Source: Sphingomonas ginsengisoli An et al. 2013 (GTDB lineage Bacteria > Pseudomonadota > Alphaproteobacteria > Sphingomonadales > Sphingomonadaceae). Taken from it: a stretch of DNA of 64,000 nucleotides. Location: contig NZ_CP045434.1 in assembly GCF_009363895.1 (NCBI RefSeq), positions 310,001 through 374,000 of the forward strand. Direction: 5' to 3'. The notes below the pieces were generated by a model. The model ran no database searches. It was not told where the DNA came from and worked only from the letters and a program-made list of their open reading frames with translations. Both the position numbers and the translations under genes were made by a program. This document shows positions 1 to 64,000 of the stretch, in pieces. Position 1 is the stretch's first letter. Every line of letters begins with the position of its first letter.

Positions 1-2345
1 GGGCCAAGCGCGCCGCGGGAGTGGCCGACTTCGACGACCTCATCCGCTGGACCCGCGACCTGCTCGCCACGCCGGGCATGGGCGACTGGGTCCGCTACAA
101 GCTCGACCGCCGCACCGATCATGTGCTGGTCGACGAGGCGCAGGACACCAATGCCAGTCAGTGGCGGATCGTCTTCTCGCTGCTCGACGAATTCTTCAGC
201 GGGGAGGGCGCCAGCCGCCACCATCGCACCCTGTTCATGGTCGGCGATTTCAAGCAGGCGATCTTCGGTTTCCAGGGGACCGACCCGCGCGAATTCGAGC
301 GGGCGCGGCAGACGATCCGCGAGCGGGTCCAGGCGCTTGAGGACGCGGCGGTCGACGCCGACGAGCCGGTCCGCCAGTTCCAGGACCTGTCGATCAGCCG
401 CAGCTTCCGCTCAGCGCAGCCGGTCCTCGACGTGGTCGACGCGATGATTGCCGAGGTGGGCGCAGTAGCGATGGGGCTGCCCGACCAGCCCGAGCCTCAC
501 CGTTCGCACCATGCCAGTCGACGCGGGTCGGTCGAACTGTGGCCGCCCTTCGCGCTCGACGACGAAGAGGACGACAACGCCGCCAACGACAATGGTGACG
601 CAGGCGAAGAGGGCTGGCTGCCCGAGCCGGCGCGGCTTTACGCTGGCCAGCTCGCGCGGACCATTCGCCACTGGCTCGAGGAAGCAGAGCCGCTCGCCAC
701 CACCGGGCAGCCGATCACACCGGGCGATATCTTGATCCTTGTCCGCAGCCGCGGCGAACTGGCTTCGCTGATCGTCGCCCGCCTGTTTAAGGAGGGCGTG
801 CCGGTCGCCGGGATCGACCGCCTCCACCTGTCCTCGCCGTTGGCGGTCAAGGATCTGATGGCGGCGGTCACCTTCGCGGTTCAGCCGCTCGACGACTTGA
901 ACCTCGCCAGCCTTCTAGTGTCGCCGCTGCTCGGATGGGACCAGGACCAGCTCTACACGCTTGCGCATGGCCGCAACGGCTCGCTGTGGGAGGAATTGCG
1001 GCGGCGATCGGCTGAAGGCGGTGCATTTGCCTCCGCGCACGCCAGCCTCACCGACCTGCTCGCCCAAGCCGACTTCATCACCCCCGCGCGCTTCCTCGAG
1101 CTGATCTTGTCGGGACCGCTGCAGGGGCGCCGCCGCCTGCTCGGCCGGCTCGGGCCCGCGGCGCGCGACCCGATCGACGAGCTGGTTGCCGCCGCGCTCG
1201 ACTTCGAGCGGGTCGAGACGCCGTCGCTCGACCGCTTCCTTGCCTGGTTCGGGAGCGGCGAGGTGACCATCAAGCGCGACCCTTCGGCGCCCACCAACGC
1301 GGTCCGGGTGATGACCGTGCATGGCGCCAAGGGGCTCGAGGCGCCGGTCGTGATCCTCGCCGACGCCACCGCCGATCCGGCCAAGCTGGGCGAGCGCAAC
1401 GGCCCGATCGCGCTGCCGTTTGGTGAGGCCGGCAACGCTCCGGTGATCCGTCCGCGCAAGGAGGAACTAGCGCCGCCGTTCACCGACCTCATCGGCGCGC
1501 AGAAGGCGCGCGACCTCGAGGAGCATTGGCGACTGCTCTATGTCGCGCTGACCCGTGCCGCCGAGCGGCTGGTGATCGCCGGGCTGAAGCCACGCGCCAA
1601 GACGCTGCCCGCCAACAGCTGGCACGTGATGGCCGGCGCCGCGCTCGAGCGGCTGGGCGCCGAGCAGGACGGTCCTGTGCTCCGATATTCCAGGCCGGCG
1701 AGCAGTTCCACGCTGAGAATTGCCAAGGCCCGCACCGCCGTGCCGTCGCCGGCGCTGCCCGAATGGATCCGCCAGCCGGCCCCGCCCGAAGCGCGCCCGT
1801 CGCGTCCGCTCGCGCCGTCGCAGCTAGCTGAGGATCGCGAGGCCGCACCGCCGCCGACGCCCGAATTGCGCGCCGCCGCGCGTCGCGGGGTGTTACTCCA
1901 TGCGCTGTTCGAGCGGTTGCCTGGGGTCGAACCGGGGCAGCGCCGGGCGGCGGGCGACCGGTGGCTCGAACAGTCGGCGGCGGTCGCCGATGCGGGCGAG
2001 CGCGCGGCGCTGCTCGGCGCGGCGCTCGAAATCATCGAGCATCCCGATTTCGCCGCCCTGTTCGCGCCAAGTGCGCTGGCCGAGGCCCCGATCGCCGCGA
2101 CCCTGCCCGACGGCCGGGTCGTTGCCGGGACGGTCGACCGGCTGGTCGTCGGCGCCGACCTCGTCGAGGTGGTCGACTTCAAGACCGGTCGCGCCGTGCC
2201 CGCTGATCTGGCTGCCGTGCCGTCTTCGCACCGGCTCCAGATGGCCGCCTACGTCGAGGCGCTGCGAGTGATCTTCCCCGGCCGGCGGGTCGCGGCGTCG
2301 CTGCTCTACACCGCAGGTCCGAAGCTGATTGCACTGCCGGACTGA
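1..2345 (+). CDS. addA: Double-strand break repair helicase AddA, 5' truncated by window edge
   Basis: UvrD/Rep-type (SF1) helicase-nuclease subunit AddA, which with AddB processes double-strand DNA ends for RecA-dependent repair. The frame is open from base 3, with no convincing start in the window, so the first few hundred residues, including the Walker A motif, lie upstream. Visible are Walker B VDEAQDTN near the start, the [12 protein letters not shown] segment, motif V ([12 protein letters not shown]) and motif VI ([13 protein letters not shown]). The C-terminus carries a PD-(D/E)XK nuclease domain with GTVDRL followed by VVDFKTG, which separates AddA from plain UvrD helicases. An addB-addA-trxA order is common in alphaproteobacteria, and trxA follows here after 46 bases. 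Family assignment is very secure; the true start cannot be seen. Confidence 0.95.
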
Positions 2346-2391
2346 ACCCCCATATGTCGGCTCAACAACCTACTTGGAGTCGCATCCCGCC

Positions 2392-2712
2392 ATGCCCAGC
2401 AAGACCGTAACCGACGAGAGTTTCGCCACCGACGTGCTGGGCTCCGACAAGCCCGTGCTGGTCGATTTCTGGGCGGAATGGTGCGGACCGTGCCGGATGA
2501 TTGCCCCCGCGCTCGAGGAAATCAGCAACGAGCTGGGCGAGAAGGTCACCATCGCCAAGCTCAACATCGACGAAAATCCCGAGACACCGGGCAAATATGG
2601 CGTGCGCGGTATCCCAGCGATGCTGTTGTTCAAGAACGGCCAGCCGGTCGCGCAGAAGGTCGGCGCCGCGCCGCGCGGGCAGATCCAGGGCTGGCTCGAA
2701 GGCGCGCTGTAA
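2392..2712 (+). CDS. trxA: Thioredoxin
   Basis: Small cytoplasmic dithiol-disulfide oxidoreductase of 106 aa, the usual length for thioredoxin 1. The active site is intact in the order [13 protein letters not shown], with the buried Asp in VDFWAEW and the cis-proline in RGIPAML. The frame is open further upstream to 2329, but ATG 2392 gives the canonical N-terminus ([11 protein letters not shown]), so the longer version is rejected. It lies 46 bases after addA on the same strand and could be co-transcribed with it. The secA promoter candidate lies just downstream. Confidence 0.97.
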
Positions 2713-2735
2713 GCGCGACTTCGCATGTCCTTCAA

Positions 2736-2764
2736 TTGACGCGCTTCTAAGCCGTCCCTACATC
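2736..2764 (+). promoter_or_regulatory. Candidate sigma-70 type promoter for secA
   Basis: TTGACG at 2736-2741 and TACATC at 2759-2764 are separated by 17 bases, in the 121-base gap between trxA and secA. A 16-bp perfect palindrome (CGCTCGCGCGCGAGCG, 2781-2796) lies in the predicted 5' leader. The -35 is strong and the -10 only fair (3 of 6). This is a pattern match only. Confidence 0.45.
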
Positions 2765-2833
2765 GCCGCGCACACGAAAACGCTCGCGCGCGAGCGCCAT
2801 CACGCACGCCTCACGCGCCCATAAGGAAGTTTC

Positions 2834-5569
2834 ATGCTCGCCAACGTGGCCAAGTCGATCTTCGGCTCCAGCAACGACCGTTATGTCGCCAAGCTCCGCC
2901 GGATCGTCGACACCATCAACGGCTACGAGCCGACGATCGCGGCGATGTCGGACGACGAGCTCAAGAACCAGACGGTGATCTTCCGCCAGCGGCTGGCCAA
3001 CGGAGCGACGCTCGACGACCTGTTGCCCGAGGCGTTCGCGACGGTGCGCGAAGCGGCCAAGCGGACGCTCGGCCAGCGCCATTATGACGTCCAGATGATC
3101 GGCGGCATCGCGCTTCATCGCGGCGAGATTTCCGAAATGCGGACTGGCGAGGGCAAGACGCTGGTGTCGACGCTGGCGGCCTATCTGAACGCGCTGCCGG
3201 GCACCGGCGTCCACGTCGTCACGGTCAACGATTATCTCGCCAAGCGCGACTCCGAGTGGATGGGCCGGGTGCATAGCTTCCTCGGCCTGACGGTCGGCGT
3301 GGTCGTCCCCAACCTCACCGAGGAGGAGCGTCGCACCGCCTACAACAGCGACATCACCTACGCGACCAACAACGAGCTCGGCTTCGATTACCTCCGCGAC
3401 AACATGAAGTATTCGCGCGAGCAGATGGTCCAGCGCGCCTTCAATTTCGCGATCGTCGACGAGGTGGATTCGATCCTGATCGACGAGGCGCGGACCCCGC
3501 TGATTATCTCCGGACCGACCGACGACAAGTCGGACCTCTACCTTGCCGCCGACGCGGTCGTGGTCCAGTTGGGCGAGAGCGATTACGAAAAGGATGAGAA
3601 GCTAAAGACCGTCGTGCTGACCGAGGAAGGCACCGAAAAGGCCGAGCGGCTGCTCGAGCAGGCGGGGCTGCTGGAGGGCTCGAACCTCTACGACGTCGCC
3701 AACACCCAGGTGGTCCACCACCTCAATCAGGCGCTCAAGGCCAACACGATGTTCCGCAAGGACATCGACTATATCGTAAAGGACGAGAAGGTCGTCATCA
3801 TCGACGAGTTCACCGGCCGGATGATGGACGGGCGGCGCTGGTCGGACGGCCTCCACCAGGCGGTCGAGGCCAAGGAGAAGGTGGCGATCGAGCCTGAGAA
3901 CCAGACGCTCGCCTCGATCACCTTCCAGAACTATTTCCGCATGTATCCGAAGCTGTCGGGCATGACCGGCACGGCGCTGACCGAAGCACCCGAATTCTTC
4001 GATATCTACAAGATGAACGTGGTCTCGATCCCGACCCACGTGCCCGTCCAGCGCAAGGACGACGAGGACGAGTTCTACAAGAATATCACCGACAAGTTCG
4101 CGGCGATCGCCAAGGAGATCAAGGCGCGCCAGGAGATCGGCCAGCCGGTGCTCGTCGGCACCGTCTCGATCGAGAAGTCGGAGCTGCTGAGCGAATATCT
4201 CAAGGCCGAGGGGATCACCCACTCGGTGCTGAACGCGCGCTTCCACGAAAGCGAGGCGCATATCGTCGCCCAGGCGGGGCGGATGCGCGCGGTGACCATC
4301 GCCACCAACATGGCGGGCCGCGGCACCGACATTCAGCTCGGCGGCAACATTGACTTCAGGGTCGAGGACGAACTCAAGGACGTGCCCGAGGGCGCCGAGC
4401 GCGAAGCTGCGATCGCCCGCATCCGCGACGAGGTGCTCGAGCAGCGCGAGCTGGTCCGCCAGGCGGGCGGGCTGTTCGTCCTCGGCACCGAGCGGCATGA
4501 ATCGCGTCGCATCGACAACCAGCTGCGTGGTCGTTCGGGCCGTCAGGGCGATCCGGGCTTCTCGCGCTTCTACCTCAGCCTCGACGACGACCTGCTGCGC
4601 ATTTTTGGTCCGCAGACCGCCTTCTCGCGGCTGATGAACAAGGAGCTCGAGGACGGCGCTTCGATCCGCCACCCGTGGCTGTCGAAGGCGATTGAGACCG
4701 CGCAGAAGAAGGTCGAGGCGCGCAACTACGACATCCGCAAGCAGGTCGTCGAATTCGACGACGTGATGAACGACCAGCGCAAGGTGATCTACGAGCAGCG
4801 CTCGGAGATCATGGACTCCGAGCATATCTCGGACGTCATCGAGGAGTTCCGCGCCGACACCATCGTCGGGCTGGTCGCGGCTTATTGCCCCGAGGGCACC
4901 TATCCCGAGCAGTGGGACGTCGCCGGCCTCAAGACCGCGGTCGACGACGTGCTGGGCCTCCAGCCGCCCATCGACGACTGGCTCAAGGAAGACGCGGTCG
5001 AGCCGGAGATGATCGTCGAGCGGCTGCAGGCGCAGACCGACGAGCAGATGACGGCCAAGGTCGCCGAAATGGAGCCCGAGCGCTGGCGCGAGATCGAAAA
5101 GAGTTTCCTGCTCCAGACGCTCGACCATCACTGGAAGGAGCATCTGTCGACCCTCGACGCGCTCCGCCAGGTCATCCATCTGCGCTCCTATGCGCAGAAG
5201 AAGCCGATTGACGAATATAAGCAGGAGGCTTTCCTGCTGTTCGAACGGCTGCTGGTCGCGATCCGCGAGGACGTCACCAAGATGCTGGTTAAGGCGCAGG
5301 TCCAGTTGGAAGCGCCGCCGCTGCCCGAGCTGCCGGCCTTCCTCACCCAGCACCTCGACCCCTTCACCGGCGAGGACGACACCTTCGACCTCGACGCCGC
5401 CGCGCGCGGGCTGGTGCCGTCGCCGCGGCCCGACGATGCGATGAACATCCCGCAGCCCGACCTGCCGCCACTGCCCGAGGGCGCGCTTAACGAGCCGGTC
5501 AGCCGCAATGCGCCCTGCCCGTGCGGGTCGGGTCGCAAGTTCAAGCATTGCCACGGCCAGCTGGCTTAA
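2834..5569 (+). CDS. secA: Preprotein translocase ATPase SecA
   Basis: Motor ATPase of the Sec system, which drives unfolded preproteins through SecYEG at the inner membrane. The 911-aa length matches proteobacterial SecA. Visible motifs are Walker A ([11 protein letters not shown]), the DEAD-like [15 protein letters not shown] with the TPLIISGP segment, the helicase II signature [15 protein letters not shown] and the [30 protein letters not shown] motif IV-VI region. The C-terminal SecB/lipid-binding zinc tail is intact ([13 protein letters not shown], the CxCx8CH pattern), preceded by a Pro-rich linker. The start ATG 2834 is preceded by AAGGAAG. It stands alone, with its own promoter candidate upstream and a repeat element downstream. 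Confidence 0.98.
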
Positions 5570-5580
5570 GAGGTTTTCGA

Positions 5581-5645
5581 ATTGCGAGTGTAGCGGCGCT
5601 TTCCAGTCCTCAAGGCACTGGATGGCATCGCCTTTGGCTCGCAAT
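5581..5645 (+). repeat. Dispersed intergenic palindromic repeat (ATTGCGAG...CTCGCAAT type)
   Basis: Outer arms ATTGCGAG (5581-5588) and CTCGCAAT (5638-5645) are perfect inverted repeats. An inner pair TCCAGT (5602-5607) and ACTGGA (5617-5622) continues the stem, forming one long imperfect hairpin. The edge CTCGCAATGACG and the segment CACTGGATGGCATCGCC resemble the widespread REP-like element known from many bacteria as CGTCATTGCGAG...CAATCCAG. It fills most of the 105-base secA-putA gap and may also act as a transcription barrier after secA. Confidence 0.7.
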
Positions 5646-5674
5646 GACGAGCTGATGGACGCAAGGACGCCACG

Positions 5675-8600
5675 ATGAACACGCACCAGCCGCTGGGCGC
5701 CAGCCTCGACCGCGCCGCCATCCGCCGCGACTATCGCCGCGACGAGGAGCAGGTCGTCGCGGAGCGGCTCGACCAGGCGCGGCTGCCGGTCGGCAAGCAG
5801 AGCGAGGCGACCGCGATTGCGCGGACGCTGGTGACCCACGTCCGCGCGGCCAAGCCGGCCGGGCTCGACGCCTTCCTCCACGCCTACGACCTCGGTTCGG
5901 ACGAGGGGGTGGCGCTGATGTGCCTGGCCGAGGCGCTGCTGCGCATTCCCGACGCGCATACTGCCGACGAGCTGATCCATGACAAATTGTCCGGTCCCGA
6001 CTGGAAGGAGAAACTGGGCGAGAGCCATTCGCCCTTCGTCAACGCCGCGACCTTCTCGCTGCTGTTGACTGGAAAGGTACTCGACGGCGCCAACGACCGC
6101 TCCTCGACCTGGAGCGCGGCGCTCGGCCGCGCGGTCGGGCGGCTGGGTGAGCCGGTGATCCGCACCGCGGTCGGCCAGGCGATGAAGATCCTTGGCGGCC
6201 AGTTCGTCTTCGGCCGCACCATCGACGAGGCGCTGACCCGCGCCGCGCCCGAGCGCAAGCGCGGGCTCAGCCACAGCTTCGACATGCTCGGTGAAGCGGC
6301 GCGGACGATGGCCGACGCCGACCGCTACGCCCAGTCCTACCGCGACGCGCTCGCCCGCATTGCCAAGGAAGCCAAGGGTGGGTTCATCGCCTCGCCCGGC
6401 ATTTCGGTGAAGCTGTCGGCGCTCCACCCGCGCTACGATTTCCTCCGCGCCGACGAAGCCAAGGCGCACATCCTTCCGATCCTGCGCGAGTTGGCCGTCA
6501 CCGCCAGCGCGGCCGACATCCACCTCACCATCGACGCCGAAGAGGCCGACCGGCTCGAGCTGCAGATGGACCTGCTCGAGGAGCTGGTTCGCGACGATAG
6601 CCTGTTCAGCAACGGCTGGAGCGGGCTTGGCATGGCGCTCCAGGCCTATGCCAAGCGCGCGTTGCCGGTCACCGAATGGGTGGTCGACCTGGCCCGCGCC
6701 CACGGCCGCCGGCTGATGATCCGGCTGGTCAAGGGCGCCTATTGGGATAGCGAGATCAAGGTCGCGCAGGTCGGCGGCTACGACGATTATCCCGTTTTCA
6801 CCCGCAAAGTTGCGACCGACGTCAGTTACCTCGGCTGCGCCAAGGTTATGCTCGGCGCGCCCGATTGCATCTACGCCGCCTTTGCCACCCACAATGCGAC
6901 CACCATCGGCGCGATCAAGGCGCTGGCAGGGTCGACCCCGTTCGAGTTCCAGCGCCTCCACGGCATGGGCGAGGGGCTTTACGAGGGCCTCGCCAAGCTC
7001 GAGGCGAAGCTCGGCCAGCCGCAGACCCCGGTCCGCATCTACGCGCCGGTCGGCAGCCACAAGGAGCTGCTCGCCTACCTCGTTCGCCGACTGCTTGAGA
7101 ACGGCGCCAATTCGAGTTTCGTCAATCGTATCGCCGACGAGCAGATCGCGCTCGACGACCTCATCCGCGATCCGGTTGCTGAGCTGGCGGGGCTGAAGCC
7201 GCGGCGCAATCCGAAGATCGCGCTGCCGGGCGAGATGTTCGGCAGCAACCGCGCCAACTCGAGCGGCTGCGACCTGTCCGATCCTGGTGTGCGCGAGCCG
7301 CTGATGGCGCGGCTGCGGCGGCTCGAAAGCAAGAAGTGGACGGCGGGGCAGGGGAGCGGCGCGCGCAGCGATGTTCGCTCACCATTTGACCATCGGCAGG
7401 TGGTCGGCACCGCCATCGAGACCACGACGGCGCAGGTCGACGCGCTGCTGGCCGCGGCATTCAAGGCCCAGCCGGGGTGGGACGCGCTCGGCGGCAATCG
7501 CCGCGCCGCACTCCTCGACCGCGTCGCCGATCTTTACGAGGAGCATCGCGAGGACTTTTATTCGCTGTGCATTCGTGAAGCGGGCAAGACGTTGCCCGAC
7601 GCGATCCTCGAGGTGCGCGAGGCGGTCGATTTCCTCCGTTACTACGCCGCCGAGGCGCGGCGGCTGTTCACCGCGCCAGAGACGCTGCCCGGACCGACCG
7701 GCGAGCTTAACCAGCTACGCCTCCATGGACGGGGGGTGTGGACCTGCATCAGCCCGTGGAATTTTCCGCTGGCGATCTTTACCGGGCCGGTTGCGGCAGC
7801 ACTTGCCGCGGGAAACGCCGCCATCGCCAAGCCAGCCGAGCAGACCCCGCTGATCGGCGCGCTCGCGGTCGACCTCATGCACCGCGCGGGAATCCCGGCC
7901 GAGGTCGTCCAGCTCGCGGTGGGCGACGGCAAGGTCGGCGCAGTGCTGGTGTCGCACCAGCTGACGGCGGGAGTCGCCTTCACCGGCTCGACCAGTGTCG
8001 CCAAGGCAATCAACCGCAGCCTTGCCGAGCGCGACGGCCCGATCGTCCCGCTGATCGCCGAGACCGGCGGCCAGAATGCGATGATCGTCGACAGCTCGGC
8101 GCTGCCCGAGCAGGTCACCCGCGACGTCATCGCCTCGGCTTTCCAGTCGGCCGGTCAGCGCTGCTCGGCCCTGCGCGTCCTGTTCGTTCAGGACGATGTC
8201 GCCGACACCATGCTGACGATGATCGCCGGGGCGATGCAGACCCTGCGCATCGGTCAGCCGGGTGAACTCGCGGTCGACGTTGGCCCGGTCATCGATGCCG
8301 AGGCCAAGGCGCTGCTCGACGCACATATCGCCGACCTTTGCGCGCGGGCGAAGATCCTGTGCGAACTGCCCCTGCCCGAAGGCGCCGAGCAGGGTAGCTT
8401 TGTCACCCCGGTGCTGGCTGAGATCTCCAGCCTTGCCGACCTCGACAGCGAGCATTTCGGGCCGATCCTGCACGTCATCCGCTATCCTGCGGGTGGGCTG
8501 GACGCGGTGATCGACCAGATCAATTCCACCGGCTTCGGCCTGACGCTCGGCCTGCAGAGCCGGATCGACACCGTCCGCGACCACGTCGAGCGGCGCGCGC

Positions 8601-8800
8601 GGGTCGGCAATCTCTACGTCAACCGCAACCAGATCGGCGCGGTGGTCGAGGCGCAGCCGTTCGGCGGCGAAGGGCTGTCGGGGACCGGGCCCAAGGCAGG
8701 CGGACCCCATTACGTCGCGCGCTTCGCGACCGAGCGGGTGAGCTGCATCGACACCACCGCGGCGGGCGGCAACGCTTCGCTGATGGCGGCGATCGACTAG
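5675..8800 (+). CDS. putA: Bifunctional proline dehydrogenase / L-glutamate-gamma-semialdehyde dehydrogenase
   Basis: Two-step proline catabolism enzyme: FAD-dependent proline oxidation to P5C, then NAD-dependent oxidation of glutamate semialdehyde to glutamate. The N-terminal half is the PRODH barrel (RLMIRLVKGAYWDSEIKVAQ, FATHNATT, FEFQRLHGMG). The C-terminal half is the aldehyde dehydrogenase, with the catalytic Glu in LIAETGGQNAMIVD and the catalytic Cys in SAGQRCSALRV. At 1041 aa this is the short type A PutA. It lacks the N-terminal ribbon-helix-helix repressor domain of E. coli PutA (about 1320 aa), so it should not autoregulate that way. The start ATG 5675 follows AAGGA. It is single, between the repeat element and the hemerythrin gene. 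Confidence 0.97.
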   Translation: MNTHQPLGASLDRAAIRRDYRRDEEQVVAERLDQARLPVGKQSEATAIARTLVTHVRAAKPAGLDAFLHAYDLGSDEGVALMCLAEALLRIPDAHTADELIHDKLSGPDWKEKLGESHSPFVNAATFSLLLTGKVLDGANDRSSTWSAALGRAVGRLGEPVIRTAVGQAMKILGGQFVFGRTIDEALTRAAPERKRGLSHSFDMLGEAARTMADADRYAQSYRDALARIAKEAKGGFIASPGISVKLSALHPRYDFLRADEAKAHILPILRELAVTASAADIHLTIDAEEADRLELQMDLLEELVRDDSLFSNGWSGLGMALQAYAKRALPVTEWVVDLARAHGRRLMIRLVKGAYWDSEIKVAQVGGYDDYPVFTRKVATDVSYLGCAKVMLGAPDCIYAAFATHNATTIGAIKALAGSTPFEFQRLHGMGEGLYEGLAKLEAKLGQPQTPVRIYAPVGSHKELLAYLVRRLLENGANSSFVNRIADEQIALDDLIRDPVAELAGLKPRRNPKIALPGEMFGSNRANSSGCDLSDPGVREPLMARLRRLESKKWTAGQGSGARSDVRSPFDHRQVVGTAIETTTAQVDALLAAAFKAQPGWDALGGNRRAALLDRVADLYEEHREDFYSLCIREAGKTLPDAILEVREAVDFLRYYAAEARRLFTAPETLPGPTGELNQLRLHGRGVWTCISPWNFPLAIFTGPVAAALAAGNAAIAKPAEQTPLIGALAVDLMHRAGIPAEVVQLAVGDGKVGAVLVSHQLTAGVAFTGSTSVAKAINRSLAERDGPIVPLIAETGGQNAMIVDSSALPEQVTRDVIASAFQSAGQRCSALRVLFVQDDVADTMLTMIAGAMQTLRIGQPGELAVDVGPVIDAEAKALLDAHIADLCARAKILCELPLPEGAEQGSFVTPVLAEISSLADLDSEHFGPILHVIRYPAGGLDAVIDQINSTGFGLTLGLQSRIDTVRDHVERRARVGNLYVNRNQIGAVVEAQPFGGEGLSGTGPKAGGPHYVARFATERVSCIDTTAAGGNASLMAAID

Positions 8801-8804
8801 GCGC

Positions 8805-8829
8805 TGAACCGGCGGCATTCCGGCGCGTT
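8805..8829 (+). promoter_or_regulatory. Candidate EcfG-type general stress promoter
   Basis: TGAAC (8805-8809), 16 bases, then CGTT (8826-8829) in the short gap before the hemerythrin gene. This differs by one base from the alphaproteobacterial sigma-EcfG consensus GGAAC-N16/17-CGTT. It fits the stress-linked role of many hemerythrin-like proteins, but short motifs occur by chance. Confidence 0.4.
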
Positions 8830-8857
8830 CGGGCGAGGACATTCCTCGGAGGCGCGC

Positions 8858-9388
8858 ATGGACATCACCGATCTCATTCTCGACCAGCATCAGCAGCAGC
8901 GGCGGCTATTCGGGCTTCTCCAGCAGATGCACGACGCGAAGCCCGACGAGCTGAGCGCGGTCTGGGGAGCGCTCAAGGCGCTGCTCGACGTCCATGCCGA
9001 GGCCGAGGAGCGCTTTTTTTATCCGCGCCTACTCAAGGAAGGCAGCGGCGAAGCGGATGCCGACAGCGCCAAAGAAGAAACCAAGGACGCCATCGAGGAC
9101 CACAACGAAATCCGCGATGCCGGCGAGGCGGTCGACAAGGAAAAGCCGGGCTCGGACTCCTGGTTCAAGGCCGTGACCAAGGCCGACGAGGCCAACAGCA
9201 AGCACATGGGCGAGGAAGAGCGGCAGGGGCTGGCCGATTTCCGCGAGCATGCGTCGGTCGACGAGCGGCACCGGCTCGGGATTCAGTTCATCGCTTTCAC
9301 CAGCGAGCACCGCGAGGGGATCAAGGCGGTCGACAAGGACCCCGACGCTTACGTCAAGGCGCCCGAGAAGGAATTGGCGAAGGGCTAA
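8858..9388 (+). CDS. Hemerythrin HHE domain protein
   Basis: 176-aa soluble protein with a four-helix HHE cation-binding domain, which usually carries a di-iron centre for O2/NO sensing or iron handling. Candidate ligands run in family order: His in LILDQHQQQRRLF, His/Glu in VHAEAEERFFYPRLL, His in EDHNEIRDA and His/Glu in KHMGEEERQGL. The C-terminal part is Lys/Glu rich and polar, with no signal peptide. The start ATG 8858 is preceded by CGGAGG. A 7-T run inside the gene (near 9014) leaves the frame intact. The EcfG-like site 30 bases upstream suggests stress control; the exact substrate is unknown. Confidence 0.85.
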   Translation: MDITDLILDQHQQQRRLFGLLQQMHDAKPDELSAVWGALKALLDVHAEAEERFFYPRLLKEGSGEADADSAKEETKDAIEDHNEIRDAGEAVDKEKPGSDSWFKAVTKADEANSKHMGEEERQGLADFREHASVDERHRLGIQFIAFTSEHREGIKAVDKDPDAYVKAPEKELAKG

Positions 9389-9419
9389 CGATCGGGTGGC
9401 GCGCGCGCGTCCGCGACGC

Positions 9420-9830
9420 TCAGTCGAATTCGAGCGGAGCGGCGGCCCCACCCGACAGATTGTTGGGTCGGTTGGGCTCGACCGTCACACCGCCCGCGCT
9501 TGGGCGCTTGTCGGGCGGCCATTTGGGCAGGCGGCGGTTGCGAGGCTGCGCGCGCCGACGCGGTTCCTCATAGGGACCGCGAGAAGGGCACGCGCGATCG
9601 GGAAAGTGCCGGGCTAGCTCGGCATCCAGGCGTTGGGCGCATGCCGCGATGCGTCGCTCGTACGTCGCGGTCAGTTCGTCGGCCGTCTTCCGCACCGCGC
9701 CGGGATGGCCGGGATCGTTTACCGCCGGTTCGATATTCCGGCGAAACTCCTCGGCCAGCGCCTGCATTTCGGCGCGGATCGCCTGGGCGGTCCGCTCGAT
9801 TTCCCGCTTGATCCGTTCGTGACCCGTCAC
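9420..9830 (-). CDS. Hypothetical protein with helical N-terminus and basic Pro/Arg-rich tail
   Basis: 136-aa frame not recognised as a known family. It starts at GTG with GGAG about 8 bases upstream on the minus strand, which is good initiation context. Residues 1-75 are charged and helical (repeated EIERTAQAIRAEMQALAEEF-like heptads). The rest is Pro/Arg-rich and likely disordered (RRRAQPRNRRLPKWPPDKRP). No signal peptide or membrane segment is seen. It lies alone between the hemerythrin gene (convergent, 31 bases away) and tRNA-Asn. It could be a small cytoplasmic or nucleic-acid-associated protein, but I cannot name a function. Overlapping plus-strand frames look like shadows. Confidence 0.6.
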   Translation of the reverse strand: MTGHERIKREIERTAQAIRAEMQALAEEFRRNIEPAVNDPGHPGAVRKTADELTATYERRIAACAQRLDAELARHFPDRACPSRGPYEEPRRRAQPRNRRLPKWPPDKRPSAGGVTVEPNRPNNLSGGAAAPLEFD

Positions 9831-9937
9831 AGCGTTTCTCCGTCACCCGGCACAACGGTGCATAGCGTATCCGGGCCCGGACGGCAGCAACGGTGCAGTG
9901 AGTTCAGGAAAGTCTAGCGCCTGAGCCGGCTAGAAGC

Positions 9938-10012
9938 TGGCTCCCCGAGTTGGATTCGAACCAACGACCAAGTGATTAACAGTCACCTACTCTACCGCTG
10001 AGCTATCGGGGA
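9938..10012 (-). tRNA. tRNA-Asn (GTT)
   Basis: On the minus strand the acceptor arm starts TCCCCGA and closes with TCGGGGA, discriminator G and an encoded CCA. The D-arm GCTCAGCGGTAGAG, the anticodon loop CTGTTAA (anticodon GTT) and the T-arm GGTTCGAATCC are all present. Length is 75 nt with CCA. A promoter candidate lies 24 bases upstream. Confidence 0.97.
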
Positions 10013-10035
10013 GCGGTCCAGTGCGGACGCCCGCG

Positions 10036-10064
10036 CCTATGGCTTAGCGATTTGGGCTTGGCAA
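10036..10064 (-). promoter_or_regulatory. Candidate promoter of tRNA-Asn
   Basis: Reading the minus strand, TTGCCA (10059-10064) and CATAGG (10036-10041) are 17 bases apart, and the -10 ends 23 bases before the mature tRNA 5' end. The tRNA-Leu gene at 56712 has a nearly identical arrangement (TTGCCC-N16-TATAGG at the same distance), which supports both calls. Confidence 0.55.
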
Positions 10065-10070
10065 CCCCCG

Positions 10071-10889
10071 TCAGGAGGCGAACTGTTCCATCGCGATCCG
10101 CTCGTCGAGGGCGTGTTCGGGATCGAACAGCAGGCTCAGCGAGCGGCTGCGGTCGAGGCTGACCTCGACCTCGGCGACGTCGCGCACCTCGAACTGGTCG
10201 GCGACCGCGGCGACCATTCGATCGTGGGGCGAGTGGATGCGAAACAGTAGCCGCGTATCGTCGGGCAGGATCGCGCCCGACCAGCGACGCGGGCGGAAGG
10301 GCGCGATCGGAGTCAGCGCCAGCATCCGCGCCGCGAGCGGCAGGATCGGGCCGCGGGCGGAGAGATTATAGGCGGTCGATCCGGCCGGGGTCGCCACCAA
10401 CACGCCGTCGCCGACCAGCTCGGGTAGCACCACGCGGCCGTTGACCAGCACCTCGACCTTGGCGACCTGGCGGGTTTCGCGGAGCAGGGAGACTTCGTTG
10501 ATCGCGTTGCTGGTCCATTCGTCGCCGTGGATCGTGCGGGCGACCATGGTCAGCGGGGCGACGCTGATCTTCTTGGCGGCTTCGATCCGCTCGGCGAGGC
10601 GATCGATTCGCCATTCGTTCATCAGGAAGCCGACCGTGCCGCGGTTCATCCCGAACACCGGCCGGAACTCGCCCTCGTCGAGCATTTGGTGGAGGACGTG
10701 AAGCATGAAACCGTCGCCGCCGAGCGCGACCAATTGGGTCGCCTGGCGATCCTCGGCGAAGCTGTAGCGACGGCGCAGCAGCTTGGCCGCCGCCTGCGCC
10801 GCTTCATTATGGCTGGCAACGAGGCCGATGCCCCGGGCGGCAAGGTCGCGGTCGACGGTGGCGGGGCTCGCGGGCAAGATGGCGCTCAC
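10071..10889 (-). CDS. nadK: NAD kinase
   Basis: 272-aa cytoplasmic enzyme that phosphorylates NAD to NADP. The diagnostic glycine-rich GGDGFML motif, the GMNRGTVGFLMNE segment, the TSNAINEVSLLRE (NE/D) motif and the VATPAGSTAYNLSARGP active-site segment are all present in order. It starts at GTG 10889, directly behind a strong GGAGGAG. It is transcribed away from the EAL gene, sharing a 95-base divergent region. Length and motifs are typical. Confidence 0.95.
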   Translation of the reverse strand: MSAILPASPATVDRDLAARGIGLVASHNEAAQAAAKLLRRRYSFAEDRQATQLVALGGDGFMLHVLHQMLDEGEFRPVFGMNRGTVGFLMNEWRIDRLAERIEAAKKISVAPLTMVARTIHGDEWTSNAINEVSLLRETRQVAKVEVLVNGRVVLPELVGDGVLVATPAGSTAYNLSARGPILPLAARMLALTPIAPFRPRRWSGAILPDDTRLLFRIHSPHDRMVAAVADQFEVRDVAEVEVSLDRSRSLSLLFDPEHALDERIAMEQFAS

Positions 10890-11020
10890 TTTACTCCTCC
10901 GCCGGGGCGGCCTTACGCCGGCAGCATAGCAGCCGATCGGCCCGCCGCCACTGTCCCGTTAAGACGCAGGAGAGTGGCGCAAGGGTGCATCTAAGGGCGA
11001 CGGCGTCTAAACGGACAGTG

Positions 11021-11857
11021 ATGACGGCCCCTTTCCATCCCCAGCGCGGCAAACGCGCTTCCGATCGGCCCGCTGCGCCGGCGCCGGTTCGCCAGGCTGA
11101 CGAGGCGCTTCAGCGGGCACTCGAGAACGATGAGCTCAGCATCGCCTTCCAGCCCCAGTTCGACGTTGCCAGCGGGGCGATGATCGGGGTCGAGGCGCTC
11201 GCCCGCTGGCCCGGGGTCGCCAGTCCGGTCGAGCTGTTCGCCCGCGCAGCGGACGCCAACCTGTCCGAGCGTCTGTCCCGAACGATGCAGCGCAAGGCGC
11301 TCCAGGCCGCCGGCCAGTGGCGCGACGGCCGCGCCGCGCTCAAGCTGTCGATCAACCTGCTGGCCGAAGATCTGGCGCGGCCCGGCTATGAGCAGTGGCT
11401 GCTCGACGAGATCGTCGCCGCCGGCCTGACGCCCGAGCGGATCACCGCCGAAATCACCGAGGGCAGCCTGGTCGCCGATCCCGTTGCGGCGGCCGCCCGG
11501 CTGGCGCGGCTGCGGTCCGCCGGCGTGCGGATCGCCGTCGACGACTTTGGTACCGGTTACGCCAGCCTCGCTTACCTCACCACGTTGCCGCTCGACCTCA
11601 TCAAGATCGACCGTGGGCTGATCATCGACATGGTCGGGGGCAGCCGCGACCGGATCGTGGTGCGCGCGCTGATTGCGCTCGCCCGTGAACTCGAGCTTGA
11701 GGTGGTGGTCGAAGGGGTGGAGGACCCGGCCCAGCTCGAATTGCTCCAGCAGTGGGGCTGCGATTATTACCAAGGCTTCCTCGGTGCCGAGGCGCTCGAC
11801 GATGTCGAGCTCGCCCGGTTCGTCAGCGAGGGCCGAACCGCGCCTCCAGCGCGTTGA
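11021..11857 (+). CDS. Stand-alone EAL domain cyclic-di-GMP phosphodiesterase
   Basis: EAL-family protein predicted to linearise c-di-GMP. The catalytic set looks complete: EALARW (EAL motif), Asn in LSINLL, Glu in ITAEITEGS, the DD pair in VDDFGTGYASL (conserved loop 6), Lys in LIKIDRG, Glu in VVEGVED and Gln in DYYQGF. There is no GGDEF, sensor or membrane domain, only a basic 30-residue N-terminus, so input must come from a partner or from expression. The frame also offers an upstream GTG at 10985; ATG 11021 was chosen but the ribosome site is weak for both. Its 3' end overlaps convergent surE by 35 bases. Confidence 0.88.
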   Translation: MTAPFHPQRGKRASDRPAAPAPVRQADEALQRALENDELSIAFQPQFDVASGAMIGVEALARWPGVASPVELFARAADANLSERLSRTMQRKALQAAGQWRDGRAALKLSINLLAEDLARPGYEQWLLDEIVAAGLTPERITAEITEGSLVADPVAAAARLARLRSAGVRIAVDDFGTGYASLAYLTTLPLDLIKIDRGLIIDMVGGSRDRIVVRALIALARELELEVVVEGVEDPAQLELLQQWGCDYYQGFLGAEALDDVELARFVSEGRTAPPAR

Positions 11858-12593
11858 GCGAGGGCTCGTGGGTAAGGTCGAGGTGGAGCGGGGTGACCGA
11901 CACATATTTGTCGGCGATCGCTTCGAGGTCGGTCTGGTGACCAGGCGTCTGGACCAGCGGCCCTAGTCCCAGCCAATAATAGTTGAAGCCACGTGGGTCG
12001 GTGCGGTGGATGATCTGGGTCCGCCCATAGTCGCGGATGCCCTGGCGGCAGACACGGACGCCGCGCACGTCGTCGGGCGCGCTGGGCGGGAAGTTGACGT
12101 TGACCAGCGTTCCTGCGGGCATGTCCTCCGTCAGCAGCGGACCAAGGACGCGCTCGGCCCACGCCTCGGCCGCGGCGAAGGGAACGGTGTCGCCCATCCC
12201 TTCGCGGGCGTAGGCCTGGCTGAGCGCGATCGAGCGCACCCCGGCAAGCGCGCCTTCCATCGCCGCCGAGACCGTGCCTGAGTAAGTGACATCTTCACCC
12301 AGATTCGCGCCGCGATTGATGCCTGACAGGATCACGTCCGGGCGCGCGTCCTTCATCACGTGGAACAGCGCCATCAGCACCGAATCGGTCGGCGTGCCCG
12401 CCACCGCGAACCGGCGCTCGCCCAGCTTGCGCAGCCGGAGCGGCCTGGTGAGGGTCAGCGAATGACCCGTGCCCGACTGCTCCTCGAGCGGCGCCACCAC
12501 CCAGATATCGTCGGAAAACCGCCGCGCGACCTCCTCCAGCAGCTTGAGGCCAGCGGCGTTCACGCCATCGTCGTTGGTGAGGAGGATGCGCAT
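11823..12593 (-). CDS. surE: 5'/3'-nucleotidase SurE
   Basis: Metal-dependent survival-protein nucleotidase of 256 aa, the family's normal length. The N-terminus MRILLTNDDGVNAAGL carries the metal-binding Asp pair, followed by the Ser/Asn ligands in SGINRGANLGEDVTYSGTV. The frame is open further upstream, but ATG 12593 starts exactly at the conserved MRILLTNDD, so the longer form is rejected. SurE is usually beside pcm or nlpD in gammaproteobacteria; here it stands alone, with dksA divergent across a 288-base gap. Confidence 0.96.
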   Translation of the reverse strand: MRILLTNDDGVNAAGLKLLEEVARRFSDDIWVVAPLEEQSGTGHSLTLTRPLRLRKLGERRFAVAGTPTDSVLMALFHVMKDARPDVILSGINRGANLGEDVTYSGTVSAAMEGALAGVRSIALSQAYAREGMGDTVPFAAAEAWAERVLGPLLTEDMPAGTLVNVNFPPSAPDDVRGVRVCRQGIRDYGRTQIIHRTDPRGFNYYWLGLGPLVQTPGHQTDLEAIADKYVSVTPLHLDLTHEPSLNALEARFGPR

Positions 12594-12881
12594 GCCGCGG
12601 CTCTGGCCCAGCACCGGAGAGCCCGCAAGTGTCCCGACTTGCGCCATTTTGGCAACAAACGGCACGATTCGCGTGTCGTCCAGTCAACAGGGCGCTTGTT
12701 CGACTCTCGCGATGGACTTATGGGCGCGCTGGGGAATGGCCGACTTCACCGGGTCTAAGTCCCGGTAAAGTCTCGTATTCGTCTCCGGTTGTCCGGGTGG
12801 CCCCGGGTACCGGCGGCACCGTGCTTGAACGGTCTCGAGCGGCCTTGTGGCGGTCGCTCGTGACCATGAGGGAGGGGACTT
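12594..12881 (+). other. 288-base surE-dksA intergenic region with two small stem-loops
   Basis: The longest non-coding stretch in the window that is not interrupted by a site of known function. It holds a 7-bp hairpin (CGCAAGT / ACTTGCG, 12624-12643) followed by CCATTTT, and a 6-bp hairpin (ACCGGG / CCCGGT, 12748-12766). GC-rich inverted segments run to about 12815, then GAGGGAGGGG before the dksA ATG. It probably contains divergent promoters and a structured dksA leader. I could not identify a known riboswitch or small RNA. Confidence 0.4.
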
Positions 12882-13346
12882 ATGGCGACGGCACTGGTCG
12901 ACATCTACGGGGATCACCCCGTCTCGTTCGATACGATGATCCTGCCGCACGGCTACAAGCCGAGCGACGACGAAGAGTTCATGTGCACCGCGCACAAGGC
13001 CTACTTCCTGCGCAAGCTGCTCGACTGGAAGGACGCCATCGTCGAGGAGAGCCGGGCGACCATGGCCCAGCTCCAGATCGACTCGCTCCGCGAGCCCGAT
13101 CTCGCCGATCGCGCGTCGAGCGAAACCGACTGGGGGATCGAGCTTCGCACCCGTGACCGCCAGCGCAAGCTCATCGGTAAGATCGAGGCGGCGATCCGCC
13201 GCCTCTATGCCGGTGAATATGGCTATTGCGACGTCACCGGGGAGCCGATCAGCCTCGGCCGGCTCGAAGCCCGCCCGATCGCGACCATGACGCTGGAAGC
13301 GCAGGAGCGGCACGAACGGATCGAGAAGGTCAGCCGCGACGACTGA
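12882..13346 (+). CDS. dksA: RNA polymerase-binding transcription factor DksA
   Basis: 154-aa secondary-channel regulator of RNA polymerase that works with ppGpp in the stringent response. It has an N-terminal region, a long coiled coil (about residues 35-110) and the C-terminal globular signature GEYGYCDVTGEPISLGRLEARP. Of the four zinc-finger cysteines of E. coli DksA only one remains (YCDVTG), and the second pair is replaced (ATMTLEAQERHE). This cysteine-poor form is known in alphaproteobacteria and is not damage. The ATG is preceded by GGGAGGGG. It is preceded by a structured, GC-rich leader. Confidence 0.93.
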   Translation: MATALVDIYGDHPVSFDTMILPHGYKPSDDEEFMCTAHKAYFLRKLLDWKDAIVEESRATMAQLQIDSLREPDLADRASSETDWGIELRTRDRQRKLIGKIEAAIRRLYAGEYGYCDVTGEPISLGRLEARPIATMTLEAQERHERIEKVSRDD

Positions 13347-13401
13347 CTTTTGGGTCACGCGCCCGACCCCACCGGGGGGCGGGGCAGGGCGCCGTTCCCA
13401 C

Positions 13402-13578
13402 TCAGTGCAGCGTGGCGAGGCCGAGCATCTCGTCCTTGAGACGCAGCTTTTCCTTTTTCAGTTGATGGAGGAGCACATCGTCGGGGTGGGGTCGCTGCTC
13501 TTCCGCGTCGATCTGTGACTGGAGAGCAGCATGCTTAGATGCCAGAGCGTCGACGTGTGCATTTTCCATATTCGTCAT
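13402..13578 (-). CDS. DUF465 (YdcH-type) small helical protein
   Basis: 58-codon gene, read directly from the minus strand. The product begins MTNMENAHVDALASKHAALQ and ends with HQLKKEKLRLKDEMLGL. The KKxKLxLKDE core is the signature of the DUF465/YdcH family of short coiled-coil proteins. The ATG at 13578 is preceded by AAGGAAGGG, a strong ribosome site. It is convergent with dksA and divergent from a second DUF465 gene at 13707, with 128 bases between them. Function is not known for the family. Confidence 0.88.
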   Translation of the reverse strand: MTNMENAHVDALASKHAALQSQIDAEEQRPHPDDVLLHQLKKEKLRLKDEMLGLATLH

Positions 13579-13706
13579 TCCCTTCCTTAGGTAGCGACCC
13601 CATTAGAAAACCACAGACGGACGACTTTGTCGCGTCACATTTGATCCATCCGGCCCGCGCCTCCGCTCGGTTGGCCGTTTCCCCAAGGTAGCCGTTAAAC
13701 GAGGTT

Positions 13707-13904
13707 ATGAACGACGATCTTCTCCACGGTCGGCTCGACGCCTTGCGGTCAGAGCATCGGACGCTCGACGAGGAGTTGCGGGCGCTCGTCGCCGAGCCCA
13801 ACGGCAACCAGCTCGAGCTGGCGCGGCTCAAGCGGAGCAAGCTACGTCTCAAGGACGAGATCGCTTTTCTTGAAGACCAATTGGTCCCCGACATCATCGC
13901 TTGA
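13707..13904 (+). CDS. DUF465 (YdcH-type) small helical protein, second copy
   Basis: 65-aa all-helical protein with the same core as its divergent neighbour (LARLKRSKLRLKDEIAFLEDQL). No signal peptide or membrane helix is seen. It is followed by a DUF1465 gene after 91 bases. DUF465 proteins next to DUF1465 recur in alphaproteobacteria, so a shared role is plausible but unproven. The two copies here differ in their N-terminal halves, which suggests paralogues rather than a recent duplication. Confidence 0.88.
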   Translation: MNDDLLHGRLDALRSEHRTLDEELRALVAEPNGNQLELARLKRSKLRLKDEIAFLEDQLVPDIIA

Positions 13905-13995
13905 GCTGTCCCGCAAAGGGATGGGTGGTGCCAGGGCGCACCCCGTCCGTCCAAGCCGCGTTCCCCCCGTAACGATACCGTGCCAGAAGAGCGTC

Positions 13996-14490
13996 ATGAG
14001 TGACCCGTTCGACCCAGCTGCCGATCGTGCCCGGACCACCCCGCGCCTGATCGAGAGCCTCTACACCGAGGCGATGGTGCTGGCCGACGAGGCGCGCACC
14101 TATTTCGATCGCGAAGGCCGCGACGAACGCTCGCAGCTCGATCCGTTCGTGCGGGTCGGCTTCGCCTGCGAGTCGCTCAAGGTCACCACGCGGATCATGC
14201 ACATCGTCGCCTGGCTGCTGACCCAGCGCGCGGTCGAGACGGGCGAGATCGCGCCGGCCAGCGCGACCCGTCCCGAGCGGCGCCTCGGCCACGCGGCCGA
14301 CAGCGATCCGGACGTGGTCTCGCAACTTCCCGCGGCCGCCCAGCGCCTCGTCACGGCCAGCACCGAGCTTTATGCGCGGGTCAAAAGGTTGGACGAAGAG
14401 GGCTTCGACGAGGCCCCGGTGCCGAGCCCGGCGCGAGCGCTGATGGGGCGGCTCGAACGCGACCTCCGGCGCGGCGCGCACGGCGACTAG
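13996..14490 (+). CDS. DUF1465 family protein
   Basis: 164-aa cytoplasmic helical protein matching the alphaproteobacterial DUF1465 family. The core includes LIESLYTEAMVLADEARTYFD, then VRVGFACESLKVTTRIMHIVAWLL. The open frame begins at 13870, inside the preceding DUF465 gene, but ATG 13996 gives the family N-terminus (MSDPFDPAA). There is no signal peptide. DUF1465 proteins are uncharacterised; some are suspected regulators. Confidence 0.85.
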   Translation: MSDPFDPAADRARTTPRLIESLYTEAMVLADEARTYFDREGRDERSQLDPFVRVGFACESLKVTTRIMHIVAWLLTQRAVETGEIAPASATRPERRLGHAADSDPDVVSQLPAAAQRLVTASTELYARVKRLDEEGFDEAPVPSPARALMGRLERDLRRGAHGD

Positions 14491-14523
14491 GAGCGCGCCG
14501 CGACGCGCGCTACGCTCGCCCGC

Positions 14524-15669
14524 ATGACGTCCTTCCGCTTCAATCCCGGCCCGCGGCTGCTGAGCGGCCCCGGGCGCAGCCGCGACCTCGCCGAGCAGCT
14601 TCCCGCCGGACCGGTGCTGTTCGTCACCGACGCCGACGTGCGGCGGCTGGGACTGCCCGACGACGCCCTCGCTGCGTTGGCCCAGAGCGGACGGCAGGTC
14701 ACCGTCTTCGACGCAGTCGAAGCCGATCCGTCGCGGTCGACATTGCTGGCCGCGGTCGAAGCCGGCCGCGACGCGGGTGTGGCGAGCGTGATCGGGTTCG
14801 GCGGGGGCAGCCCGATGGATGTCGCCAAGCTCGCCGCTTATCTGCTCGGCTCGGGCGACGACCTCGACCGCATCTGGGGGGTCGGGTTGGCGACGGGCGC
14901 GCGCCTGCCGTTGGCGCTCGTTCCCACCACCGCCGGCACCGGCAGTGAGGCGACTCCGGTCGCGGTGATCACCTGCGAAGGCGCCGAGAAGCGCGGGGTC
15001 AACAGCCCGGCGCTGATCGCCGACTGGGCGGTACTCGACGCCGAGCTGACATTGGGTATGCCGCGCGCACTGACCGCCGCGACGGGCATCGACGCGATGG
15101 TCCACGCGATCGAGGCTTACACCTCGGCGCACGCCAAGAACCCGCTGTCGGATCTCTACGCCCGCGAGGCGCTGCGGTTGCTCGGCGCCAACCTCATCAC
15201 GGCCTGCGAAGACCCGGGCGACCGCGATGCGCGCTCGGCGATGCTGCTCGGCGCGCATCTTGCCGGGCTGGCCTTCGCCAACGCGCCCGTCGCCGGCGTC
15301 CATGCGCTCGCTTATCCGCTCGGCGGGATCCACCATCTGCCGCATGGGCTCAGCAATGCGCTGATGCTGCGCCACGTGCTCGGCTTCAATGCGGAGGCGG
15401 CGCGCGAGCATTATGCCGAGCTGGCCGAAGTGCTCGACCCCGACTGCAGTGCTCTCGGCAGCCAGGCCCGGGCGGCGCTGCTCATCGAGCGGCTCGACCG
15501 GCTGGTGATCGACAGCGGGCTTCAGCCACGCCTGCGCGATCACGGCATCGGCTTCGAGGAAGCACCGACGCTTGCGCGCGAAGCGATGAAGCAACAACGA
15601 CTGCTGGTGAATAATCCGGTTCCGATCAGCGAGGCCGATGCCCAGCGGCTTTACGAGGCGGCGTGGTGA
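14524..15669 (+). CDS. Iron-containing alcohol dehydrogenase
   Basis: 381-aa group III (iron-type) alcohol dehydrogenase family enzyme. Visible are the NAD-binding GFGGGSPMDVAK segment, PTTAGTGSEATPVAV, the metal-ligand region GIDAMVHAIEAY (Asp, His) and HALAYPLGGIHHLPHGLSNA (later His ligands). The substrate cannot be told from sequence; relatives act on butanol, 1,3-propanediol, lactaldehyde, maleylacetate and others. The downstream hotdog thioesterase overlaps its stop codon, so the two are co-translated and may act in one short catabolic step. Confidence 0.93.
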   Translation: MTSFRFNPGPRLLSGPGRSRDLAEQLPAGPVLFVTDADVRRLGLPDDALAALAQSGRQVTVFDAVEADPSRSTLLAAVEAGRDAGVASVIGFGGGSPMDVAKLAAYLLGSGDDLDRIWGVGLATGARLPLALVPTTAGTGSEATPVAVITCEGAEKRGVNSPALIADWAVLDAELTLGMPRALTAATGIDAMVHAIEAYTSAHAKNPLSDLYAREALRLLGANLITACEDPGDRDARSAMLLGAHLAGLAFANAPVAGVHALAYPLGGIHHLPHGLSNALMLRHVLGFNAEAAREHYAELAEVLDPDCSALGSQARAALLIERLDRLVIDSGLQPRLRDHGIGFEEAPTLAREAMKQQRLLVNNPVPISEADAQRLYEAAW

Positions 15670-16097
15670 GCCGCCCGGCCGCGCCCGCCCGCGCCGACTT
15701 CCGCCACTGGCAGACTGTTACTACGCGCTGGGCCGACAACGACGCCTACGGGCACGTCAACAATACCGTCTATTACCAATGGTTCGACAGCGTAGTGAAC
15801 GCGTGGCTCGTCGAGCGGGGGCTGCTCGACATCGCCGCCGGCGACCCGATCGCGCTGGTCGCGGAAACAGGCTGCGCCTATTTCGCGCCGCTCAGCTTTC
15901 CCGGCGAAGTCGAGGTTGGCCTTGTGGTCGCCGAGCTTGGCCGCTCGTCGGTGCGTTACCGGATCGGGGTATTCGCGCCCGGTGCGGCGACGGCCGCGGC
16001 GGCGGGTGAATTCGTCCATGTCGCGGTTGGCCGAAACGACCGCCGCCCGGTGCCGTGGCCCGAGGCTTGGCGCGCCGCCTTAGCCAGCCTCAGCTGA
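15666..16097 (+). CDS. 4-hydroxybenzoyl-CoA thioesterase-like hotdog protein
   Basis: 143-aa acyl-CoA thioesterase of the 4HBT/YbgC hotdog superfamily. The motif RWADNDAYGHVNNTVYYQWFDS carries the catalytic Asp and the GHVNN turn. GTG 15666 overlaps the stop of the dehydrogenase (GTGA), the usual coupled arrangement; GTG 15663 is equally possible. The 3' end meets the convergent flavoprotein at TCAGCTGA, an 8-bp palindrome supplying TGA to both genes. Substrate unknown. Confidence 0.9.
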   Translation: MSRPAAPARADFRHWQTVTTRWADNDAYGHVNNTVYYQWFDSVVNAWLVERGLLDIAAGDPIALVAETGCAYFAPLSFPGEVEVGLVVAELGRSSVRYRIGVFAPGAATAAAAGEFVHVAVGRNDRRPVPWPEAWRAALASLS

Positions 16098-17046
16098 TCG
16101 CCAGCCGGCCACGAGCCGCGCTATATTCGGCCGCCCACCGGGCGACGAGATCGGCGGTCGGCTGAACCCGGTCGATGACCCCGATCCCCATTCCCGAGCC
16201 CCAGATGTCGCGCCATGCCTTGGCTCCACTGGCGCTGGCGAAGCTCATCGCTTCGGGGCCGCTCTCGGGCAGATTGTCGGGGTCGAGCCCGGCCGCGGCG
16301 ATCGATGAGCGCAGATAATTGCCGTGGATACCGGTGAAGAGGTTGGAATAGACGATGTCGCCCGCGCCACTGGCAACGATTCCCTGCTTGTAGCCTTCGT
16401 CGGCGCGGGCCTCGTCGGTGGCGATGAAGGGCGAGCCGATGTAGGCGAAGTCGGCGCCCATCGCTTGCGCGGCGAGGATCGCCCCGCCGGTCGCGATCGA
16501 GCCCGACAGCGCCAGCGGCCCGTCGAACCATTTGCGGATTTCCTGCACCAGCGCGAACGGCGACCATTTGCCGGCATGACCGCCGGCGCCAGCGGCGACC
16601 GCGATGAGGCCGTCCGCGCCTTTCTCGATCGCCTTGCGGGCGTAGCGGTCGTCGATCACGTCATGGAGCGTGATGCCGCCCCAGCTATGGACTGCGGTGT
16701 TGAGCTCCTCGCGCGCACCGAGCGAGGTGATGACGATCGGCACCTTCCACTTGGCGCAGGTCGCGACATCCTCCTCGAACCGCTCGTTCGAGCGGTGTAC
16801 GATCTGGTTGACGGCGAAGGGCGCGGCTGGCGCGTCCGGATGGTCGCGGTCATGCGCGCTGAGCGCCTCGGTGATCTCGTGAATCCACTCGTCGAGCTGG
16901 CTTTGCGGGCGCGCGTTGAGCGCGGGAAAGCTGCCGACCACGCCGGCCTTGCACTGGGCGATCACCAGCGCCGGGTTGGAGACGATGAACAAGGGCGCGC
17001 CGATCACGGGCAGGCGCAGCTGGTCGAAAATCCGTGGCACGGCCAT
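16090..17046 (-). CDS. Nitronate monooxygenase / 2-nitropropane dioxygenase-like flavoprotein
   Basis: 318-aa FMN-dependent TIM barrel of the NPD/NMO family (class I/II nitronate monooxygenase or enoyl-ACP reductase II-like). The N-terminus LRLPVIGAPLFIVSNPALV, the AVAAGAGGHAGKWSPF segment with the conserved His, and the GGAILAAQAMGADFAYIGS phosphate-binding region are present. Longer open frame upstream is rejected because ATG 17046 matches the family start. It is divergent from the hybrid kinase (140-base shared region). True substrate uncertain. Confidence 0.88.
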   Translation of the reverse strand: MAVPRIFDQLRLPVIGAPLFIVSNPALVIAQCKAGVVGSFPALNARPQSQLDEWIHEITEALSAHDRDHPDAPAAPFAVNQIVHRSNERFEEDVATCAKWKVPIVITSLGAREELNTAVHSWGGITLHDVIDDRYARKAIEKGADGLIAVAAGAGGHAGKWSPFALVQEIRKWFDGPLALSGSIATGGAILAAQAMGADFAYIGSPFIATDEARADEGYKQGIVASGAGDIVYSNLFTGIHGNYLRSSIAAAGLDPDNLPESGPEAMSFASASGAKAWRDIWGSGMGIGVIDRVQPTADLVARWAAEYSAARGRLAIS

Positions 17047-17186
17047 GTCTTGCGGCGGCTCCGCTGGAGGGGATGCGTTTCGATTGGCTACCAAGGCCGT
17101 CGGCGCTTGGCAAACCGCAGCAAAGGGATGCAAACATCACCGTTACGCAATTCAGGGCAATAAGCCCGGGGGGATCCGCTTCAGCC

Positions 17187-20100
17187 ATGGCCGACCAAGA
17201 CCACGCGTCGCCGGCTTCGACACAGCTTGCGGCTTTCGACGTCTTCCGCGCCTTCGCCGACAATCTGCCCCAGCTGGCGTGGATCGCCGACGCCGAAGGT
17301 TCGATCTACTGGTACAACCAGCGCTGGCTCGATTACACTGGCACCACGCTCGACCAGATGTTCGGTTGGGGTTGGACCACCGTCCACGATCCCGCCGAAC
17401 TCGACCGGGTGGTGGCCAATTGGCGCGCCGCGCTGGCCGCGGGCGAGCCGTGGGAGGACACGTTCCCGCTGCGCCGCGCCGACGGCACGTTCCGCACCTT
17501 TCTGTCGCGCGCCAATCCCTGTCACGGCGCAGATGGCGCCATCACCCACTGGTTCGGGACCAACACCGACATCACCGACCAGTTGATCGCCGAAGAACGG
17601 ATGCGCGAGGCGCAGCAGCGGCTCGCCGCCGCGCTCGAGGCGAGCGAGACCGGGACCTTTTTCTGGGACATGCGCAGCAACGCGCTCGACTGGGACGAGG
17701 CACTGGACCGCCTGTTCGGCCTGCCGCCCGGGAAGACCGCGCGCAGCCTCGACCAGTTCCTGGCGATGGTTCACCCCGACGATCGCGCTGGGGTGGTCGA
17801 ACGGTGCGAGCGCTGCGTTGCCGAGGGCGCTGACTTCGACATGGAATTCCGCGTCATCCGCCCGGATGGCGAGCAGCGCTGGCTGTACGACCGCGGCAAG
17901 ACCGTACTCGACGCCGACGGCAAGCCCGCGCTCCTGTCGGGCGCATGCGTCGACATCACCGCCCGCCGGCACTCGGAAGAAGCGGCGCGGATCGGCGCTC
18001 GTGAAATTGAGGCAATCTACCAGGCCGCGCCGGTCGGGCTGACTGTGCTGGACCAGCATGGCCGTTACGTCCGGATCAACCAGCGGCTTGCCGAGATCAA
18101 TGGGGTCGCGGCCGACGACCATATCGGCCGCACGCTGCGCGATGTCGTGCCCGCGCTCGCCGAAGCCGGCGAAGCGCTATTCGACCGGGTGCTTGCCGGC
18201 GAGGAGGTCTGGGGGCTGGAGATGACGGGCGAGACTGCCGCCCAGCCCGGGGTCCAACGCACCTGGCGCGAAAACTGGCTGCCGATGCGCGACGATGACG
18301 GTTCGATCATCGGCGTCACCATTTCGGCCGAGGAGATCACCCAGGCCAAGGAGTCCGAGCGCCGCCTGCTCGCCAGCGAGGAGCGCTACCGGGCATTGTT
18401 CGAATCGATGGAGCAGGGTTTCTGCGTCGTCGAGGTCACGCCCGGCGACGACGGGAAGGTCGATCACCGCTTCATCGAAATCAACCCGGCCTTCTCACGG
18501 CAGAGCGGTCTTCCCCCGAGTGTGATTGGCCATTCGATCAAGGAGGCGGTTCCCGACCTCGAGCAAAGTTGGTCGGACCATTATGCCGAGATCGCGCGGA
18601 CCGGCATCTCCCAGCGTTTCGTCGAACATGCTGCGCCGCTTGGCCGCTGGTTCGAAGTCTATGCCTTTCGGATCGGCGATCCGGCGCGGCGACATGTGGC
18701 CATCCTGTTCAGCGACGTCACCGAGCGGGTGCGCCGCGAAGAGGATTTGCGGCTTCGCCTCAACGCCATTCCGCAGATGGTCTGGTCGACCCGCCCCGAC
18801 GGTTTCCACGATTTCTACAACGACCGCTGGTACGAATATACCGGCACGCCGCCGGGATCGACCGACGGCGAGGGCTGGAACGACATGTTTCATCCCGACG
18901 ACCAGGAGCGCGCCTGGGCGCGGTGGCGCGCTTCGCTGGCCAGCGGCGAACCCTATGAGATCGAATATCGCCTGCGCCACAACAGCGGCGACTATCGCTG
19001 GGTGCTCGGCCGCGCGCTGCCGGTGCGCGACGAAGAGGGCGAGATCGTCCGCTGGATGGGGACCTGCACCGACGTCGACGACACTGTCCGCGCCCGCACC
19101 GCGCTCGAGGAATCCGAAGCGACCCTGCGGGCAGTGATCGAGAGCATGCCGGTCGGACTGATGTTCTCCGACGCGACGGGCAAACTCACCGGGCGCAACC
19201 AGCGGATCGGCGATATCCTCCTGACCGAGCCGCCACTGACCAAGGAAGTCGGCGACTATGCGCGGGACTATCGCTCCTTTCACGGTGACGGGCGACCGGT
19301 CGAGAACCATGAATTCCCGCTGGCTCGTGTTGTCAGCGGGGCCGAGCAGCGACCCGAACTCGAATGCCAGGTGACGCGCGGCGACGGTTCGCTCGCCTGG
19401 GTCCGCTACGTCGCCGCCCCAATCGAGGATGCCGGCGGCAATTTGGTGGGCGGGGTGGTCGCCACGATCGACATTGACCGCGAGAAGCGGCTGGCCGAAG
19501 GGCTCGAACGCGAAGTCGAGAAGGTCGTTGGCGAGCGCGAGGCCGCGCAGGAGGCACTCCGCCAGTCGCAGAAGCTTGAGGCGATGGGCCAGCTCACCGG
19601 CGGGGTGGCGCACGACTTCAACAATCTGCTCACCCCGATCATCGGCAGTCTCGACCTGCTCCATCGCAAGGAAGTCGGTGACGCGCGGATGCAGCGGCTG
19701 GTCGACGGCGCGCTGCAGTCGGCCGAGCGGGCCAAGACGCTGGTCCAGCGCCTGCTCGCCTTCGCCCGCCGCCAACCGCTCCAGCCGACGGCGATCGACG
19801 TCGGCCAAATCGTCGAGGACATGGCCGACCTCATCGCCAGCACATCGGGGCCGCGGGTGCGGGTGGCGGTGACGGTCGCGCCGGGGCTGCCGCCAGCCCG
19901 TGCCGACGGCAACCAGCTCGAGATGGCGCTGCTCAACCTCAGCGTGAACGCGCGCGACGCCATGCCGAGCGGCGGCCGGCTCAATATCGACGTCCGTTCG
20001 GCCGACGCGCCGTCCGACCTGCCCGACCTCGCCGGCCGGCCGCACATCGTCCTCACGGTCGCCGACACCGGGCTCGGGATGGACGAGGAGACGCTCGCCC

Positions 20101-20693
20101 GCTGCATCGAGCCGTTCTACTCGACCAAGGGCGTCGGCAAGGGCACCGGCCTCGGCCTGTCGATGGTCCACGGCCTCGCCGCCCAGCTCGGCGGCGCCCT
20201 TAGGATCGACAGCCGCGAAGGCGAGGGCACCTGGATCGAGCTGTGGCTCCCGGTCTCGGCCGAACGCGTCGGCGAGGCCGAGCGAACCAGTCGCGCCGCC
20301 CGCGAGGCCGGGCAGGGCCTCGTGCTGCTGGTCGACGACGAGGAACTGGTGCGCGAATCGACCGCGTCGATGCTGACCGACCTCGGCTATCGCGTGGTCG
20401 AGGCAAAGTCGGCCGAGCAGGCTCTCGAGCTGGTCAAGGACGGGCTGCACCCCGACCTTTTGGTCTCCGATCATCTGATGCCGGGACTGAGCGGGACCGA
20501 CCTCGCCGTTCGCCTCCGCGCCCGCCTGCCGAGCCTGCCGGTGCTGATCGTCTCAGGCTACGCCGAGAGCGATGCGCTGGCGCCGGCCTTCCCGCGCCTG
20601 ACCAAGCCGTTCCGCCAGGCGGACCTCGCCGCCGCCATCGGGGCGATCAGGGGTGAGGCGCCCCCGCCGAGCGCCCCAGCCGCAAGCGGGTAA
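17187..20693 (+). CDS. Hybrid histidine kinase with six PAS domains and C-terminal receiver
   Basis: 1168-aa soluble sensor kinase. Six PAS/PAC units lie at about 19-130, 149-265, 273-385, 400-515, 523-640 and 646-765, with no transmembrane segments, so the signal is cytoplasmic. HisKA follows with the phospho-acceptor His809 in GGVAHDFNN. The HATPase has the N box near 917 (NLSVNARDAMP) and G boxes DTGLGM and GTGLGLSM, and a REC domain has phospho-Asp1095 in VSDHLMPG. GGVAHDFNN-type HisKA is typical of the PAS-rich proteobacterial kinases. The frame is open from 17034, but ATG 17187 follows GGGGGGA at a good distance. No partner response regulator is adjacent. The 3' end overlaps the convergent metal-associated gene by 47 bases. 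Confidence 0.93.
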   Translation: MADQDHASPASTQLAAFDVFRAFADNLPQLAWIADAEGSIYWYNQRWLDYTGTTLDQMFGWGWTTVHDPAELDRVVANWRAALAAGEPWEDTFPLRRADGTFRTFLSRANPCHGADGAITHWFGTNTDITDQLIAEERMREAQQRLAAALEASETGTFFWDMRSNALDWDEALDRLFGLPPGKTARSLDQFLAMVHPDDRAGVVERCERCVAEGADFDMEFRVIRPDGEQRWLYDRGKTVLDADGKPALLSGACVDITARRHSEEAARIGAREIEAIYQAAPVGLTVLDQHGRYVRINQRLAEINGVAADDHIGRTLRDVVPALAEAGEALFDRVLAGEEVWGLEMTGETAAQPGVQRTWRENWLPMRDDDGSIIGVTISAEEITQAKESERRLLASEERYRALFESMEQGFCVVEVTPGDDGKVDHRFIEINPAFSRQSGLPPSVIGHSIKEAVPDLEQSWSDHYAEIARTGISQRFVEHAAPLGRWFEVYAFRIGDPARRHVAILFSDVTERVRREEDLRLRLNAIPQMVWSTRPDGFHDFYNDRWYEYTGTPPGSTDGEGWNDMFHPDDQERAWARWRASLASGEPYEIEYRLRHNSGDYRWVLGRALPVRDEEGEIVRWMGTCTDVDDTVRARTALEESEATLRAVIESMPVGLMFSDATGKLTGRNQRIGDILLTEPPLTKEVGDYARDYRSFHGDGRPVENHEFPLARVVSGAEQRPELECQVTRGDGSLAWVRYVAAPIEDAGGNLVGGVVATIDIDREKRLAEGLEREVEKVVGEREAAQEALRQSQKLEAMGQLTGGVAHDFNNLLTPIIGSLDLLHRKEVGDARMQRLVDGALQSAERAKTLVQRLLAFARRQPLQPTAIDVGQIVEDMADLIASTSGPRVRVAVTVAPGLPPARADGNQLEMALLNLSVNARDAMPSGGRLNIDVRSADAPSDLPDLAGRPHIVLTVADTGLGMDEETLARCIEPFYSTKGVGKGTGLGLSMVHGLAAQLGGALRIDSREGEGTWIELWLPVSAERVGEAERTSRAAREAGQGLVLLVDDEELVRESTASMLTDLGYRVVEAKSAEQALELVKDGLHPDLLVSDHLMPGLSGTDLAVRLRARLPSLPVLIVSGYAESDALAPAFPRLTKPFRQADLAAAIGAIRGEAPPPSAPAASG

Positions 20694-22239
20694 ACAGCAT
20701 CGCCGCCTTCGGGCTTCGCCCGTAGCGCGGCTCGAGCGCCGCCGGCAGCGCGAAGGTGCTGACCAACCCGCCGACGTCCACGGTCAGCGCGCCGAGCGGC
20801 AGACTGCGGTAGCCGCCGAGCGAAAGCTTGCCGACGGTCAAGGTCCGGCCCGCGAGCGGATCGGCGAGATCGTCGCCGAACAATTCGTCCTTGCCCGCGA
20901 CCTCGCCGCGGACGAACGCGCCCCAGCGGCCTATCTCGACTGCGCTCTCGAGCAGCGCTGCGCGGGTGGTCTTCGCAGCGTGGTCGCCACCGCTCGTGCG
21001 GTTCTGCCCGAACGCCAGCGTGGTTTGCCAGAAGCCGCTCTTCGCCAAGGGTCGATTCCACGTCGCCGAGGCGGTCGTGCGACGGACGTTCTCCTCGGGA
21101 TGCAGCCCCTCAGGACTGTTTAGAAAGGCGTGGCTGATCTGCAGCGACCAGTCGGGTGAGGGGTTGAACGTCGCGCGCAGCGACCAGCTGTCGAAGCGCG
21201 GGCGCTCGACGTCCCAGCGATGCTGGTCGGGCTCGCGTCCGGTGAACAGCGAGCCTTCGAGCTTGAGCGGTCCGTGGACCACGCCCGCCGTCGCGACGCC
21301 GAATGTGACATGGGTCGAATCGAGGTAGTGGTGGCTGATCGGCGCCTCGGGATTGCCCATGCCCGAGAAGCGGTGGAGGTAGGTGGTCGGCCCGAGCGCC
21401 GGCTCGCCGGGGTATGCGAGATAGACGAAGCCGCTAGTCCTGGCCCCGAGCGGCTGGCTGACCGTCAGCGACAGTTCGGCGAGCGCGTCGTGCGGATGCT
21501 GGCGGTCGACCAGTTCGGTGCGGCCGTCGGCGGTTTCGCCGGTCGCCAGCAGCAACGGATAGCCCGCCTTGCCCATCAGCGGGTCGAGGCTGGCCATGCC
21601 CTTGAGAGTCAGCGTGCCCGTGCCGAGCGGACGCTGCGCCATGCCCATGAACATCGAGGCGACGAAGGTCTTGTCGGCTCCGCGCGGCCCGCCCTGGTGA
21701 TCGACGATCAGCGTCGCCGAGCCATGCGCCATTCCGCTCCACCCGCCGCCGAGCGAGATCATCGGTCCCATCATCGGCGCGCTGTCGGGCACCCAGCTCG
21801 TACCCGAGCCGTCGCGGGTCATCGCGTAGCTGCCGAGGGCGCCGGTCATCATGTGGTCCATCGCGCCCATCGCCATGCCGCCTTGGTCCATCGCGCCGTG
21901 ATCCATTGCGCCGTGGTCCATGGAGCCGTGGTCCATTGGTGCGGGCGGCGGTGCTTCGGCCGGAGGCGAAGCCGATGGAGCCACGGCCGGGGTTTCGTGG
22001 CCGGGATGCGCGGCAGCCGCCGGCGGGTTCTCACGAGCAGGCGTGGTCGGCGTCGCGTGGTGGGCCGGCTTAGCCTTAGCCTTAGCCTTGGGCTTGGGCT
22101 TCGGCTTGGCGGCCGGCGCGGAGTTCGCGGGCGTCGGATGGTGCATCCCGGGCATGTCCATCCCGGGCATTGACTGGGCGAGGGCGGCGGCCGGCAGCAA
22201 GGCCGTGCTCGCGGCAAGGAGGGTCTTCGGTCTGATCAT
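20647..22239 (-). CDS. Met/His-rich metal-associated outer-membrane-like protein
   Basis: 530 aa with a signal peptide (about 1-21, ALAQ). A Met/Pro/Lys low-complexity region carries a Lys-Pro/Lys-Ala run, then repeated MDHG units (about residues 100-130), a likely copper- or metal-binding surface. The remaining 400 residues form an alternating-polarity, probably beta-rich domain with conserved stretches such as DRQHPHD, LHRFSGMGNPEAPISHH and FTGREPDQHR. I recognise this domain from an uncharacterised family often near copper-resistance genes, but it has no formal name I am sure of. ATG 22239 follows a GGGGA. A small exported Cys-containing gene lies upstream on the same strand. Confidence 0.78.
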   Translation of the reverse strand: MIRPKTLLAASTALLPAAALAQSMPGMDMPGMHHPTPANSAPAAKPKPKPKAKAKAKPAHHATPTTPARENPPAAAAHPGHETPAVAPSASPPAEAPPPAPMDHGSMDHGAMDHGAMDQGGMAMGAMDHMMTGALGSYAMTRDGSGTSWVPDSAPMMGPMISLGGGWSGMAHGSATLIVDHQGGPRGADKTFVASMFMGMAQRPLGTGTLTLKGMASLDPLMGKAGYPLLLATGETADGRTELVDRQHPHDALAELSLTVSQPLGARTSGFVYLAYPGEPALGPTTYLHRFSGMGNPEAPISHHYLDSTHVTFGVATAGVVHGPLKLEGSLFTGREPDQHRWDVERPRFDSWSLRATFNPSPDWSLQISHAFLNSPEGLHPEENVRRTTASATWNRPLAKSGFWQTTLAFGQNRTSGGDHAAKTTRAALLESAVEIGRWGAFVRGEVAGKDELFGDDLADPLAGRTLTVGKLSLGGYRSLPLGALTVDVGGLVSTFALPAALEPRYGRSPKAAMLFTRLRLGRSAGAPHP

Positions 22240-22317
22240 CGTATCCCCAGTGTCGCGCGGCCTCGGGGCCCCGGCGCGATCGTCTGATTTCTGTGCTGAA
22301 TGGCGACGGAGCGCTCG

Positions 22318-22635
22318 TCAGCCGAGGCGGGGAGGTGGTGTGGCCAGTCGGGGCGTGCGGCCGTCGAGCGGGGTCAGCGGGCTAGCCGCCGGCATCTTTT
22401 CGCGGGCGGGAGTCGGTGCCATGACGGCGCCGACTTGTGGGATGACTAGCGCGCAAGCCGCACCGCAGTGCGCGCCGGGGAGCGATTTGTCTGCACCCAC
22501 GGGTGCCTCGCCGCCGCAGTGGCCGTCGCCGCTCATCGCCATGCTTGAGCTGGTCGCGGCCTGCGCCGGTGCGGGCGCGAACGGCATCAGTAGCAGCGCC
22601 GTGAGTGCAAACAGGCTGAGCAGGCGGGCGACCAT
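22318..22635 (-). CDS. Small exported Cys/His-containing protein, likely metal-module partner
   Basis: 105 aa with an N-terminal hydrophobic signal sequence (LLSLFALTALLLMPFAPA, cleavage near AQA). The mature part holds Cys/His/Met groups (MAMSGDGHCGG, GAHCGAACALV) and ends in TPPPRLG. Similar short proteins with a TPPPR tail accompany copper-related clusters in sphingomonads, by recollection rather than search. It lies 78 bases upstream of the Met/His-rich gene on the same strand, so an operon is likely. ATG 22635 was preferred over the adjacent GTG 22638. A periplasmic metal-binding or sensing role is inferred. Confidence 0.65.
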   Translation of the reverse strand: MVARLLSLFALTALLLMPFAPAPAQAATSSSMAMSGDGHCGGEAPVGADKSLPGAHCGAACALVIPQVGAVMAPTPAREKMPAASPLTPLDGRTPRLATPPPRLG

Positions 22636-22719
22636 CACCGACAGCTAGGCGTCCGCAAGGTGAACTGCAACCGAAGCAAGCGGTGGCCAGCCACACCGTA
22701 CCAGCCTAACATCGCTCTC

Positions 22720-24303
22720 GTGCACGCCGTCCAGACCTTCGAATTGGTGCTCCTGCTGCTGGGCGCGGTGGTGGCCCTGCAATGGCTGGCCGAGAAAGTC
22801 GGCCTGCCACCGTCCTCGGCGCTGCTGGTCGGCGGCGGAGCGCTCGCTTTCCTGCCTGGCATCCCCGTGATCGAACTCGATCCAGAACTCGCGCTGGTCC
22901 TATTCCTCCCACCACTTTTGCTCGACGGCGCTTACTTCACGGCCTTCGGCCGCTTCCGCCGTCACTTGCCGGGCATCCTTTCGCTGGCGGTCGGGGCGGT
23001 GGTCTTCACCACCCTGGTGGTCGGCGTGGCAGTGCACCTCATCCTGCCCATCCTGCCGTGGCCGGCCTGCTTCGCGCTTGGTGCGATCGTCTCGCCGCCC
23101 GATGCGGTGGCGGCGCGCGCGGTCCTCCAGCGGGTCCAGTTGCCGCGCCGGCTGCAGGCATTGCTCGAAGGGGAGAGCCTGCTCAACGACGCGACCGGGC
23201 TGGTACTGTTCCGCTTTGCCGTCGCCGCCACCCTGAGCGGCGTCTTCAGCCCCGGCGCCGCGATCGGCCAGTTCGCGCTGCTAGCGCTGGGCGGCGTCGC
23301 GGTCGGGATCGGGGTCGGTTATCTGTGGGTGTGGATCCTGCGCCGGCTTACGAACGAGACGCTGGTGGTGACTACCGCCACCCTGCTGTGCTGGGTTGCC
23401 TATCTGGCCGGAGAGGCGGTCCACGTCTCGGGAGTGATCGCGACCGTCACCGCGGGCCTGATCTTCGGCTGGTACCAGCATGTCATCATGCCCGCCGCGG
23501 TCCGGCTGCAGGGCAACGCTTTCTGGCGGACACTAACCTTCTGCCTCGAGGCGCTGGTGTTCATCCTGATCGGCTCGTCACTGCGCAGCGTGCTCGATCG
23601 TGCGGGCGGGCTCGAACAGGTGCTGACCAACCTGTGGGGGCCGATCCTGTGCATCCTCGCGGCGGTCGTGCTCGCCCGCTTCGTCTGGGTGTTCGCGACC
23701 GATTATCTGCTGCGCCTGCTGTGCCTCGCCGGCTCGAAGCGCGCCCGTCCGCTCGGCGAACGGCAGGCGGTGGTCCTCGCCTGGACCGGGATGCGGGGCG
23801 TGGTGACCCTGGCCGTCGCGTTGACCCTGCCGGCCGATTTTCCCGGCCGCGACTTCATACTGGTCGCCGCCTTCGCGGTCATCCTGATGACGGTGGTGGT
23901 GCAGGGCAGCACGCTCGGGCTGCTGATCCGCGCGGTCAAGCCGGAGGATCATGAGCCCCCGGCCAAGGTGCCGCTGCCGCAGGCCGAGGCGGCGATCGCC
24001 CGCGCCAAGCTCGCCGAAGCCGAGCGCCATGCCTACGGCCCCGACGGCGAGGTCGTGCACCCGCAACTCCTCGACATGTACCAGAAGCGCGCCGCCGCGA
24101 CCGAGAAATACGCCCGCGATGCCGATGGCTTCATGGACAATATCCGCGGCCATTTCGACATCATGCTGAAAGCGCTCGCCGCCGGTCGCGCGACGCTGAT
24201 CCGGCTCCATCGCAAGGGCGAGATCGAGGACGAGACGCTTCACAATCTCGAACGCGACCTCGATCTTGAGGAATTGGGCCTGATTTATCAGCGCGAGGGC
24301 TGA
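22720..24303 (+). CDS. CPA1-family monovalent cation/proton antiporter
   Basis: Inner-membrane Na+(K+)/H+ exchanger with about 12 hydrophobic helices. The ion-binding signature is present: SPPDAVAARAVLQR and LLEGESLLNDATGLVLFRF. A hydrophilic C-terminal tail of about 110 residues is mostly helical and charged. The frame is open from GTG 22660; GTG 22720 was taken because it begins just before the first helix, and the ribosome site is weak at either. It is divergent from the small exported gene and is followed after 46 bases by the glycosyltransferase-like gene. Ion specificity cannot be read from sequence. Confidence 0.92.
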   Translation: MHAVQTFELVLLLLGAVVALQWLAEKVGLPPSSALLVGGGALAFLPGIPVIELDPELALVLFLPPLLLDGAYFTAFGRFRRHLPGILSLAVGAVVFTTLVVGVAVHLILPILPWPACFALGAIVSPPDAVAARAVLQRVQLPRRLQALLEGESLLNDATGLVLFRFAVAATLSGVFSPGAAIGQFALLALGGVAVGIGVGYLWVWILRRLTNETLVVTTATLLCWVAYLAGEAVHVSGVIATVTAGLIFGWYQHVIMPAAVRLQGNAFWRTLTFCLEALVFILIGSSLRSVLDRAGGLEQVLTNLWGPILCILAAVVLARFVWVFATDYLLRLLCLAGSKRARPLGERQAVVLAWTGMRGVVTLAVALTLPADFPGRDFILVAAFAVILMTVVVQGSTLGLLIRAVKPEDHEPPAKVPLPQAEAAIARAKLAEAERHAYGPDGEVVHPQLLDMYQKRAAATEKYARDADGFMDNIRGHFDIMLKALAAGRATLIRLHRKGEIEDETLHNLERDLDLEELGLIYQREG

Positions 24304-24349
24304 TCCTTCGCCGCCAAGTCGTGCAAAACGCACCAAATTTTAACGACGA

Positions 24350-25903
24350 TTGCACTATCGAGCGGGGGTGTTGCTGGCGTCCGCTCTTCCTGCTCACGGT
24401 CGATCCGCGCCACTGGCTCGTCGGTCGGTGGCGGACTGGCTGTGGGTGCTACTGTTCCTCGCGCTCGCCGCCGCCTTCCTGTTCGTCGATCCGCGCACGG
24501 CGCCGCTGGCGCTGCAGGACGAAGCACGCAACGCCAACAACGCCCTCGAAATGTATCTGACCGGGCCCAGCCTGGTCACGACCTTCGGCTTCCAGCCCGA
24601 CCTGTGGAACACCAAGCCGCCGATGCTGATCTGGCTGATGGACTTGAGCATGACGCTGTTCGGCCCGTCCGAATGGTCGATGCGGCTGCCATCAGCGCTG
24701 GCGGCGCTTGGGACCTTGCTGGCCAGCGTGCTGTTCACCCGCCGGACGACCGGCTCGCTGGCGGTCGCGCTGACCGCGGGGGGGATGCTGCTACTGAGCC
24801 CAGGCTTTTTCGGCGAGCATGGGGCACGGACCGCCGACTTCGATGCGCTGCTGACCCTGTTCGTCACGCTTGCGCTGCAGCGCTTGTTCTTCGCGGTCCA
24901 CCAAGCACGACCGAGCGTGGCGTCGCTGCTTCTGATCGGCGCGCTGGTGGCCGCCGGAGCGCTGACCAAGAGCATCGCCGCCTTCATCCCAATGGTCGGG
25001 GTGGTGTTCTACCTCATCGCCATCGGCCGCTTCGGGCGGGTACTCCGGCAGACGCCGCGCTTCGCCCTCGCCGCGGCGACGGCCGTCATTCCGCTGGTGG
25101 TCTTTTACGTTCTGCGCGAGCGGGCTGCGCCAGGCTATGTCGCCGCGGCGCTCACTAATGACCTTGCCGGGCGGTTCAGCCAGTCGCTCAACGTCCCGAG
25201 CACGCCACTATTCTATCTGACCTCGCTGCCGGTTGGTTGGTTCATCGCCGGCCCGTTCCTCGTCGCGGCCCCGCTCGCTTTCTCCAAGCTCCCGTCTCGC
25301 GCGAAGCTGCTGTTCTTTTATGCGCTGGCGATCGCGGGATTCTCGCTGCTGGTGCTGAGCACAGCGACCAACCGCGCGTTGCAATATGCCCTTCCGGTCT
25401 TTCCCTGGCTGGCGATCATCGCCGCTCTGTCGCTCCGCCACCTTGTCGGAATGGTGAGTGGCGCCTGGCGGTCCAATCGCCGGGTCGAGGCAATCACGCT
25501 CGGCACCGCGCTCGGGCTGACCGGGCTGGTCCTCGTGCAGCAATCGATCGACTGGCGTTACCATCGCTTTCCCGAGCGCGATTTCTACCCGCAGGCGTCG
25601 TATGGCGACCTGTTCGCCACGCTAGCCGCACGCGGCACGACCGCTGTCACGGTCGTCGATCCGGGTAGCCTTCATCTTGGCCGGCCGGGCTATGCGCCCT
25701 TGCTGCGCTGGCACCAGCTGGTCTGGCGGGAGCGCGGCCTCGTCGCGCACCGCGTGATGGCAGAGGCGCCGGGGCTTTCCGGCCTGCTCGCCAGCTGCCA
25801 GCCCGCGGTGATCGCCGGGTGGACCGATGCCCAAGCGGTCGGCAGCTGCGAGGTGCGCTGGTCAAAGCCGGTCGGACGGTCCGCCGCCCTTTCCCAGCGC
25901 TAA
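24350..25903 (+). CDS. GT39/ArnT-like membrane glycosyltransferase
   Basis: About 517 aa, polytopic (roughly 10-12 helices). The first periplasmic loop has the ArnT/PMT-type acidic motif LQDEARNANNALEMYLTG, then the WNTKPPMLIWLM segment typical of the ArnT/PMT (GT-C) superfamily, which uses polyprenyl-phosphate-linked sugars on the periplasmic face. The acceptor is unknown. The TTG at 24350 and GTGs at 24368 and 24428 are possible starts, none with a clear ribosome site. It lies 22 bases before a second polytopic gene, so the two are probably co-transcribed. Confidence 0.82.
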   Translation: MHYRAGVLLASALPAHGRSAPLARRSVADWLWVLLFLALAAAFLFVDPRTAPLALQDEARNANNALEMYLTGPSLVTTFGFQPDLWNTKPPMLIWLMDLSMTLFGPSEWSMRLPSALAALGTLLASVLFTRRTTGSLAVALTAGGMLLLSPGFFGEHGARTADFDALLTLFVTLALQRLFFAVHQARPSVASLLLIGALVAAGALTKSIAAFIPMVGVVFYLIAIGRFGRVLRQTPRFALAAATAVIPLVVFYVLRERAAPGYVAAALTNDLAGRFSQSLNVPSTPLFYLTSLPVGWFIAGPFLVAAPLAFSKLPSRAKLLFFYALAIAGFSLLVLSTATNRALQYALPVFPWLAIIAALSLRHLVGMVSGAWRSNRRVEAITLGTALGLTGLVLVQQSIDWRYHRFPERDFYPQASYGDLFATLAARGTTAVTVVDPGSLHLGRPGYAPLLRWHQLVWRERGLVAHRVMAEAPGLSGLLASCQPAVIAGWTDAQAVGSCEVRWSKPVGRSAALSQR

Positions 25904-25925
25904 GCGCTCCACTAGCGTCGCGAGC

Positions 25926-27482
25926 GTGGGGCAGGGCGGACAGATCGAAAGCGAACGCGAACAAGGCGCGGGCACGAGGCACGCGTGGTGGAACAGCACC
26001 TGGTTCGTCGCGCTGCTCGTGCTGGGCTCGATGGTGCCGCTGTTATGGCCATCGCTGCCGCCGCTGCTCGATTTGCCCGGGCACCTTGCCCGCTATCACG
26101 TCCAGCTCAGCCTCGACGGCTCGCCTTGGCTGCAGCGCTATTACGAATTTCACTGCGCGCCGGTCGGCAATCTCGGCGTCGATTTGCTGGTCGAGGTCAT
26201 CGCCCCGCTCGTCGGGCTCGAGCTTGGCGTCAAGCTGGTCGTGCTCGCCATTCCGGCGCTGTTCGTTGGCGGACTGCTGGCGATCGCGCGCGAGGTTCAT
26301 GGCCGCCTGCCGCCGACCGCCGCGCTCGCCGCGCCCTTGGCTTACGCGACACCCTTCCTCTACGGATTCCTCAATTTTTCGCTGAGCGTCGCGCTTGCGC
26401 TACTCGCCTTCGCCTGGTGGCTGCGACTGGCGCGTTTGGGTCGGCGGCGTCTGCGCGGTATTCTGTTCATGCCCGTCAGCCTGCTGCTCTACTTCACGCA
26501 CATCTACGGCTGGGGTGTGCTTGGCCTGCTCTGCTTCGGAGCCGAGCTAGTCGCTTCCCGCGACCGGCGCGGACGCGGCTGGCCGAGCGCGTTAATTTCC
26601 TCGGCCGTGGCCTGTCTCGTGTTGGCGGCGCCGCTGATCCCCTTACTCGGCGCGATCCGTAACGCAGGCGGTGGGTCGTTCACCGGCTGGTTCGACCTCC
26701 CGCTCAAGTTCCGCTGGCTGGTGGCCCCGTTGCGCGACCGCTGGAAGTGGCTCGACCTGCCGGCGGGGATGCTGCTGTTCGCGGCATTGCTGTTCGCGCG
26801 CATCGACCCGCGCCTGCATTTCGCCCAGCCGCTGGCCGCCGGCGCGGTGCTGATGAGCCTCGCCTGCCTGGTGCTACCCTTCTACATGCTCAACTCGGCG
26901 CTGGCCGACATGCGCCTGCTTCCCGTGCTGCTCGCCGTCGCGATCGTCGCGATCGACAGCGACCGCAGCGACCGGCGCTTCGCTGCCCGGCTCGCCATCG
27001 CCGCGACGCTGTTCTTCGTCGTCCGGACCGCCACGCAGAGCGCCAGTTTCGCGCTGGCGGGTCGGCAGCAGGACGAGCGCCTCGACCAGCTCGATCAACT
27101 GCCGCAGGGCGCCCGTGTGGTTGCGCTGGTCGGTCGCGACTGCGACGACAGCTGGGCGGCGGTCCGCGACGGTCATCTTGCCTCGATGGTGACCGTGCGC
27201 CGCGACGGGTTCAGCAATGACCAGTGGCCGGGGCAGGGGATCAACCTGCTCAGGCTGCGCTATCGCCCACCGGGCCCGTTCGCCACCGATCCGTCCGAGA
27301 TGGTTCAGCCCGCCGCCTGTGTGACCAACTGGACGGTCGACCAAGCGCTGAGCGCGTTGCCGCGCCCGTGGTTCGACTACGTCTGGCTACTCGGCACCGA
27401 GCCGCCCCGGCCTGCGCAATTCCACGGCCTCCGCCTCGTCGCGCAGAGTGCCGACGCCAGCCTCTACCGCATTGAGCGCTAG
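25926..27482 (+). CDS. Polytopic membrane protein of unknown function
   Basis: About 518 aa with roughly 10-12 predicted membrane helices and a short hydrophilic N-terminus, then a large C-terminal soluble part (from about residue 380) without recognised motifs. The architecture (LDLPGHLARYHVQL loop after helix 1, long terminal domain) resembles GT-C-type proteins but no catalytic motif is clear, so I do not assign one. GTG 25926, 22 bases after the preceding gene, was chosen; upstream in-frame codons are inside that gene. It is followed by tRNA-Lys on the opposite strand. Confidence 0.75.
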   Translation: MGQGGQIESEREQGAGTRHAWWNSTWFVALLVLGSMVPLLWPSLPPLLDLPGHLARYHVQLSLDGSPWLQRYYEFHCAPVGNLGVDLLVEVIAPLVGLELGVKLVVLAIPALFVGGLLAIAREVHGRLPPTAALAAPLAYATPFLYGFLNFSLSVALALLAFAWWLRLARLGRRRLRGILFMPVSLLLYFTHIYGWGVLGLLCFGAELVASRDRRGRGWPSALISSAVACLVLAAPLIPLLGAIRNAGGGSFTGWFDLPLKFRWLVAPLRDRWKWLDLPAGMLLFAALLFARIDPRLHFAQPLAAGAVLMSLACLVLPFYMLNSALADMRLLPVLLAVAIVAIDSDRSDRRFAARLAIAATLFFVVRTATQSASFALAGRQQDERLDQLDQLPQGARVVALVGRDCDDSWAAVRDGHLASMVTVRRDGFSNDQWPGQGINLLRLRYRPPGPFATDPSEMVQPAACVTNWTVDQALSALPRPWFDYVWLLGTEPPRPAQFHGLRLVAQSADASLYRIER

Positions 27483-27510
27483 AAGCGTGAGATCATCGAA
27501 AGGGGAAGAA

Positions 27511-27586
<76 letters not shown>

Positions 27587-27680
27587 ATGCCTGTCAGGCA
27601 ACGCGCCGGTGCCGTAGCAGGGCGCGGGCGGTCCTCTAACTGGGGGCTCCGGGCAATGCAACCGCTTTTCAGCGCTCGTG

Positions 27681-28802
27681 TTAGCTAAGCGTCGATCCGC
27701 TGCGCGAGCGCTGCTGGCGCTCGAAGCTCATCAGCAGGCCGAGGCAGATCATCACGGTCATCACCGCCGAGCCGCCGTAGCTGATCAGCGGGAGCGGGAT
27801 GCCGACCACCGGGGCGAGTCCCATCACCATCAGCAGGTTGATCGCGAAGTAAGAGAACAGCACCGCGGCCAGCCCGGCGCAGCTCAACTGGCCGAAGCGG
27901 GTCGGGGCGTTGGCGGCGACCTTCATCGCCCACCGCAGCACGAACAGATAGGCGATGATGATGGCGGTGCCGCCGATCATCCCCCATTCCTCGGTCAGGG
28001 TGGCGAAGGCGAAGTCGGTATGGCCCTCGGGCAGATATTGGAGGTGGCTCTGGCTTCCCTGCATGAAGCCCTTGCCGAAGATCCCGCCCGAGCCGATCGC
28101 GATCTTGCTCTGGGTGATGTGATAGCCCGCGCCCATCGGATCGCTCTCGGGGTCGAGGAAGATGTCGATCCGCTTCTTCTGGTAGCCGTGGAGCAGGAAT
28201 TCGTAGATCGGGATGATGGCGGCCGCGATCGCTGCGCCGGGAAGCAGGAACCAGCGCAAAGGCAAGCCGGCGAGGAACATCACCGTCACCCCGGCGAAAA
28301 CGACCATGAGGCCGGTGCCGAGGTCGGGCTGGGCGATGATCAGCAGCGCCGGCACGCCGATCAGCGCCGCCGCCGGCCAGATCGCGCGGAACGAGCGAAT
28401 GTCGCCGGCCGGGAGCAGTTCGTAGAAGCGGGCGAGCATCAGGGCTATGCAGGGCTTCATGAATTCGGACGGCTGGAGGCGGATGATGCCGAGGTCGAGC
28501 CAGCGCTGGGCGCCCTTGCCGACGATGCCCATCGCGTCGGTCAGGACCAGCGCGATCACGATCGCTCCGTAGATCGGCATCACCAGCGGTTTGATCCGCT
28601 CCTCGCGCACGCTGCTCAGAGCGACCGCCATGCCGAGGAACAGGACGATCGCCAGCCCCTGCTTGAGAGCCCACGGCTGGATCGAGCCGCCGGCGGCGGA
28701 ATAGAGGTTGACCAGCCCGAAGCTGCCGATCGCGACCATCAGAAACAACAGCTTCCACGGCAGCCGGGCGAGCGGCTGCGGGATGATCGAGGAGAGGATC
28801 AT
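27681..28802 (-). CDS. rodA: Rod-shape SEDS peptidoglycan polymerase RodA
   Basis: 373-aa SEDS-family glycosyltransferase working with PBP2 in cylindrical wall synthesis. About 10 helices; conserved segments include GKGAQRWLDLGIIRLQPSE (SEDS loop), AQPDLGTGL and a C-terminal GIPLPLISYGGSAV motif. A larger open frame upstream (to 29111) is a shadow of mrdA; ATG 28802 overlaps the mrdA stop (ATGA), which fixes the start. It is the last gene of mreB-mreC-mreD-mrdA-rodA. Confidence 0.96.
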   Translation of the reverse strand: MILSSIIPQPLARLPWKLLFLMVAIGSFGLVNLYSAAGGSIQPWALKQGLAIVLFLGMAVALSSVREERIKPLVMPIYGAIVIALVLTDAMGIVGKGAQRWLDLGIIRLQPSEFMKPCIALMLARFYELLPAGDIRSFRAIWPAAALIGVPALLIIAQPDLGTGLMVVFAGVTVMFLAGLPLRWFLLPGAAIAAAIIPIYEFLLHGYQKKRIDIFLDPESDPMGAGYHITQSKIAIGSGGIFGKGFMQGSQSHLQYLPEGHTDFAFATLTEEWGMIGGTAIIIAYLFVLRWAMKVAANAPTRFGQLSCAGLAAVLFSYFAINLLMVMGLAPVVGIPLPLISYGGSAVMTVMICLGLLMSFERQQRSRSGSTLS

Positions 28803-30736
28803 GCGCTGGCGGGCTTGGCCGCGGCCTCGGCCGCAGCGGCCTTGGCTTGGACGGCGCTCTGCGCCGCGGCCTTGAACGCCGCCGACTGGCGGGCGGTGCG
28901 TTCTGCGAGCGAGCCGCCCCAGCTCTGCTCGAGCGGGCCGAGCGTCGCCCACGCCTTCTGCTGGTCGAACAGATAGGTCATGGTGTCGCGGACGATCGGC
29001 GCGGCGGACGAGGCGCCAAAGCCGCCATGCTCGATGATGCAGCCGATCGCATAGCGCGGCTTCTCGACGGGAGCGAAGGCGACGAACAGGGCGTGGTCGC
29101 GTAGCGCCCAATTGGCATTGGCGACCTTGCGCTGGGTCAGTTTGTAGACCTGTGCTGTGCCGGTCTTGCCCGCCATCTGGACACCGTCGAGCGGCAGCTT
29201 GGCAGCTGCCGCGGTGCCGCCGCCGTTGACCACCGCGCCCATCGCCTCGCGGACGATCTTGAGATGCTCGGCGTCGACCGCGACCTGGGCGACCGGGTGT
29301 TTCGGCGCGCCCATCAGCAGCCGCGGCTGAAGCAGCATCCCCGAGCCGAGCCGCGCCGGCATCACCGCCAACTGGAGCGGATTAATCAGCACATAGCCCT
29401 GGCCGATCGAGGTGTTGGCGCTGTCGAATCCCTGCCACTTGCGCTTGTATTTCTGCTCGAGCCACTTGGGGCTGGGCATGGTGCCGAAACGCTGGTTGAT
29501 CGGCAGCTGCTCGAACTGCTGCCCATAGCCGAGATAGTTGACCATCTCGGTGGTAAGCTCGGGATCGGTGCGCAGACCCATCGTCCAGAAATAGGTGTTG
29601 CAGCTGCGCGCGATCGCCGAGTGCATGTCCATCGAGCCGTGGCGGTCGTCGCAGCTGAAGAAGCGGTTGCCGATCCGCATCCCGCCCGGACAGAAGACCC
29701 GCGCGGACGGATCGACGCCCTGCTTGAGGAAGCCGAGCGCCATCGCCGGCTTGATCGTCGAGCCCGACGGGTAGAGCCCTTGGGCGACCTTATTGATCAG
29801 CGGCTTGTGGTCGTCTTCCGACAGCATCTTCCACTCGGTCCGGCCGATCCCGCTCGAGAAGCTGTTGGGATCGAACGCGGGCATCGAGACGAAGGCGAGG
29901 ATGTCGCCCGAGGCGAGGTCCATCGCGACCAGCGCGCCCGAATTGTCGCCCATCCGCCGCGCGGCATATTCCTGCAGGCCGGCGTCGATCGTCAGCGCGA
30001 CCGTGCTGCCGCTCTGGTCGGGCTTGGGGTCGAGTTCCTTGACCAGCTTGCCGCTGGCAGTGACCTCGATCCGCTGGCCGCCCGGCTTGCCCCGCATGTA
30101 GGGCTCGAGCACCTTTTCCAGCCCCTGCTTGCCGATCTTGAAACCGGGGGTGAGGAACAGGGGGTCCTTGGTCTTCTTGTAATCGACCGCCGAGGGCGTG
30201 CCGACATAACCAATCAGATGCGCCACCGCCGGCCCGGTCGGATAGAAACGCGAGAAGCCACGCATCGGCTGCACCCCGGGCAGTTCGGGGAGCCGCACGG
30301 TGACCGCGGCGTAGCGCTCGTAGGGCACGTTCTCGGCGACCTGGACCGGCTGGAAGCCGACCGCGGCGTCGATGTCGCGGTTGATCCGGTCGACCTCGTC
30401 GGGGGTGAGTGCGAGCAGGCCCGTCAGCTTGGCGATCGTGCCGGGGACGTCCTTGACCTGGTCGGGGATGAGGTCGACCCGGAAGTTCGAGCGGTTGATC
30501 GCGATCGGCTTGCCGCCGCGGTCGACGATCCAGCCGCGCCGCGGGGGGACGATGATCAGCTGGACCCGGTTGCTCTCCGACAGCAGATTATATTTGGCGT
30601 TCTCGCGCACCGCGAGCCAGCCCAGCCGCCCGACCAGCGCCCCGCCGACCGCGACCTGGGCCGCGCCAACCACCATCATCCGCCGCGAGAAGGTCAAATT
30701 CTGGTGGACCGCGGTGAAGCGGATGGGCGCGTTCAC
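28799..30736 (-). CDS. mrdA: Penicillin-binding protein 2 (transpeptidase)
   Basis: 645-aa class B PBP, partner of RodA in elongation. One N-terminal membrane helix is followed by the dimerisation/pedestal region and the transpeptidase domain. Catalytic motifs are present: SxxK in SGSTIKPAM, SxN in RSCNTYF and KTG in AGKTGTAQV. The C-terminal tail is Ala-rich (about 40 residues). Start ATG overlaps the mreD stop (ATGA), and the stop overlaps the rodA start. Length is typical. Confidence 0.97.
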   Translation of the reverse strand: MNAPIRFTAVHQNLTFSRRMMVVGAAQVAVGGALVGRLGWLAVRENAKYNLLSESNRVQLIIVPPRRGWIVDRGGKPIAINRSNFRVDLIPDQVKDVPGTIAKLTGLLALTPDEVDRINRDIDAAVGFQPVQVAENVPYERYAAVTVRLPELPGVQPMRGFSRFYPTGPAVAHLIGYVGTPSAVDYKKTKDPLFLTPGFKIGKQGLEKVLEPYMRGKPGGQRIEVTASGKLVKELDPKPDQSGSTVALTIDAGLQEYAARRMGDNSGALVAMDLASGDILAFVSMPAFDPNSFSSGIGRTEWKMLSEDDHKPLINKVAQGLYPSGSTIKPAMALGFLKQGVDPSARVFCPGGMRIGNRFFSCDDRHGSMDMHSAIARSCNTYFWTMGLRTDPELTTEMVNYLGYGQQFEQLPINQRFGTMPSPKWLEQKYKRKWQGFDSANTSIGQGYVLINPLQLAVMPARLGSGMLLQPRLLMGAPKHPVAQVAVDAEHLKIVREAMGAVVNGGGTAAAAKLPLDGVQMAGKTGTAQVYKLTQRKVANANWALRDHALFVAFAPVEKPRYAIGCIIEHGGFGASSAAPIVRDTMTYLFDQQKAWATLGPLEQSWGGSLAERTARQSAAFKAAAQSAVQAKAAAAEAAAKPASA

Positions 30737-31254
30737 CGGCCGAGCCTCCAGCGGTCGAGCCGGCTCGCGGCCCAGGCGGCGACCGGGAAGGCGAGGACGG
30801 CAATGATCAGCGGCGGCCAGATCACGTGAAACTCATTGCGGGCGCCCATCAGGGCATCGACTTTCCACCGTACCACCGCACCGATGAACAAAAGCCCAGC
30901 GGCGAGCAGCCACTCAATCCAATAGTCGCGCCACATCGTCCGCCGGTCGGCGAGGTCGAGCAGCAGCATCGACAGCGTCCAGACGAAGATCGACAGCCCG
31001 ATCGGCTCCCCCACGACCAGGTCGTTCCACAGGCCCAGCGGCGCCGCCCACCAGCCGGGGAAGGCGTCGGAGCGGAGCAGCCGCCAGGCGATCAGCATGA
31101 GGTAGCCGAAGCTTGGCCCCCAGCCGACCTGGGCGACGATCGGCAGCAATCCGAGCAGGCTTGCCAGCGCGATGCTGACCGGGGCGACGAACGGCGCGAT
31201 CGGCTTGGGCCCACGACCGATCTGGCTTTTGCCGGCCAGCGCGGAGCGGACCAT
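30733..31254 (-). CDS. mreD: Rod shape-determining protein MreD
   Basis: 173-aa small inner-membrane protein with about five helices, the usual MreD size and profile (e.g. PSFGYLMLIAWRLLRSDAFP, then GLWNDLVVGEPIGLS). Weak primary conservation is normal for MreD, so position in the operon is part of the evidence. It overlaps mreC by one base and mrdA by four. Confidence 0.93.
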   Translation of the reverse strand: MVRSALAGKSQIGRGPKPIAPFVAPVSIALASLLGLLPIVAQVGWGPSFGYLMLIAWRLLRSDAFPGWWAAPLGLWNDLVVGEPIGLSIFVWTLSMLLLDLADRRTMWRDYWIEWLLAAGLLFIGAVVRWKVDALMGARNEFHVIWPPLIIAVLAFPVAAWAASRLDRWRLGR

Positions 31255-32174
31255 CAGCGGCCCCCGTCGACCGGCCCGGTCGCGGCGGCGGTGCTGGTCG
31301 GGGCGGGGACCTCGGCGCCGGCGGCGAGCGCGGCCTCCTCATAGGGTCGCTCGACCTGGGCGAAGCTGACGTCGGCGGGGTCGGCCATCGGCAGCGCGAT
31401 CGCGCCGTCGTCGTCGAGCTTCATCACCCGCGCGATCGGAACCCCGGGCGGGTAGAGTCCGCCGGTCCCGCTGGTGACCACGATATCGCCGCGCTTGAAC
31501 GGATTGCGCCCGACCTCGAGCGGGCGGACGTCGATGGTCCCGTTGCCGCGGCCGGTGCTGATCACCGCCTGGCCGGTGCGGAGCAGGCGGGCGGGAACGA
31601 CGTTGGCGCGGTCGGAAACGAGCAGGACGCGGCTGGCGGTGGCCCCGGCGTCGACGATCCGACCGACCAGCCCGTCGGCAGCGCGGACCGGCATACCGAC
31701 CTCGACCCCGTCGCTGCGCCCGGCCGAGAGGAGCGCGAAGCGGCGCTGGCTTTCGAAGGACGAGCCGACGATGCGTCCGCTGGCCACCGCCACCGGGGTT
31801 TTCTCGCGCAGCTGCAGCGCGGCCTTCAATTGGGCGTTCTCGTTGAGGATCGCGCGGGCCTGGATGATCTGGCGGCGAAGCGCGGCCTGCTCGGCCTTGA
31901 GCCTGCCATTCTGGCGCGCGGCGTCCCAGTAATTCTCGGCACCGCTGAACAGCCCGCCGACGGTGCTGGTCACCGCCCGCAGCGAATTGCTGACCGGCGC
32001 AGTGACGTCGAGCGCCGCTCCCCGCACCCCGGCGTAAGCCGTCGGCGCGACGATCGACAGTCCCAGCAGGACGAGCCCGATCAGCGTTCCGGCGATGACC
32101 GCCAGGAAGCTGAAAAACAGGCCATATTGCGCCCGTCGCGACCAGCCCGGGCGCGCACCCATCGGCGCCGCCAC
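31254..32174 (-). CDS. mreC: Rod shape-determining protein MreC
   Basis: 306-aa bitopic membrane protein bridging MreB to the periplasmic elongation enzymes. One N-terminal helix (residues about 16-42) is followed by a coiled coil (NYWDAARQNGRLKAEQAALR), then beta-barrel domains with the LVGRIVDAG and VVTSGTGGLYPPGVPIA segments typical of MreC. The tail is Ala/Pro/Thr rich. It is 13 bases downstream of mreB. Confidence 0.96.
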   Translation of the reverse strand: MAAPMGARPGWSRRAQYGLFFSFLAVIAGTLIGLVLLGLSIVAPTAYAGVRGAALDVTAPVSNSLRAVTSTVGGLFSGAENYWDAARQNGRLKAEQAALRRQIIQARAILNENAQLKAALQLREKTPVAVASGRIVGSSFESQRRFALLSAGRSDGVEVGMPVRAADGLVGRIVDAGATASRVLLVSDRANVVPARLLRTGQAVISTGRGNGTIDVRPLEVGRNPFKRGDIVVTSGTGGLYPPGVPIARVMKLDDDGAIALPMADPADVSFAQVERPYEEAALAAGAEVPAPTSTAAATGPVDGGR

Positions 32175-32187
32175 GCGTCAGGCTCCT

Positions 32188-35130
<2,943 letters not shown>

Positions 35131-35143
35131 GTCGGGCGTCGTC

Positions 35144-35638
35144 CTAACGATCTCCGCCGCCGGCCTCGACACGCGCAACCGTCGGCTGACGGTACGTGGT
35201 CGGGCGACAGGTGGCGGTCGCATTGCGTCGCACCTCACCAAGCACGCGGATGACCTGATGATCGATCAGCAATGACGTGCGACGATCGAATTTGGTCGAT
35301 CGAACCTGAGTGGGGCTATCGACGTCGGCCAATGTGATAGGATTCGTCTGACCAGTGTGGATGGCGAAGGTCTCGGCCGCCGTGCACCGATTGTAGCAAA
35401 CATAGCCGGCCTTAAGATCGGCGCTGAAGTCGACCGCGTACAGAGACCGCGAAATCTTGCCTCCCGCCTCGGTCGTCTCGGTGCCCCGGCAGATCTCGGC
35501 CACGCGGTCCTGCGCGGCGACCGGGGAGGCTGCGCCGAGCAGCGCGGCGGCGATTGCCGCCGCAGCGGTGTGACGCGCCGGCAGCGATCGGTTGCGCCGA
35601 GCGCGATGGGGAAACCGTGCAGAAAACAGGGTTGGCAT
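35144..35638 (-). CDS. Hypothetical exported protein
   Basis: 164 aa from ATG 35638 with a basic N-terminus and a hydrophobic signal region (AAAAIAAALLGAASPVAAQ) ending in a plausible signal peptidase site. The mature part has four Cys (VAEIC, YVCYNRC, ATCRP) and no recognised domain. Longer in-frame extension upstream to 35818 would put the signal sequence inside the protein, so I reject it. It converges with mutL, 13 bases away. Function unknown; periplasmic. Confidence 0.6.
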   Translation of the reverse strand: MPTLFSARFPHRARRNRSLPARHTAAAAIAAALLGAASPVAAQDRVAEICRGTETTEAGGKISRSLYAVDFSADLKAGYVCYNRCTAAETFAIHTGQTNPITLADVDSPTQVRSTKFDRRTSLLIDHQVIRVLGEVRRNATATCRPTTYRQPTVARVEAGGGDR

Positions 35639-35795
35639 TGGCAAGGCCCTCGATCCTGCCGACGGGCATAGTTGAATTCCATGGCTGACGCGTGTCCGGC
35701 CGATGAATTCATCGGGCGTCTGCAGACCGCCGATTCGCTTTCGTGACGCCGCCGTGTTAATCCCGGTTTTACGGACCTCGCGAAGGAGCCGCGCC

Positions 35796-35969
35796 ATGAT
35801 CCAAGAACCCAGTCGCATCTATTTCGCCCGGCGTGCCGCCGAGGAGGAAGAGCGGTTCGAAGGGGCCGACGATCCGGCCGCGCGCGAGGCGCATCGCAGA
35901 TTGCAGCGGGTCTATGCCGAGCGTGCCAGCGTCGGCGATCGCTATCCGATCAAGGACGTGGTCGGCTAG
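35796..35969 (+). CDS. Small charged hypothetical protein (57 aa)
   Basis: Short polypeptide beginning MIQEPSRIYFARRAAEEEER, rich in Arg/Glu and predicted helical, without signal or membrane segment. ATG 35796 has AAGGAG 7-8 bases before it, which supports real translation; a longer in-frame start at 35703 does not. A CtrA-like half-site pair (TTAA-N7-TTTA, 35757-35771) lies upstream. It ends with a CTAG shared with the convergent ilvC-like gene. Similar short Arg/Glu-rich proteins are common in sphingomonads, but I cannot give a function. Confidence 0.7.
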   Translation: MIQEPSRIYFARRAAEEEERFEGADDPAAREAHRRLQRVYAERASVGDRYPIKDVVG

Positions 35970-36931
35970 GCCTCGCCGGCGAGCCGCCGCCGCGCGGTTT
36001 CCAGCGCCGTCTCCCGTGCTGCCCGACGCGCCGCGCGCAGCCGGGGATAATCGCCGTCGGCCTCTTCGCTCAGTGCGTTTGCGAAGTTGCCCGAGCGGAC
36101 CTCGTCGAGCACGTCGCCCATTCGCGCGCGGACCGTCGCATCGATCACCTTCGGGCCGCCGGTGAGCGCGCCGAACTCGGCGGTGTTGCTGATCGCTTCG
36201 GCGGTGCCGGCGATCCCGCGCGCCTCGATCAGCCCGGCGAGCAGCTTCAACTCGGTGACGCATTCGAGGTAGGCGACCTCGGGCTGGATGCCGGCGGCGA
36301 CCAACGTGTCGAAGCCGGCCTCCAAGATCTGGGGCACCGCGCCCCACACCACCGCGCCCTCGTTGAACAGATCGGCGACGCATTCCTCTTCGAAGGTCGA
36401 GCGGATGACGCCTGCGCGCCCACAACCGAGCGCCCGGGAATAGGCCAGCGCCAGCGGCCACGCCCCGCCGGTCGCGTCCTGCGCCACCGCCGCCAGCGCG
36501 ACCATCCCGCGGCCCTCGACGAACAGGCTGCGCAGGGCGGTCCCCGGCCCCTTGGGAGCGACCATGATCACGTCGAGCTCGGCGCGCGGTCGGATCAGCC
36601 CGAAGTGGATCGCCAGCCCGTGACTGAACCCCAGCGCCGCGCGGGGCTTGAGCGCCGGGGCGAGTTCGTCGTGGATCGCGGCGAGCTTTTCGTCGGGGGC
36701 AAGCAGCATGACGAGGTCGGCCCCGTCCGCCGCGGCGAGCGGCGGCATGACGTCGAAGCCGGCGGTGCGGACCTCGGCCTCGCTCGGGCTGCCGGGCCGA
36801 AGCCCGATCCGCACCGCGACGCCGCTGTCGCGCAGGTTGAGCGCCTGCGCCCGGCCCTGGTTGCCGTAACCGATGATCGCCACCGTCTTGCCCGTAAGCG
36901 GGGCGGGGTCGAGGTCGCGGTCGGTCAGCAT
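35966..36931 (-). CDS. ilvC: Short ketol-acid reductoisomerase (IlvC-type)
   Basis: Acetohydroxyacid isomeroreductase of branched-chain amino acid synthesis. It begins DRDLDPAPLTGKTVAIIGYG; the Rossmann motif GYGNQGRAQALNLRDSG, an Arg in GLRPGS, FSHGLAIHF, MVAPKGPG, the metal ligands in DLFNEG and ECVTELKL, and the Ser in ISNTAEFG are all present. At 321 aa it is slightly shorter than class I IlvC (about 330-340) and many positions differ from the consensus, so it may be a divergent or secondary enzyme. ATG 36931 overlaps the miaA stop by 7 bases. No ilvB or ilvN is adjacent. Confidence 0.82.
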   Translation of the reverse strand: MLTDRDLDPAPLTGKTVAIIGYGNQGRAQALNLRDSGVAVRIGLRPGSPSEAEVRTAGFDVMPPLAAADGADLVMLLAPDEKLAAIHDELAPALKPRAALGFSHGLAIHFGLIRPRAELDVIMVAPKGPGTALRSLFVEGRGMVALAAVAQDATGGAWPLALAYSRALGCGRAGVIRSTFEEECVADLFNEGAVVWGAVPQILEAGFDTLVAAGIQPEVAYLECVTELKLLAGLIEARGIAGTAEAISNTAEFGALTGGPKVIDATVRARMGDVLDEVRSGNFANALSEEADGDYPRLRAARRAARETALETARRRLAGEA

Positions 36932-37848
36932 GCCAGCGTCGCCGCCAACCGATCGATCTTCACCTCGTCCAGCGCGTCTTCCACGTTCATCAGGTCCCCC
37001 AGCCGCTGGTGTCGGAACCACGTATACTGGCGCTTGGCATAGTTGCGAGTGGCCTGGGCACCCGCCGCGACGCAACCCGCGCGGTCGACCTCGCCGCGCA
37101 GCAGCGCCGCCACCTCGCGCACCCCGATCATCCGCATTGCCGGCAGCGCCGGATCGAGCCCGCGCTCGAGCAGCGACCGCACCTCGGCGATCGCGCCCTC
37201 GTCGAGCATCGCCGCGAAGCGCCCCTCGCAGCGCTCGTACAGCCAGGCCCGCGGCGGGAGGAGGATCGCGCCGCGCAGGTCGGCCTCGGCGCGCAGCCCG
37301 CCCTCACGCGCCTGTTGCCAGTCGGCGAGGGATCGTCCGGTCGAGCGCACCACTTCGAGCGCGCGGGCGATCCGGGTGGTGTCGGCCGGGTGCAGCCGGG
37401 TCGCGGCCTCGGGGTCGAGCTCGCGCAACTCGCGATGGTTGTCCGCGACCGTCGCCGCGCGCACCGCGCTCCGCACCGCCGGGTCGATCGGCGGCACCGG
37501 CGCGATCCCGTCGAGCAGGGTGCGGAGATAAAGCCCGGTCCCGCCGACGAGGATCGGCAAGCGGCCGTCGGCCCACACCGCGCGGACCTCCCGCGCGGCC
37601 AGCCCGGCCCACTCGGCGGCCGAGCAGGGGTCGCCGGGATCGCGAAACCCGAACAGCCGATGCTCGACACGCGCGAATTCACTTGGGGACGGCCCCGCGC
37701 TGATTATGCCGAGGCCTGCATAGATTTGGGCGCTGTCTGCGTTGATCAGCACCCCGTTCGCCCGTTCGGCCCAGGCGAGCGCGACCGCCGACTTGCCCGC
37801 AGCAGTCGGACCGGCGATGAGGCCGAGAGGAGGACGTCCTTTGCTCAT
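36925..37848 (-). CDS. miaA: tRNA dimethylallyltransferase MiaA
   Basis: 307-aa enzyme that adds dimethylallyl to A37 of UNN-reading tRNAs. P-loop AGPTAAGKSAVAL, the ADSAQIYAGLGIISAGPS segment and VGGTGLYLRTLLDGI are intact, as is the C-terminal RNA-binding region (RNYAKRQYTWFR). The start ATG 37848 follows AAGGTGG; the TTG at 37878 is less likely. Its first bases overlap the start of divergent serB. Confidence 0.95.
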   Translation of the reverse strand: MSKGRPPLGLIAGPTAAGKSAVALAWAERANGVLINADSAQIYAGLGIISAGPSPSEFARVEHRLFGFRDPGDPCSAAEWAGLAAREVRAVWADGRLPILVGGTGLYLRTLLDGIAPVPPIDPAVRSAVRAATVADNHRELRELDPEAATRLHPADTTRIARALEVVRSTGRSLADWQQAREGGLRAEADLRGAILLPPRAWLYERCEGRFAAMLDEGAIAEVRSLLERGLDPALPAMRMIGVREVAALLRGEVDRAGCVAAGAQATRNYAKRQYTWFRHQRLGDLMNVEDALDEVKIDRLAATLAC

Positions 37849-38731
37849 TGCCACCTTGATAGCAGCCGGATCGCTCAATCAGGACAGAATCGACGAGGCG
37901 CTTCGGCTGCTCGCCTCGGCGCGGGTCGACGCCGAGACGTGGAGCTGGCTCGACGAAGGCGACGCTGCCGACGTAATGGTCGAGGAAGCGCCCGAGCGGC
38001 TACAGGAAATCCGGCTGATGCTCGAACGTGGTCTGATGGGCCTCGACGTCGTGGTCCAGCCTGCCGAAGGCCGCGTGAAACGGCTCCTCGTGGCGGACAT
38101 GGATTCGACCATGATCGGGCAGGAGTGCATCGACGAACTCGCCGATTATGCCGGGATGAAGGACGAGATCGCGGCCGTGACCGACGCCGCCATGCGCGGC
38201 GAGATCGACTTCGCCACCGCGCTCCACCAGCGGGTGGCCGCCCTGAACGGCCTCAGCACCCATTGCATCCAGCGCTGCCGCGAAGAGCGCATCCGCCCCA
38301 ATCCGGGGGCGCGGACACTGGTCCAGACGATGCGCGCCCGCGGCGCGGGGACGCTGCTGGTGACCGGCGGCTTCCACGATTTCGCCGATCCCACCGCGGC
38401 CGAACTCGGCTTCACCGAAGTGCGCGCCAACCATCTCGACAGCATCCACGGCCACCTGACCGGTCTCGTCACTGGCGAGATCGTCGACAGCGCGGCCAAG
38501 TGCGAGGCTTTGATCAAGCGCCGCACCCAGATGGGGATCGAGCCGGCGGCGGTGCTGGCGGTCGGCGACGGCGCCAATGACGCGCCGATGATCGCCGAAG
38601 CGGGGCTGGGAGTTGCCTATCACGGCAAGCCCAAGCTGCGCGAAGTCGCCGACGCGCGGATTGATCATAACGACCTCACCGCTCTGCTGTGGGCGCAAGG
38701 CATTCGCCGCGCCGAGTGGGTGACCGGCTAG
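37841..38731 (+). CDS. serB: Phosphoserine phosphatase SerB
   Basis: 296-aa HAD phosphatase for the last step of serine synthesis. An N-terminal ~75-residue ACT-like region precedes the catalytic domain with DMDSTMIGQECIDELA (DxDST), VTGGFHDF and GDGANDAPMIAEAG. The start is the TTG at 37841, with a strong GAGGAGG 8 bases upstream inside miaA; any upstream ATG would add non-homologous residues. The stop is in a CTAG shared with the convergent Sel1/SPOR gene. Confidence 0.92.
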   Translation: MLIATLIAAGSLNQDRIDEALRLLASARVDAETWSWLDEGDAADVMVEEAPERLQEIRLMLERGLMGLDVVVQPAEGRVKRLLVADMDSTMIGQECIDELADYAGMKDEIAAVTDAAMRGEIDFATALHQRVAALNGLSTHCIQRCREERIRPNPGARTLVQTMRARGAGTLLVTGGFHDFADPTAAELGFTEVRANHLDSIHGHLTGLVTGEIVDSAAKCEALIKRRTQMGIEPAAVLAVGDGANDAPMIAEAGLGVAYHGKPKLREVADARIDHNDLTALLWAQGIRRAEWVTG

Positions 38732-39630
38732 CGAACCCGGATCACGACGCAGGGGCTGGTGCCCGCGGCGCGGCAGGCGTCCTGCGCCTCGCCGCGCGTC
38801 GCGAAGGAACCGACCTGCAGCGCGGTCAGTCCGTTTTGGGTCGGCAGGAACGGCTGGCGTCCCGGCAGGCGCGCGCTGATGCGGCCCCACAATTCCTGCG
38901 GCGCGCCCGGACGGCGGAAGGCGCCCAGCTGGATCCGCCAGTCGCCGCCGCCAGCCGGTGCGGCGGCCGCAGCGCTCGGCGGTGGCGGGGCGGGACGACC
39001 CCGCGTCGTGGGGGACGGCGTGACGACAGGCGGCTGGGCCGTGGTTGGCCGCTTCGGTGACGATTGCGCGAGCTTCGGCGCTGGCAGCGCACCCGGGGCG
39101 AGATTGGTCCGCGCCCGCTCCGGCGGCGTGACGAACATCACCACGTCCATCTCCGACAGCGTCTGCTCGGCATCGACCAGCCCCAGCGCCACCGAGCGCT
39201 TGACCATCGCATAGCCGCGCTCGCGTTCGAGCGGGACGCCGTCGCCGTTGAACAGCGCGAGCCCGTAGAACAGCAGAGCGCGCGGCTCGTTGTTCGCCGA
39301 GGCGGCGCGGAGCAGCTTCAGCGCCGAGGCCTTCCGCCCGCTCGAAATGTCGAGCAGCGCGAGGCTGGCCTGGGCCGGGGCGTGGCATTCCTTGGCGGCG
39401 CGGCCGTAGAGCTGGCGCGCGCGCAGGATATTGACCGGCACTCCGCGGCCTGTCTGGTAGGCTTCGGCCAGCCGGTAATTCGCTTCGGCATCGCCGCTCT
39501 TGGCCAGCGGCGTCCAGATCGCGATCGCGCGGGCATTGTCGCCCTGCGCCGCGGCGGCGATGCCGTCCTCGACGCTCGCACCCGGCGCCGGTTCGGCGAC
39601 CACCAGCAGCGCTGCTGCCAACCAGAACAT
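38728..39630 (-). CDS. Sel1-like repeat and SPOR domain protein
   Basis: 300 aa with a signal peptide (MFWLAAALLVVAEPAPGAS). Two to three Sel1-type helical repeats (ANYRLAEAYQTGRGVPV, then LLFYGLALFNGDGVPLERERG) are followed by a Pro/Ala/Thr-rich linker (about 180-240) and a C-terminal SPOR domain (WRIQLGAFRRPG...LQVGSFATRGEA). SPOR domains bind denuded septal peptidoglycan, so this is probably an envelope protein of cell division. GTGGGGGAACG precedes ATG 39630. Confidence 0.86.
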   Translation of the reverse strand: MFWLAAALLVVAEPAPGASVEDGIAAAAQGDNARAIAIWTPLAKSGDAEANYRLAEAYQTGRGVPVNILRARQLYGRAAKECHAPAQASLALLDISSGRKASALKLLRAASANNEPRALLFYGLALFNGDGVPLERERGYAMVKRSVALGLVDAEQTLSEMDVVMFVTPPERARTNLAPGALPAPKLAQSSPKRPTTAQPPVVTPSPTTRGRPAPPPPSAAAAAPAGGGDWRIQLGAFRRPGAPQELWGRISARLPGRQPFLPTQNGLTALQVGSFATRGEAQDACRAAGTSPCVVIRVR

Positions 39631-39734
39631 CGTTCGTTCCCCCACGCCTCGTCCCAAGTCGGGGCGTCTCACATGCAGCTTACCTCATGCGCGCGAGGGG
39701 ACAAGCGGCGCGGCCGCCACAGGGCCCGGCAATC

Positions 39735-39773
39735 TTAACCAGATTTTAGGCGTGGTGCGGGCATGCCGGCATG
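39735..39773 (+). promoter_or_regulatory. Candidate regulatory sites upstream of the orphan parA operon
   Basis: In the 172-base divergent region: a CtrA-like site TTAA-N7-TTAG (39735-39749, 7 of 8 bases of TTAA-N7-TTAA) and, 30 bases before the start codon, a 12-bp perfect palindrome CATGCCGGCATG (39762-39773). The palindrome suits a dimeric ribbon-helix-helix repressor, such as the product of the next gene but one. Both are pattern matches. Confidence 0.35.
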
Positions 39774-39802
39774 GACACGGCCAAATAGGCAAGGGGATTG
39801 GG

Positions 39803-40525
39803 ATGCGCGTTCTGGCTTTGGCATCGCAGAAGGGGGGATCGGGCAAGACGACCCTGTCCGGACATCTCGCGGTGCAGGCGCAGTTGGCTGGGCAGGGGCC
39901 CGTCTGTTTGATCGACATCGATCCGCAGGGCTCGCTGGCCGACTGGTGGAACGAGCGCGAGGCCGACATGCCGGCCTTCGCCCAGACCACGGTGGCGCGC
40001 CTCGCCTCGGACCTCGAGGTGCTTCGCCAGCAGGGCTTCCGCCTAGCGGTGATCGACACCCCGCCGGCGATCACCATGGCGATCCAGAGCGTGATCGCGG
40101 TCGCCGAGCTGATCGTTATCCCGACCCGTCCGAGCCCGCACGACCTGCGCGCCGTCGGCGCTACCGTTGACCTGTGCGACCGTGCCGGCAAGCCGCTGAT
40201 CTTTGTCGTCAACGCGGCGACGCCCAAGGCCAAGATCACCAGCGAAGCCGCGGTTGCGCTGTCGCAGCACGGCACCGTCGCGCCGGTCACCATCCACCAC
40301 CGCACCGATTTCGCCGCCTCGATGATCGACGGCCGGACGGTGATGGAAGTCGACCCCAACGGCCGTTCGGCCCGCGAGGTGGTCGAGCTGTGGGACTATA
40401 TTCACGAGCGTCTCGAAAAGGCGTTCCGCCGCAACGTGTTCGCGACTCCGGCCAGCGGTCCGGTTGGCGCGGTCGCCGCGGCGCCGCGTCCGGTTGGTGG
40501 CTTCGGCCGCCGTGTTGTCGGTTAA
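39803..40525 (+). CDS. Orphan ParA-family ATPase
   Basis: 240-aa cytoplasmic P-loop ATPase. It has a deviant Walker A motif (KGGSGKTTLSGHLA), Walker A' region (LIDIDPQGSLADWW) and VIDTPPAITMAIQSV, the arrangement of ParA partition or positioning ATPases, and no N-terminal HTH, so it is of the ParA type Ib/orphan class. ATG 39803 follows AAGGGGATTGGG; longer frame upstream is non-homologous. Next comes a ribbon-helix-helix-like gene, then a TPR/SPOR lipoprotein, spaced 21 and 17 bases. This resembles cargo-positioning ParA systems rather than chromosomal parAB. Confidence 0.9.
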   Translation: MRVLALASQKGGSGKTTLSGHLAVQAQLAGQGPVCLIDIDPQGSLADWWNEREADMPAFAQTTVARLASDLEVLRQQGFRLAVIDTPPAITMAIQSVIAVAELIVIPTRPSPHDLRAVGATVDLCDRAGKPLIFVVNAATPKAKITSEAAVALSQHGTVAPVTIHHRTDFAASMIDGRTVMEVDPNGRSAREVVELWDYIHERLEKAFRRNVFATPASGPVGAVAAAPRPVGGFGRRVVG

Positions 40526-40546
40526 GCGAAAGGGAAGGGTGCTCCA

Positions 40547-41374
40547 GTGAAGAGCGAACCCCGGGCGTTTGCGTCCCTCTCCTCAGGTCTCCTCGCCCGC
40601 AAGGGCGCCGCGCGGCCGGCCATGCGGCCCCAGGGCTTCGGCCAGGCGGGCGCCAATCTCGACGACCTTGGCTGGAACGACATGGGGCATGATCTGCCCC
40701 GGCCGACCCTCGCGCCGGTCGGCGACGATGGTGAAGTGCCGCAGCTCTCGCGTACCCCGCTCGCCGGGCTGACCCCGATCTCGCCGGTCCACGACCAGCA
40801 GGCCGAGATCGAGGAGCGCTTCGGCGCCTATGGCGATGCCGAGGACGGGGGCGAGGAAGTATCCGAAGTGGACGCTGAGCTCGACGCCGAGATGGATGAG
40901 GGCGAGGACGAGCAGGTCGCGGTGAGCTACGGCTCGCTGACCACCGCGCGCCATGCCGCGCCTATGGCCGACGAGGTCGAGGAACAGGACGAGGACGACA
41001 CGCTCGAGCTCGCCCACCCGGTGACCGCGGTCGTTGCGCCGGTCGCCGAGGCTCCGCAACCGGAGTTCGCGGCCCCTGCGCCCGCGCCGGTGATCCAGTC
41101 CGCGCCGGTCATCCAGGTCATGCCCAAGCCGTCGCTGAAGGCGTCGGTCGTCGCCGAGCCGCGCGGTCGCGCCGAGCCGGCCGCCAAGGGCAAGGCCGCC
41201 TTCACGCTCCGGCTCGATCCGGCGCGTCACCTCAAGCTGCGGCTGGCCTGCGCCATTACCGGCAAGTCCGCTCAGCAGCTCGTCACGCGGGCGCTCGATG
41301 AGCTCCTCGCGTCCATGCCTGAACTCGAAGCGATGGCCGAACGGGCACCGGTCGAGAGGGCGAGTAAACAGTAG
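40547..41374 (+). CDS. Acidic protein with C-terminal ribbon-helix-helix-like domain
   Basis: 275 aa. The N-terminus FASLSSGLLARKGAARPAMR is basic and followed by a DDLGWNDMGHD patch. A very acidic Glu/Asp stretch (about 90-130) and an Ala/Pro-rich linker lead to a C-terminal domain (from about 216: AFTLRLDPARHLKLRLACA, then KSAQQLVTRALDELLA), which has the spacing of a ribbon-helix-helix DNA-binding domain. GTG 40547 follows AAGGGAAGGG. In ParF/ParG systems a flexible tail on an RHH protein stimulates the ParA-type ATPase; a similar role is inferred here. Confidence 0.75.
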   Translation: MKSEPRAFASLSSGLLARKGAARPAMRPQGFGQAGANLDDLGWNDMGHDLPRPTLAPVGDDGEVPQLSRTPLAGLTPISPVHDQQAEIEERFGAYGDAEDGGEEVSEVDAELDAEMDEGEDEQVAVSYGSLTTARHAAPMADEVEEQDEDDTLELAHPVTAVVAPVAEAPQPEFAAPAPAPVIQSAPVIQVMPKPSLKASVVAEPRGRAEPAAKGKAAFTLRLDPARHLKLRLACAITGKSAQQLVTRALDELLASMPELEAMAERAPVERASKQ

Positions 41375-41391
41375 GAAAAAGGGGCCAAGCC

Positions 41392-42765
41392 ATGTCGAAG
41401 ACGCTTCGCGCAAGCACCGCGCTCACGGCCGTCACCGTCGCCGCCAGCCTGATCGCCGGATGCGCCGGCCCCACCGCCAATATGAAGGTCAGCGGCGGCT
41501 TCGCCCGCCCGGTCGACACCCAGCTCGGAATCGCCACCCGCGCCCTCGCGGCGCTCCAGGCCGGCAACAAGGATGAGGCCGTCCGTCTCGCCGAGCGCGC
41601 AGTCGCCGCGACGCCGACCGATGCCGGTTTCCGCTCGCTGCTCGGCAACGTCTACATGGCCGAAGGCCGCTTCGCCTCGGCCGAGACTTCCTACAAGGAT
41701 TCGCTCAGCCTGCTCCCCGACCAGGGCGCGGTGGCGATGAAGCTGGTGCTGAGCCAGATCGCCCAGGGCAAGAATGCTGAGGCGCTGGCGATGCTCGACC
41801 AGCTGCGCAACACCACCGACCCGGCCGATGTCGGGCTGGCGATGGCGCTGGCCGGCCAGCCGGGCAATGCGGTCGCTTTGCTCGATGAGGCTGCCCGCCG
41901 GCCCGAGGCCGACGCCCGCACCCGCCAGAATTTGGCGCTTGCCCATGCGCTTGCCGGCGACTGGGACAATGCCCGCGTGGTCGCGGCGCAGGACGTTCCC
42001 GCCGACCAGGTCGATGCCCGCATCGCCGAGTGGATGAAGCTCGCCGCGCCGCAGGCCGGGGCGACCAAGGTCGCGACGCTGATCGGGGTCACCCCCGCCG
42101 CCAGCGATCCCGGCCAGCCGATCCGCCTCGCGCTGCGCGACGCCACCGGCAGCGTCCGCATGGCCGAGGCCGCGCCGGCGCCCGTCGAAGTGGCGGCAGC
42201 CGCGCCGGCCCCGATGATCGCGGCGACCGCCGCCGCCGACACCACCGTCATGAATGACGCCGGCTTCGCCGCGCCTGCAGCGCCGGTGGTTTCGGCCCCG
42301 GTCGCGGTCGCCGCCAGCGCGGTCACCGTCGCCTTGCCCGCCGCCACTCCGGCGCCCGAGCAGGCCGGTCCGCTCGCCGACATCGCCGAAAACCTCGACG
42401 CGCTCCGCCACGAGCCGGTCCGCGCCTCGGGCGCCCTGCCCAAGGTCAGCGAGCTGCGCCGCAGCGCAGCGATTCGCTTCGCCAACTCGGGCGTGGTGGT
42501 CCAGCTCGGCGCCTACGGGTCGCAGGGCAAGCTGCAGGCCGGCTGGGCCAAGTTGTCGCGCAGCCACAAGGGCGTGCTCGGTCGCTATGTGCCCACGACC
42601 GCGCACTTCAAGGCGCCGATCGGCCCAGTCTATCGCCTGAGCCTGCAGGGGTTCGCTTCGAACGCCGAAGCGCGCCAGGTGTGCGAAGGCCTGAAGAGCG
42701 CGGGCGCGGCCTGCTTCGTCCGCAATGTCGCGGGCGACGCGCCGATCGCCTTCGCTAGCCGCTAG
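41392..42765 (+). CDS. TPR lipoprotein with C-terminal SPOR domain
   Basis: 457 aa. Lipobox LIAGC near residue 24 marks an outer-membrane or periplasmic lipoprotein. TPR-like repeats fill about 40-200, then comes a long Ala/Pro/Val-rich linker (about 220-330). The C-terminal SPOR domain (VVVQLGAYGSQGKLQAGW, then YRLSLQGFASNAEARQVCEGL) binds septal glycan strands. It is 17 bases after the RHH-like gene and ends in a CTAG shared with convergent pyrB. A link between an internal ParA positioning system and the septum is inferred. Confidence 0.88.
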   Translation: MSKTLRASTALTAVTVAASLIAGCAGPTANMKVSGGFARPVDTQLGIATRALAALQAGNKDEAVRLAERAVAATPTDAGFRSLLGNVYMAEGRFASAETSYKDSLSLLPDQGAVAMKLVLSQIAQGKNAEALAMLDQLRNTTDPADVGLAMALAGQPGNAVALLDEAARRPEADARTRQNLALAHALAGDWDNARVVAAQDVPADQVDARIAEWMKLAAPQAGATKVATLIGVTPAASDPGQPIRLALRDATGSVRMAEAAPAPVEVAAAAPAPMIAATAAADTTVMNDAGFAAPAAPVVSAPVAVAASAVTVALPAATPAPEQAGPLADIAENLDALRHEPVRASGALPKVSELRRSAAIRFANSGVVVQLGAYGSQGKLQAGWAKLSRSHKGVLGRYVPTTAHFKAPIGPVYRLSLQGFASNAEARQVCEGLKSAGAACFVRNVAGDAPIAFASR

Positions 42766-43637
42766 GCCTTCAACAGCATCTCGAGCACGGCCATGCGGAC
42801 GGCGACCCCGTTCGCGACCTGCCGACGGATCAGCGAGCGCGGACCGTCGGCGACGCTGTCGGCGATCTCGACCCCGCGGTTCATCGGCCCGGGGTGGAGC
42901 ACGAACGCGTCGGGCTTGGCCAGCGCCAGCCGCTGCTCGGTCAAGCCGTAGCGGCTGAGGAATTCGCCCGGCGCGTCGCCGAGCTCGTCGTCCATCCGCT
43001 CGCGCTGGACTCGCAGCATCATCACCGCATCTGCGCCGGCGATCGCCGCCTCGATCTCGCCTCCGCCGGGCAGATCGTCGGGAAGCAGCGCCGGCGGTCC
43101 CGCCAGCCGCACCGTCGCCCCCAGCCGCGGCAGCAGCTTGGCGTTGGAGCGCGCCACCCGGCTGTGGCGGATGTCGCCGACGATCGCGATCGTCTTGCCG
43201 GCGATTGCGCCGAGCGCCTGGCGTAGCGTTAGCGCGTCGAGCAGCGCCTGGGTCGGATGCTCGTTCGTCCCGTCGCCCGCGTTGATCACCGGGCAGTCGA
43301 CCAGCCGCGCGACCTCGTGCGGCGCCAGATTGTTGCGGTGGCGCATGACGATCGCGTCGGGCCGCATCGCGTCGAGCGTCAGCGCGGTATCGGCCAGCGT
43401 CTCGCCCTTCTTGACGCTCGAATGCTCGACCGACAGCGTCACCGTTTGCGCGCCAAGCCGTGCCGCCGCCATTGCGAAGCTCATCGCGGTGCGGGTGCTG
43501 TTCTCGTAGAAGATGTTGAAGACGACCTTGCCCGCCAGCCGGTCGCTCGAGCCCTTGCGCTCGGCGAACAGCTGGGCGGCGTCGAGGAGGATGGCGATCT
43601 GGCCATCGGACAGGGTGTCGATCGAAAGCAGGTCCAC
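42762..43637 (-). CDS. pyrB: Aspartate carbamoyltransferase catalytic subunit
   Basis: First committed enzyme of pyrimidine synthesis: carbamoyl phosphate plus aspartate. Motifs FYENSTRTAMSF, HRNNLAPHEV, DGTNEHPTQALLD, DIRHSRVARSN and HPGPMNRGVE are all present. From GTG 43637 the protein is 291 aa, a little short of the usual 305-320, because there is no earlier start before the ruvX stop that fits the family; the frame stays open far upstream but within ruvX. It follows ruvX by 11 bases, so an operon is likely. No pyrI is seen. Confidence 0.93.
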   Translation of the reverse strand: MDLLSIDTLSDGQIAILLDAAQLFAERKGSSDRLAGKVVFNIFYENSTRTAMSFAMAAARLGAQTVTLSVEHSSVKKGETLADTALTLDAMRPDAIVMRHRNNLAPHEVARLVDCPVINAGDGTNEHPTQALLDALTLRQALGAIAGKTIAIVGDIRHSRVARSNAKLLPRLGATVRLAGPPALLPDDLPGGGEIEAAIAGADAVMMLRVQRERMDDELGDAPGEFLSRYGLTEQRLALAKPDAFVLHPGPMNRGVEIADSVADGPRSLIRRQVANGVAVRMAVLEMLLKA

Positions 43638-43648
43638 GGACGCGTCTG

Positions 43649-44134
43649 CTAATCGGCGCGCGGCAGATTGACCAGCGCGTCGATCGCCCCCTGGAGGATG
43701 TGCGCCGCCGCCAGCTTGTCGACCGCCTCGGCGCGCCGGGCGCGGCTGACGTCGGCGGCGATCATCGCCCGCTCGACCGCCTGGGTCGACCAGCGCTCGT
43801 CCCACAGCAGGATCGGCCGCTCGAGCACGCGGCAGTTGCGGGCGAAGGCGCGGACCGACTGGGTTCGCGGCGAATCGCTCCCGTCCATGTTGAGCGGCAG
43901 CCCGACGACGAGGCCCACCACCTGCTGGCGCTCGACCAGCGTGCGCAGCGCCACGAGGTCGGCGGTGAACTTGGTTCGGCGGATCGTCTCGGCCGGTCCG
44001 GCGAAGGACCATCCAGGGTCACATACGGCTACCCCGACGGTCTTCGTCCCGACGTCAAGCCCGGCGAGCTTGCCGCCATTCGGCAGCGCCGCCGCAAATT
44101 CGGCCGCGCTGGCGGTGATCAACGCGCTTTCCAC
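43649..44134 (-). CDS. ruvX: Holliday junction resolvase-like RuvX (YqgF family)
   Basis: 161-aa RNase H-fold protein that processes the 5' end of pre-16S rRNA in E. coli. Residues [39 protein letters not shown] and the Asp in [12 protein letters not shown] form the acidic site. GTG 44134 overlaps the DUF3089 stop by 16 bases, and its own stop is 11 bases before pyrB. Confidence 0.92.
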
Positions 44135-45234
44135 GCCGCGAGCCGCCGCTGCGCATCCTCGCGGATGTTCGCCCAGAACAGGGCGTAGTCGTAGACGTGA
44201 TAGTTATTCCCCGGGAGCACGAACGGCCCCATCTTCGGCAGGTCCCCCTCGAGCAGCAGGAAGCCCTTGTCGCAATGCGCGCCGACCACGCCGGGCTGGA
44301 GGTTTCCGGTCGTCATAGTGTCGTCGCTCGGCACCAACGTTCCCTGGTTGACCTGCGGCGGCGCGGCGGCGTTGCGGATGCCGGTCAGCGGATTGACACA
44401 CAGCATGTCCTCGCGCCGCCGTGGCTGGCCGGTGAAGCCGGTCGAGCCGTCGTAGACGTCGGAGATGAGCGAGGTGTTGGCGGGCTCGGCGAAGCTCAGC
44501 CAGCTCAAGATACAGCCGGCCTGGGTCGCCTGCTCGCACGCCGGCAGGCCCATCTTCGGCACGTCGGCGGCGACCGACACCGGCCAGCCAACCACATAGG
44601 CCGCGACCACTCGCTTCGCGAGCGGCGTGCCGGCGACCTTCTCGCGCAGGAGCCGGGTCAGGTGAAGCGCGCCCTGGCTGTGTCCGGCGAGGATGATCGG
44701 GCCGTCGGGGGCCTGGGCGAGGAAGCGATCGAACGCCCGCGCTACATCCTGGTAGGCGAGGTCGAGCGCCTTGGTCGCGTCGTCGTTGCGGAGCAGGAAG
44801 GCGCCATAAGCCGCCTGGCGGTACTTAGGCGCATAGATCTGGCCGATCGCATTGAACGCGCTCGCCTGGCTGCGGACGAACAGTGCCGCGCGGTCCTGGC
44901 TTTCACGGTCGCCGAGCGGGGCGTTCCAATGGTCCTTCTCAAGATAGGTGGTCGGGTGGATGTAGAAGACGCTGACCGGCCGCGCGCTGTCGGGCGGCGG
45001 CGAGCCGCTCGGCAGCCAGTCTCCCGGCCCCGGCGGCACCGTGTCGGGCAGCGACAGCCAGTTGGCGGTCTGAACATAGTCGGGCCCGCTCGCCGCGACC
45101 GGCGCCTGGAAGTGGCCCTCGGGCTGCGCCTGCCGGACAAGCACCGAACTGCCATACTGATAGATGCCGAACGCCGCCGCGACGACCAGCAGGGTCAGGA
45201 AGAAGATGGCGAGCAGGAAGCGGCGGACGCACAT
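44119..45234 (-). CDS. DUF3089 alpha/beta hydrolase-like protein
   Basis: 371 aa with one N-terminal membrane helix ([21 protein letters not shown]), so it is anchored with the hydrolase outside. The Ser nucleophile elbow is [26 protein letters not shown] and a C-terminal [13 protein letters not shown] match DUF3089. ATG 45234 gives the cleanest helix; 11 upstream codons are doubtful. The family is uncharacterised. Co-directional with ruvX-pyrB downstream and DUF4334 upstream (38 bases). Confidence 0.87.
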
Positions 45235-45272
45235 GGTGGCGGCAGGTAGGGGCGGGGCGCGAGCCAAGCAAG

Positions 45273-45815
45273 CTAGTCGGTCGCCACCCGCCGCAGGGTG
45301 AAGACGAAGGGATTGGCGTGCCCGCGAATGTCCATCGCGCCGAGCAGCACATCTGGCGTTACCGCGCGGAAGCAGTCGGCGATCGGGTGGGCGTCGTAGA
45401 TCATCGCCGCCGAGGTCACGCCGCGATAGGTGAGGGGGCGTAGGCGCGCCCGAGGCTTTCCGGTACGCAGCAGTGGCACCACAGCGCGGAACAGCGCGGC
45501 GGCCGGAGCCGACTTGGCGAGGCGGGGAAAACGCTCGATCAGCCCGAGCGGGAGCAGGGCGGGGTTGGCCGCGAGCAGCTCGCTACCGCGCTCGAACAGC
45601 AGAGGATCGACGTCGTCGATCGAGCGGAACGCCTTACCCCACCAGCCCGACGGCCCCAGCAGCCCATCGTAGAGATGGCCCGTTGCAATCTCGCCGCCGC
45701 GCCACCGCCCGCGCATCGCCTCCGGCGCGACGCCGGGCAGGCTGTCGTAAAAGGCCAGCACGTCGGCCAGCGGCGCCGCCGGCTCGAGCGCCTCGAGCTG
45801 CGCGAGCGGGCTCAT
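45273..45815 (-). CDS. DUF4334 (GXWXG) domain protein
   Basis: 180-aa soluble protein. It holds the GXWXG-type motif MRGRWRGGEIATG, then PSGWWGKAF and the C-terminal AMDIRGHANPFVFTLRR that ends DUF4334 proteins. No signal or membrane helix is seen. ATG overlaps the VIT-family stop (ATGA). Function unknown in the family. Confidence 0.85.
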   Translation of the reverse strand: MSPLAQLEALEPAAPLADVLAFYDSLPGVAPEAMRGRWRGGEIATGHLYDGLLGPSGWWGKAFRSIDDVDPLLFERGSELLAANPALLPLGLIERFPRLAKSAPAAALFRAVVPLLRTGKPRARLRPLTYRGVTSAAMIYDAHPIADCFRAVTPDVLLGAMDIRGHANPFVFTLRRVATD

Positions 45816-46519
45816 CCGGCGGTGGCGACCCCGAACAGATGGCCGACGCCGGCGGTCACCAGCATCGCCAGCACGCCCCAGAAAGTAACTCGGAAAACCC
45901 CGCGCCCGATCGACGCCCCGCCGGCGTGCGCCCCCAGGCCGCCAAGCAGCATCAGCGCAAGAAAGGTCACCACCCCCACCACCGGCAGGATCGCGCCCGC
46001 CGGTGCCAGTGCGGTGGCGATGGTGGGTGCCCCAGCGCCGAGCGTGAAGGTGAGCGCCGAGGCCCCCGCCGCCTGCAGCGGCCGCGCCGCGGCATGCTCG
46101 CTAATGCCCAGTTCGTCGCGGGCGTGGGCGCCGATCGCGTCATGCGCCATCATCTGGTCGGCGACGGCGGCGGCGGTCTCCTTGTCGACCCCGCGGCCCA
46201 TGTAGATCCGCGCCAGCTCATTGCGTTCGGCGATCGGATTCTTCTCGATCTCGGCGAGCTCGCGCGCGAGGTCGGCCTCCTCGAGATCGGCCTGCGAGGA
46301 GACCGAGACATATTCGCCGGCCGCCATCGACATCGCGCCGGCCACCAACGCCGCCACCGCCGCGAGGAGGACATGGGGCCGGCTGGCGTCCGAGGCAGCG
46401 ACGCCGACGATCAGGCTGCTTACCGAGCACAGCCCGTCGTTGGCACCGAGCACCGCGGCGCGCAGCCAGCCGACCCGCTGCACCATGTGCGCTTCGCTAT
46501 GGGCGGAAACATTCTTCAT
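45812..46519 (-). CDS. VIT1/CCC1-family iron/manganese transporter-like protein
   Basis: 235-aa inner-membrane protein of the vacuolar iron transporter family. Helix 1-2 region GWLRAAVLGANDGLCSVSSLIVGVAA and MSMAAGEYVSVSSQADLEEADLARE are highly typical, including the metal-binding Glu-rich cytosolic helices; C-terminal helices follow (LTFTLGAGAP, LALMLLGGLGAHAGG). Likely Fe2+/Mn2+ efflux. Overlaps DUF4334 by four bases. Confidence 0.92.
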   Translation of the reverse strand: MKNVSAHSEAHMVQRVGWLRAAVLGANDGLCSVSSLIVGVAASDASRPHVLLAAVAALVAGAMSMAAGEYVSVSSQADLEEADLARELAEIEKNPIAERNELARIYMGRGVDKETAAAVADQMMAHDAIGAHARDELGISEHAAARPLQAAGASALTFTLGAGAPTIATALAPAGAILPVVGVVTFLALMLLGGLGAHAGGASIGRGVFRVTFWGVLAMLVTAGVGHLFGVATAG

Positions 46520-46638
46520 CGGCCATCCTTATCAGTTTGGCGGCCTTAACGCTCGCTCGCATATTCACGCGCCATTCAGCGCCGGCGGCCGACGGATTTA
46601 ATGGCCGGGGTGGGCTTGTTGTGCGTGGAGCGAAGCTC

Positions 46639-47004
46639 ATGACTCCTTCCCGAATGCTTCTTGCCGCCGCGGCCGTCGCTGGCGCGGCTGCGCTGTCCGG
46701 CTGCGATACCTATGGCCCCTATGGCTATTCCAGCCTTTCGGTCGGCATCGGCACCGGCGGCTATTACGGTGGCTATGGTGGTGGCTATTACGGCGGCGGC
46801 TACGGCGGCTACGGCGGCTACGGCGGCTACGGTTACGGCTACGCCCGCCCGTGGGGCGGCTGGTACGGCGACTATTATTATCCGGGCACCGGCATCTACG
46901 TCTACGACCGCGCCCGCCGGCCGATCCGCTGGAACGACGACCGACGCCGCTATTGGGAGCAGCGTCGGGCGCAGTGGCGCGCCGAGCGCCGCCACCGCCG
47001 CTAG
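46639..47004 (+). CDS. Small lipoprotein with Gly/Tyr-rich repeats
   Basis: 121 aa, ATG 46639. Lipobox ALSGC (Cys at about 22) follows a short signal. Residues about 35-75 are built of Gly/Tyr repeats ([13 protein letters not shown]), then a basic Arg/Trp-rich tail ([19 protein letters not shown]). It is on the opposite strand to the VIT gene and ends 43 bases before gatC. No known domain; perhaps an envelope stress or surface protein. The repetition is DNA-level too, with GGCTACGGC units near 46798-46845. Confidence 0.78.
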
Positions 47005-47011
47005 GCACGGC

Positions 47012-47040
47012 TTGCGACCGGGGCGGGCGCTCGCTAACGC
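47012..47040 (+). promoter_or_regulatory. Candidate gatCAB promoter directly before gatC
   Basis: TTGCGA (47012-47017), 17 bases, then TAACGC (47035-47040). The -10 ends 7 bases before the gatC ATG, so the transcript would start at or just before the start codon and the mRNA would be nearly leaderless. No Shine-Dalgarno sequence precedes gatC, which agrees. Confidence 0.35.
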
Positions 47041-47047
47041 CCGCCCC

Positions 47048-47335
47048 ATGTCCGTCGATACCGCCACCGTGCGGCACGTCGCCCGGCTTGCGCGTCTGCA
47101 GATGAGCGACGCGGAGGTCGCGGCACTCGTGCCCGAACTCAACAACATACTCGGCTGGGTCGAGCAGCTCGCCGAGGTGAATACCGACGGGGTCGAGCCG
47201 CTGACCGCGGTGATCGACCAGAAGCTGCGCCTGCGCGATGACGTCATCGACGACGGCAACGTCCGCGACGCGGTGCTGCTGAACGCCCCCGATGCGCAGC
47301 ATGGCTTTTTCGCCGTTCCCAAGGTGATCGAATAG
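47048..47335 (+). CDS. gatC: Asp/Glu-tRNA amidotransferase subunit C
   Basis: 95-aa subunit C of the GatCAB complex, which amidates misacylated Glu-tRNA(Gln) and Asp-tRNA(Asn). Starts [21 protein letters not shown] and has the [14 protein letters not shown] motif, normal in GatC. ATG 47048 has no visible ribosome site; the larger frame upstream is non-homologous. Its TAG overlaps the gatA GTG by one base. Confidence 0.93.
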
Positions 47336-48813
47336 TGGCCGAGCTCACCAGCCTGACGCTCGCCGAGCTGCGCGACGGCTTCCGCGCCGGCACCTTCTCG
47401 GCGCGCGAGATCGCGGAGGGCTACAACGCCGCCGTCGCCGCCTCGAAGACCCTCAACGCCTACACGGTGACGACTCCCGAGGACGCGCTCGCCGCTGCCG
47501 ACACCGCCGACAGCGACCGCCAGCGCGACGCGCTGATGCCGCTGTCGGGCATCCCGCTTGGCATCAAGGACCTGTTCGCCACCGCCGGCACCGACACCAC
47601 CGCCGGCTCGAACATCCTCAAGGGCTTCAAGCCGCCCTACGAGAGCACGGTCACCGCCAACCTCCGCCGCGCCGGCGCGGGGATGCTTGGCAAATTGAAC
47701 ATGGACGAGTTCGCAATGGGCTCGTCGAACGAAACCAGCGCCTACGGTCCTGTGATTTCCCCGTGGAAGCGCAACGACGGCGGCAACGCGGCACTCACTC
47801 CGGGCGGCAGCTCGGGCGGGTCGGCGGCGGCGGTCGCCGCGGGGCTCGCCCCCGGCGTCACTGGCACCGACACCGGCGGCTCGATCCGCCAGCCCGCGGC
47901 CTTCACCGGCATCAGCGGCATCAAGCCGACCTACGGCCGCTGCTCGCGCTGGGGCATCGTCTCCTTCGCCTCCTCGCTCGACCAGGCCGGGCCGATGGCG
48001 CGCACGGTCCGCGACTGCGCGATCTTGCTTGAAGCGATGGCCGGCTTCGATCCTAAGGATTCGACCTCGCTCGACTTCCCCGTGCCCAATTGGGAAGCTG
48101 GATTGTCGAGCGATCTCAAGGGCAAGCGCATCGGTATTCCCAAGGAATATCGCATCGACGGCGTGCCCGACGAGATCAACGCGCTGTGGGACCGCGGGAT
48201 CGAGTGGCTCAAGGATGCAGGCGCCGAGCCTGTCTTGATCAGCCTGCCGCACACCAAATACGCGCTGCCGACCTATTACATCATCGCCCCGGCCGAGGCC
48301 TCGTCCAACCTCGCCCGCTATGACGGCGTCCGCTACGGCATCCGCGAGGAAGGCAGCGGCGGGCTCGAGGGCATGTACGCCGCGACCCGCGCCGCCGGCT
48401 TCGGCGCCGAGGTCAAGCGCCGGATCATGATCGGCACCTACGTGCTGTCGGCCGGCTTCTACGACGCTTACTTCACCAAGGCCCAGCGGGTCCGCGCCCT
48501 CATCAAGCAGGATTTTCGCAAGGCCTTCGAAAGCTGCGACCTCATCCTCACCCCGACCGCGCCGAGCGCCGCGTTCGGTTTGAACGAGAAGATGAGCGAC
48601 CCGCTGGCGATGTATTTGAACGACGTCTTCGCCGTCCCCGCCAGCCTCGCCGGCTTGCCCGCGATGAGCGTCCCCGGCGGGCTCGACGCGCAGGGGCTGC
48701 CGCTCGGGCTGCACCTGATCGGCAACGAACTCGACGAGCAGGGCGTGCTGAACGCCGGTCTCGCGATCGAAGAGCGGGCGGGCTTCACCGCCCGCCCGAA
48801 GAAGTGGTGGTGA
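47335..48813 (+). CDS. gatA: Asp/Glu-tRNA amidotransferase subunit A
   Basis: 492-aa amidase-signature subunit that supplies ammonia from glutamine. Ser-cisSer-Lys triad: Lys in LGIKDLFA, the [18 protein letters not shown] signature and the catalytic Ser in [15 protein letters not shown] 47335 overlaps the gatC stop. Its TGA overlaps the start of a 43-codon gene that precedes gatB. Confidence 0.97.
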
Positions 48814-48941
48814 ATAACTGGCTAGTCCCCGTCATCTGCCTTGTACTCGGCTATGCGCTGGGCCTTCTGAGCCGCGCAGGCCGGCGCAAAGGATTTGGGG
48901 AAGCGCGTTTCGACAGCAAAACCGGAAAGCAAATCAAGTGA
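48810..48941 (+). CDS. 43-aa membrane peptide between gatA and gatB
   Basis: Uninterrupted frame from GTG 48810 (overlapping the gatA TGA as GTGA) to TGA 48939-48941 (overlapping the gatB GTG). The product begins [20 protein letters not shown], a single hydrophobic helix of about 17-20 residues, then a basic/polar tail ([20 protein letters not shown]). The perfect stop/start overlaps on both sides and the intact frame argue for translational coupling. No known family comes to mind. Role unknown; it could tether or regulate GatCAB or be independent. Confidence 0.68.
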
Positions 48942-50404
48942 ACGCACCCTATCGCCTCAAGGGCGCCACCGGCGAGTGGGAGGTCGTGATCGGCCTCGAG
49001 GTCCACGCCCAGGTCGTCTCCAACGCCAAGCTCTTCTCGGGCGCGGCGACCGCCTTCGGGGCCGAGCCCAACACTCAGGTCAGCCTGGTCGATGCGGCGA
49101 TGCCCGGCATGCTGCCGGTGCCCAACCGCGAGTGCATTCGCCAGGCGGTCCGCACCGGCCTCGCGATCGACGCCAAGATCAACCGCTGGTCGCGCTTCGA
49201 TCGTAAGAATTACTTCTACGCCGACCTGCCACAGGGCTATCAGATCAGCCAGCTCTACCATCCGCTGGTGGGGGAGGGGACGGTCGAGGTGCTGCTCGAC
49301 GAGAAGGACGAGGCGAGCGCCCGCAAGATCGGTGTCGAGCGCATCCATGTCGAGCAGGATGCGGGCAAGCTGATGCACGACCAGCACCCGACGATGAGCT
49401 ACGTCGACTTGAACCGCTCGGGCGTCGCGTTGATGGAGATCGTCTCCAAGCCCGACATGCGTTCGCCTGTCGAAGCAGGGGCTTACCTCAGGAAGCTGCG
49501 CGCCATTCTCCGTTATGTCGGCAGTTGCGACGGCAATATGGAGGAGGGCTCGATGCGCGCCGACGTCAACGTCAGCGTGCGCAAGCCGGGCGCCGAATTC
49601 GGCACTCGCACCGAGACCAAGAACGTCAACTCGGTCCGCTTCGTCCAGGCGGTGATCGAGCATGAGGCCCGCCGCCAGATCGACGTCTTGGAAGAGGGCG
49701 GCAGCATCGTCCAGGAAACCCGCCTGTGGGACCCAGACAAGGGCGAGACGCGGACGCTGCGCTCCAAGGAAGACGCGCACGACTATCGCTATTTCCCCGA
49801 CCCCGACCTTCTCCCGCTCGAGCTTGACGAGGCGTTCGTCGAGGACTGTTTAAAGTCGCTGCCCGAGCTGCCCGACGCCAAGCGCCGCCGCTACGAGCAG
49901 ATGGGCATCTCGCCTTACAACGCCAGCGTACTCACCGCCGAGGTCGAGACCGCGCGCTGGTTCGACGCGCTGCTGAGCAACGAGGTCGAACCCAAGCAGG
50001 CGTCCAACTGGGTCGTCGCCGAACTGTTCGGCGCCTTGAACCGTCGCGGCGAATCGATCGCCGAGGCGCCGGTCTCGCCCGCGCATGCCGCCGAACTGCT
50101 CGGGCTCGTCGCCGACGGCACCATCTCGGGCTCGATCGCCAAGACCGTGTTCGAGAAGATGCTCGAAACCGGCGACCCCGCCGGCGCGATCGTCGAGCGC
50201 GAGGGGTTGAAGCAGACCAGCGACACCGGCGCGATCGATGCCGAGATCGATAAGATCCTCGCTGCCAATGCCGACAAGGTCGCGCAGTATAGGGACGGCA
50301 AGGTGCAGCTGTTCGGCTTCTTCGTCGGGCAGACGATGAAGGCGATGGCCGGCAAGGCCAACCCCGGCGTCGTCAACGAGCGGCTGAAAGCCAAATTGGG
50401 CTAA
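48938..50404 (+). CDS. gatB: Asp/Glu-tRNA amidotransferase subunit B
   Basis: 488-aa subunit that binds the misacylated tRNA and activates the acyl group. Begins near [13 protein letters not shown], followed by [18 protein letters not shown] and the [18 protein letters not shown] motif. The C-terminal YqeY-like domain ends RLKAKLG. GTG 48938 overlaps the small membrane peptide gene. Confidence 0.97.
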
Positions 50405-50420
50405 TCGCCTGCGCTGCTAA

Positions 50421-50449
50421 TTGACGCTTAACTCGTGCCGAAATATTGT
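50421..50449 (+). promoter_or_regulatory. Sigma-70-like promoter before the exported-protein cluster
   Basis: TTGACG (50421-50426), 17 bases, TATTGT (50444-50449), ideal spacing, in the gap after gatB. Predicted start near 50457 gives a short leader with GGGGGA before TTG 50478. One of the best promoter matches in the window. Confidence 0.6.
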
Positions 50450-50477
50450 TCCCTGACCGAGAACAGGGGGACTATTC

Positions 50478-51107
50478 TTGCGTATATCGATGTTGTGCCT
50501 GCTAGCCGCGGGTTCCGTTGCTGCGCCCGCCGCAGCCTGGGCGCAGCCTGCGCCCGCCGCCACTCCGACCGCCGCCGCGCCGGCGCCGGACGATGATTCC
50601 GACGACTTCACCATCCCCTCGCGGGACGGGCTCGTCGCACCCAGCCTGACCTTCGCGGCGTCGCCCGAGGCCGAGGCGAATTTCGACAAATATTTCTACT
50701 TCCACCGGGCCAATACCAGCTTCGAGGAAGCCTATGCCGACATCCGCGAGTGCGACGCACTGGCGAGTGGCAGCAGCATCTATCTCGGTGGCAATTCGGG
50801 CGCGATGGCCGGGGCGATCGCGCAATATGGCGTCCTTCCCGGCGCCATCGGCGGCGCGATCGGGGGGGCCATCGCCGACGCCATCTTCGGTTCGGCCGCG
50901 CGCCGCGAGCAGCGCCGCACCAACCTGCGCAACTGCATGTCGTTCAAGGGTTATGGCCGCTACGGCCTGACCCGCGACCTGTGGACCGCCTTCAACTTCG
51001 AGGAGGGTAACGGCCGCAAGCGCGAGCCGGTGCGGCTGCACGCGCTGGCGCTGCAGGCGCTGATCGCCTCGGGCCCGCAACCCACCACCAAGGAGCTGGG
51101 CCTGTGA
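50478..51107 (+). CDS. Hypothetical exported protein with glycine-zipper segment
   Basis: 209 aa. Starts at TTG 50478 with GGGGGA ahead; ATG 50490 is an alternative. Signal peptide ends near AWAQ, then a Pro/Ala/Asp-rich stretch. Central part has two Cys (IRECDA, LRNCMSF) and a Gly-rich zipper (GAIGGAIGGAIADAIFG) suited to membrane insertion. Its stop overlaps the next gene's GTG, so the two are translationally coupled. No family recognised. Confidence 0.72.
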   Translation: MRISMLCLLAAGSVAAPAAAWAQPAPAATPTAAAPAPDDDSDDFTIPSRDGLVAPSLTFAASPEAEANFDKYFYFHRANTSFEEAYADIRECDALASGSSIYLGGNSGAMAGAIAQYGVLPGAIGGAIGGAIADAIFGSAARREQRRTNLRNCMSFKGYGRYGLTRDLWTAFNFEEGNGRKREPVRLHALALQALIASGPQPTTKELGL

Positions 51108-52021
51108 GCCGACTTCGCATTCTCGCCGCGACCGCTGCGCTCGCGGTTGTCGCCACCGCCGCGCCGGCCAAGCCGATTTCCGACAAGGACGTGCAGTCGG
51201 GTAAGGTCGTGCGCGATGCCTCCCAGGGCTACATCTTTGTCTCGGGCGAGCAGCGCCAGTTCGGGACCTTTCTGCGGGTGCCCGACGCGGCGACCTGGGC
51301 CGATTACAACGCCGAGCGCGACAAGGCCTGGGCCAAGGCGCAGCGGCGCTATGCCAATCAGATGAAGGACTGGGAGGTCCAGGCCAATTTCGCCCGTAAC
51401 TCGCAGTCGGCCATTCCCGAGCATCCGGTCGTGCCGACCCTCGCCAACCTCGGCATCACCGCCGCCGAATTGCGCGACATGGAGAGCTTCGGGCCGATGA
51501 ACGCATTCGGCAAGGATGCCGGCGGCGGCTTCAGCTATCTGAGCGCGGTCAAGCCGGGCACCTATGTCTGGTACGGCCCGGTCATGCAGGCACCCAACGG
51601 CACCGCCGCCGGCTCCTGCTTCTGCCTCGGCTCGGTCCAGTTCGAGGTCCGGCCAGGCACGATCACCGACCTCGGCAATCTGCTCTCCAGCCTGCCGCAC
51701 TGGTCGGAACAGCAGGACGTCGGCCGGGTCGCGCAGGCCGAGCTCAACGCCCGACGGGTCGCGGCCGGCAAGCCGCCGCTTCCGGCCTTCGCCCAGATCG
51801 CCTCACGGACCGGCCTCCCGCCCGCCCTCGCGGCGTGGCCGAGCATCGCGCCGACCTTCCGCGCGGCGCCGAAGATGAACAACTACTTCGGGCTGACGGT
51901 CACCCGGATGGCGCCGATCCCGGGCGTACTGGCTTATCGCCGCGACGTCATCGTCGATGCCCGCACCGGCCAAGACGTCGCCAGCCCGACGCTGATGACC
52001 ATGGTAAAGATGAAAAAGTAG
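51104..52021 (+). CDS. Hypothetical exported protein
   Basis: 305 aa with signal sequence (LAATAALAVVATAAPA). Mature part has the segments YIFVSGEQRQFGTFLRVPD and KPGTYVWYGPVMQAPNGTAAGSCFCLGSVQFEVRPGTI, a probable beta-rich domain with a CxC pair. GTG 51104 overlaps the stop of the preceding gene (GTGA). Likely periplasmic partner of that protein. Function unknown. Confidence 0.74.
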   Translation: MSRLRILAATAALAVVATAAPAKPISDKDVQSGKVVRDASQGYIFVSGEQRQFGTFLRVPDAATWADYNAERDKAWAKAQRRYANQMKDWEVQANFARNSQSAIPEHPVVPTLANLGITAAELRDMESFGPMNAFGKDAGGGFSYLSAVKPGTYVWYGPVMQAPNGTAAGSCFCLGSVQFEVRPGTITDLGNLLSSLPHWSEQQDVGRVAQAELNARRVAAGKPPLPAFAQIASRTGLPPALAAWPSIAPTFRAAPKMNNYFGLTVTRMAPIPGVLAYRRDVIVDARTGQDVASPTLMTMVKMKK

Positions 52022-52077
52022 GCCGGTCGGCTTCGACCCGCTTACTGGCATGGCCGCCTTCGGTTACGAGGGCGGCC

Positions 52078-53700
52078 ATGCGTTTGCCACTGCTCCTCGC
52101 GGCCGCCGCCGCCGTCACCGCCGCTCCGGCGCCCGCCGCCGCCCCTGCGACCCCGCCCAAGCTGATCGTCGCCATCTCGGTCGACCAGTTCGCCGCCGAC
52201 CTGTTCGACCGCTATCGTGGCGAGTTCAGCGGCGGCTTTGCACGGCTGGCGCGGGAGGGCACCGTGTTCCGCAACGGCTACCAGAGCCACGCGGCGACCG
52301 AGACCTGCCCCGGCCACTCGACCATCCTCACCGGCGACCACCCGTCCGAGACCGGGATCGTCGCCAACGACTGGATCGATCAGGGCGCCGCGCGCGCCGA
52401 CAAACATGTCTATTGCGCCGAGGACGAGACCCAGCCCGACACGACCTTCACCAACTACAAGGTCAGCACGGCGCACTTGCGCGTCGCCACGCTGGGTGAT
52501 CGGCTGAAGGCGGTCAGCCCGCAGAGCCGGAACGTCGCCATCGCCGGCAAGGACCGCGCGGCGATCATGATGGGCGGCCGCAACGTCGACCAGCGCTGGT
52601 ATTGGGACGGCAAAAGCTGGACAACCGACACCGGCAAGGCGCCACCGCAGACCATCGTCCGGCTGAACCAGCTGTGGGCCGCCAAACTCGCGCAAGCCAG
52701 CGAGCCGTTGGTCCCGCCGGCCAACTGCACCGCGCGTGCCAAGCCCTATGCGATCACCCCGACGCTGACGGTCGGCAACGGCACGCTCCAGCGCGCGGCG
52801 AACGACCCGCGCTTCGTCCGTGCACACCCCGATTTCGACGGGGCAGTGCTCGCCGGCGCCGCCGCGCTGGTGAACGAGCTTGGGCTCGGCCGCGGCCCGG
52901 CGCCCGACGTGCTCGCCGTCGGCCTGTCGGCGACCGACTATGTCGGCCACGCCTACGGCAATCGCGGGCAGGAGATGTGCCTGCAAATGCTCGCGCTCGA
53001 CCGCGAGCTGGGCGATTTCCTCGACCAGATGGACAAGACCGGGATCGACTATGCGCTGGTCCTGACCGCCGACCATGGCGGGCTCGACATCCCCGAGCGG
53101 CTTCGCGACCAAGGCGTGCCACAGGCCCAGCGCGCCGACCCGGCGTTGGCGCCGAGCGCGGTGGGCAAGCTGCTCGCCCCGCAGGTCGGGCGGACCGAGC
53201 CGGTGCTGGTCGGCGACGGGATCGGCGCCGACGGCTGGCTCGACAAGCGCCTCGACCCGGCTACCGCGCGCCGCGTCCTTGCCGCTACGGTCGCGCGCTA
53301 CAAGGCGCAGCCGCAGGTCTATGCGGTCTACACCAAGGACGAGATCCTGCGGTCGCCGGTGCCTCACGGCCACCCCGACAAGTGGAGCGTCATCCAGCGG
53401 GTCCGCGCCTCCTACGAGCGGCAGCGGTCGGGCGATTTTTACGTGGTCCTGAAGCCCTATGTCAGCGCGGTCGCCAAGCCCGCGCCGGGCTATACCGCCA
53501 CCCATGGCTCGGTGTGGGATTACGATCGCCGGGTGCCAATCATCTTCTGGCGGCGCGGGGCCGCGCCCGCCGACCGAACCGAAGCGGTCGAGACGGTCGA
53601 CATCCTGCCAACGCTGGCGCCGATGATCGGGCTCACGCTTGCCGCGCCGGCGATCGACGGCCGCTGCCTCGACGGCGCCGCGGGAGTGCGCTGCCGCTGA
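52078..53700 (+). CDS. Alkaline phosphatase, SPAP/PafA-like
   Basis: 540-aa exported phosphomonoesterase of the alkaline phosphatase superfamily. Signal peptide, then metal-binding Asp in AISVDQFAADL, nucleophile Thr76 (ATETCPGHSTI), Asn97 (VANDW), Lys158/Arg160 (AGKDRAAI), and metal ligands in GLSATDYVGHAYG and TADHGGLDIPERL. The 21-residue Thr-Asn distance equals that in Flavobacterium PafA (T79/N100) and Sphingomonas SPAP (T89/N110). The Thr-Lys distance of 82 matches SPAP (T89/K171). The K-x-R pair marks phosphomonoesterases rather than nucleotide pyrophosphatases. ATG 52078 gives the signal peptide; the frame opens earlier without homology. Confidence 0.88.
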   Translation: MRLPLLLAAAAAVTAAPAPAAAPATPPKLIVAISVDQFAADLFDRYRGEFSGGFARLAREGTVFRNGYQSHAATETCPGHSTILTGDHPSETGIVANDWIDQGAARADKHVYCAEDETQPDTTFTNYKVSTAHLRVATLGDRLKAVSPQSRNVAIAGKDRAAIMMGGRNVDQRWYWDGKSWTTDTGKAPPQTIVRLNQLWAAKLAQASEPLVPPANCTARAKPYAITPTLTVGNGTLQRAANDPRFVRAHPDFDGAVLAGAAALVNELGLGRGPAPDVLAVGLSATDYVGHAYGNRGQEMCLQMLALDRELGDFLDQMDKTGIDYALVLTADHGGLDIPERLRDQGVPQAQRADPALAPSAVGKLLAPQVGRTEPVLVGDGIGADGWLDKRLDPATARRVLAATVARYKAQPQVYAVYTKDEILRSPVPHGHPDKWSVIQRVRASYERQRSGDFYVVLKPYVSAVAKPAPGYTATHGSVWDYDRRVPIIFWRRGAAPADRTEAVETVDILPTLAPMIGLTLAAPAIDGRCLDGAAGVRCR

Positions 53701-53729
53701 CCGGTCCAGATCGGGATTCGGCCCGCTTG

Positions 53730-53757
53730 CGCCAAGCGCTTGGCGTGATACGTTTTT
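53730..53757 (+). terminator. Possible weak terminator after the phosphatase gene
   Basis: CGCCAAGCGCTTGGCG (53730-53745) is a perfect 16-bp palindrome (6-bp stem, 4-base loop as RNA), followed 7 bases later by a run of five T. The T-run lies just before the next start codon. It could equally be an operator. Confidence 0.35.
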
Positions 53758-53760
53758 CCG

Positions 53761-54546
53761 ATGCGTCGCCAGGTACCGCTGCTTGCCCTTGCCGCACTGT
53801 CGGTGGGCGGCTGCGTCCAGACACAGCAATATGCCGACCTCCAGTTCGCCCCGCCGCAGGGCGACTATAAGCTGCTCGTGCTCCGGCCCGACATCCAGGT
53901 CGGGGCGGTCACCACCGGCGGGCTGGTCGAGGCCCGCGCCGACTGGACCGAGCAGGCCCGCGCCAACGTCATCGCCGCGCTCAGGGCGCAGCAGGCGGGG
54001 CGGGGCGGCCAGACTCTGATCCTCGACCGCCGCGACAGTTTGGCTGCGGTCCCCGCCGAGCAGGTCGCCGAGCTTGAGCGGCTCAACGCCGCGGTCGACC
54101 AGTCGATCGCCCTTCACAAATATTCGGGCGTGTCGCTGCCGACCAAGCGCCGCCGCGGGCTCGACTATACGCTGGGGTCGGACGCAGTTCGTTTCGGCCA
54201 GCGCACCGGCTACGATTATGCGCTGTTCCTCCACGCCGAGGACAGCTTCGCCAGCCAGGGGCGGGTCGCGCTGCAGGTGCTCGGCATCGCCGGCTGCTTT
54301 ATCGGCTTCTGCGCGCCCAATGTCGGCGGCGCCGGGCAGTTCGCCTATGCCAGCCTGGTCGACCTGCGCACCGGCGAGGTGGTCTGGTTCAACGTGCTCC
54401 AGGCGGGCAGCCAGGTCGCCGGGCTAAAGATGGGCGACCTGCGCACCCCCGACGGCGCGGCGCAGATGGTCGAGCGGCTGCTCGGCCTTATGAAGCCGGG
54501 CCGGGAGGTCCGCCGCGCGCAGGCGGCGCAGCGGGCGCGGCCATGA
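53761..54546 (+). CDS. Hypothetical lipoprotein
   Basis: 261 aa. Lipobox LSVGGC (Cys at about 19) after a short signal. Mature region includes LLVLRPDIQVGAVTTGG, a helical middle, and a hydrophobic Cys patch IAGCFIGFCAPNVGGAG; C-terminus basic. ATG 53761 follows an A/T-poor region with no clear ribosome site. ATGA overlap with the following M48 gene suggests one operon. Family not recognised. Confidence 0.78.
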   Translation: MRRQVPLLALAALSVGGCVQTQQYADLQFAPPQGDYKLLVLRPDIQVGAVTTGGLVEARADWTEQARANVIAALRAQQAGRGGQTLILDRRDSLAAVPAEQVAELERLNAAVDQSIALHKYSGVSLPTKRRRGLDYTLGSDAVRFGQRTGYDYALFLHAEDSFASQGRVALQVLGIAGCFIGFCAPNVGGAGQFAYASLVDLRTGEVVWFNVLQAGSQVAGLKMGDLRTPDGAAQMVERLLGLMKPGREVRRAQAAQRARP

Positions 54547-55757
54547 CTTCGCTCTCCCGCCGCACGATGCTGGCCGGGGCGGGGGCCACGGCACTGTTTG
54601 GAGGCACCGCGGCGTCGGCCCGTATCGACCCCGCGAGCCTGACCCCGATGGTCGGCCCCGGCTACCGCCCGCAGGACCCCGACGAGCGGGGCATGTGGCA
54701 GCAAATGGCGCGGGTCGAGGAGGAGATCGCCGGCTCGAACCTGCTGGTGCAGGATCCCGCGCTCAACCGCTATCTCCAGGGTCTCGTCGGCAAGGTCGGC
54801 GGCCCCGCCACCAGCGACCTGCGCGTCTATCTGGCGCGCGTTCCCGAGTTCAACGCGATGATGTTTCCGACCGGTTTCGCGGTGGTCTTCACCGGTCTGC
54901 TGCTGCGGATGCGCGACGAGGCGCAGCTGGCCGGCGTACTCGCCCACGAGAGCAGCCATTTCCTCCTCAAGCACCAGCTTCGCCAGTGGCGCGACACTCG
55001 CCGCAAGACCGACATCTACTCCTTCGCCTCGATGCTCGGCGGCGTGGTCGGTGGCGCGGCGGGCTATTACACCGGTAACCTCGACCAGCTCGCGCAGCTC
55101 GGTACGATCCTCACTTTGTTGCGCTACAACCGCCAACTCGAGGCCGAGGCCGACGCGCTCGGCATCAAGCTGATCGCTCAGGCCGGCTACGCGCCCTTGT
55201 CGATGGCCGAGACCTGGCAGCAGCTGATCGGCGAGATCGAGCTCAGCGCCGCCGTCCGCCGCAAACGGCCCGACCGCGGCTATTCGATCTTCGCCGACCA
55301 TCCCGCGCCGCGCGACCGGATGATCGATCTTACCGCCTCGGCGACCGGGCTCACCGTGCCCGGCCGCCGCTACGACCGCGGGCGCGAGCGCTACCTTGCC
55401 GCGATTGCCGCCATCCGCCCGACCCTGCTCGACGACCAGGTCAAGCTGAACGACGCGGGCGCCTCGCAATATGTGATCCAGACGCTCGCGCAGGACGGCT
55501 GGAATGGCCTGCTCCGCTTCTACGAGGGCGAGTCGCTGCGGCTGCGCAACACGCCCGATTACGACGCCCGCGCAGCGCTCAGCTATGCGGCGGCGGTGGC
55601 CTACCCCGACGCGCCCGCCGACGCCTGGCGCTGGCACGGCATCGCGCTGATGAAAGCCGGCCGCCGCGACGAGAGCCACGCCGCGCTGCAGCGCTACCTC
55701 GCGCTCGCTCCGTCCGCCCCTGACGCGCCGTTCGTCCGCCAGATGCTGGCTAGTTGA
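54543..55757 (+). CDS. Tat-exported M48 family metalloprotease
   Basis: 404 aa. N-terminus MTSLSRRTMLAGAGA is a twin-arginine signal, so the protein should be folded before export. HExxH in LAHESSHFLLKH (Zn ligands and catalytic Glu) and third ligand in LEAEADALG; the C-terminal half is TPR-like helical. Resembles BepA/YfgC-like peptidases that police outer-membrane protein assembly. Overlaps the upstream lipoprotein gene by four bases; a lipoprotein gene follows 8 bases later. Confidence 0.9.
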   Translation: MTSLSRRTMLAGAGATALFGGTAASARIDPASLTPMVGPGYRPQDPDERGMWQQMARVEEEIAGSNLLVQDPALNRYLQGLVGKVGGPATSDLRVYLARVPEFNAMMFPTGFAVVFTGLLLRMRDEAQLAGVLAHESSHFLLKHQLRQWRDTRRKTDIYSFASMLGGVVGGAAGYYTGNLDQLAQLGTILTLLRYNRQLEAEADALGIKLIAQAGYAPLSMAETWQQLIGEIELSAAVRRKRPDRGYSIFADHPAPRDRMIDLTASATGLTVPGRRYDRGRERYLAAIAAIRPTLLDDQVKLNDAGASQYVIQTLAQDGWNGLLRFYEGESLRLRNTPDYDARAALSYAAAVAYPDAPADAWRWHGIALMKAGRRDESHAALQRYLALAPSAPDAPFVRQMLAS

Positions 55758-55765
55758 GGAGCGTC

Positions 55766-56392
55766 ATGCGTGTCCGCCGCCACGCTCTACTTGCGGGCAT
55801 CTCGCTCGCCCTTGCCGCCTGTTCGGGCGGACCCAACGGCCTCGGCGGTTTCGCTTATTATTCGCTGGTCCGCCCCAACCGCGTCGTCGCGGTCGGCAAT
55901 GGCGCGATGGCCGTGGTGTCTCCGCGCGAATGGAACCGCGCTAGCCGCAGCAGCTTCACCGACATCGGCACGGTCGAGGACTGGACGCTCAACGGCCCCT
56001 ATCTCGACAGCATCAGTTTCGTCTCGGGCCTCGCCAACGACAAGCGCATTATCCACCAGGAGCGCAAGGCCGATCGCCAGGTGCCGCGCTTCCGCGCCAC
56101 CATGACCCCGCCCGAGATCGCCTCGCTGCTCGAGAGCCTCTACCGGATCGAGGGCGGCGCGATCGAGTGGCGCACGCTGAACCTGGCGCCGCGCCCGTTC
56201 CTCGGCGCGGCGGGCTTCCAATACGACTATGAGCACCTCGACAGCGACGAGCTGTGGCGCAAGGGGCGGGCGGTCGGCGCGGTGATCGACGGCAGGCTCT
56301 ACCTCATCCAGTTCGATGCCGCGCGGTCGCATTATTATGCCGCCGCGCTGCCCGACTTCGAGGCGATGGTGGTGAGCGCCCGCCGCCGCTGA
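55766..56392 (+). CDS. Hypothetical lipoprotein
   Basis: 208 aa from ATG 55766 with GAGGAG before it (TTG 55754 is less likely). Lipobox ALAAC (Cys near 18). Mature part: VVSPREWNRASRSSF, LNGPYLDSISFVSGL and a C-terminal DGRLYLIQFDAARSHYY. Ends 6 bases before a convergent proline-rich gene. Function unknown; probable operon with the M48 protease and the preceding lipoprotein. Confidence 0.8.
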   Translation: MRVRRHALLAGISLALAACSGGPNGLGGFAYYSLVRPNRVVAVGNGAMAVVSPREWNRASRSSFTDIGTVEDWTLNGPYLDSISFVSGLANDKRIIHQERKADRQVPRFRATMTPPEIASLLESLYRIEGGAIEWRTLNLAPRPFLGAAGFQYDYEHLDSDELWRKGRAVGAVIDGRLYLIQFDAARSHYYAAALPDFEAMVVSARRR

Positions 56393-56398
56393 GCGCGC

Positions 56399-56611
56399 CT
56401 AGCTGACCGGCGAGATCGGCGTCGGCGGGGTGTTGGTGTCCGGCCCGCCGGGCGAGGGGACGTCGATCGGCGGCTCGGCCCCGGGAGTCTCGCTCGGCAC
56501 CTCGGTCGGCTGCCCGGGCGGGGTCGGGCGCGCCGGCTCGGGGGTTGGGGTGGCGGGCTGGCCCGGCTCATGCTCGGGGGCGTTGTCGGGGAAGGGGGGC
56601 AGCTGTTGCAT
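56399..56611 (-). CDS. Proline-rich disordered small protein (70 aa)
   Basis: 70-residue product MQQLPPFPDNAPEHEPGQP... dominated by Pro, Thr, Glu and Gly, with no hydrophobic segment. Composition is consistent with an intrinsically disordered, possibly soluble, protein. ATG 56611 is preceded by AAGGAG at about 8 bases on the minus strand, and a stop ends the frame cleanly before the convergent lipoprotein. Low-complexity frames can be spurious in GC-rich DNA; the ribosome site raises confidence. Confidence 0.6.
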   Translation of the reverse strand: MQQLPPFPDNAPEHEPGQPATPTPEPARPTPPGQPTEVPSETPGAEPPIDVPSPGGPDTNTPPTPISPVS

Positions 56612-56661
56612 CGGGAAACTCCTTGTCCCTTTTGAACGAAGCGGACCGGCGGTGGTTGCGC

Positions 56662-56689
56662 TTGCCCCTCGCCCCAGCCTTGCTATAGG
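56662..56689 (+). promoter_or_regulatory. Candidate promoter of tRNA-Leu
   Basis: TTGCCC (56662-56667), 16 bases, TATAGG (56684-56689); the -10 ends 22 bases before the tRNA. Mirrors the tRNA-Asn promoter (same motifs, same distance). Confidence 0.6.
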
Positions 56690-56711
56690 CCTCCCGCCTC
56701 ACGGGTCCGAT

Positions 56712-56796
56712 GCGCGCGTGGCGGAATTGGTAGACGCGGCAGGTTTAGGTCCTGTTGTCGCAAGATGTGGGGGTTCGAGTCCCTCCGCGCGCACCA
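56712..56796 (+). tRNA. tRNA-Leu (TAG)
   Basis: Acceptor GCGCGCG pairs with CGCGCGC, discriminator A and encoded CCA end at 56796. Class II with a long variable arm (TTGTCGCAAGATGT). Anticodon loop GGTTTAGGTCC gives anticodon TAG. 85 nt including CCA. A perfect inverted repeat begins at the last base of CCA. Confidence 0.97.
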
Positions 56797-56840
56797 ACTT
56801 CGCCGTGCAAGCATCCGGGGGATGCTTGCACGGCGAAGTT
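56796..56840 (+). repeat. Perfect 21-bp inverted repeat abutting tRNA-Leu
   Basis: Left arm 56796-56816, loop GGG (56817-56819), right arm 56820-56840; all 21 pairs match. No T-run directly follows (CGCACCGCGAGTTTT comes next), so it is not a textbook terminator, but it would form a very stable RNA hairpin at the tRNA 3' end. Confidence 0.85.
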
Positions 56841-56905
56841 CGCACCGCGAGTTTTCGAACCCCGGTTCAGACCCGATCAGAATTCAATAGGATAGCACAG
56901 TCATC

Positions 56906-58534
56906 ATGCAGAGCGTCGAGACCCTGAACGAAGGCCTGAAGCGGGCCTACAAGCTGACGATTTCCGCCGCGGAGATCGATGCCAAGGTCGATTCCGAGGT
57001 CAAGCGGCTTGCCCCGACGATCCGCATGCCGGGCTTCCGGCCGGGCAAGGTGCCCGCCAACCTCATCCGCAAGATGCACGGCGAGGCGCTCCAGGGCCAG
57101 GCGCTCGAAACCGCGGTCCAGGACGGCGTCCAGCAGCTGCTCAACGACAACAACCTGCGTCCGGCGATGCAGCCCGAGGTCAAGCTGGAGGACGGCTACG
57201 AGCCCGGCAAGGACGCCGAGCTCACCGTCAACCTCGAGACGCTGCCGCAGGTCCCGACCCCGCAGATCGACGACCTCAAGCTCGAGCGGCTGACGCTCGA
57301 CGCCGACGAAACCCAGGTCGACGCGCAGTTGAAGCAGCTCGCTTCCGGCCAGAAGAGCTGGACTGATGCCGGCGCCAAGAAGAAGGCCGCGCAGGGCGAC
57401 CAGGTCGTGATCGACTTCGTCGGCAAGGTCGACGGCGTCGCCTTCGACGGCGGCACCGGCGAGGACATGGCCGTGGAGATCGGCTCGGGCTCGCTGATCC
57501 CCGGCTTCGAGGACCAGCTGGTCGGCGTGAAGACCGGCGATTCCAAGACGCTCAACGTGACGTTCCCGACCGACTATCCGGCCGAGAACCTCAAGGGCAA
57601 GGACGCCACCTTCGACGTCACCGTCAAGGCGGTGAACACGGGCAGCGAGGCGACCCTCGACGACCAGTTCGCCAAGAACCTCGGCCTGCAGGACCTCGAC
57701 CAGTTGAAGAACCTGCTGCGCGACCAGCAGACGCAGGAATTGAACGGCCTCACCCGCACCCACATGAAGCGTCGCCTGCTCGACCAGCTCGCCGACACGC
57801 ACAGCTTCGAGGTGCCCCCCTCGATGGTCGAGGCCGAATATCAGAACATCCTCAACCAGCTCGAGCATGAGGCTAGCCACGAGGCCGACCCCGAGGCCGC
57901 CAAGGCCGAGCTCGAAAAGGACAAGGACGACTACAAGAAGATCGCCGAGCGCCGCGTCCGTCTCGGCCTGCTGCTGAGCGAGATCGGCCAGGCCAACGGC
58001 GTCGACGTGACCCAGCAGGAAATGCAGCGGATCATGATGCAGGCCGCGCAGCAGTATGAGCCGGCCGAGCGCGACCGCTTCATCCAGTTCGTCCAGCAGA
58101 ACCCGATGGCCGCCGCCCAGCTGCGCGCGCCGCTCTACGAGGACAAGGTCGTCGACTTCCTGTTCGGCAAGGCCGCGATCACCGACCGCGCCGCCACCCG
58201 CGCCGAGGTCGAGGCCGACCTCGAGAGCGAGGAAGGCCATGTCCACGGTCCGAACTGCGGTCACGACCACGCGCACGAGGCAAAGCCCGCCAAGGCCGCC
58301 AAGAAGCCGGCGGCCAAGAAGGCCGCTGCGGTCAACGAAGAGGCCGCTCCGGCCACCGCCGAGGACAAGCCGGAGGCGAAGGCCAAGCCCGCCAAGCCCG
58401 CCAAGGGTGCGGTCGAGGCGGAGCCGGCGACCCCGACGCCGGCCAAGCCGGTAAAGGACGCTGCGGGCAAGAAGCCGGCGGCCGCGAAAGCGGAAAAGGC
58501 GCCGGCCAAGAAGAGCAAAAAGGCCGAAGCGTAA
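56906..58534 (+). CDS. tig: Trigger factor with long basic/His tail
   Basis: 542-aa ribosome-associated chaperone/peptidyl-prolyl isomerase. Ribosome-binding signature MPGFRPGKVP near residue 42; FKBP PPIase domain with VIDFVGKVDGVAFDGG; C-terminal chaperone arms. Beyond the usual length (about 430-450) comes a tail: a His/Cys cluster (HVHGPNCGHDHAHE, near 445-458) then about 80 Lys/Ala/Pro-rich residues. The tail resembles histone-like or ribosome-tethering basic tails. ATG 56906 follows the tRNA-Leu/hairpin region. Confidence 0.95.
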   Translation: MQSVETLNEGLKRAYKLTISAAEIDAKVDSEVKRLAPTIRMPGFRPGKVPANLIRKMHGEALQGQALETAVQDGVQQLLNDNNLRPAMQPEVKLEDGYEPGKDAELTVNLETLPQVPTPQIDDLKLERLTLDADETQVDAQLKQLASGQKSWTDAGAKKKAAQGDQVVIDFVGKVDGVAFDGGTGEDMAVEIGSGSLIPGFEDQLVGVKTGDSKTLNVTFPTDYPAENLKGKDATFDVTVKAVNTGSEATLDDQFAKNLGLQDLDQLKNLLRDQQTQELNGLTRTHMKRRLLDQLADTHSFEVPPSMVEAEYQNILNQLEHEASHEADPEAAKAELEKDKDDYKKIAERRVRLGLLLSEIGQANGVDVTQQEMQRIMMQAAQQYEPAERDRFIQFVQQNPMAAAQLRAPLYEDKVVDFLFGKAAITDRAATRAEVEADLESEEGHVHGPNCGHDHAHEAKPAKAAKKPAAKKAAAVNEEAAPATAEDKPEAKAKPAKPAKGAVEAEPATPTPAKPVKDAAGKKPAAAKAEKAPAKKSKKAEA

Positions 58535-58563
58535 GGCTCGGCAGGTAGAGGGGCAGGACGGCC

Positions 58564-59499
58564 ATGACCGCAGCCGCGCGCGTCGCCGTCCTGCTGCCCT
58601 GCTACAATGAGGAAGCCGCGATCGCGCAGACGGTCGCGGGTTTCCGCGCCGCGCTCCCGCGCGCGACCATCTACGTCTACGACAACAACAGCGCCGATCG
58701 GACGCTCGAAGTCGCGCGGGCGGCGGGAGCGGTGGTCCGCAGCGAGCGACAGCAGGGCAAGGGTAACGTCGTCCGGCGGATGTTCGCCGACGTCGACGCC
58801 GACGTTTATGTGATGGCCGACGGCGACCTCACCTACGATCCGACCTCGGCCCCGGCAATGGTCGAGCAGTTGTTGGCCGACCAGCTCGACATGGTGGTCG
58901 GCACTCGCCAGCACGAAGCCAAGTCGGCCTATCGCGGCGGTCACGTGCTCGGCAACAAGCTGTTCACCGGGTTGCTTGCCGGGCTGTTCGGTCGCAGCTT
59001 CACCGACATCTTCAGCGGCTACCGGGTTTTCTCGCGCCGCTTCGTGAAGAGTTTCCCGGTCCTTTCGGGCGGGTTCGAGATCGAGACCGAGATGAGCGTT
59101 CACGCGCTCGAACTCAGAATGCCGGTGGGCGAGGTTATCACCCGCTACGGTGCGCGGCTCGAGGGCTCTGCCTCCAAGCTATCGACCTATGGCGACGGCT
59201 GGCGGATCCTCAAGACGATCGGGACCCTCTACCGGGTCGAGCGGCCGACTCTGTTCTATGGGACGATCGGCGCCGCGCTGCTGCTCGCCGCGCTGGTCCT
59301 GTCGGTGCCGCTGGTCACCACCTACTTGCACACCGGGCTCGTGCCACGCTTTCCGACCGCCGTGCTGGTCACCGGCATGACGATCATCGCCGTGCTGTGC
59401 TTCTTCGCCGGGCTGATCCTCGACACCGTCACCCGCGGTCGCCGTGAAATCCGCCGGCTGGCCTATCTCGCTTTGCCCGCGCCGGGCAGCGGATTGTAA
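58564..59499 (+). CDS. GT2 family glycosyltransferase (dolichyl-/undecaprenyl-phosphate sugar type)
   Basis: 311 aa. GT-A domain with VAVLLPCYNEEAAIAQTV, VYDNNSADRT, the metal-binding ADGDLTYD (DxD-like) and GTRQHEAKSAYRGG. Two C-terminal membrane helices (LLLAALVLSVPLVTTYL and MTIIAVLCFFAGLIL) as in GtrB/DPMS-type transferases that load sugars on lipid carriers. 29 bases after tig. Product sugar not predictable; a substrate donor for GT39-type enzymes is a possible link. Confidence 0.9.
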   Translation: MTAAARVAVLLPCYNEEAAIAQTVAGFRAALPRATIYVYDNNSADRTLEVARAAGAVVRSERQQGKGNVVRRMFADVDADVYVMADGDLTYDPTSAPAMVEQLLADQLDMVVGTRQHEAKSAYRGGHVLGNKLFTGLLAGLFGRSFTDIFSGYRVFSRRFVKSFPVLSGGFEIETEMSVHALELRMPVGEVITRYGARLEGSASKLSTYGDGWRILKTIGTLYRVERPTLFYGTIGAALLLAALVLSVPLVTTYLHTGLVPRFPTAVLVTGMTIIAVLCFFAGLILDTVTRGRREIRRLAYLALPAPGSGL

Positions 59500-59621
59500 C
59501 GCAAAAGCAACTATCCCCCGAAAGAGTCCGCTTCGAGTGCGAAAAGCGCTGGGAAGCGCGCTGTAAGCAGGTCACCTTGCCGCTGCCCGCCAGAAATTGG
59601 CGAAAGCAGGGGGTAAGAGAC

Positions 59622-62528
59622 ATGAACCACCGCGACATCCATTTGCGCGCGAGCAGCGCCGCCTTCGTCATCGCCAGCGCGTTCGCCGCCAGTCCCGCCG
59701 TCGCTGCCGCCGTGCAGCCGACCGTCCCGCCGGCGCAGGCTGCCGCGGCTGATACGCCGGTCGGCGACGAGGTGGTGGTGACTGGCTCGCGCATCCGCCG
59801 CGATCCGCTCGCGCAGGATTCGCCGGTCGTCACCCTCGACCAGCAATCGCTCGCCAAGACCGGTCTGTCGGCGGTTGCCGACGTGCTTCAGCGCCTGCCG
59901 AGCGCGGCGGGCGGCCTTAACTCCAAGGTCAATAATTCGGGCAACCTCGGCAATCCGCCCGACGGCGGCGGTGTCGGAGCCGGCTCGGCCGAGATCGACC
60001 TCCGATATCTCGGCGCTAAGCGCACGCTGGTGCTCGTCGACGGCCTTCGCTTCGTTAACGCGACCAGCGCCAGCGGCATTCCTGCCAACGTCGACCTGAA
60101 CTCGATCCCCGCCAACATGATCGAGCGGATCGAGGTGCTCCAGGCCGGAGCATCGCCGCTTTACGGTTCGGATGCGATCGCCGGGGTGGTCAACGTCATC
60201 ACCGTGTCGCAGCAGAAGGGCCTCCGCCTGTCGGCGCAATATGGCCAGTTCCTGAAGTACGGCGACGGCAAGACCCAGGACTATCAGGCGAGCTGGGGCA
60301 ACGGTACGTCGCACCCGCTGCAGTTCGCGGTCGGCGGCGCCTATGTGAAATCCGAAGCGGTCCGCTCGGCGAACCGCTCCATTTCGCAATTCCCTAATCC
60401 GGGACAGACCAGCTGCACCGATCCGGTCGGCGGGTGCAGCAGCGCCGCCGTCAACGGCCGCTTCCTGACCTTCCGCGGCAGCCAGACCATCTCCAACCCG
60501 CCCGACAACACGCCGACGCTGGCGGAACTGCGGCCGTTCACTTCGGCCGACCGCTTCAATTTCGCGCCGTTCAACTACTTCCAGACGCCCAACAAGCGCT
60601 ACGGCGTGTGGGTCAGCGCCAAGACCGACCTCGGCGCCAACACGCACCTGCGCATCCGCAGCAGCTGGAACCGCCGTATTTCGCAGAACCAGGCGGCGTT
60701 CGAGCCGCTGTTCATCGGACCTGACGCGGGCAACGGCGCGGGCAGCCTGTTCGACACGCTCTCGTTCGACGTCACCAACCCGTACAACCCGTTCGGCGTG
60801 ACGCTTGAAAGCGGGCTCAACCCCGACGGCACGCCCAACGGGCGCACTCCCAATTATAGCTTCATCGCCCGTCGCCTGGTCGAAGCCGGCCAGCGGACCT
60901 TCAACCAGCGGGTCAACACTTTCTCGCTGAACGCCACGCTTGACGGCAAGGTGCCGCTGTTCGGGCATGAATGGTATTGGGACGTCAACGGCATCCTTGG
61001 CGTCAACAACGCCCGCCAGTCGTTCACCGGCAACGTCCGTGCCGACCGCGTGGCGCTGGCGATCGGGCCGCTTTCAACCTGCCTCGCTACCGCGGGCTGC
61101 GTGCCCTTGAACCTGTTCGGCGGCAACGGCTCGATCACGCCGGCGATGCTCAACTACATCGCCTTCACCGAGCATGATCAAAGCCAGCAGAAGGTGCGCG
61201 GCCTGACCGCCAACCTCACCGGCGACCTGTTTGAGCTGCCGGCCGGTCCGGTCGGCGTCGCGGTCGGCATCGAGCATCGCTACCAAAGCGCCTACTTCAC
61301 GCCCGACCCGATCGTCGCCGCGGGTCTTGGCGCCGACATTCCGGCGCAGCCGGCGGCGGGCCACTATCGAGTCAACGAAATCTACGGCGAAATGCGGGTG
61401 CCGATCCTCAAGGAGCAGCCGTTCGCTTACTCGCTCGACCTCAATGGCGCGGTCCGTCACTCGAAATACTCGATCAGCGGCAGCGCCACGACCTACACCG
61501 TCACCGGCCTGTGGAAGCCGGTGCAGGACCTGCTCCTGCGTGGTGCCTACTCGACCGGCTTCCGCGCGCCGAGCCTGGGCGAGCTGTTCGGCGGCCGGTC
61601 GCGCTTCGACTTGCCGGCCAACGACCCCTGCACCAGCGCGGCGGGCGGCCTGTTCCCGACCAATGCCACCGTGCGCGCCAACTGCATCGCCGACGGCGTC
61701 CCGGCCAGCGGCAGCTATGCGGAGGACCAGGGCGGCCAGCTGCCGGTCATCACGCAGGGCAACCGCAACCTCAAGCCGGAGAAGTCGCGCAACCTCACCG
61801 CGGGCATCGTCTTCTCGCCGCAATGGGCGCGGCGCGGCGGCAGCAACTTCAACGTCGAGGTCAATTACTCCGACATCCGGCTCAAGAATGCGATCGGCGC
61901 GGTCGATCCCAACGTCACGCTCAACAATTGCGCATTGCTCGGCAATGCTGCCAGCTGCGCGCTGGTCAAGCGTACGGCCAACGGCTTCATCAACGAGATC
62001 GACGGCACGCTGGGCAATCTCGACAGCATCCGCACCAAGTCGATCGACATGACGCTGAACTACCGCACCGGTCCCGCCTCGTGGGGCCGGGTCGGCATCT
62101 CGGCCAACGCCAGCCACCTGCTCAAGTACCGGCTGTCGGCCTCCAACGGCTTCGTCGTCATCAACCGCGAGGGGACCGAGCGGGGCAGCCCCGACCAGGC
62201 CTATCCCAAGTGGAAGGGCAATGCGACGCTCGACTGGAGCCTCGCCAACCTCGATGTCGCGATCACCGGTCGCTACATCAATTCGGTGACGGAGATTAAT
62301 CCGAACACCGGCGGGCCCAACAAGCTCAACAGCCGGCTTTACACCGACATCCAGCTGACCTTCCTGCCGTCGATGATCGACCGCCGGCTGGGGCTGACCG
62401 TCGGCGTGAACAACCTGTTCGACAAGGATCCGCCGCCCTGCTTCTCGTGCAGCATCAACAACTTCGATCCGACCACCTACGACGTGCCGGGCCGCTTCGG
62501 CTACGTCCGCCTTTCCTATAAGATGTAG
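59622..62528 (+). CDS. TonB-dependent outer-membrane receptor
   Basis: 968-aa outer-membrane receptor. Signal peptide (residues about 1-30, AAFAASPAVAAA), TonB-box-like DEVVVTGSRIRR, plug with ALVDGLRFV-type segment (KRTLVLVDGLRFV) and QAGASPLYGSDAIAGVVNVIT, then a 22-stranded barrel ending GYVRLSYKM. The last residue is Met rather than the common Phe. Near the C-terminus there is a CFSC pair. ATG 59622 follows AGGGGG. Substrate unknown; Gly/Asn/Pro-rich plug is typical of the large sphingomonad family. Confidence 0.94.
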   Translation: MNHRDIHLRASSAAFVIASAFAASPAVAAAVQPTVPPAQAAAADTPVGDEVVVTGSRIRRDPLAQDSPVVTLDQQSLAKTGLSAVADVLQRLPSAAGGLNSKVNNSGNLGNPPDGGGVGAGSAEIDLRYLGAKRTLVLVDGLRFVNATSASGIPANVDLNSIPANMIERIEVLQAGASPLYGSDAIAGVVNVITVSQQKGLRLSAQYGQFLKYGDGKTQDYQASWGNGTSHPLQFAVGGAYVKSEAVRSANRSISQFPNPGQTSCTDPVGGCSSAAVNGRFLTFRGSQTISNPPDNTPTLAELRPFTSADRFNFAPFNYFQTPNKRYGVWVSAKTDLGANTHLRIRSSWNRRISQNQAAFEPLFIGPDAGNGAGSLFDTLSFDVTNPYNPFGVTLESGLNPDGTPNGRTPNYSFIARRLVEAGQRTFNQRVNTFSLNATLDGKVPLFGHEWYWDVNGILGVNNARQSFTGNVRADRVALAIGPLSTCLATAGCVPLNLFGGNGSITPAMLNYIAFTEHDQSQQKVRGLTANLTGDLFELPAGPVGVAVGIEHRYQSAYFTPDPIVAAGLGADIPAQPAAGHYRVNEIYGEMRVPILKEQPFAYSLDLNGAVRHSKYSISGSATTYTVTGLWKPVQDLLLRGAYSTGFRAPSLGELFGGRSRFDLPANDPCTSAAGGLFPTNATVRANCIADGVPASGSYAEDQGGQLPVITQGNRNLKPEKSRNLTAGIVFSPQWARRGGSNFNVEVNYSDIRLKNAIGAVDPNVTLNNCALLGNAASCALVKRTANGFINEIDGTLGNLDSIRTKSIDMTLNYRTGPASWGRVGISANASHLLKYRLSASNGFVVINREGTERGSPDQAYPKWKGNATLDWSLANLDVAITGRYINSVTEINPNTGGPNKLNSRLYTDIQLTFLPSMIDRRLGLTVGVNNLFDKDPPPCFSCSINNFDPTTYDVPGRFGYVRLSYKM

Positions 62529-62552
62529 GCGGGCCGCCATCGTGAACGGAAG

Positions 62553-62590
62553 GGGCGGTCGGCATTCGTGACGGCCGCCCTCCTATTTTA
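62553..62590 (+). terminator. Terminator after the TonB receptor
   Basis: GGGCGGTCG (62553-62561) pairs with CGGCCGCCC (62572-62580) across a 10-base loop with one G-U pair, then TCCTATTTTA. A Rho-independent-like terminator between the receptor and clpP. Confidence 0.6.
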
Positions 62591-62608
62591 GGGGCGGACC
62601 GACCCCCG

Positions 62609-62635
62609 CTTGAACTCCTCCCGCAACCGCCCGAT
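62609..62635 (+). promoter_or_regulatory. Candidate heat-shock (RpoH) promoter for clpP
   Basis: CTTG (62609-62612), 17 bases, CCCGAT (62630-62635), near the alphaproteobacterial sigma-32 pattern (CTTGAA ... CCCNAT), 36 bases before the clpP ATG. Together with the terminator upstream it makes clpP its own unit. Confidence 0.45.
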
Positions 62636-62671
62636 GTAGGCGTCACCACAATACAGGATCGCATCTTCCTC

Positions 62672-63337
62672 ATGGATCATCAGGACATCGCCTCGGCCCT
62701 CGTGCCGATCGTCATCGAGCAGTCGAACCGGGGCGAGCGCAGCTTCGACATCTATTCGCGGCTGCTGCGCGAGCGCATCATCTTCATCACCGGCGCGGTC
62801 GAAGACCATATGTCCTCGCTGATCACCGCCCAGTTGCTCTTCCTCGAGTCCGAGAACCCGAAGAAGGACATCTTCATGTACATCAACTCGCCGGGCGGCG
62901 TGGTCACCGCGGGCCTCGCGATCCACGACACCATGCAATACATCCGTCCGCGGGTCGGCACCGTCTGCATCGGTCAGGCCGCCTCGATGGGCAGCTTCCT
63001 CCTCGCCGCGGGTGAGCCGGGGATGCGCGTCGCGCTGACCAACAGCCGGATCATGATCCACCAGCCTTCGGGCGGGGCGCAGGGCATGGCCAGCGACATC
63101 GAGATCCAGGCGCGCGAGATCCTGCGCATGCGCACGCGCCTCAACTCGCTCTACGCCAAATATACCGGCAAGCCGATCGAGGAGATCGAGCTCGCGATGG
63201 ATCGCGACAAGTTCCTCGAGGCCGACGAGGCCAAGGACTTCGGGCTGATCGACGCGGTGTTCGACAAGCGTCCCGAGAGCGGCGACTTCGAGGGCGCCGG
63301 CCTGACCCCGGGCGCGGGGACCGACACCCCGGCCTGA
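62672..63337 (+). CDS. clpP: ATP-dependent Clp protease proteolytic subunit
   Basis: 221-aa serine protease that forms the ClpXP/ClpAP core. Catalytic Ser105 in [11 protein letters not shown] and His130 in [17 protein letters not shown], with the Asp in the following helix region. Starts [17 protein letters not shown] with ATG 62672. Expected clpX does not follow in the window; a Nudix gene does. Typical length. Confidence 0.96.
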
Positions 63338-63362
63338 GGCCAACGACCGAACGACCTGACGG

Positions 63363-63396
63363 CGGGCGGGAGGCTTGTGCTTCCCGCCCGTTCTGT
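63363..63396 (+). terminator. Terminator after clpP
   Basis: CGGGCGGGAGG (63363-63373) pairs with CTTCCCGCCCG (63380-63390) with one G-U pair and loop CTTGTG, followed by TTCTGT. Rho-independent type. Confidence 0.65.
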
Positions 63397-63425
63397 CATG
63401 GGGCCGTCACGTTCGCGTCACGCCC

Positions 63426-64000
63426 ATGGCTCGCGGGGAGGGGACCATTCGCCAGATTGCCGCTCTGCCATACCGCACCGGCGGCCCGGGCCGCGACGCG
63501 CCGGTCAGCGTCCTGCTCGTCACCAGCCGTGAGAGCCGGCGTTGGGTCGTCCCCAAGGGTAATCAGGCGACCGGGCTCAGCCCCCACGCCGCCGCCGCCG
63601 CCGAGGCCGAGGAGGAAGCTGGCGTCCGCGGCGCGGTCTGCCCGATTCCGCTCGGCTCCTACCGCTACCGCAAGCGCCGCAAGACCGGCGCCTCGCTGAT
63701 GTTCGACGTCGACGTCTATCCGCTCAGCGTCAGCGAGGAGTTGGCCGAGTGGAAGGAAGGCCATGAACGCACTCGCCGCTGGTTCAGCCTGTCCGAGGCT
63801 GCCGGGATGGTCGAGGAGCCTGACCTTGCCGACCTCATCCGCTCGTTCAACGCGGCGGAGTTCAACACCGCCACGCGGCGCGCTTCGCTGCTCTCCATCA
63901 TGGCCGAAAAATCGAAGGTAGGTCCGATGTTTGCCTGGTTCCAACGCCTGCTGCCCAAGACCGGCGGCTTTTTCGAGCTGTTCGAGGCGCACGCTCAGAG
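63426..64000 (+). CDS. Nudix hydrolase, open in frame into a DUF47 (PhoU-like) sequence; 3' end beyond window
   Basis: Begins MARGEGTIRQIAALPYRTGG. Nudix fold with RRWVVPKGNQATGLSPHAA and box-like AEAEEEAGVRG (catalytic Glu residues kept, first Glu and Arg of the strict box replaced, a variant common in alphaproteobacterial DIPP/NUDT3-like members). About 165 residues form the Nudix part. No stop follows: at 63927 the frame runs into MFAWFQRLLPKTGGFFELFEAH, the typical start of DUF47/PhoU-like proteins that partner phosphate transporters. Either a fusion, or two genes in one frame with internal initiation. Continues past base 64000. Confidence 0.85.
   Translation, partial: MARGEGTIRQIAALPYRTGGPGRDAPVSVLLVTSRESRRWVVPKGNQATGLSPHAAAAAEAEEEAGVRGAVCPIPLGSYRYRKRRKTGASLMFDVDVYPLSVSEELAEWKEGHERTRRWFSLSEAAGMVEEPDLADLIRSFNAAEFNTATRRASLLSIMAEKSKVGPMFAWFQRLLPKTGGFFELFEAHAQ
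63927..64000 (+). other. Start of DUF47 (PhoU-like) coding sequence, in frame with the Nudix gene
   Basis: ATG 63927 begins MFAWFQRLLPKTGGFFELFE, characteristic of DUF47 (TIGR00153) proteins. AAGGTAGG at 63915-63922 lies 4 bases before it, a possible ribosome site. It shares the Nudix frame with no intervening stop, so it is listed here as a possible internal start and not as a second independent gene. Only 24 residues are in the window. Confidence 0.5.

Follow-up and report, generated by a model that had tools for sequence, protein, structure and literature searches.

What does a ParA-family ATPase do on a bacterial chromosome when its partner is a ribbon-helix-helix (RHH) protein and its neighbors encode proteins with SPOR domains? 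The question is raised by a locus in a 64,000-nucleotide stretch of the Sphingomonas ginsengisoli chromosome (hereafter the window; Table 1), in which a sequence-only reading had picked out a trio of ParA, RHH-domain protein and TPR-SPOR lipoprotein that our analysis confirms as real. We put at roughly 50% the probability that ParA and the middle protein, here called the adaptor, are a plasmid-partition pair of the ParF/ParG type, domesticated as a core element of Sphingomonadales chromosomes and coupled to the division site.

Table 1. Features of the locus and its upstream DNA, in window coordinates
Feature	Position	Strand	Source
Divergent Sel1/TPR-SPOR protein, conserved neighbor upstream of the trio	38728..39672	-	Pfam
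CtrA-like box TTAA-N7-TTAG (TTAACCAGATTTTAG); begins 68 bases before the ParA ATG	39735..39749	+	
12-bp perfect palindrome CATGCCGGCATG, probably incidental	39762..39773	.	
ParA-family ATPase, ParF type, 240 aa	39803..40525	+	
Adaptor (partner protein) of 275 aa, translated from a GTG start; basic N-terminal peptide, then acidic linker, then RHH	40547..41374	+	
N-terminal peptide LSSGLLARKGAARP of adaptor, residues 11-24, candidate ParA-activating peptide	40577..40618	+	
Acidic, variable linker of adaptor, residues 31-205, net charge -32	40637..41161	+	
RHH domain of adaptor, residues 215-263	41189..41335	+	
TPR-SPOR lipoprotein, 457 aa, lipobox Cys24	41392..42765	+	
SPOR domain of lipoprotein, residues 365-444	42484..42723	+	Pfam

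Results

The ATPase and the adaptor

The ATPase has a deviant Walker A motif (KGGSGKT, residues 10-16), no N-terminal helix-turn-helix (HTH) and a C-terminal extension that ends FGRRVVG. It matches Pfam AAA_31 (E 9e-13) and, under the model cut-off, NCBIfam ParA_partition NF041546 (E 3.5e-48). The comparison with ParF/ParG drawn by the sequence-only reading proved apt: 5u1g and ParF (4dzz; E 6e-14) are the top matches of ParA in the PDB, and, when the middle family was searched against the PDB, ParG was one of only two matches at E <= 10, a weak one (E 0.1). This ParA is carried by 122 of 147 genomes of the order, with a single match each at E <= 1e-60, and among ten genus loci its identity is 87-93%, against 55-76% for the housekeeping neighbor PyrB.

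Several familiar identities were rejected. The MipZ family match is restricted to residues 3-54 of ParA, and a different gene of the genome is MipZ (E 3e-108), so that Z-ring placement is probably taken care of. With the BcsQ model TIGR03371, ParA scores 52.8 bits, where the cut-off is 157.85. Nor is ParA a member of a ParABS system, its partner being an RHH protein; as had been claimed, it lies without a parB of its own, the single above-cut-off ParB of the chromosome being encoded beside a different ParA at 2206 kb. PADLOC returned no defense-system match at E <= 1e-3 for any of the three proteins. In PHROGs, ParA falls in one generic ParA family and the adaptor in none; five phage records match the ParA search, each at less than 60% identity.

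In the adaptor, a basic N-terminal peptide, LxxxLLARKGxAxP, is followed by the acidic linker, for which the predicted structure has low pLDDT except in a helix at residues 80-96, and then by the RHH domain. That the middle gene is structurally RHH, as first proposed, is borne out by Pfam, by sequence profiles, by the predicted structure and by VIA-align, in which six chains were compared; the domain is similar to ParG and to further RHH proteins that bind DNA, with weak sequence scores and modest Z. A ParA with an RHH partner is already a known kind of pair, and the adaptor lies downstream of ParA, as the type Ib layout asks, with centromere binding a putative function. The adaptor's N-terminal peptide is basic and conserved, and stimulation of the ATPase is its candidate role. 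Basic N-terminal stretches of ParG, Spo0J and PomX are held to trigger ATP hydrolysis by the ParA-type partner.

A peptide shared by chromosomal and plasmid partners

The peptide belongs specifically to this ParA subfamily, and the linkage is near-exclusive: across 385 genomes of the class, 35 of 37 matches to the peptide pattern lie directly 3' of a ParA of the subfamily. In 177 of 198 loci, some of them redundant, a reading frame with the motif lies no more than 420 bp 3' of ParA, as scored without ORF starts. One degenerate pattern, for which a backwards control gave one match, found no further peptide-bearing protein in the window's own genome.

Plasmids carry counterparts. ParA relatives occur in 608 plasmid records, and the peptide or a close variant stands just downstream of ParA in 13 of 14 plasmid loci, the fourteenth (L224) having a degenerate form. 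On plasmids the peptide is borne by small RHH proteins, which align with the window's adaptor family in the RHH domain (hhalign probability 97.8, E 1.3e-12). Basic N-terminal peptides on varied domains are a proposed form of ParA/MinD activators, according to passages of PMC7993993; in the open-licence literature searched, the string LLARKG itself turned up in a single paper, an unrelated one.

Upstream DNA

The CtrA-like TTAA-N7-TTAG that had been noted upstream of ParA is present and is conserved in the genus alignment, in 28 of 28 loci where composition shuffles predict 0.07. Shuffles predict 0.22 for the other genera of the family, in which 20 of 27 loci have the box, and 1.52 for other families, in which it is near chance (4 of 33); none of the 34 fusion loci described below has it. 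The CtrA consensus is TTAA-N7-TTAA in PMC9437464. The sequence TTAACCNNNNNTTAG occurs once in the 3.04-Mb genome.

The palindrome at 39762-39773 is also there, as reported; the suggestion that it serves as an operator for the RHH protein has to be given up, since the genus alignment does not conserve it. Apart from the CtrA-like box, that alignment holds no conserved operator-like palindrome. A search of 39640-39810 for direct repeats that could form a centromere found none. Both results weigh against a locus that is a regulatory relic, in which the RHH domain autoregulates the operon, ParA modulates and nothing is positioned. RHH proteins of the adaptor's kind are often repressors, but ParA is unusually conserved and the fusion adaptors have SPOR instead of RHH; we consider such a relic very improbable.

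Conservation of the neighborhood

The earlier claim that the genes are conserved together holds. Among 40 loci picked by their ParA, 29 have ParA, adaptor and SPOR genes in a row, with adaptor-to-SPOR gaps that reach 323 bp, and six more have all four genes rearranged; the neighborhood is thus kept in two arrangements. The divergent upstream SPOR gene accompanies the trio in 51 of 71 loci of the order. A further locus (L145) has ParA and SPOR genes and lacks the adaptor, and another (L164) has ParA and an RHH protein, recognized by eye, without the peptide and without a SPOR gene.

Strict co-loss of SPOR with ParA was rejected. When 20 of the 25 ParA-less genomes of the order were sampled, 10 retained a SPOR-TPR protein (E <= 1e-30) versus 15 of 15 ParA-bearing controls, counts of profile matches that do not prove orthology and that include a match away from the ParA locus in one control (G257). 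The SPOR-TPR protein therefore has a life without ParA, and in 5 of the 10 ParA-less loci the divergent SPOR pair stands alone.

Survival of this protein without ParA is what one would expect if ParA and the RHH protein were a DNA-segregation module alone, that is, a fixed plasmid partition system acting on RHH-bound DNA sites beside SPOR neighbors with an envelope job of their own. The resemblance of the RHH domain to DNA-binding relatives, weak in score as it is, would agree with this, as would the plasmid loci, which have no SPOR gene in their annotated neighborhood (L095 has no annotation). A point against coupling to the division site is that RHH-type ParA loci outside the order showed no SPOR gene to a home-made SPOR model within stretches of mostly about 6 kb on each side. 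The locus also lies at a similar distance from parB within the genus (0.71-0.95 of half a chromosome in 15 genomes), but this distance varies from 0.07 to 1.0 across 34 genomes of three families (sequence length exact for 25, rounded for 9), and a fixed ori- or ter-linked position was rejected. Against a segregation module there also stand the maintenance of the neighborhood in two arrangements, the lack of direct repeats near the promoter and the presence of the same peptide on transmembrane SPOR proteins in other lineages. We judge this explanation somewhat unlikely.

The pair might instead position another envelope or polar machine, such as chemoreceptors, pili or polysaccharide export, in the manner of PpfA or BcsQ, with the SPOR proteins as parts of that machine. 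Orphan ParAs do serve such cargos, as stated in sections of PMC9178275 and PMC10241942, and in Sphingomonas melonis both motility and exopolysaccharide are under CtrA control (a finding cited by PMC8921679). In the genus loci tested, however, the flanks beyond the SPOR genes are miaA, serB, pyrB and ruvX, none of them a machine gene, and the BcsQ model scores far below its cut-off; a machine of this sort seems distinctly unlikely to us.

SPOR proteins and peptide-TM-SPOR fusions

Both SPOR genes of the window encode domains above the Pfam cut-off. The lipoprotein matches TPR_19 (E 6e-13) and SPOR (E 7e-9), both above cut-off, and its lipobox Cys24 is kept in at least 90% of 16 aligned sequences; the divergent protein matches SPOR (E 3e-9) and Sel1 (E 3e-7). 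As a predicted lipoprotein, the window's SPOR protein cannot touch cytoplasmic ParA.

Parvibaculum-like lineages have another layout, in which a transmembrane SPOR protein carries the peptide and SPOR takes the place of RHH. In a scan of named genomes, one reading frame encodes peptide and SPOR in 32 of 46 loci. SPOR lies above the Pfam cut-off in all four fusion adaptors scanned, and a transmembrane segment (TM) was found in 34 of 34 adaptors of the group; in 29 of them the flank nearer the N-terminus is the more positive one. On the ParA tree the fusion label takes two changes and the fusion clade has weak support; this is a quick tree, in which many forks are weak and branches are long, and the count is therefore only indicative. 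The fusions suggest a direct link between ParA and the septum in Parvibaculum-like lineages, lend indirect support to a septal link for the locus described here, and point to the division site itself as a possible cargo of the motor.

Discussion

The domains, the linkage of peptide and ParA, the plasmid counterparts, the neighborhood, the fusions and the box are observations made by computation. To account for them, we suggest that ParA-ATP would coat the nucleoid and that the N-terminal LxxxLLARKGxAxP of the adaptor would bind ParA and activate ATP hydrolysis, as is held for ParG, Spo0J and PomX, while an RHH dimer would keep the adaptor on DNA or on another cargo. The SPOR proteins from the two flanking genes are expected to localize to the septum through denuded glycan and bind its wall, so that the activity of nucleoid ParA would be coupled to constriction in place; in the window's family only, control by CtrA through its putative box may time ParA activity to constriction. 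In Parvibaculum-like lineages the peptide would form the cytoplasmic end of a SPOR protein anchored in the inner membrane, and the septal protein itself would thus stimulate ParA, which may then clear the nucleoid, or pull it, where the septum closes. The system may affect the nucleoid or division.

Somewhat more tentatively than the domestication of the pair, we propose that one ParA subfamily reads one peptide code, LxxxLLARKGxAxP, which has been grafted onto small plasmid RHH proteins, long chromosomal RHH proteins and inner-membrane SPOR proteins, and that in the last of these septal peptidoglycan would be the cargo of nucleoid-bound ParA. In many bacteria it is not settled how nucleoid and septum are kept in synchrony. 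If ParA is activated by a membrane protein that binds the septal wall, peptidoglycan remodeling would be tied physically and directly to the nucleoid, and the coupling of chromosome clearance to constriction would differ from that by MipZ, Min, Noc and PomXYZ. It would also mean that a large environmental order has taken a plasmid partition pair into its core chromosomal gene set. The common peptide offers a search handle for the partners of other orphan ParAs and, being shared among partners, opens the proposal to tests that need no more than short synthetic peptides and the removal of single genes.

The sequence-only reading knew of no described system of this composition, and in the open-licence literature this still stands: no ParA-SPOR system was recognized there, and no SPOR protein was found described as a ParA activator. 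The closest relative is ParF/ParG of plasmid TP228, a type Ib partition system, in which the small ParA likewise lacks an HTH and an RHH protein with a basic N-terminus is encoded downstream. The pair described here differs in being a chromosomal core gene pair with a longer ParA tail (FGRR), a long acidic linker, the common peptide and SPOR genes alongside; no direct repeats were found at its promoter. FtsN, DamX and RgsS share the SPOR domain and have a single TM with SPOR outside, a layout also found in the fusions, whereas the window's protein is a TPR lipoprotein. In PpfA/TlpT of chemoreceptors and McdA/McdB of carboxysomes, the partner of the ParA-like ATPase is not a ParB and carries a basic extension at its N-terminus (PMC7993993); their cargos are other ones, and PpfA/TlpT is set beside this subfamily by description. 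PomXYZ of Myxococcus xanthus combines a ParA ATPase with an activator that has a basic N-terminal peptide and is linked to division (PMC7993993). PomX, however, has a coiled-coil scaffold domain, whereas here the link to division would run through SPOR proteins and, in the fusions, through a TM-SPOR protein.

Conservation of the Locus

The ParA-adaptor-SPOR locus is real and conserved. Its layout in the window, three genes with gaps of 21 and 17 bases behind a CtrA-like box and a palindrome, was re-read from the sequence and is as the sequence-only reading described it (see the table). The middle protein, here called the adaptor, comprises an N-terminal peptide, an acidic linker, and a ribbon-helix-helix (RHH) domain. 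A second, divergent SPOR gene lies directly upstream, so the locus has two SPOR genes and the trio forms one of its arms; the window itself is positions 310001-374000 of a single-contig genome of 3.04 Mb.

Features of the ParA-adaptor-SPOR region (window positions)
Feature	Position	Strand
Sel1-SPOR gene (second SPOR gene)	38728-39672	-
TTAA-N7-TTAG type box	39735 (start)	
Palindrome	39762-39773	
ParA	39803-40525	+
FGRR-like ParA C-terminal tail	40500-40525	
Adaptor	40547-41374	+
TPR-SPOR lipoprotein	41392-42765	+
Second TTAA-N7-TTAG match	50417-50431	-

ParA was found at E <= 1e-60 in 122 of 147 genomes of Sphingomonadales. A search for relatives recovered the adaptor in 47 of 61 genomes, the window's own counted. 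Conservation of the trio across the order, which the sequence-only reading had proposed checking, is borne out by 71 ParA loci classified by gene arrangement, a biased set in that some were fetched via adaptor or SPOR. The full arrangement, SPOR< ParA> adaptor> SPOR>, accounts for 51 of these and a trio with no detected upstream SPOR gene for 9; the arrangement ParA> adaptor> SPOR< SPOR> occurs in 6, all from one family (f5), and 5 are incomplete or missing parts (L145, L151, L153, L159, and L164, with L151 cut by a contig end). In a subset of 40 loci taken from the 122 ParA matches and spread over families by hand, the corresponding counts are 22, 7, 6, and 5, and an ORF with the adaptor motif follows ParA in 37. 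Across ten loci of the genus, ParA identity is 87-93%, versus 55-76% for PyrB. L145 (genome G346), in the window's family, has a divergent ParA (71%) and SPOR genes with no adaptor between them.

A SPOR-TPR protein is kept at E <= 1e-30 in 10 of 20 ParA-less genomes, versus 15 of 15 ParA-bearing controls. A search of these 20 for ParA relatives at E <= 1e-15 found nothing in 18 and one relative each, at 34-37% identity, in the other two. Within about 1.5 kb of the 10 SPOR loci in ParA-less genomes, five of which have a divergent SPOR pair, no adaptor remnant was found, bar one chance motif frame. ParA and adaptor are thus lost together, and the SPOR genes can stay. As the SPOR protein of the trio is predicted to be a lipoprotein, any tie to ParA must be indirect.

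The Adaptor Peptide and Its Plasmid Counterparts

Towards its N-terminus the adaptor carries L-x-x-x-L-L-A-R-K-G-x-A-x-P, a motif that recurs beside ParA across the whole class. Of 198 loci (a redundant set), 177 have a motif ORF at most 420 bp beyond the end of ParA. The other 21, sorted by eye, comprise eight motif variants, two motifs truncated at a contig end, two loci that stop ahead of the partner, two interrupted ParA copies, three distant ParAs (identity 50% or less), two loci without the motif (L145 and L164), one weak variant at most (L121), and one masked locus (L206). In the reverse test, the peptide was written as a degenerate pattern of 29 bases, which gave 37 matches in 34 of 385 class genomes; 35 lie directly downstream of a ParA of the same subfamily (58% identity or more), and two are short frames with no ParA nearby. 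The pattern run backwards as a control gave 15 matches, as counted among those listed. The 29-base pattern is strict, so many adaptors are missed. A looser pattern matched the window's genome only at this locus, and its control also matched once. One peptide-bearing adaptor (L070, genome G223) ends in a sequence that by eye resembles neither RHH nor SPOR, possibly a third cargo domain.

ParA relatives occur at E <= 1e-20 in 608 of 72,556 plasmid records, four of them at 60-80% identity. Fourteen plasmid loci were read, chosen from 40 listed, and the peptide or a close variant lies directly downstream in 13, with a degenerate form in the last (L224). The RHH of the window's adaptor family also aligns with that of the plasmid family (probability 97.8). 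The simplest reading is therefore that the pair on the chromosome is a domesticated plasmid partition pair; transfer would have run from plasmid to chromosome. A short FGRR-like tail marks the ParAs that are chromosomal and paired with an RHH adaptor: it ends 78 of 89 within the order and 15 of 26 within the class, a set in which the window's own ParA is counted once and three members are distant ParAs. It is found on none of 34 fusion ParAs or 14 plasmid ParAs.

A CxC motif (CxCL, CICG) follows the RHH, within the final 45 residues, in adaptors such as those of L040, L044, L062, and L067 from other families of the order. It is present in 22 of 31 adaptors from those families and in 11 of the 16 RHH adaptors of the class, against 1 of 56 from the window's family; none of 33 fusions and none of 6 plasmid forms has it. 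A metal or redox site is possible. The window's genome also encodes a further ParA-like protein of 217 aa (contig C1, about 2505-2519 kb; L002, L214), with a ParB-like frame of 727 aa, scoring under the family cut-off, about 14 kb away; this region is perhaps a mobile element.

A Candidate CtrA Site

Boxes of the TTAA-N7-TTAG type precede 28 of 28 loci in the genus (0.07 expected from composition shuffles), 20 of 27 in other genera of the family (0.22), and 4 of 33 in other families (1.52). None was found at 34 fusion loci (0.26), at 21 class RHH loci (0.29), or in a control stretch inside ParA. Since the box fits, at all but one position, the CtrA consensus given in one report (TTAA-N7-TTAA; PMC9437464), CtrA control of the locus is plausible in the window's family. 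The CckA-ChpT-CtrA relay is described as kept in Sphingomonadales (PMC2877005), and loss of ctrA as harmless to growth in Sphingomonas melonis (PMC8116508).

SPOR Fusions and a Possible Septal Link

In four genomes (G061, G069, G203, and G183) from an evenly drawn class sample of 190, the peptide sits on a protein with one transmembrane (TM) segment and a C-terminal SPOR domain, encoded directly downstream of ParA. A scan of named genomes queried with these four, some of the genomes overlapping the class sample, returned 46 loci: 32 with peptide and SPOR in one frame, two cut or broken (L189 and L200), and 12 of a separate-SPOR type. Their sources include Tepidicaulis marinus, Parvibaculum indicum, and Parvibaculum sedimenti, as well as MAGs carrying the labels Rhodobiaceae, Sneathiellales, and Hyphomicrobiales. 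All four fusion adaptors scanned score above the Pfam cut-off for SPOR, and a TM is found in 34 of 34 distinct adaptors of the group. The N-terminal side of the TM is the more positive in 29 of these, equal in 4, and less so in 1, a bias that fits the expected N-in, SPOR-out topology. The fusion label needs two changes on a quick ParA tree, in which the wider clade is weakly supported.

We take a septal link seriously mainly because SPOR proteins accompany one and the same ParA subfamily in two ways, as neighbours in one order and as fusions in other lineages. Against it we count the SPOR-TPR proteins kept in ParA-less genomes, the predicted lipoprotein nature of the trio's SPOR protein, the presence of MipZ and ParAB elsewhere in the window's genome, and the position of the locus relative to parB, which differs from family to family. 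Under the septal-link model that we prefer, every dynamic step of which we infer, ParA-ATP would bind the nucleoid and be released on contact with the adaptor peptide; the RHH would hold the adaptor on DNA in Sphingomonadales, in the fusion lineages the TM-SPOR would anchor it to the septum, and division site and nucleoid would thus stay in register. Four genomes (G069, G203, G183, and G386) have both SPOR-type and RHH-type pairs and so lend themselves to testing how specific each adaptor is for its ParA; the RHH-type pairs of G069 and G203 carry a variant peptide, LTADMM...

What makes the locus of interest, we suggest, is mainly the SPOR fusions and the code carried by the peptide. The earlier remark that no system of this composition is described agrees with the open-licence papers searched, among which we found none. 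The system nevertheless falls within the known ParA-plus-activator kind, as a variant of it, and PomX/PomZ provides a precedent for activators made by peptide grafting (PMC7993993).
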